From a virus: a stretch of DNA of 21,533 bases. The translations under genes were made by a program, and so were the position numbers. Location: IMG/VR virus record IMGVR_UViG_3300013100_000034, positions 1 through 21,533 of that record, one strand, 5' to 3'. This document shows positions 1-21,533 of the stretch, piece by piece. The notes beneath the pieces are model-generated. The model did not search any database, was not told the DNA's origin, and saw only the letters and a program-made list of their open reading frames with translations. The stretch's first letter is position 1; every line of letters begins with the position of its first letter.

Positions 1-1551
1 AGCACTGAACGCTGCCTCGGCGTACACGTCAAACGTAAATAGCAGTCGATCACCCGGCTCGAACGGGATTACCGCACGCTCGACCGCAAGCATGAAGAAC
101 GCCGTGCCCTTCGAGGCATCCGTGCGCCGCGCCCATCCGCCTACAATCTCAGAATCGCTTCCGTAGGCATTGACATTCACGCCTGCGGTTTCGTCAAGTT
201 GGGCGAGGTTAGTTGGGTCACCGACAAGCAGCTTGTCAACGGTGATAGAGCTTGCCCCAAGCCGGTCTACACTGATGGTGCCTGCGGTAAGCTTTCCAGC
301 GTCGAGGTTGGCGATGACCGCGTTGTCGAGGGTACGCGCCGCCCAAGCACCGGACACGAACTCCCACTGCCCGACAATAATAGAGCCGGACTTCTGGAAC
401 CAGATGTCACCAGCAACATAACCTGTCGTGCCAGACGCAGCAGAGGTTGAGAAGATAACCTTGTTCTTACCGTTGGCCGTGGAGAGCGCCGTGTTTGCCG
501 TGGTCGAGGCGTTACCAGCAGTCGTCTGTGCATTGCTGGCAGCCGTCTGCGCGTCAGATGAGTCGAGGAGCGCCTGCGCCGCTTTCGCATCGGCGCTGTC
601 GGCGGCGCTCTGCGCGGTAGCCGCAGCAGCCTTACCAGCATCCCCGGCGTCCTGCGCCGATTGGATTGCGTTTGTTACGTCGCTCTGAAGGCCCCCAAGA
701 TCGACACCAAGTACGGCAATCGAGGCGGCTGCAGACAGCGGTGTTGGTCGTCCGATACGGTCAGTAAGTGCAAGCTTGACCCACTTGGTAGAGCCAATGG
801 GTAGGTCAGTAAGTACGATGTCGCCAGCGCCGATGACGCTCTGCCCAACAAGCTTGTACGTACCACTCTGAGTGTCACTGACATACGCGCTGGCAAAAGA
901 GAACTGCACAGGGGCGGTGGTGCCGTTGCTCAGCTTGCCATCCCAGTGGGCGGTAACCACGCCGAGGGCTGTTGACAGCGTAGGTGCAGACGGCGCAAGA
1001 GTCGTCGCGTCTGGTAGCCCGAGGGTAACCACCTGTGGCTCAGAGAAGTCGCCCATCACCCCGAGGCTGGAGCATGCACGTAGTTTAATATTAATTGTTA
1101 ACCCGGCGTTGAAGCCAATGACGGCTAGGCTGGGTACCGTTGTTGCGGCCAGCCGCACATAGTCCGTGTCTGGATTGGCGTCGGGCTTCCACCACGCCTC
1201 GTACTGTCCAACAGGCATGGGTTCACCATCTGCGCCCGAAGAAACTTCGTCCCACGTCCCCGCGATATCAGCGACCGGGTAGCCCTTGTCATTCCACCGG
1301 ATAACCGACGAATACACGATGTTGGTTGGGATGGCTGGGCGGCGCGCTGCGTCATCTACCTTAGCGTCAACAGCAACCACAGAGTTACCTGTGCGAGCGA
1401 CAGCGTTGCCAGTAGATGATAGGTGCTGATTGACAGCATCAGCATTTGTAGATAGCACTGTGGTTTGCTTCACAGCATCGTCTACATTGCGCTGGACCCA
1501 GCGCCCCCAAGCAGCCGACTCTGGGGGCAGATTCATTGGGGGGATAGCCAT
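1..1551 (-). CDS. Minor tail protein with fibronectin-III-like and coiled-coil regions (3' end outside window)
   Basis: This reading frame starts at ATG 1551 and stays open for 517 codons to the window edge, so the C-terminus is missing. The start is set by an AAGGAA ribosome site about 8 bases upstream, and the ATG lies 3 bases after the preceding gene's stop. Residues about 75-180 and 183-282 look like beta-sandwich, fibronectin-III-type segments. Residues about 285-362 are an Ala/Ser/Asp/Gln-rich helical stretch (AQSAADSADAKAAQ), probably a trimeric coiled coil. Beyond it lies the pattern LDAGKLTAGTISVDRL, common in tail-tip and central fiber proteins of actinobacterial phages. The position at the end of the tail cassette, after the tape measure, supports a tail-tip or receptor-binding role. 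The exact role is inferred; the class is fairly sure. Confidence 0.8.
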   Translation of the reverse strand, partial: MAIPPMNLPPESAAWGRWVQRNVDDAVKQTTVLSTNADAVNQHLSSTGNAVARTGNSVVAVDAKVDDAARRPAIPTNIVYSSVIRWNDKGYPVADIAGTWDEVSSGADGEPMPVGQYEAWWKPDANPDTDYVRLAATTVPSLAVIGFNAGLTINIKLRACSSLGVMGDFSEPQVVTLGLPDATTLAPSAPTLSTALGVVTAHWDGKLSNGTTAPVQFSFASAYVSDTQSGTYKLVGQSVIGAGDIVLTDLPIGSTKWVKLALTDRIGRPTPLSAAASIAVLGVDLGGLQSDVTNAIQSAQDAGDAGKAAAATAQSAADSADAKAAQALLDSSDAQTAASNAQTTAGNASTTANTALSTANGKNKVIFSTSAASGTTGYVAGDIWFQKSGSIIVGQWEFVSGAWAARTLDNAVIANLDAGKLTAGTISVDRLGASSITVDKLLVGDPTNLAQLDETAGVNVNAYGSDSEIVGGWARRTDASKGTAFFMLAVERAVIPFEPGDRLLFTFDVYAEAAFSA

Positions 1552-1554
1552 AAA

Positions 1555-3162
1555 TTAATTCCTTGCTAGTGGTGCGCTGTTGTATTCGCTCAAAGTGGTG
1601 GCATCCCACTGAGCATTAAAGTCTGCGATTGTCTTATTATACCACACGGTATTAAAATCTTTCACCGTAGTGTCAAGTTCCATGTCGTAGGAAATACCTG
1701 CAGGCGTTGTGGTTGCAGACCGAATACGATACCAAGCGTCATCACTCTGCACACGCGCACCAGCAATATTGCCGAATGCTTGGTTTTCGAACTTAGAACT
1801 GACTTTTTCAAACTGAACAGCATCGAACGCGCTAATATCTTGACCAGCCCACTGAGTGTTGAAAGCGCTGATGGGGCCAGCATTCTCAGCGTTGAACTCT
1901 GCGATGGTCGGGTAGCGATAGTTGCCTGTGTCACCAACGCGATTGATGCCGGAACTAGCCACCTGCATCTTTAGGTTGGGTCCGGTGTATGTTGCGAGCG
2001 TCCACGCACCGGCGCGGTAGGCATCATCACGGGTGTTAATGAACGGGCTGTCCACGACGACACCGACAAGCTCAGGGGCCTTATCAATATCGAGGCCGGT
2101 TGCAAGCGACACCTTCTGCTTGTTGTAGAAGACGCCGGTACCAACGATACGAAGCGACGAGCGTGAATCGTCCTCATTAATTTGAGTGGCTATGCGAAAT
2201 GGGGCATTGTTGATCCCAGCGGGGCCACGGAGAGTTACCGTAAGTTGCTCCAGTACCGGGTCCAGTGTAACCGACATGAACCCGCCACCAGCTACCCAGT
2301 CCTCAGCCGAGACAGGCTTACCGTCCTTGTCAATGACAGAATAGACGCTAGCCCCGGCGTACTCCTGTGTCACGCTGTCAACAGGTACAGGCTGCTGCAC
2401 AGATGTAAGCGTGGCACCGGGGCCGAGTGAGTCTCCAGTTACGCTTAGCTGAATCTGCATCTGCACAGTCTCAGCTTCGTCAACCTGATAGATCGGCACA
2501 GAACTGTTCCAGCCGCCTAGCGGGTAGGCCAGTCCTTCTACCTTATTCTCACTCTGGTAGTACATAATCTCTACCGACTGAGCCAACCTCGAATTGTCCA
2601 TAGACCAGCTAGAGGCAGAGTCACGGTAGCTAACGGCAGTGCGCTGACGCACAGGGCGTAGGACAACCATGTTGGACACTAGGGTAACCTCAAGCTGGTA
2701 CGCAGCAGCGAACCGCTTCATCATGTCCCACACGTTATCTGTCCAGCCGGGGATAACAACGTCGGCGTCTACGACGGCGCTATCGATCAGAACGTCGGTC
2801 GTCACGGACACCAGACCGAGGTAATAACGGAAGGCGGCGCTCAGCTTACCCGCGAACGGCGCTGCTGTGCGTGCTGCGTTAAGCGCAATGAGCCTAGAGT
2901 CAGCGGTAATCGTGACATCTTCGTTATACTCGCCGCTAGTAGAACTGATGTAGCCCCACGTTGAGCCTTTAGAGCCATCCTTTAGTTCAATAACTTTATT
3001 TCGTAGCCCACGCGCCGACCCACCCTCGTGCGGAAGGCCAATGGTCATCTGACCGATACCGCCACTCATATCGGATGGGTCGATAGGTGTAGCATCCTCA
3101 GTCACGCTGTAATCAATGAGACTCCAGCGCGGCTTACCATCTATTGAAAGGTCTATAGCCAT
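1555..3162 (-). CDS. Minor tail (tail hub/baseplate-like) protein with C-terminal FN-W repeats
   Basis: A 535-aa protein starting at ATG 3162, preceded by GGAGGTAG and overlapping the end of the upstream tail gene by 10 bases, so the two are probably translationally coupled. By position (second gene after the tape measure) and length it resembles the tail hub / gp27-like or tail-endopeptidase-type proteins of siphophages, but I see no catalytic motif. The N-terminal half (1-200) is mixed alpha/beta and includes WDMMKRFAAAYQLEV at about 145-159. The C-terminal part has six short imperfect repeats of about 11-12 residues built around [IV]-x-x-[FY]-[ND]: three at about 419-450 and three at about 499-530, with a 48-residue insert between. 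Such repeats may bind partner proteins or cell-wall glycans; that is inference. Confidence 0.8.
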   Translation of the reverse strand: MAIDLSIDGKPRWSLIDYSVTEDATPIDPSDMSGGIGQMTIGLPHEGGSARGLRNKVIELKDGSKGSTWGYISSTSGEYNEDVTITADSRLIALNAARTAAPFAGKLSAAFRYYLGLVSVTTDVLIDSAVVDADVVIPGWTDNVWDMMKRFAAAYQLEVTLVSNMVVLRPVRQRTAVSYRDSASSWSMDNSRLAQSVEIMYYQSENKVEGLAYPLGGWNSSVPIYQVDEAETVQMQIQLSVTGDSLGPGATLTSVQQPVPVDSVTQEYAGASVYSVIDKDGKPVSAEDWVAGGGFMSVTLDPVLEQLTVTLRGPAGINNAPFRIATQINEDDSRSSLRIVGTGVFYNKQKVSLATGLDIDKAPELVGVVVDSPFINTRDDAYRAGAWTLATYTGPNLKMQVASSGINRVGDTGNYRYPTIAEFNAENAGPISAFNTQWAGQDISAFDAVQFEKVSSKFENQAFGNIAGARVQSDDAWYRIRSATTTPAGISYDMELDTTVKDFNTVWYNKTIADFNAQWDATTLSEYNSAPLARN

Positions 3163-4004
3163 GTGCCTACCTCCACGAGCTTAGCGCTCATTCCAATCTT
3201 GTCCCTAGCGGCGCTGTACGCCGTTGTGGTTGGCTTACCGGTGAACCTGCAGCCAGAGTTACCCTGACCTGATATAAAGTCTCCCAGCGCCGGTGTGTGA
3301 CCGCTGGGGAGCATCTGCACCATCATGCCAGCGATAGTGATGCTGGTAGCGGTGTCGGTGGCTAGGTCTAGCTCGATGCCCTGATAGGTATTACTGGAAT
3401 ACGACAGGTTGAACCGCTGGTCGGTGTTAGTACCGAGCAGCGGCGCATACACAGCCGTGCCACCAAGTGCGCCGGGAGCGATAGCAGTGACACGCACACC
3501 ACCAACACCGGTATCTAGCGAGCCGTGCACACCAACCCATGCGGTATACCCCTGCGGAATTGGCAAGTAGAGCTTCTGCCCTGTGCCCGTCAGATCGTAT
3601 ACTGCGCTCTCTGTGGGGTAATCATAGTCACCGCTCCCGGTCGTGAGGATAGCTGGGCGCGTATCACCGATCAGCGGCACACCGTCATAGTACGCCTGCG
3701 CCGGGAACGCCCACTGCTCCGGCAACACATTCTTGTCGGCAGCGAATGGATCAGTGAAGTAGATGAGTCCGGGCCCACGCTTCCCGGCCTGCATGTCCGT
3801 GATAGGGCGCAGCGAATCACGGGACGCCAAGCCCCACGTCATGTTGTATTCCTTATGGGAGGCTACAGACGCCCGTGTGCCCGCACCACCGTTGAGGTAC
3901 TGCGTCTCACTGGACCAGCCAACAGCAGAGAAATCGCCGCCGATGACAGGGGCTGGTACCCACGTCTCACCGCCGCGTGGACCCATCCACATCTTGCTTG
4001 TCAT
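3153..4004 (-). CDS. Minor tail protein (distal-tail-protein position)
   Basis: A 283-aa protein directly downstream of the tape measure gene, where siphophages encode the distal tail (Dit-like) protein linking tail tube and tip. Its ATG overlaps the tape measure stop codon in a TAATG junction, and AGGAG lies 8-9 bases upstream, so expression is tightly coupled. No signal peptide or membrane segment is visible. The sequence is rich in Gly, Thr and aromatic residues, as expected of a beta-rich virion protein. It has an N-terminal MWMGPRGGETWVPAP segment and a central YDLTGTGQKLYLPIPQGY stretch suggestive of a jelly-roll or carbohydrate-binding-like fold. I assign it from gene order and general similarity to minor tail proteins of actinobacterial phages; the precise function is not shown. 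Confidence 0.8.
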   Translation of the reverse strand: MTSKMWMGPRGGETWVPAPVIGGDFSAVGWSSETQYLNGGAGTRASVASHKEYNMTWGLASRDSLRPITDMQAGKRGPGLIYFTDPFAADKNVLPEQWAFPAQAYYDGVPLIGDTRPAILTTGSGDYDYPTESAVYDLTGTGQKLYLPIPQGYTAWVGVHGSLDTGVGGVRVTAIAPGALGGTAVYAPLLGTNTDQRFNLSYSSNTYQGIELDLATDTATSITIAGMMVQMLPSGHTPALGDFISGQGNSGCRFTGKPTTTAYSAARDKIGMSAKLVEVGTWL

Positions 4005-7000
4005 TATGCGTTTCTCCTATATGCTGCGTTTACGTTGTTAGTGCTATTCGCCTTAGCGATTCCAGCGCCGGGGATGACGACCTGAATATTAAGTGCATCT
4101 GCTAGTGCCTGCACAGCCTGAGCCGAGAAGTCAACAATCTGAATTCCGCTGTTGCCGCCGTTGGCGGCTGCTCGTGAGCGAGGACCACCCCCGCCATAAG
4201 ACGGGGTGTACGCGGCACTGCTCTTGGTGACAATACCGCCAGTGGCGTAACCCCGCTGTGCTGTGTGCATCAGCTTGTACAGGTTGTCCACGCCCAGCTT
4301 GCTTGTGGCTTCCTTGGTCATGACGAATTCGCCTCGGTGGACAATACCAGCAGCTTCCATCTTTGCGCCATCGCCCGTGTAACCACCTGTATCCCACATA
4401 CCCAAGTTAATTGGGCGGCCGTTAGCATCGGTCATCCCGCTCAGGGCGCTTGCTGCGAAGCGCTGACGAGCGAAGATGTCGAGTGTAGCGTGTGAGTTGT
4501 TGATGATGTCGATTGCCCGCTGCGCCTCGCGGAGGGCACCAGCCGTGTTTGCGTGCATAGGCACAACCACGGGCTTGGATGCCTGCCTAGCCCGCAGGTC
4601 GTTAAGAATCTGCTCGATGGTGCGGTCGCCCTTAGAGATTTCAGCAATAAGTGCTTCCTTAGAGCCGCCGCCCATCCGCTTGAATTCGGATACAACTTGG
4701 GGGGTGAGGCCAGCGATGTTACCCTCGACAAGGCTTCTAGCTTCCTTGCTCATGGCGTCAACGTTCTTCAGCCAGTGATCGAACCCCTCATTGCTGCTGT
4801 CAGCAATCTGCGCGATAATTTCAGGTGAAGCCTTTGCAGCTTCCGCTGCTGCGTCCTGACCGCCACGGAGGGCGATCTTTGCGAGGTTGGCGAACCGCTG
4901 GCGACCCGTCTCAAGCTGCTGGTCCATTGTCTCAAGGTAATCTGAGAACTTAACCTTAGCGGTATCGACGTAGGTGGACACATCGTTGCCAGCCTTGACC
5001 CACGCATCCTTGCCCTTCTGATTAACGCGGTCAAGTGTGGTCTGGTAGGCTGCGTTCATGTCGTAGATAGCGTCAGTACCTTGATCGATGGAATCCATGA
5101 ACTTCAGGGCAGCTTCTGAACTACCACCGAAGTTATTAGTAACTGCATCCTCGCTGACACCTGCAAGCGCAACCAGCGCGTCAGTCATTTCCTGCACACC
5201 GCCCCGAGCGGCCTTGCGGAAATTGGCGTCTGTGTCTTCTAGCCCTTGTGAATTAAGTGCGTTCCTTAGCTCACGCTTATAGTTAGGCATGCGGTCGATC
5301 AGCACAGTAAGCTGATCGTCGGTTAGATGTGCGGAGGAAACAAGATTTTCCATCTGGGTCTTGGCCTTCTCAACATTGCCAGCGCCGACAAGCTGCTCAA
5401 AGCCTGCATCCATCTTGGTCAAACCTGTGGTGATATTAGCGAACGTGGTCTCGCCGCCACCACGGAACACGTCCTTAGCAGTCTCTGCGAAATCGTTCCA
5501 CATCCCGCCCTTACCGATGTGGTCGAGTCCCTTGCCCAGATTGTCGATGTCAGTGATGAAAGGCTTTAGATTTTCGTTGCCGAAGGCCCCGCCGTGGTTC
5601 ACCTTAACGTCGCTTAGAAGTGACAGCGAATCCTTGGCAGTAAGGAAGCTGCTCGCCATTTCATCAGCACTGCTACCTGCCTCACGGGACTGCTTATCCA
5701 GATCAAGGAGGTACTGCGCACCAGCAAATGCCGCCATAACAGCAAGCTCAGGCCCAACCTTACCCAGTGTGCGGACAAGGCCATCGGATGCGCGATTCCA
5801 CGCGCCTGTAGCCTTGCTAGCCAGCCCGAAGCTGTCGGACACGCCGCCGACAGTACCCTTCAGCCACTGGTTCTTCTTGGCAAGTCCGCCAACGCTACCA
5901 CTCATCGTTCCAAGCATGGTGTTCTGCGCCGCCATCGACCCGCGCATGACGGACCATACTTCGCGCAGCGCAAGGCTGCTGGCAGCAAGCCGCCCGAGGC
6001 CAGAGATAACAAGTGCAATCACGCCCACAACTCCTGCAAGCGCCACGCCGAACCCAAGCACCTGCGCGTTGGTGGCAGGCAATTCCCACAGGTCAAACAG
6101 TCGCGCAGGCTCATCGAGCGATTCAGTGAAGCTGCGAATTTTTCCGGTAAGCCCGTCGATAACGTCATTTAGTGAGCCAAGATTGGAGGAGCCAATCTTG
6201 TCAAGCAGCGCAAGGACGTTCTGGAACATCACCTGCAGCTTAGCGCCGCTGGTATTGGAGATAACACCATACTGGCGCTGAAGCTCGCCTGTAGCGTTTG
6301 CAGCGTCCTTGAGCGCCGTTGTGAGCAACGTGCCCGACACACCGGTTTCGTCAGCAGCACCAGCCAGCTTCTTCAGTAGCGGTACGTCTCGCACAGAGGT
6401 AATGCCCAGTTCCTTGAGGACAGCATCAGCGCCGGAACCAGCAGCATTAATGTTGCCCATGAACTTAGTGAACGTGCCAGATGCGTCGTCTTCCCAGTTC
6501 TTCTTAAACTGGTCGGCTGTCATGCCGGAAGCCTTGCCCCACTTGCTTAGCTCAACGCCGCCGCTTGACACAGCCTCGTTGATTTTACCGAAAGCACGCT
6601 GAATCGTACCACGCGAAAGTTCCGGGCGCGCACCAACGGATGCCAGCGCACCGGACAGACCGATAAGCTGGTCATAGCTGTAGCCCACAGGACCAGCGAT
6701 GGACGCTAGCTGCGAGGTAATATTAATGATGTCGGTTTCAGTTGCAACCGAGTTGGTACCGACAGCGAGGATGGAGTCGGCCAGCCCCTGATAGTTGCTG
6801 TCCACGTCGGGGAGCAGCGCGTTCAAACGACCAAACGCGGTAGCGGAGTCCTCAACGGACACGTCGGTAGTAGCCGAGAACATAGCTGTGGTCTTGGTGA
6901 AGTCGGCAACGTGGGCCTTGGCGATACCAAGCTGACCGGCGAGCGTACCAATCTCCGTCAGCTTGTCCCAGCTAACGGGCAACGTCTGCACAAGGTTGGT

Positions 7001-7708
7001 GAACTGCGCCCGTAGGAACCCAACTTCGTCACCCGACACCTTGGCGGTACGCTGGACTTCAGCGAACGACTTCTCCCAAGACACGGCGATTCCGGTGATG
7101 CCAACGGCAGCACCAACACCAGCCATGCCGATTGCACGGGCGGAGCTACTGATATCGTAAAGGGCGTAGCGCATGCCGCCGACAGCCCCAGCCGCCGCCT
7201 GTTGTGCGCGGGTAGCGGCCTGCTGCTCGCGGAAAATTTGACGGCGCAGCGCAAGTTCATTGCGAACCTTGTTGTTTGCCTTGCGCTCAGCAGCGTCCTC
7301 AAGCATAACCTGCTGACGGCGCTCCTCGGTGATAGCCCTTACGCGGTTAAGTTCCGCCTTAGAAGCAGACTCAAGGCTCTTGTCGTTAGCTCCCTGAGCA
7401 GCGGCAGCGACACCGGCCTGCGTAAGCGTCTTGTCATTACGCCGCTTAGCCTGTTGATTGAGTTCCATCTGCCGCAGTTTGCGGTTGTTGGTCTCAGTTG
7501 TTTGAACGTACTTCTTTTGTTCAACTGCGATAGTGCGGTAATCGTCTATAATGCGCTTTGCTGCAATATCCTGCGCGTCACCCATAGCCTTGCCAGCCGA
7601 AGTAGCCGCTTTCGCAAGGTCGCTGAATGCCCTCTTAGCTTTCCGCAGCGCTGCGAGGGCGGCTGCAACATCTATATCAACTGTTGCGCGCAGGTCGTTG
7701 TTTGCCAT
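4004..7708 (-). CDS. Tail tape measure protein (TP901 type)
   Basis: The longest gene in the window (1234 aa) sits between the tail chaperones and the tail-tip genes, the usual place for the tape measure protein, which sets tail length and is ejected with the DNA. Residues about 20-175 are charged and Ala/Gln-rich, probably coiled coil. Residues about 180-480 carry the TP901-type core, with stretches such as TLAGQLGIAKAHVADFTKT and VATETDIINITSQLASIAG. A hydrophobic segment lies at about 549-580. The C-terminus has the typical GIVHRGEFVMTKEA and GYATGGIV elements. At about 0.15 nm per residue of extended helix, a tail of roughly 185 nm is expected. The ribosome site is weak (AGAAAG); the stop is shared with the next gene in TAATG. 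Confidence 0.96.
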   Translation of the reverse strand: MANNDLRATVDIDVAAALAALRKAKRAFSDLAKAATSAGKAMGDAQDIAAKRIIDDYRTIAVEQKKYVQTTETNNRKLRQMELNQQAKRRNDKTLTQAGVAAAAQGANDKSLESASKAELNRVRAITEERRQQVMLEDAAERKANNKVRNELALRRQIFREQQAATRAQQAAAGAVGGMRYALYDISSSARAIGMAGVGAAVGITGIAVSWEKSFAEVQRTAKVSGDEVGFLRAQFTNLVQTLPVSWDKLTEIGTLAGQLGIAKAHVADFTKTTAMFSATTDVSVEDSATAFGRLNALLPDVDSNYQGLADSILAVGTNSVATETDIINITSQLASIAGPVGYSYDQLIGLSGALASVGARPELSRGTIQRAFGKINEAVSSGGVELSKWGKASGMTADQFKKNWEDDASGTFTKFMGNINAAGSGADAVLKELGITSVRDVPLLKKLAGAADETGVSGTLLTTALKDAANATGELQRQYGVISNTSGAKLQVMFQNVLALLDKIGSSNLGSLNDVIDGLTGKIRSFTESLDEPARLFDLWELPATNAQVLGFGVALAGVVGVIALVISGLGRLAASSLALREVWSVMRGSMAAQNTMLGTMSGSVGGLAKKNQWLKGTVGGVSDSFGLASKATGAWNRASDGLVRTLGKVGPELAVMAAFAGAQYLLDLDKQSREAGSSADEMASSFLTAKDSLSLLSDVKVNHGGAFGNENLKPFITDIDNLGKGLDHIGKGGMWNDFAETAKDVFRGGGETTFANITTGLTKMDAGFEQLVGAGNVEKAKTQMENLVSSAHLTDDQLTVLIDRMPNYKRELRNALNSQGLEDTDANFRKAARGGVQEMTDALVALAGVSEDAVTNNFGGSSEAALKFMDSIDQGTDAIYDMNAAYQTTLDRVNQKGKDAWVKAGNDVSTYVDTAKVKFSDYLETMDQQLETGRQRFANLAKIALRGGQDAAAEAAKASPEIIAQIADSSNEGFDHWLKNVDAMSKEARSLVEGNIAGLTPQVVSEFKRMGGGSKEALIAEISKGDRTIEQILNDLRARQASKPVVVPMHANTAGALREAQRAIDIINNSHATLDIFARQRFAASALSGMTDANGRPINLGMWDTGGYTGDGAKMEAAGIVHRGEFVMTKEATSKLGVDNLYKLMHTAQRGYATGGIVTKSSAAYTPSYGGGGPRSRAAANGGNSGIQIVDFSAQAVQALADALNIQVVIPGAGIAKANSTNNVNAAYRRNA

Positions 7709-7721
7709 ACTTATCTTTCTG

Positions 7722-8108
7722 CTATACGGTGGACGACAGCGCCTCTATCCGAGAGGGGAGCGGGTCGTAGGTACCATCTTCATTCTTAATTCCCACGGCC
7801 ACTGCATAGTGGTACTCGCCGGAACCGAGCTTCTGGTTGGATGGGTTGTCTTCAAAGTCTTCGAGTTCCGCCTTGGCATAGCAGGCCCCGGTTTTAATTT
7901 CAAAGTCAATTGCGTTATTAGTGCTGTGGCACAGCCAGATAGGGTTGCCACAGGTTTTGCAGACTTCACGGTTGAGGATGTAGGCAGCTTCCTGCAGCCT
8001 ATAATCGTGAGGAGTCCAACCCGTGAACGGGTCAGACTCCTCCAACAGTGCAGCCGTAGGCCGTTGCTTTGACTCAAGCGCGGACTGAATTCGCGTAAGA
8101 TACGGCAA
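7722..8108 (-). CDS. Second tail assembly chaperone ORF, probably made by -1 frameshift
   Basis: A 128-codon ORF counted from TTG at 8108, lying between the first tail chaperone gene and the tape measure gene, where lambda gpGT-like extensions occur. It contains no Met codon, has no ATG or GTG start, and no ribosome site precedes the TTG. Its frame is exactly -1 relative to the upstream chaperone and is open back to base 8156, across the upstream stop codon. This makes expression as a G-GT-like fusion the likeliest route. A cysteine cluster at Cys50, Cys53, Cys60 and Cys76, with His61 (VCKTCGNPIWLCH), looks like a small zinc-binding knuckle; similar CxxCG elements occur in this position in some actinobacterial phages. 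It probably recruits the tail tube protein to the tape measure. Confidence 0.7.
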   Translation of the reverse strand: MPYLTRIQSALESKQRPTAALLEESDPFTGWTPHDYRLQEAAYILNREVCKTCGNPIWLCHSTNNAIDFEIKTGACYAKAELEDFEDNPSNQKLGSGEYHYAVAVGIKNEDGTYDPLPSRIEALSSTV

Positions 8109-8131
8109 ATTCTGCGGCCACGTCAGCGCTT

Positions 8132-8156
8132 CTACGAGAAATCCGCGTTGATTGCC
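8132..8156 (-). other. Candidate -1 translational frameshift window
   Basis: The -1 frame has a stop (TAG at 8159-8157) upstream and is open from 8156 onward, while the zero frame ends at TAG 8134-8132. A shift joining the two chaperone ORFs must therefore occur in these 25 bases. The best slip site I see is GGATTTC at 8144-8138 (zero-frame codons GAT TTC), three codons before the stop. It allows re-pairing at the A site (TTC to TTT) but poor re-pairing at the P site, so it is not a canonical X-XXY-YYZ heptamer. Confidence 0.4.
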
Positions 8157-8722
8157 CTATCGAAGATCGCGCCGACATAGTTAACCTGCGCCACAGCGCC
8201 GAACAACTTGTTAGCCTCAGAGACGTAAAGCTCCTCGGTAAAGGCGTTGACCGTCTCTACGGTCCATGCGTTGCTGGCTACAGCGCCAGCAGCATTGGTG
8301 ACAGACACGATGCTCTTGGCGATAAGGGTAGCGTTAAGCGCCTCGTTAAACTCCGTGTTCTCCTCACCTTCCTTGTAGTCGGTGGTAGCACGCAGCTTCT
8401 TCTCAATAGCCTCGCGTGCCTTCGGAGCGAGGCCCTTCAGCTTGAACACAAGACCGCTGGCGGCAAGGCGCTCATGAAGTGCGGTGATTTCGTCCTCGTC
8501 CGCTGTCTCATCCTCGTCGCTAAGCCCGACAACCTCGTTCTTGGCGCGCTCTGCGCGCTCTTCCTCAGCAATAAAAATCTTAGCTAGCTTGAGGGCGGCG
8601 TCAGCATCAGTGTAGATGGTAACCTCATCCTCAGGCGTGTTCGTTCCCTGCACAAAGGCGAAGACATCGAACGTGTCCTTCTCGGTAGCCTGTGCGATGT
8701 AATCTTCGGCGTCAATTGCCAT
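8132..8722 (-). CDS. Tail assembly chaperone (gpG-like)
   Basis: A 196-aa acidic protein starting at ATG 8722 with a strong ribosome site (CTGGAGGAAAA). It follows the second major tail protein and a terminator-like hairpin, and precedes the -1 frame ORF and the tape measure gene. This is the standard position of the tail assembly chaperone that keeps the tape measure soluble while the tail tube polymerises around it. The N-terminus (MAIDAEDYIAQATEKDTF) and the Glu/Asp-rich middle (DEDETADEDE at about 68-78) fit this family, which is poorly conserved in sequence. The C-terminal 120 residues are mostly predicted helix. The assignment rests on gene order and the frameshift arrangement. Confidence 0.85.
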   Translation of the reverse strand: MAIDAEDYIAQATEKDTFDVFAFVQGTNTPEDEVTIYTDADAALKLAKIFIAEEERAERAKNEVVGLSDEDETADEDEITALHERLAASGLVFKLKGLAPKAREAIEKKLRATTDYKEGEENTEFNEALNATLIAKSIVSVTNAAGAVASNAWTVETVNAFTEELYVSEANKLFGAVAQVNYVGAIFDRAINADFS

Positions 8723-8748
8723 GTGCTTTTCCTCCAGAAAAGTATAAA

Positions 8749-8778
8749 GGGGAGAGGATCATATTAGACCCTCTCCCC
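8749..8778 (-). terminator. Intrinsic terminator between major tail and chaperone genes
   Basis: A perfect 9-bp G/C-rich stem (GGGGAGAGG with CCTCTCCCC) and a 12-base loop are followed, on the minus strand, by TTTATACTTTT. It lies in the 85-base gap after the second major tail gene, so it probably lowers transcription of the chaperone and tape measure genes relative to the abundantly needed tail tube genes. Confidence 0.7.
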
Positions 8779-8807
8779 ATTATAGCAATAAATTAAATTA
8801 AGTCAAA

Positions 8808-9578
8808 CTAGGCGTAGGTAATCTCGCTGTTCGCGTCACCAACCGAAGCGCCTGCGGGGTTCGTCACAACCACATCGTACACACCAGCCGGGAGAGCCGG
8901 AGCGATGAGAGTGATCTTGGTGTTGTCAACCACCGTGGCCTGCACAGTGACACCACCAACAGCAACTGCCGAGACCGAGCCGAACGCCGAACCAGTGACG
9001 GTAACGAGACCCCCACCAGCGGTGCCCGACGTGGTTGGCGAAACCGCAGTGACCGTAGGAGCCACGACAGTGCCGACAAAGGTGAAGCCGGTGTAGTTAC
9101 CCTGCGAGAGCAGCGGAGCCGTGAACTGAATCGGCCCGGAGTCGCCGCCGTCCACCGACCGGATGCGGTCATTGGCGAACAGGAAGCCTTCGATGGTGTC
9201 GCCGTCCACGAACGGGACAGTGGACTTCTTGCCGAGCCTGCGGTAGACCCAGAACCGAACGTCAGGATTCTTCAGGAACTCGAATGCCATATTGTAGACA
9301 GACGTAGCATCGGCGCTGTTCGCGTCACGAAACATCGTCAGTTCACCCTCGTAGTTATCGAAGAGGCGGGTCTGCACATTGCCGGTATCCACGATACTAG
9401 CCGTGTTGTCAGTGTCGGAGTCCGTAGGGTTGAGCGTGTAGCCCCGCGTGATAGCCTTGGAGACATCCACGGCGGGTGCGTTATTAAGTTCGGTTGTTGT
9501 CGGCGCTAGTGGGTTCTCCACTGCCGACTCAGGAACCAGAACAATCTTGGTGTTCGGGTTCAGCATCTTGGTAGCCAT
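8808..9578 (-). CDS. Major tail protein, copy 2, with C-terminal Ig-like TIG domain
   Basis: A 256-aa protein beginning at ATG 9578 with AAGGAG upstream, 12 bases after the end of its paralogue. Residues 1-168 align without gaps to the preceding gene at roughly three quarters identity. The 35-residue block 45-79 is identical, as are FRDANSADATSVYN and RSVDGGDSGPIQFT. The shared region is the tail tube domain. Residues about 174-256 form an added domain, starting PTVTAVSPTTSGTAGGG and ending in a VYDVVVTNPAG-type strand; this is the signature of the IPT/TIG Ig-like fold found on phage structural proteins. The domain would decorate the outside of the tail. Copy 2 could be a minor, decorated subunit mixed with copy 1, comparable to lambda gpV and the two SPP1 tail proteins. 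Confidence 0.9.
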   Translation of the reverse strand: MATKMLNPNTKIVLVPESAVENPLAPTTTELNNAPAVDVSKAITRGYTLNPTDSDTDNTASIVDTGNVQTRLFDNYEGELTMFRDANSADATSVYNMAFEFLKNPDVRFWVYRRLGKKSTVPFVDGDTIEGFLFANDRIRSVDGGDSGPIQFTAPLLSQGNYTGFTFVGTVVAPTVTAVSPTTSGTAGGGLVTVTGSAFGSVSAVAVGGVTVQATVVDNTKITLIAPALPAGVYDVVVTNPAGASVGDANSEITYA

Positions 9579-9590
9579 AGACTATACTCC

Positions 9591-10103
9591 TTACGCAACC
9601 ACGGGAACGTAGCCCGTGTAGTTGCCCTGAGAAAGCATCGGAACGGTGAACTGGATCGGGCCAGAGTCACCGCCGTCAACGCTGCGGGCACGGTCGTTCG
9701 AGAAGAGAAAGCCCTCAACGATGTCGTCCGCAGCGACAGGAACAGTTGACTTCTTGCCGAGGCGACGGAACACCCAGAAACGCTTGTCAACGTCCTTGAA
9801 GTAGTTGAATGCGAGGTTGTACACCGAAGTCGCGTCTGCACTGTTGGCATCGCGGAACATGGTGATTTCACCCTCATAGTTATCGAACAGTCGCGTCTGA
9901 ACGTTACCGGTGTCAACGATGCTGGCGGTGTTGTCAGTGTCGGAGTCGGTCGGGTTCAGTGTGTAGCCACGGGTGACCGCAAGCGAAATGTTGATGGCAG
10001 TAGGGCCGTTCAGCACAGCCGCGCTGGGCGCTGCGCCATCGGTCACATCAGCCTCAGGGACCACGATCAGTGTGGTGTTGGGGTTAAGCATCTTGGTAGG
10101 CAT
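9591..10103 (-). CDS. Major tail protein, copy 1 (tube domain only)
   Basis: A 170-aa protein starting at ATG 10103 behind GAAGGATGGGAAG. It is almost entirely the tube domain shared with the adjacent copy 2 and ends four to six residues after the homology stops, so it lacks the Ig-like domain. Placement after the tail terminator and before the chaperones matches the major tail (tube) protein, which polymerises around the tape measure. The two copies differ at many synonymous sites although the protein is conserved (for example the codons encoding RGYTLNPTDSD). The duplication is therefore old and both copies appear to be under selection. Confidence 0.9.
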   Translation of the reverse strand: MPTKMLNPNTTLIVVPEADVTDGAAPSAAVLNGPTAINISLAVTRGYTLNPTDSDTDNTASIVDTGNVQTRLFDNYEGEITMFRDANSADATSVYNLAFNYFKDVDKRFWVFRRLGKKSTVPVAADDIVEGFLFSNDRARSVDGGDSGPIQFTVPMLSQGNYTGYVPVVA

Positions 10104-10105
10104 TT

Positions 10106-10285
10106 TTACTTCCCATCCTTCGAGGAGTTAGTCTTAGTCGTCTTAGCGCGAGGCTTGACTGGGGTTGCGGGGGTTGAGGTAACGTCCTCCTCCACGCGAG
10201 TCATTCCGCCGAAACGGGCCGCGAAAGCGTCAGATACTCTCACGGTGCGGTCTGTGCCGTTAATTCTGTAAAGAGGCAGTTGCAT
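10106..10285 (-). CDS. Small basic-tailed protein of unknown function (59 aa)
   Basis: An ORF of 59 codons between the tail terminator and the first major tail gene, encoding a protein that begins MQLPLYRINGTDRTVRVSDAF and ends in a Lys/Thr-rich tail (KPRAKTTKTNSSKDGK). It fills most of an otherwise empty gap, ends two bases before the next start and keeps the operon direction, which supports it being real. No Shine-Dalgarno sequence precedes its ATG. Instead a promoter-like pair (TAGACA, TAAAAT) ends four bases before the ATG, consistent with a leaderless message. The last codons of the ORF contain the ribosome site of the major tail gene. I do not recognise a family; a small virion or tail-related protein is the likely context. 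Confidence 0.65.
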   Translation of the reverse strand: MQLPLYRINGTDRTVRVSDAFAARFGGMTRVEEDVTSTPATPVKPRAKTTKTNSSKDGK

Positions 10286-10289
10286 TACA

Positions 10290-10319
10290 ATTTTACCATA
10301 TCTACTTATAGTTTGTCTA
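10290..10319 (-). promoter_or_regulatory. Candidate internal promoter before the tail tube genes
   Basis: On the minus strand TAGACA (10319-10314) and TAAAAT (10295-10290) are separated by 18 bases; each matches 5 of 6 sigma-70-type consensus positions. The ATG of the 59-aa ORF begins 5 bases after the -10 box, where transcription would start, implying a leaderless message. The sequence is in an AT-rich gap between genes. Confidence 0.5.
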
Positions 10320-10320
10320 T

Positions 10321-10764
10321 TTAAGTCACTGCGTTAGTCAACGCGGTGAATACCATGCCTGTCGCAAACCGCACAGGCCATAGGTCGGACTCGGAGGCAG
10401 TCACCTTGTAGTCGCCACCAGCTAGCGATTCACTCAGTTCGCTCCAGCTTTCGTCAACGATGTACCCATCCAGCTTGTCGCGGGCCACGTCAGCCACACG
10501 TCGAGCATCACCGGGGCTTGCGCCCACGCACTCAACCGCGACAAGCGTGTTCTTGAGGTTGTCTCGGCTGCCCGTGATCCCCGCTGTGGTCGTAGTCGTC
10601 TGCGCCTTGCCCGAGAAGCTGACCAGCACGTAGGGGAGGTAGGTGTTGTTCTGGCGCGGTAGCTCGAAGCCAGCCGGTACGGTGGTGTCGAAGACGTTGG
10701 GGATGTCGGAGTCGCGCAGGTGCGCGAGGATTGCATCGTGTGCTTCTGTGAAGTTAAGCGACAT
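10321..10764 (-). CDS. Tail terminator / tail completion protein
   Basis: A 147-aa protein (MSLNFTEAHDAILAHL...). I choose ATG 10764 because AGGAT lies in front of it and it falls 2 bases after the preceding stop; a 157-aa reading from a start at 10794 would overlap the upstream gene and has no ribosome site. It is the fourth small gene after the capsid genes and directly precedes the tail tube region. This position and the size fit the tail terminator (lambda gpU-like), the ring that caps the tail tube before head joining. The N-terminal helix, the beta strand pattern LPYVLVSFSG and the later DNLKNTLVAVECVG agree with that fold. There is no catalytic motif. Function is assigned mainly from order. 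Confidence 0.75.
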   Translation of the reverse strand: MSLNFTEAHDAILAHLRDSDIPNVFDTTVPAGFELPRQNNTYLPYVLVSFSGKAQTTTTTAGITGSRDNLKNTLVAVECVGASPGDARRVADVARDKLDGYIVDESWSELSESLAGGDYKVTASESDLWPVRFATGMVFTALTNAVT

Positions 10765-10766
10765 TA

Positions 10767-11219
10767 TTAATATCCTAGTAGGTGCGGGAACCACTGCGTC
10801 TTCAGCATGCTCTGGTTCATCTGGTCAATAGCCTCTTGACGGGCAGTTGCATAGGCGAGCATCTGGGGGATTCCAGTTCGGGTACCCTCTTCCTGAAACA
10901 CCGTCCAGAGCGGCGTGTCCTCGGCAAAACCGAACTCACCCTGAATGCGCCCACGCCCATTAATCTCAGTGTTACTCATGATGGAGCCGATCATGTCACC
11001 ACTCAGCACACGGGGGCCACCCTTCTTGGTGGGGTTGATGCCACCGCTCAGGATAATCTCGCCCATGCGCCGGTCCGCATCCTTGGTGATAGCGCTGACC
11101 ATTTCCTCAGCCTTGCCGTCCAGTGCAGCTAGGTCGAGCGAGATTCGCTGGGCGTACTCTTCTGGTCCCTTGATCCAGTAGATAGCACCCTTGGAGGCGG
11201 TGGTACTACTCCGTGCCAT
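10767..11219 (-). CDS. Head-tail joining / HK97 gp10-like protein
   Basis: A 150-aa protein whose ATG overlaps the previous stop in TAATG. It carries the layout of HK97 gp10-like proteins: an N-terminal helix (EYAQRISLDLAALDGKAEEMVSAITKDADRRMGE), then a loop-rich section with GGPRVLSGDMIGSI. A central FAEDTPLWTVFQEEGTRTGIPQMLA segment follows, corresponding to the conserved 'YA.. .EfGT....P..f' pattern of this family (here the Y/W and EEGT parts are visible). These proteins act at the neck or in early tail assembly. The gene sits third in the four-gene connector cluster, its usual place. Confidence 0.8.
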   Translation of the reverse strand: MARSSTTASKGAIYWIKGPEEYAQRISLDLAALDGKAEEMVSAITKDADRRMGEIILSGGINPTKKGGPRVLSGDMIGSIMSNTEINGRGRIQGEFGFAEDTPLWTVFQEEGTRTGIPQMLAYATARQEAIDQMNQSMLKTQWFPHLLGY

Positions 11220-11704
11220 TAGCGCGTCCCAGCGTCACAGAGGAGGTTGTATACCCACGGCATATCGGACACCAGTGCGTTACGAACAACCATCGGCAAG
11301 CCGACCAGTCCTTGTGCGCCACTCACTTGCGTCTCCACAACCTTAACGATGAAGTCCTTGGCGAACGTCGGATCGTCGCCATAGGTAACGATCTTTCCCG
11401 CGCCATCAAGCACTGCGCCGACGTGGTTCTTGTTGATACCAAGCTGCACACGGACGGCGTGTGTCGCTGTCAGTTCGCCAGCAAAGTCACGATCCCTTGC
11501 GCGCCAGTCGATGTTTGGCTGCACACGGCCATGCCCGCGCCAGACAAGTGTTGTGGTGGTATCGGACATGCCGACGCCGGGGGTCCACTCGGCAAGCTGG
11601 CCGGTCGGGGCGTACACTTCGATAAGAGTTTCCTGTGTGCCCTGCAGTGCGGTACGTGGGTAGTACGCGAACAGCGGGTGGAATGCTCCGAAGTGGTTCA
11701 GCAT
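11219..11704 (-). CDS. Head closure (stopper-like) protein
   Basis: A 161-aa protein beginning MLNHFGAFHPLF. I choose ATG 11704, which shares a TAATG junction with the upstream stop and has a G-rich stretch before it; a TTG 12 bases upstream is possible but less likely. The position, second in the connector cluster between the adaptor and the gp10-like gene, fits the head closure or stopper protein (SPP1 gp16/HK97 gp7 role), which seals the portal channel after packaging. The sequence is beta-rich, with LVWRGHGRVQPN and DFIVKVVETQ stretches. No enzymatic motif is visible. Confidence 0.7.
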   Translation of the reverse strand: MLNHFGAFHPLFAYYPRTALQGTQETLIEVYAPTGQLAEWTPGVGMSDTTTTLVWRGHGRVQPNIDWRARDRDFAGELTATHAVRVQLGINKNHVGAVLDGAGKIVTYGDDPTFAKDFIVKVVETQVSGAQGLVGLPMVVRNALVSDMPWVYNLLCDAGTR

Positions 11705-12126
11705 TACAGCCCCCAAACAGGGGTCATGCGGTAGGGGACAATCGTGAACGTCTCCTCTTCGGTTAGCTCCCGGTCATCCTTGTTTGCACGGGCGATCAGG
11801 CTGTTGGCAGCCTGCAGCATGGCCTTCGCCACAGCGGGGCCATCGGTCTGCAGGTCGTCGGTGACAAGCTTCTTGAGGATCAAGTTCTCATTGTTCGCTG
11901 TAGCCACCAAAACGGCGGCAGCAGCGCGCCACAGGTCAGCCCTCGTCGGATCAGCGCCGGGTACCGAGACCTCATCATCGATAAACGACTGCAGCGCCTC
12001 ATCGGTCCACATGAACGAATCAGGTTCAAGCGGGTCCTTCGGGTTGGGCAGCGGCAGCACGTCAGGGATGTACTTGCGTACTCGCCCAACGGGGGAAGTA
12101 TAATCTACTGGAAAAACATCGGCCAT
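11704..12126 (-). CDS. Head-to-tail adaptor protein (gp6-like)
   Basis: A 140-aa, mostly helical acidic protein starting at ATG 12126 with AGGAC upstream. It opens the connector cluster, immediately after the capsid genes and a terminator-like hairpin. It has the pattern of HK97 gp6-like adaptors, which form the ring beneath the portal: a short N-terminus, then helices (WTDEALQSFIDDEV, ADLWRAAAAVLVATANNENL), then a C-terminal TIVPYRMTPVWGL. Its stop codon overlaps the ATG of the stopper-like gene. Confidence 0.75.
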   Translation of the reverse strand: MADVFPVDYTSPVGRVRKYIPDVLPLPNPKDPLEPDSFMWTDEALQSFIDDEVSVPGADPTRADLWRAAAAVLVATANNENLILKKLVTDDLQTDGPAVAKAMLQAANSLIARANKDDRELTEEETFTIVPYRMTPVWGL

Positions 12127-12145
12127 TATTATGTCCTAAAGTTAA

Positions 12146-12180
12146 AAGCCCCCCTCCTCCATGTAGGAGAAGGAGGGCTT
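12146..12180 (-). terminator. Intrinsic terminator after the capsid genes
   Basis: A 15-bp stem with two mismatches (left arm 12146-12160, right arm 12166-12180) and a 5-base loop lies between the 75-aa gene and the adaptor gene. On the minus strand it ends in GGGGGGCTTTT. Reading it on that strand would reduce transcription from the abundant capsid genes into the connector genes. The adaptor's ribosome site lies just downstream. Confidence 0.75.
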
Positions 12181-12194
12181 AGCGCAAAAATTAA

Positions 12195-12422
12195 TTAAGC
12201 TGCGAGAACACCGGCAGTGCGAAGCTTAGCCAGCAGAGCGTTGAAGTCAGCGACAAGTCCAGCAACATCAACCGCCGTGCTGTCAGCCTGTGCCTGCGCC
12301 CCGAGGGCCAGCCCATCGATGTGCACGCGGGTGGGAACGGCACCAAACTCAGGAACTACTGCCGTGTTATCAATCACGAGCGGGATAGCGTTAAGCCCCT
12401 GCCCAAAAATCTTATCTGCCAT
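12195..12422 (-). CDS. Small head fiber-like protein (75 aa)
   Basis: A 75-aa protein with a good ribosome site (AGGAAGG) directly downstream of the major capsid gene and flanked by hairpins on both sides. The N-terminal part (MADKIFGQGLNAIPLVID) is probably short beta strands. The C-terminus, VAGLVADFNALLAKLRTAGVL, matches the helical C-terminal pattern '..vadLvadfNaLLakLraaGl' seen at the end of many phage head fiber and decoration proteins and thought to promote oligomerisation. It is therefore most likely a minor capsid surface or fiber protein. Family membership is from pattern recognition only. Confidence 0.7.
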   Translation of the reverse strand: MADKIFGQGLNAIPLVIDNTAVVPEFGAVPTRVHIDGLALGAQAQADSTAVDVAGLVADFNALLAKLRTAGVLAA

Positions 12423-12442
12423 GATTGGCCTTCCTAATTAGA

Positions 12443-12472
12443 AGTGGGGCCACAGTAGTATGTGGCCCCACT
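12443..12472 (-). terminator. Perfect hairpin after the major capsid gene
   Basis: A perfect 12-bp stem (AGTGGGGCCACA with TGTGGCCCCACT) and 6-base loop start 5 bases after the capsid stop codon. No T tract follows on either strand (minus strand: TCTAATTAGG). It may be a weak or factor-dependent terminator, or a 3' stabilising or processing element for the capsid message. Confidence 0.5.
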
Positions 12473-12477
12473 AGCTA

Positions 12478-13635
12478 CTAAACAGTAGTCGGAGCAGCCT
12501 GACCGCTCGAACCCACGGTTCCGATGCCGCCGTTAAGCGCAACACCACCGTAGATGTGACGGATACGCAGTTCCCAAGTGTCGTTCAGGAACGAACCCTG
12601 CCGCGTCGGGACAGCGCCACCACCAAGGTAGAGGCCGGTCTCATTGTGGACGCGAAGCTCAGGGCGGTCGTAACCAGTCAGGAAGCCGAGGCCAAGCGAC
12701 GTGCGCGCACCCTCGCCACCGAACGGAACAACGTACCACGAGGTAGCGCCGTGGACGGGGTCAATAACCTCAAGCCACGGGTTCTCGATAACCTCAAAAG
12801 CGTGACCGAACGTGAACGTCTCGGTGTACTGCAGGTTGCCATCGGTGACGACAAAGGTCTTCGGACCGTTGACAATCTCCTGCACATCAGCGTAAGCGGA
12901 GCTAGAGACGACGACTGCGAACTTGTTGAAGCGCACAGGGCGGTTCGAGTTCGGGCCAGCCTTGTAGCTGTTAGCCTGATTGAGCGCGGCCTTCAGGGTG
13001 TCGCGGGTAAGCGCAGCCTGACCATCCGTGTTGGTGCCGAACTTGAGAAGGTTCTTGTTCGCGGCGTTGAAGTAGGCGGGGTTAGGGCCGTCGCCAGCAG
13101 TCAGAAGCTCAGTGACTTCGATGTCCTCGGAGTCAAGGGCCGTGCGGAGCAGGTAGTCAGGGAGGTCATCGACAATGCCCCACTGGTCGTTAACAATCGC
13201 CTCGAAAGTGAACGGCACACGGGCACCGGACTTGCGAATGGAAAGCTGCTCTTCGCTGGAGTACAGCTTGAACGCGGTAGGGTACTCGGTACCCTCAGGA
13301 ACGTTAGGAAGCGCGCCGGGAACAGTCTTCTTACCACCATTGGTAGCAAGAATGTTGTCGAACGCTGCGTCATCCCAGCCAAGCTCGATGAACGACTGCG
13401 GGAGGAAGTTCGGAACGGTGACCTTCTTGGCAATCTTCTGCCAGAAGCGGTTCTCCACAAGAGCGTACTTAGCCTGAAGCTGAGCGTTCTTGATGTCGGT
13501 GAACACCGATGGGAAGTCGCTGGTGGAGATAGACTCCTTCAGTCGAGCCTGTGCGGTGTAGTTGCCCTTCGACGCAGCGGCAAGCCAGTCGGTAATCTCG
13601 TCTACGCGACGGTCATATTCTGCCTGAGTGTACAA
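12478..13635 (-). CDS. Major capsid protein (TTG start)
   Basis: A 385-aa protein in the major capsid position, after the protease/scaffold and decoration genes. It is the most strongly biased virion gene toward favoured G/C-ending codons. Its features fit the HK97-fold capsid: an N-terminal helical arm, then a long acidic helix (IVDDLPDYLLRTALDSEDIEVTELLT), a P-domain-like segment (NRPVRFNKFAVVVSSSAYADVQEI) and a C-terminal GLGFLTGYDRPELRVHNETG. The only usable start is TTG 13635: the in-frame stop TAA lies at 13653-13651, no other start codon intervenes, and the remaining 384 residues contain no Met. GGAG at 13646-13643 is 7 bases upstream, overlapping the end of the decoration gene. The start is thus well supported but unusual for a protein made in such amounts. 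Confidence 0.9.
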   Translation of the reverse strand: MYTQAEYDRRVDEITDWLAAASKGNYTAQARLKESISTSDFPSVFTDIKNAQLQAKYALVENRFWQKIAKKVTVPNFLPQSFIELGWDDAAFDNILATNGGKKTVPGALPNVPEGTEYPTAFKLYSSEEQLSIRKSGARVPFTFEAIVNDQWGIVDDLPDYLLRTALDSEDIEVTELLTAGDGPNPAYFNAANKNLLKFGTNTDGQAALTRDTLKAALNQANSYKAGPNSNRPVRFNKFAVVVSSSAYADVQEIVNGPKTFVVTDGNLQYTETFTFGHAFEVIENPWLEVIDPVHGATSWYVVPFGGEGARTSLGLGFLTGYDRPELRVHNETGLYLGGGAVPTRQGSFLNDTWELRIRHIYGGVALNGGIGTVGSSGQAAPTTV

Positions 13636-13637
13636 AC

Positions 13638-14021
13638 CTAGGCTCCAATCTTAACGATAACTGAACCGGCACCAGCGGCGACCGGCTTTGGCTCGTGAGT
13701 CACGATGCCGAAACGCTTACCAGTGTTGGTCTTGCTGACCGCGCTGGTGGCTGGGTCAATATAGACCACATCGCCAACTGCGTATGCCGTGCCTGCGGCA
13801 ACCGGCACGCGGAACCCGCCCACGAGAGCAACAGAGGCCCACCCCGGCTGGTTTCCCACGCCGTTATCCTTGCCATCCGGCGTCGGAGTGGTGGCGCTGC
13901 CAGACCCAGTGATGCAGATGCCCACAAGATCGCCTACAGCGAACGGGTCACCAGCGGACTTCTCCAGTCCCACATTGACGCTGATGTAGTCATCAGCCTT
14001 GAAAAGTGCATTAATTGCCAT
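13638..14021 (-). CDS. Capsid decoration protein (DUF2190-like)
   Basis: A 127-aa protein with AAGGAG before its ATG, between the protease/scaffold gene and the capsid gene. The layout matches the DUF2190 family of capsid stabilising or decoration proteins: an opening beta segment, FAVGDLVGICITGSG, then GGFRVPVAAGTAYAVGDVVYIDP and a closing SVIVKIGA. In these the two 'vGD.V' strands form a beta barrel that sits on the capsid surface. Its last codons include the ribosome site used by the TTG-started capsid gene, so the two are likely coupled. Confidence 0.8.
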   Translation of the reverse strand: MAINALFKADDYISVNVGLEKSAGDPFAVGDLVGICITGSGSATTPTPDGKDNGVGNQPGWASVALVGGFRVPVAAGTAYAVGDVVYIDPATSAVSKTNTGKRFGIVTHEPKPVAAGAGSVIVKIGA

Positions 14022-14032
14022 TAGTAGACTCC

Positions 14033-14974
14033 TTAGCCCAGAACCTCAACCGAGCGAGCAAGTCCCGTAGGCTTACCAGCGCTCTCATTAATAACCACAG
14101 TGCCAGACTCGCCGTTGGTGGCGATGAACGCCTCACGCAGAGCGATCTGCTCCTGCACAGCGGCCTCAAGATCGGCACCCTCAGAGAGAGCGGCAACGAT
14201 CTTGCCAGCGGAAGCGGCAGGTAGGTTGTTGACACGAAGAGCCTCAACGACAGCAGCATGGTCAATCTCGACCTTAGGCGCGTCTTCCTCTTCACTTTCC
14301 ACGACGGGCGCTGCCTCAACCACAGGCGCAGCCGCGACAAGCGACTCAGCGAGGGCGGCAGGAATCCCGGCGATAGCTTCGGTAAGCGCCTTGGACAGGG
14401 CCTCGAAGTCTTCCTTAGTTACGTCAGTCACAGACTGCGTTCCTTCCTTGTTAGTTTCAACTGGTACTCCCGCTGGGTCGCGGTCGGACTCTAGAATGCT
14501 GGTAAGTTTGCCGCCAGCACCGGCCTTGGTGACAACATCCACGCTGTCAGCAGCCAGAAGAGCGATCAGCACAGGGCCGTAGCGCCCGTCCATTTCCGCG
14601 TCCTCAGTCAGCCCATGAGCGCGAACCGAAAGTCCCACATCTTCGTGCTTCTCATTAATCTGAGCAACGAAAGAGTCGTAGAATTCCACGTCTGCGTAAA
14701 GGCCATCGCCCTCAAACACAGCTTCGGAAATAAGTTTCCCAACCATATCCTGCACAGCGCGCTCAGGGCGCTCCCACTGCTCGGACTCGGTGGGGTGATT
14801 TAGGTACATAGGGAGGCCAGCGGCAAACACTCGACCGCCGTCTCGTTCTAGAACTTCCTTAGGGTAATACGCGGATGACCCCCAGCGGTCAGCCTCGATA
14901 ATTCGAGCGCGCCACCGCTTGCCTGAGAGTACATGGCTACCGCCAAGACTCTCTACGAGTTGCATCTGCGTCAT
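14033..14974 (-). CDS. Prohead maturation protease with scaffold-like C-terminal half
   Basis: A 313-aa protein starting at ATG 14974 with GAAGGGAA upstream. Residues about 20-165 resemble phage capsid maturation proteases: WRARIIEADRWG at 21-32, GLPMYLNHPTESE with His60, and EDVGLSVRAHG with Ser116 and His120, followed by SVDVVTKAGAGG. His60 and Ser116 are plausible catalytic residues of a herpesvirus-type serine protease, but I have not confirmed a triad. Residues about 185-313 are acidic and Ala-rich (EAIAGIPAALAESLVAAAPVVE, EEEDAPKVE) and probably act as a delta/scaffold domain that directs capsid assembly and is later removed. It lies between portal and decoration genes, as is usual. Confidence 0.82.
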   Translation of the reverse strand: MTQMQLVESLGGSHVLSGKRWRARIIEADRWGSSAYYPKEVLERDGGRVFAAGLPMYLNHPTESEQWERPERAVQDMVGKLISEAVFEGDGLYADVEFYDSFVAQINEKHEDVGLSVRAHGLTEDAEMDGRYGPVLIALLAADSVDVVTKAGAGGKLTSILESDRDPAGVPVETNKEGTQSVTDVTKEDFEALSKALTEAIAGIPAALAESLVAAAPVVEAAPVVESEEEDAPKVEIDHAAVVEALRVNNLPAASAGKIVAALSEGADLEAAVQEQIALREAFIATNGESGTVVINESAGKPTGLARSVEVLG

Positions 14975-14992
14975 TCAATTCCCTTCTGGTAT

Positions 14993-15021
14993 ATCTTAGC
15001 ATATAATTTTATTTCCCGCAA
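14993..15021 (-). promoter_or_regulatory. Weak candidate promoter before the capsid genes
   Basis: In the 50-base AT-rich gap after the portal gene, TTGCGG (15021-15016) and TAAGAT (14998-14993) are 17 bases apart on the minus strand, matching 3 and 4 of 6 consensus positions. A start about 7 bases further would leave a short leader containing the GAAGGGAA ribosome site. The score is low; it may be chance in AT-rich sequence. Confidence 0.25.
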
Positions 15022-15024
15022 ACC

Positions 15025-16578
15025 TTATTGGTTTTTAGTGTTAGTATCAGCCGGGTTATCACGCGATGCTTTGGCGTCTGCGCCGTTAGAAAGTTTGCCA
15101 ACCTTCCCGGTAACACCCTGATCGCCAACAGCAGGGGCAGCAGCAGCAGCAGCATTCTGCTTAGCTAGTGTCTCGGCATGCTTGGCAGCGTCATCACCGA
15201 TGGCCTTAGCGATTGCCACGTCAGGCTGGTCTGTGATATCAGGGAGGTCGTTAGGGTCACCCTCGATGCCGAAGCCCTCAAGCGTAAGCTGACGAAGCTC
15301 GTGGCGGTGCAGAACGTTCGTGTTGTTCGCAAGCTCCACGGCCTGCAGGCGGCGGTACTCCGGCTCTGTGCGAATCTTGGGCCAGACAACGCCGACAGCC
15401 TTGCCGAACAGAGCGACGAAAAATTCGCTCCACAGTGACTGACGAAGCATCATTTCATCCACAACACTCTGCTCAAGAGACTTGATATCGGTGTCCGACT
15501 TGCCCAGCAGGACATCTACCGGCACACCAAGCCCGGCAGCGATGAGGCCAGCGACCGGATCGAACGACTCGAAATCGACGCCGCCGCTCATCTTGCCCAT
15601 AAGCTGATAGTCAAGCCCGCCGCTCATAACTGCAGTGCCGCCGCTATCCAGAACCTCACCTGTCGCTGGGTCACGTCGCGGTGCCTCAGCGATGCGGGAT
15701 GCGGAGTTGGCAGCGCCTGCGCCTGTCTTGGCAACAACCTTGGACGCGAAGCGCCCCTGTGCCTTGACGAACGTGGTACCAGCCTCGAACAGTTCCTTGT
15801 GAGCCTTGGTCCAGAACATTGCAGCAATGATGTCAGGTACGCCCAGCACCCAGCCCTCTTGCCTGTTCGCGGCGACGTGGATCATGACCATGTTGCGGTC
15901 AACCTTGATGCCGTCGATGCTGCTCACGGTGCCGCTGGTGTAGTCATGCGCCGGGTAGAACACCTCGATGTCCTTCTCCACAATGTTGCCGGTGGAGAAG
16001 TTCTTCGTGCGGACGCTATACTTGCGAAGCCAGTAGTTCACCCGTGACGGGTCGTTCTCATCCAGAACCCAGCCAGCGATCTGATTAAGCGGAACATTTA
16101 TTAGTTCCTCAGTCTTCTTGTTCTTGGCTACCCACATATTGCCATCGGTAGCAAGCTGCGCTTCCATTCGCCAGTGCGCGTTGTCATTAAAGATGACGCT
16201 CTGGTTGCGGGCGTTATCAAGCATCTTCCCGCCCTTGGCATCGAAGGTGACGCCGCGAGACCAGATGTACCCGGTGCGGGTATTGATCGCCTTCTTGATG
16301 GTAGGGTTGATCGTCAGCATCGCGCGGAGACGGTCTGAGGTTTCCTTGATCGTGTCAATAGAAAACCCCTTGTCCTCCTCCCAGCCATCGATACGCTCCC
16401 AGTTCACGTCTTCGACAAACTTAATTAGGTCTGTCATCGACTCCTGTAGGTAAGAAGTCTGAGCCTGCAGCGCCGTGTTCTCCAGCAAAAGCTCAAATGA
16501 GCTATAGGTCTCCTGCGATTCCTTGAGGGCGTCCTGCATGTAGTTAGGGTTGAACAGGCGCTGTAGTAGATTAGCCAT
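15025..16578 (-). CDS. Portal protein
   Basis: A 517-aa protein directly after the large terminase gene, with a purine-rich ribosome site (AAGAGAGA). It forms the dodecameric portal vertex through which DNA enters and leaves the capsid. Family-typical features are the N-terminal helical part, INTRTGYIWSRGVTF at about 98-112, the NQIAGWVLDENDPSRVNYWLR stem-proximal region, and the C-terminal GVPVDVLLGKSDTDIKSLEQS stretch. The last of these resembles the crown/clip region where portals often have a conserved 'GiP...L.g....n..s...'. The final about 70 residues are low-complexity, rich in Ala, Lys and Asp (KQNAAAAAAPAVGDQG), and probably disordered. Position and size leave little doubt. Confidence 0.9.
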   Translation of the reverse strand: MANLLQRLFNPNYMQDALKESQETYSSFELLLENTALQAQTSYLQESMTDLIKFVEDVNWERIDGWEEDKGFSIDTIKETSDRLRAMLTINPTIKKAINTRTGYIWSRGVTFDAKGGKMLDNARNQSVIFNDNAHWRMEAQLATDGNMWVAKNKKTEELINVPLNQIAGWVLDENDPSRVNYWLRKYSVRTKNFSTGNIVEKDIEVFYPAHDYTSGTVSSIDGIKVDRNMVMIHVAANRQEGWVLGVPDIIAAMFWTKAHKELFEAGTTFVKAQGRFASKVVAKTGAGAANSASRIAEAPRRDPATGEVLDSGGTAVMSGGLDYQLMGKMSGGVDFESFDPVAGLIAAGLGVPVDVLLGKSDTDIKSLEQSVVDEMMLRQSLWSEFFVALFGKAVGVVWPKIRTEPEYRRLQAVELANNTNVLHRHELRQLTLEGFGIEGDPNDLPDITDQPDVAIAKAIGDDAAKHAETLAKQNAAAAAAPAVGDQGVTGKVGKLSNGADAKASRDNPADTNTKNQ

Positions 16579-16587
16579 AAGTCTCTC

Positions 16588-18159
16588 TTAAAATGGGCTG
16601 ACAAGTTCGATGCTATCTAGCACATCGATTTCTAGCATGTCGCCGGGACGGAAGGTGGCAAGCGGGTCTTCAGTGATGTAACCGATAGGCGCACAGGCCA
16701 TCACGAGAGCGTCAACGAAGTCGGGGGATTTGTCGCCGCGCCTGCGGATGTCCTCTTTGGACTCGATCTGCAGCACGCCATTAGGATACGAGTAGCGAAT
16801 GCCAGTCATTTCCTGCACGAGAATCCCAGCGTCGGAGCTATTATCGCCAACTGGTAGATCAATCATACCACTTCTAAGTTGGTGTTTCAAAGAGTCGTAC
16901 CAATAAGCGCGGGAGTTACGGTGAAGAGTACGGTCTGGTGACTTGGCACCAGCAGTCATTTCAACCACAACATATGGGGTAGGCGCAGTGCGAGCGAGCG
17001 CGGTAAGGCGGTCAACAACACCACCGCCGACACCAACGCCGTCAACACGGACTTGATCGATGTCGTACTCCACCGCTAGCTTATGCACACGGGAAGCTAC
17101 TTCCATTGTGTCCATCGTGGTATACGAAGCAAGGACTTCTACGTGCCCATCGACGTTCATAATGGCTACGGTGCGGTCAGCGCCATAGCGCGCCACGTCC
17201 ACGCCGAGAACCTTGAACGAAGTCGGGGTAGGCTCGATGATATTGGCGCGGCCAATCTCAATCTCTGCCGCACTGAATAGCGAGTCAACCGAAGTCTTGG
17301 GGAACTCAGCGAGTACCTTTGACTGGTAGCGCGGCGAGTCCTCGCCCCACATTTCCTTCTGGTCGGCAACAGTCTGGTGCTGTGGCATACCTGCCAGCAG
17401 ACGCTCCACCTGAGCCGATTTAACCGGGTCGTTCGCGTACTTGGCGCGAAGCTCATCACCCTCATTGGTGAAGTTCGGGGTGTCGAAGGCCGACACAGTG
17501 ATAAGATTCCAGAGGTTCTTGCCCTCGCGGAAGATGCGCCCGAACTCAGTGTTCGGGTCGTCAGGGTTTCCCACAGTCAGGATGCGGTCGAACGAAGCCG
17601 TGGTGATGGCCTCAGCACCCGTGAAAATGGTGGTGGGGATACCGCAGCCCTCGTCAGCGATGACGAACACGCCATCTGGACGGTGGGTACCGTGGAAGCC
17701 GTGGATGTTCTCGTTCGCAGGCTTACGGCCCTCGCCAATAAGCTGATCCGTGGTTCGACCATCAACGGTGACGGGTGCCATCCACTTATCACCAAGGGTT
17801 ACACGGCCTCGGAGGTTGTGCTGGATATGGACCTTGCGGATTTCCTCGAAGAGGAGTGCGTGAATCTGCTGGTACGTAGGCGCGGTGGCCTGCACAATGC
17901 AGTTGTCTCGGGTACTGACCCACCATGCGGAGGCGATAGCACTGATGAACGTCTTGCCAATGGAGTGGCATGACTTGACTGCAGTGCGCTTGTTAGCAGC
18001 GATGGAGCGCAAAATTTCCTTCTGCTTCGACCACAGCACAAGTCCAAGCTCCTCCTCAGCCCAAGCCACAGGATCATTCTTGTAGTTGTACTCCCGCGCT
18101 TCCTTCATCAGCTTCTCCACGGCTGCACGGAGAGAGGTATTAAAGGTGGATGCTGGCAT
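16588..18159 (-). CDS. Terminase large subunit
   Basis: A 523-aa packaging motor. The N-terminal ATPase has a Walker A-like SCHSIGKT at 63-70, in the variant form common in phage terminases. It also has Walker B VFVIADE at 164-170, ending in the acidic pair. An adenine-binding QKEI lies near residue 46. The C-terminal RNase-H-like nuclease has VLGVDVARYGADRT at 318-330 with Asp321, a second acidic site at RVDGVGVGGGVVD (Asp373), and a third near SPDFVDALVMACAP toward the end. It starts at ATG 18159, sharing TAATG with the 55-aa ORF upstream, and is followed 9 bases later by the portal gene. It cuts and translocates DNA into the prohead. Confidence 0.96.
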   Translation of the reverse strand: MPASTFNTSLRAAVEKLMKEAREYNYKNDPVAWAEEELGLVLWSKQKEILRSIAANKRTAVKSCHSIGKTFISAIASAWWVSTRDNCIVQATAPTYQQIHALLFEEIRKVHIQHNLRGRVTLGDKWMAPVTVDGRTTDQLIGEGRKPANENIHGFHGTHRPDGVFVIADEGCGIPTTIFTGAEAITTASFDRILTVGNPDDPNTEFGRIFREGKNLWNLITVSAFDTPNFTNEGDELRAKYANDPVKSAQVERLLAGMPQHQTVADQKEMWGEDSPRYQSKVLAEFPKTSVDSLFSAAEIEIGRANIIEPTPTSFKVLGVDVARYGADRTVAIMNVDGHVEVLASYTTMDTMEVASRVHKLAVEYDIDQVRVDGVGVGGGVVDRLTALARTAPTPYVVVEMTAGAKSPDRTLHRNSRAYWYDSLKHQLRSGMIDLPVGDNSSDAGILVQEMTGIRYSYPNGVLQIESKEDIRRRGDKSPDFVDALVMACAPIGYITEDPLATFRPGDMLEIDVLDSIELVSPF

Positions 18160-18326
18160 TACAGGTACTCAGCGTGCACGTATAGTGCGAACTCCCGAAG
18201 CACTTTGAATGGATTCGGTAGGGCTTCGATGTACTCTCGAAGGTCGTAGTCATCGTACTCTGCGGGGTCATGCGAGATTTCCTCTAGAACTTCGATGAAT
18301 CCCTGTGTGATGTCTGAAACTTGCAT
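18159..18326 (-). CDS. Small acidic protein between the terminase genes (55 aa)
   Basis: A 55-codon ORF beginning MQVSDITQGFIEVLEEI and ending FALYVHAEYL. It has GGAGAAA 8 bases before the ATG, and its stop overlaps the terminase ATG in TAATG, so coupling to the large terminase is likely. It fills the whole gap between the two terminase genes. The protein is acidic (SHDPAEYDDYDLREY) and probably helical. I do not recognise a family. It could be an accessory of the packaging machine or merely a coupling peptide that sets terminase translation. Confidence 0.7.
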   Translation of the reverse strand: MQVSDITQGFIEVLEEISHDPAEYDDYDLREYIEALPNPFKVLREFALYVHAEYL

Positions 18327-18341
18327 TACTATTTCTCCGGT

Positions 18342-18866
18342 TTATTTGTACGTGTCATCGGCAGGGTCAAGATACAGCACCTGCTCTACTGCTGCCGTCG
18401 AAGTCTCGGCTACCCACTCGGGCCATGCTTCTAGTTCCTTCTTGGCATCATCGGTAAGCGGTAGGCTCAACACCTTCTGATGCAGCAGACCATACGCCTG
18501 CTTCATCACAGCGAAAAGCTGCAGTGTCTCCTCATCGCTGATGACAGTGAACTCGTGCCTGATAGTCTCCTGATTCAGGTCAAGTAGCTCTGATAGCCTT
18601 TCGAGCGCCTTGATGATGGCCTCGCCGTGCTTGAAGCTTCCAGCCTCCAGCCCTGCCCAAAGGTGTTCGATGATCTTCTCTGTGCGGAGCATGACGATGC
18701 CGCGCATTTCGATTGGGTCGCGCATGGTGGTTGACTCAAGCGCCTCACGCACCATAGCCATTGCCTCGATAGCCTTGATGCCATGCTTTAGCTCAATCTC
18801 TGCATATGACCGACCGCGAATGCGATCATCGAGAATAAGCTGAGTCAATCCATCATTTGCTGTCAT
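18342..18866 (-). CDS. Putative terminase small subunit
   Basis: A 174-aa helical protein as the first gene of the morphogenesis block, two genes before the large terminase. Residues about 17-43 (RGRSYAEIELKHGIKAIEAMAMVREAL) look like a helix-turn-helix. They are followed by long helices at 48-120 that could form the oligomerisation core of a small terminase ring. That arrangement, DNA-binding N-terminus then helical core, fits small terminase subunits, which recognise the packaging site. Sequence similarity is not obvious, so the call rests on position and layout. No proper Shine-Dalgarno site is present: GAGG ends only 2 bases from the ATG, whereas a promoter-like pair ends 6 bases upstream. 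Confidence 0.7.
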   Translation of the reverse strand: MTANDGLTQLILDDRIRGRSYAEIELKHGIKAIEAMAMVREALESTTMRDPIEMRGIVMLRTEKIIEHLWAGLEAGSFKHGEAIIKALERLSELLDLNQETIRHEFTVISDEETLQLFAVMKQAYGLLHQKVLSLPLTDDAKKELEAWPEWVAETSTAAVEQVLYLDPADDTYK

Positions 18867-18872
18867 AGCCTC

Positions 18873-18901
18873 ACTTTACCACACAAACTTTATTTTTGCA
18901 A
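18873..18901 (-). promoter_or_regulatory. Candidate promoter of the morphogenesis operon
   Basis: On the minus strand TTGCAA (18901-18896) and TAAAGT (18878-18873) are 17 bases apart, each matching 4 of 6 consensus positions, directly after a strong terminator. The small terminase ATG begins 7 bases after the -10 box, at the expected transcription start, so the message would be leaderless. Confidence 0.5.
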
Positions 18902-18910
18902 GAAGGCATG

Positions 18911-18946
18911 AAAAAGGGCCAGCCGTGGGAGGAGCGGCTGGCCCTT
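18911..18946 (-). terminator. Strong intrinsic terminator downstream of the redoxin gene
   Basis: A perfect 12-bp stem (AAGGGCCAGCCG with CGGCTGGCCCTT), 9-base loop and a run of five T on the minus strand. It ends the redoxin transcript and insulates the morphogenesis operon. The plus strand lacks a T tract. The adjacent 18947-19023 holds only a small 6-bp hairpin (CCCCTG-TTG-CAGGGG at 18957-18971) and no gene. Confidence 0.85.
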
Positions 18947-19023
18947 AGTGGCTCAACCCCTGTTGCAGGGGGAGCGGGGCGAAGGACGGAGGAGAACTTT
19001 CGCGTACCTATATTCTAGCAGTT

Positions 19024-19260
19024 TTAAATGTAAACCGCAAGTCGGTCTGGCACGAAGCCATACCAATGTTCGCCCTCGGAGGTTTCGACAACAGGCACTT
19101 GCATGTAGCCTAGTTCCTTGGTTACATAGTCAAATGCAGCGGCATCCTCGCTAACATCAATCTTGGTGTAGGGGCGCTTACGCTGGTCGAGATATCGGGC
19201 AGTCGCTGTACACTGGACGCAACCGGGCTTACTGTAAATGGTGATATTTGAATTCTTCAT
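19024..19260 (-). CDS. nrdH: NrdH-like glutaredoxin
   Basis: A 78-aa thioredoxin-fold protein. It has IYSKPGCVQCTATARYLD with the redox-active CVQC (Cys14 and Cys17), a cis-Pro in MQVPVVE, and the C-terminal HWYGFVPDRL, which corresponds to the WSGFRPD motif that separates NrdH redoxins from ordinary glutaredoxins. NrdH passes electrons from thioredoxin reductase to class Ib ribonucleotide reductase, supporting dNTP supply during phage replication. No reductase gene is in this window. The gene stands alone between its own promoter and a strong terminator. No Shine-Dalgarno site precedes the ATG, and a TTGACA promoter ends 8 bases upstream, so a leaderless message is likely. Confidence 0.93.
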   Translation of the reverse strand: MKNSNITIYSKPGCVQCTATARYLDQRKRPYTKIDVSEDAAAFDYVTKELGYMQVPVVETSEGEHWYGFVPDRLAVYI

Positions 19261-19268
19261 AGGAGTTT

Positions 19269-19297
19269 AGTTTAACTACGCGCACATTAGGTGTCAA
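19269..19297 (-). promoter_or_regulatory. Promoter of the redoxin gene
   Basis: A perfect TTGACA (19297-19292) is 17 bases from TAAACT (19274-19269, 4 of 6) on the minus strand. The nrdH ATG starts 9 bases after the -10 box, so the mRNA would have no leader or one of a few bases. Confidence 0.65.
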
Positions 19298-19350
19298 ACT
19301 CATGCTTTGCTGGCCGCAAAAAGAATTTTGAAAATATTTCCAGATAGGTC

Positions 19351-19379
19351 TTGACAAGCAAAATCGTCGGTGCAATAGT
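19351..19379 (+). promoter_or_regulatory. Promoter of the DGQHR gene
   Basis: A perfect TTGACA (19351-19356) and AATAGT (19374-19379, 4 of 6) are 17 bases apart on the plus strand. Transcription would start near 19386 and give a leader of about 38 bases containing AAGGAGG in front of ATG 19424. It faces away from the redoxin promoter; the -35 boxes are 53 bases apart. Confidence 0.6.
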
Positions 19380-19423
19380 TCATATATCAGCAACACAAAC
19401 CCGAAAATGAAGGAGGCAATAAA

Positions 19424-20770
19424 ATGACCATGTTCGCAACTGTTACAAAGGGAACCACAACTGGAACTGCAACCGCTAAGCCGACCACCACCAACATCAC
19501 GGCCACCAAGCGCAAGGGCACCAAGAGCAAGAAGACGCTCGCCCCTGTGCCGGTGCCTGTGACGGGTTACGAATCGGAGGTTCGTTTCTTCGCCACGCAG
19601 TACAAGCAGGGAGGGCGCACCGTGTACTCTCTCGACTTGTCCATCGCACAGATCGTCGGGCTGATCGCAGCCCCCGATCCTGAGCGACCGCTTCCCGGCA
19701 ACCGCCGTATCCAGCCTGCGCACGCAGCCGCGTTCGGTGCGTACATCCGTGAACACTCCGACTGGATCGCTCCGGCGATCATCCTGCGTGGGCCGAACGC
19801 CTTTGACTTCGCGCCCATCGAAGAAATCAACGGAGCCTCGTTCGGCGTCGTCTCGATCCCGACGCTCGCGGTCCCCGATCTTCACATCCTCGACGGTCAG
19901 CACCGCATCCTTGGGATGCACATGGCGGCTCGTGCGATCACGGAGGAACTTGACAAGGCGCGTGACGGACTGGCACGGGGGCGTAAGGCTGGCGACCAGA
20001 ACCTCACCGCGCACTTTCAGGGCCTCATCAAGGAACTGCAGGCGCAGCGGAAGCGATTCGAGAACGAGCGGGTGACGATACAAGTCTTCATCGAGACTCG
20101 CCAGTTGTCCTACCAGCAGATGTTCTATGATGTCGCGGATAACGCCCTGCCGATTACCGCATCCGTGCGTGCCCGGTATGACGCCCGCAAGATCACGAAC
20201 CGTGTCCTCACCGACGTGCTGGAACAGCCTCTGCTGTCTGGGCGGGTGGATATGGAGCGTGACCGGCTCGGGCGTGCCAACCCGAACCTGCTCTCTGCCA
20301 AGCACGTCGCTGACATTGTGCGTATCATCGCCGTGGGGCTGGAGGGGCGGATCAGTCGTCGCCTTGAGTCCGAGCTTCAGGAAGACGAACTGGTGCAGCA
20401 CACGCGGGCGTTCTTCGACGCGCTGACCGAGGGCTTCCACGAGCTTGAGCAAGTTAAGGATGGCTCACTTTCGCCCATCGAGCTTCGCCAGACTTCGATG
20501 CTCGGGTCACCTGTCACGATCCGGGTTCTCGCCGGGGCATACTACGAGCTTCGCAACAAGGGTTTCGATCACGACATGATCGTACACTACTTCGAGCGGC
20601 TTGACCCCTTTCTGTCGCAGCCTGCCACGCCGCTCCTTGTGGAGCATGCGGGGACGGAGGTATTCGTGCCGGGTGCCCTCGCGCCGAGTTCGCGTCGTCA
20701 GGACTTGAAGGAGTTCCGCAATGCTCTCACGAACTGGGCCGTGGAGGCCCCTAGCTGGCTCGGAGCCTAA
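19424..20770 (+). CDS. DGQHR-domain (DndB-like) protein
   Basis: A 448-aa protein with a strong ribosome site (AAGGAGG, 7-8 bases before the ATG). Residues 1-46 are a Thr/Lys-rich, probably disordered basic tail. The core carries the family hallmarks: NRRIQPAHAAAFGAYIREH at 93-111, LHILDGQHRILGM with DGQHR at 157-161, a helical insertion at about 170-215, and QMFYDVADNALPITASVRARYD at 232-253. This is the DGQHR family that includes DndB of DNA phosphorothioation systems and DpdB of 7-deazaguanine systems, related to the ParB/Srx nucleotide-binding fold. In the dnd system DndB is reported as a regulator. Here no dnd or dpd partner gene is in view. DNA binding or interference with host modification-dependent defence is inference. 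It has its own promoter and terminator, and looks more GC-rich at third positions than its neighbours. Confidence 0.85.
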   Translation: MTMFATVTKGTTTGTATAKPTTTNITATKRKGTKSKKTLAPVPVPVTGYESEVRFFATQYKQGGRTVYSLDLSIAQIVGLIAAPDPERPLPGNRRIQPAHAAAFGAYIREHSDWIAPAIILRGPNAFDFAPIEEINGASFGVVSIPTLAVPDLHILDGQHRILGMHMAARAITEELDKARDGLARGRKAGDQNLTAHFQGLIKELQAQRKRFENERVTIQVFIETRQLSYQQMFYDVADNALPITASVRARYDARKITNRVLTDVLEQPLLSGRVDMERDRLGRANPNLLSAKHVADIVRIIAVGLEGRISRRLESELQEDELVQHTRAFFDALTEGFHELEQVKDGSLSPIELRQTSMLGSPVTIRVLAGAYYELRNKGFDHDMIVHYFERLDPFLSQPATPLLVEHAGTEVFVPGALAPSSRRQDLKEFRNALTNWAVEAPSWLGA

Positions 20771-20776
20771 CCCACA

Positions 20777-20811
20777 AGAATCCCCCTGACTCATAAGGTC
20801 AGGGGGATTCT
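20777..20811 (+). terminator. Long perfect hairpin after the DGQHR gene
   Basis: A perfect 14-bp stem (left arm 20777-20790, right arm 20798-20811) and 7-base loop start 6 bases after the stop codon. Neither strand has a clear T tract (plus ATTCTGCATT, minus ATTCTTGTG), but the symmetric element could stop transcription from both sides, including antisense read-through from the tRNA genes. Confidence 0.65.
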
Positions 20812-20847
20812 GCATTAAGGTACGATTGAGCTAGAGAGGAGGTCAGC

Positions 20848-21432
20848 ATGAGCGGACTCAGCCAAAAGGAAATCAAGGCGCTACTCGACAGCCTAGACGA
20901 ACAAGGCGCTTTACTGTTCAAAGTTAAAAAGGGTGTGCTGGTCAAGTTCCCAGACGGTTCCATGACAACAGTGCACCGAACAAACTCAGATCACCGCAGC
21001 ACTCTGAACATGCGGGCTGTAGTTAAACGAGCGGGGCTAGCATGGCCCTTCGACCATGATAGAAAGGATACCCAGTTGGCTATGAGACTCACACCAGAAC
21101 GCAAAGAGCTACTAATGAAGGCTGTAGAGGAAGCCGGTGATGGCCCCGTCAGTGCGGCAGCCATCGCAGCCAAAGCCGAGGTAGCCGACCCAACAGCGAA
21201 GAATGCGCTTATCCGAGGCGGGTTCGTGCAAGAGCGGCGTGGCGTATGGGTACGCAACAAGCCAGATGCCCTTGAGCCAGCACAGGGGGCATCAGAGCCA
21301 GTCGTGCAGACTGCTGGGGAGCGGAGCTTCATCGATGATGTCGATTCGTGGGTGGTCCCAGTCCCAAAGAAACTTCAGCGGATGGCCGACCTCATGGGGC
21401 TGAGCATCGAAGTCAGGGTGTGGAGGCCCTAG
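20848..21432 (+). CDS. HicA-like / winged-helix two-domain protein of unknown function
   Basis: A 194-aa protein with GAGGAGG before ATG 20848. Residues 1-66 resemble the small HicA (YcfA) RNA-binding fold: an initial helix (SQKEIKALLDSLDEQG), a strand turn with KVKKGVLVKFPDGSMTTVHRTN, then STLNMRAVVKRAGL, equivalent to the 'GTLr.IlkqaGl' end of HicA. The catalytic His of HicA's 'GSH' element is not present at the matching place (GVLVKF), so mRNA interferase activity is doubtful; His43 is the nearest histidine. Residues about 80-136 look like a winged helix (ERKELLMKAVEEAGDG, VSAAAIAAKAEV, TAKNALIRGGFVQERRGVWVR). The C-terminal 50 residues are unassigned. A nucleic-acid-binding regulator is a fair guess; no HicB antitoxin is adjacent. 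Confidence 0.7.
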   Translation: MSGLSQKEIKALLDSLDEQGALLFKVKKGVLVKFPDGSMTTVHRTNSDHRSTLNMRAVVKRAGLAWPFDHDRKDTQLAMRLTPERKELLMKAVEEAGDGPVSAAAIAAKAEVADPTAKNALIRGGFVQERRGVWVRNKPDALEPAQGASEPVVQTAGERSFIDDVDSWVVPVPKKLQRMADLMGLSIEVRVWRP

Positions 21433-21504
21433 CACCGCATCAAGGATTCGAACCTCGATTGGCAGGTTCAGAGCCTGCTGTCTTGCCGGTTAGACGAATG
21501 CGGT
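21433..21504 (-). tRNA. tRNA-Gln (anticodon CUG)
   Basis: All arms fold on the minus strand. Acceptor ACCGCAT pairs fully with ATGCGGT, D stem GTCT with AGAC, anticodon stem GCAGG with CCTGC around loop CTCTGAA (anticodon CTG), and T stem CGAGG with CCTTG around TTCGAAT. Discriminator base G at 21433. Total 72 bases; CCA is not encoded. The 3' end abuts the stop codon of the convergent HicA-like gene with no spacer. Confidence 0.93.
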
Positions 21505-21505
21505 A

Positions 21506-21533
21506 TGGAGCCACAGGAGGGATTCGAACCCCC
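21506..21533 (-). tRNA. 3' end of a tRNA gene (5' part outside window)
   Basis: Only the T arm (GGGGG-TTCGAAT-CCCTC), the 3' acceptor strand CTGTGGC, base T and an encoded CCA (21508-21506) are in the window. The anticodon is outside, so the isotype is unknown. It ends one base before tRNA-Gln begins, so the two are part of a cluster and probably one transcript. Confidence 0.85.

Follow-up and report, generated by a model that had tools for sequence, protein, structure and literature searches.

The known role of DndB is to regulate the phosphorothioation operon that contains it; what its orphan relatives do has no explanation as yet. Salmonella DndB is reported to bind palindromes and thereby repress the operon to which it belongs, with residue Cys29 being important (PMC4507180), and a bacterial DndB-like protein is reported to bind both ATP and GTP (PMC12704722). 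Genes of this kind also occur in viruses. Phage phiCD5763 carries a gene called dndB (PMC5786514), and Salmonella phage SPN1S and the Pseudomonas phages PfAC19 and vB_PpS_SYP have genes annotated as ‘DGQHR’ or ‘DNA-sulfur-modification’ proteins. In actinobacteriophages, DndB and glutaredoxin domains are described as enriched near lsr2 genes (PMC8612146), and so a DndB domain in such a phage is not in itself new. A related motif, DGQQR, is known from SspE and GmrSD/BrxU (DUF262; PMC4619093). In the literature searched on DGQHR and DndB proteins in phages, we found no description of a DGQHR gene at the terminase, or of the small partner gene that we report below.

Here we describe a DGQHR gene in ‘the window’, by which we mean the whole stretch of DNA analyzed: a virus record of 21,533 bases that is a fragment of a phage genome. 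The gene (19424–20770, + strand) encodes a protein of 448 amino acids (aa). This protein shares with DndB a Pfam superfamily and the DGQHR motif, and the DndB profile (TIGR03233) aligns to its residues 206–370. It differs in scoring 37.8 bits against an equivalog cut-off of 328, in having no cysteine at all, and in the lack of any DndC-type gene found with it. Judged by its sequence, it is not a canonical DndB. To the gene of phiCD5763, and to those of SPN1S, PfAC19 and vB_PpS_SYP, it has no or weak sequence similarity. The reading that we favor, with a probability of roughly 0.4, is that it is a stand-alone regulator of the phage, a member of the DndB/ParB-Srx superfamily that binds nucleotides and DNA and works outside any DNA-modification system. 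The phage genes described here offer a compact and testable setting, a phage-only clade at the terminase, in which to study DndB-like function without DNA modification.

Identity and expression signals

The gene is an open reading frame beginning with ATG, and profile searches place its product within the DGQHR family, as a preliminary description of this DNA had proposed. It scores 115 bits against PF14072 (cut-off 29.1) and 78.7 bits against TIGR03187, the DGQHR model (cut-off 58.85), and the DGQHR motif itself (residues 157–161; 19892–19906, + strand) is invariant in 43 aligned sequences. A ribosome-binding site, AAGGAGG, precedes the gene (19410–19416, + strand). The same description had credited the gene with its own promoter, with a hairpin at its end and with an elevated third-position G+C content (GC3), and all three features bear inspection. 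Upstream lies the promoter-like site TTGACA-17-AATAGT (19351–19379, + strand); the promoter scan by itself is non-significant (2 sites versus 1.6 expected from shuffling), and in the alignment TTGACA is shared without change by all four upstream regions of the window's clade (the window and loci L002, L090 and L091). The scan also gave a divergent promoter-like site facing the neighboring glutaredoxin gene (19269–19297, − strand). Downstream is a strong 15-bp hairpin (20777–20811, + strand; −29.4 kcal/mol, z = −6.2), which lacks a T-run and was not flagged by the terminator scan. The GC3 of the gene, 0.753, exceeds that of every other called gene of the window (23 in all, the next being 0.730); that of its homolog in L002, 71% identical, is 0.642, second of 12.

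Domains and predicted fold

An AlphaFold2 model built from the 43 aligned sequences has a mean pLDDT of 89.8 and divides the protein into three parts. Residues 1–37 (19424–19534, + strand) form a Thr/Lys-rich tail, predicted to be disordered (pLDDT < 50), and the net charge over residues 1–49 is +8. A basic, disordered N-terminus had been remarked upon before; it is present in the window protein, but not as a conserved feature of the family. L090 has such a tail, L002 has only 15 residues at that place, and most phage relatives possess an acidic C-terminal extension in its stead. The tail as a conserved DNA-binding device was dismissed as a family feature for this reason. Residues 57–243 (19592–20152, + strand) comprise an N-terminal domain with a predicted ParB/Srx/SspE-like fold and a long helical hairpin, and this domain bears a set of polar residues that is invariant across the alignment. 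Residues 244–448 (20153–20767, + strand) comprise a C-terminal domain that is all-helical in the model; modeled alone, it reaches a pLDDT of 94.6 and has no clear structural match in the PDB.

Foldseek gave no significant match between the window protein model and the PDB. When the candidates were re-scored, SspE came out on top (Z 6.6, 146 residues aligned, rmsd 4.5), and BrxU, Noc, ParB, PadC, KorB and sulfiredoxin were also in the list; the SspE, ParB, Noc and Srx comparisons, at Z 4.3–6.6, fall below the level at which they would stand alone, and unrelated helical proteins have similar Z. We therefore rest the fold assignment on the family link and the structural comparisons together. A structure search of a viral library returned nine matches with E ≤ 0.001, several of them named GmrSD or DUF262. 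Among PDB sequences, the single sequence found no relatives, and a profile gave two matches at chance level. The resemblance to SspE and GmrSD/BrxU extends over residues 62–243 or thereabouts, but neither HNH nor DUF262 was matched in the window protein. It resembles the ParB-CTPase fold proteins (ParB, Noc, KorB and PadC) at Z 4.9–6.0, but has no PF02195 match, and ParA-type genes (PF13614) occur in 0 of 26 virus records; a ParB-type partition function was rejected on these grounds. In Pfam, PF14072 was the sole match to the protein, with neither a helix-turn-helix nor a nuclease domain detected.

Relatives, descent and defense genes

A tblastn search of 50,697 phage records with the window protein found no match at E 1e-5; a search of plasmids gave two. 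Scans for relatives uncovered 33 loci in IMG/VR, while those of bacterial genomes uncovered 99. Eighty of the latter were kept, from which we used the actinobacterial loci L010–L033 and left out L034–L089 (56 weak, mostly Paenibacillus-type matches). The alignment comprises 43 of the 57 members; outside it are the plasmid loci L003 and L004, the bacterial loci L013, L019, L023–L025, L030 and L032, and the near-copies L093, L094, L101, L105 and L108. The tree of these 43 sequences splits 27 from 16 with support of 100/100. The larger, phage clade consists of 25 virus records, the window included, together with L010 and L011; L011 is a prophage, since its DGQHR gene, TerS-like gene and large terminase gene (TerL) lie as a set within a 998 kb contig of Frigoribacterium sp. 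CG_9.8. The sister clade consists of 15 bacterial sequences and L116. Nearest to the window in the tree are L002, L090 and L091.

Between the window and L002, dN/dS is 0.12 for the DGQHR gene, 0.10 for TerL and 0.11 for the portal gene, values to be read with dS saturated. By this sequence measure, the DGQHR gene is under purifying selection much like TerL. Its pairwise identities also follow those of TerL (rho 0.61 over the 231 pairs that 22 loci give; Mantel p 0.001; near-duplicates L100/L101, L104/L105, L107/L108 and L112/L114 included), and the correlation with TerL is lower for portal (0.37), protease (0.32) and capsid (0.20). Compared in this way, the gene is a long-standing one of a single actinobacterial phage lineage. 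It had been suggested that promoter, hairpin and GC3 mark an independently acquired unit. That suggestion fails, because the phage-only clade, the co-divergence with TerL and the stable neighborhood all oppose it, and the raised GC3 recurs in L002; a recent acquisition is contradicted by the same evidence.

The surroundings of the bacterial relatives are varied, and their clade is a scattered one. The relatives in L026 and L029 have DISARM genes nearby, that in L021 has BREX-like genes, and that in the plasmid locus L004 has a Type I R–M set and a Pycsar-type gene; as a raw count, defense genes are found in at least 4 of the 26 bacterial and plasmid loci. Among the matches listed, at least two further neighboring proteins match N6 methylases. 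This check covered 10 proteins and 70 of 71 larger neighbors, the remaining one being among the 10. Beside the DGQHR gene of three Pseudonocardiaceae loci, L012 (7340–7939), L013 and L020, there recur a sigma-70-like gene and a gene of 149–211 aa for which no match was found.

These bacterial surroundings, which are partly defense islands, favor a role in conflict. The protein might, from its own promoter, guard the lysogen against other phages, or shield the phage from modification-dependent defenses of the host, by means of a ParB/SspE-like NTPase core. We regard this as a serious, if somewhat less probable, alternative to the regulator. The foremost named structural matches—SspE, BrxU/GmrSD, Noc and ParB—are in keeping with it, as is the absence of the gene from the named relatives examined. 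So, too, is the presence of a tyrosine or serine integrase in 13 of the 15 virus records that carry a DGQHR gene and exceed 45 kb; none was found in the records of the window, L002, L006 or L090. Defense genes usually turn over fast, however, and the DGQHR gene has diverged in step with TerL and stayed where it is; nor was a nuclease domain matched in Pfam. If a conflict factor it is, then it would represent a prophage defense gene retained over a long time.

Position beside the terminase genes

The left 18 kb of the window holds tail, head, portal and terminase genes, all directed leftward, with TerL (16588–18159, − strand) among them. To the right follow, in order, a gene for 174 aa (18342–18866, − strand), which from its position is the probable small terminase (it matches PHROG 645, ‘Rnase E’, at E 2.4e-9); an NrdH-like glutaredoxin gene (19024–19260, − strand), which is a neighbor in L002 and L090, too, and in several further relatives; the DGQHR gene, which is read from the other strand; an open reading frame of 194 aa; and, at the edge, a tRNA-Gln gene. 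Among the named phage matches listed, the terminase and the portal protein are closest to those of Curtobacterium phage Yappy, with 58.7% and 47.2% identity, respectively.

Genes in the wider set of loci were called with a custom script. Of 57 loci, it placed the DGQHR gene wrongly in six (L024, L032, L092, L093, L094 and L099), and counts of neighborhoods rest for this reason on 51. TerL lies within six genes of the DGQHR gene in 22 of them. In 20 of these 22 terminase-linked loci a single strand carries, in order, the DGQHR gene, a TerS-like gene and TerL, with a small reading frame interposed in four (L096, L109, L114 and L118); ‘TerS-like’ here denotes position and a rough pattern, there being no clear profile match. 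In the window and L002 the DGQHR gene is inverted within an otherwise unchanged neighborhood.

So regular an arrangement, together with the co-divergence of the gene and TerL, could mean that the protein is an accessory of packaging, one that acts by recognizing the phage DNA, or by priming the terminase where packaging begins. We consider this improbable. The terminases of Yappy, Amigo, Molivia, CN1A, Cassita and L006 have no DGQHR gene next to them; the gene is far from TerL in G004 (L091); it is inverted in the window; and the genes called in L010, a member of the phage clade, do not include TerL. From its absence in several named relatives and in L006, it follows that phages such as these can control their packaging genes without it.

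Modification genes

The preliminary description had found no dnd- or dpd-type gene adjoining, and this holds well beyond the neighborhood. There is none among the eight window proteins of the DGQHR stretch in Pfam, nor any PF01507 or PF01702 match across the 21.5 kb fragment. Extended to the window and 25 related virus records, which may be fragments as the window is, the search gave 0 of 26 for the PAPS-reductase/DndC type (PF01507) and 0 of 26 for the TGT/DpdA type (PF01702), while DndC (TIGR03183) occurs in 0 of the 24 bacterial genomes that carry a relative. Dnd or Dpd partners were rejected accordingly. The preliminary description had envisaged a protein that may regulate or decoy a modification-dependent host defense, protect the phage DNA, or partner with modification genes elsewhere. 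That the protein regulates or partners modification genes elsewhere in the phage or host, a notion owed solely to the family name and the DndB precedent, is most improbable given these counts. Its place at the terminase, and the frequent presence of a small partner, make a protein of phage control or of conflict likelier than a stray modification enzyme.

The divergent small gene and the palindrome

In 20 of 25 non-redundant phage loci, a gene of 55–85 aa lies immediately upstream of the DGQHR gene and divergent from it (e.g. in L103, 7668–7844, − strand). With the near-copies L093, L094, L101, L105, L108 and L114 restored, the count is 25 of 31 (L103 and 24 further phage loci), including L114, whose stop-to-stop frame runs on. 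The products share the pattern GGRxVxI...VFL...CxEFDRxxFxxA. Against 21,580 six-frame reading frames of the loci, a hidden Markov model (HMM) of this family gave 28 hits, three of them the same places duplicated, and all at DGQHR genes. The model was seeded from frames beside DGQHR genes and most loci are centered on such genes, so that ‘nowhere else’ applies to these 21,580 frames. The model found no member in any of the 26 bacterial and plasmid loci, nor did it give a hit in the prophage L011, and five members that were tried gave no Pfam match and chance-level PHROGs matches only. By these comparisons of sequence, a small family divergently paired with the DGQHR gene in most phage loci is new here. 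It is absent from the window, L002 and L115–L117, and the sequence of L094 ends too early to show it. A hidden remnant in the window or L002 was also considered; nothing near the gene matched at E up to 20.

Between the two genes, 8 of 20 intergenic regions contain a palindrome within two mismatches of TCGAACN4GTTCGA (control mean 0.36, 500 draws), and 4 of 20 contain one within a single mismatch (control 0.05). The eight are L098 (7831–7846), L099, L102, L106 and a further four; neither the window nor L002 has the palindrome. The sequence resembles the actinobacterial LexA box. LexA as its owner was not upheld, exact copies being present in neither of the two host genomes searched.

A proposed regulator at the packaging genes

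Several lines of evidence converge on the regulator: the PF14072 and TIGR03187 matches, and the ParB/Srx/SspE-like domain with its invariant polar residues; the published precedents of Salmonella DndB repression (PMC4507180) and of ATP and GTP binding (PMC12704722); the position beside the terminase, the co-divergence with TerL and the purifying selection; and the divergent small gene (20 of 25) and palindrome (8 of 20). We infer from these that the protein may bind NTP and DNA, that it may repress, and that the packaging operon may be its target. In such a scheme, the DNA bound by the protein would lie close to its own divergent promoter and to the packaging genes alongside. How firmly the protein holds on would depend on ATP or GTP, and when bound it would keep the packaging genes down, or time them. 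The scheme is weakened by the absence of both palindrome and small gene from the window and L002, and by the lack of a DndB operator, of cysteine and of a helix-turn-helix match. Control through the canonical DndB operator was indeed rejected, no copy of TACGN10CGTA having turned up in the 28 upstream regions searched, the longest of which spanned 260 bases. We favor the regulator over the conflict factor, although sequence alone does not separate the two.

A bolder version of the regulator can be imagined, which we offer as speculation and think unlikely in its entirety: a divergent switch of two genes, carried by phages of this actinobacterial lineage. The DndB-like protein would be a nucleotide-gated repressor that silences the packaging genes in the lysogen, and the tiny divergent gene, driven from the palindrome in response to damage, would encode its antagonist. 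The branch to which the window belongs would then have lost the small gene and the palindrome, flipped the cassette, and kept the NTP-binding protein. Such a switch, if true, would represent a novel way of controlling late genes or lysogeny.

Other features of the window

Between the glutaredoxin and small-terminase genes is a G+C-rich inverted repeat (18917–18945), spotted by eye, which is possibly the end of glutaredoxin transcription. In the region to the right of the terminase, where the window has its tRNA-Gln gene, Yappy, L002 and L006 have long arrays of tRNA genes. The 194-aa open reading frame (20848–21432, + strand) lies directly 3′ of the DGQHR gene and has a good ribosome-binding site. 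Its product matches PHROG families of unknown function weakly, and its residues 5–62 match the PADLOC ‘HicA-like’ model (E 5e-5).
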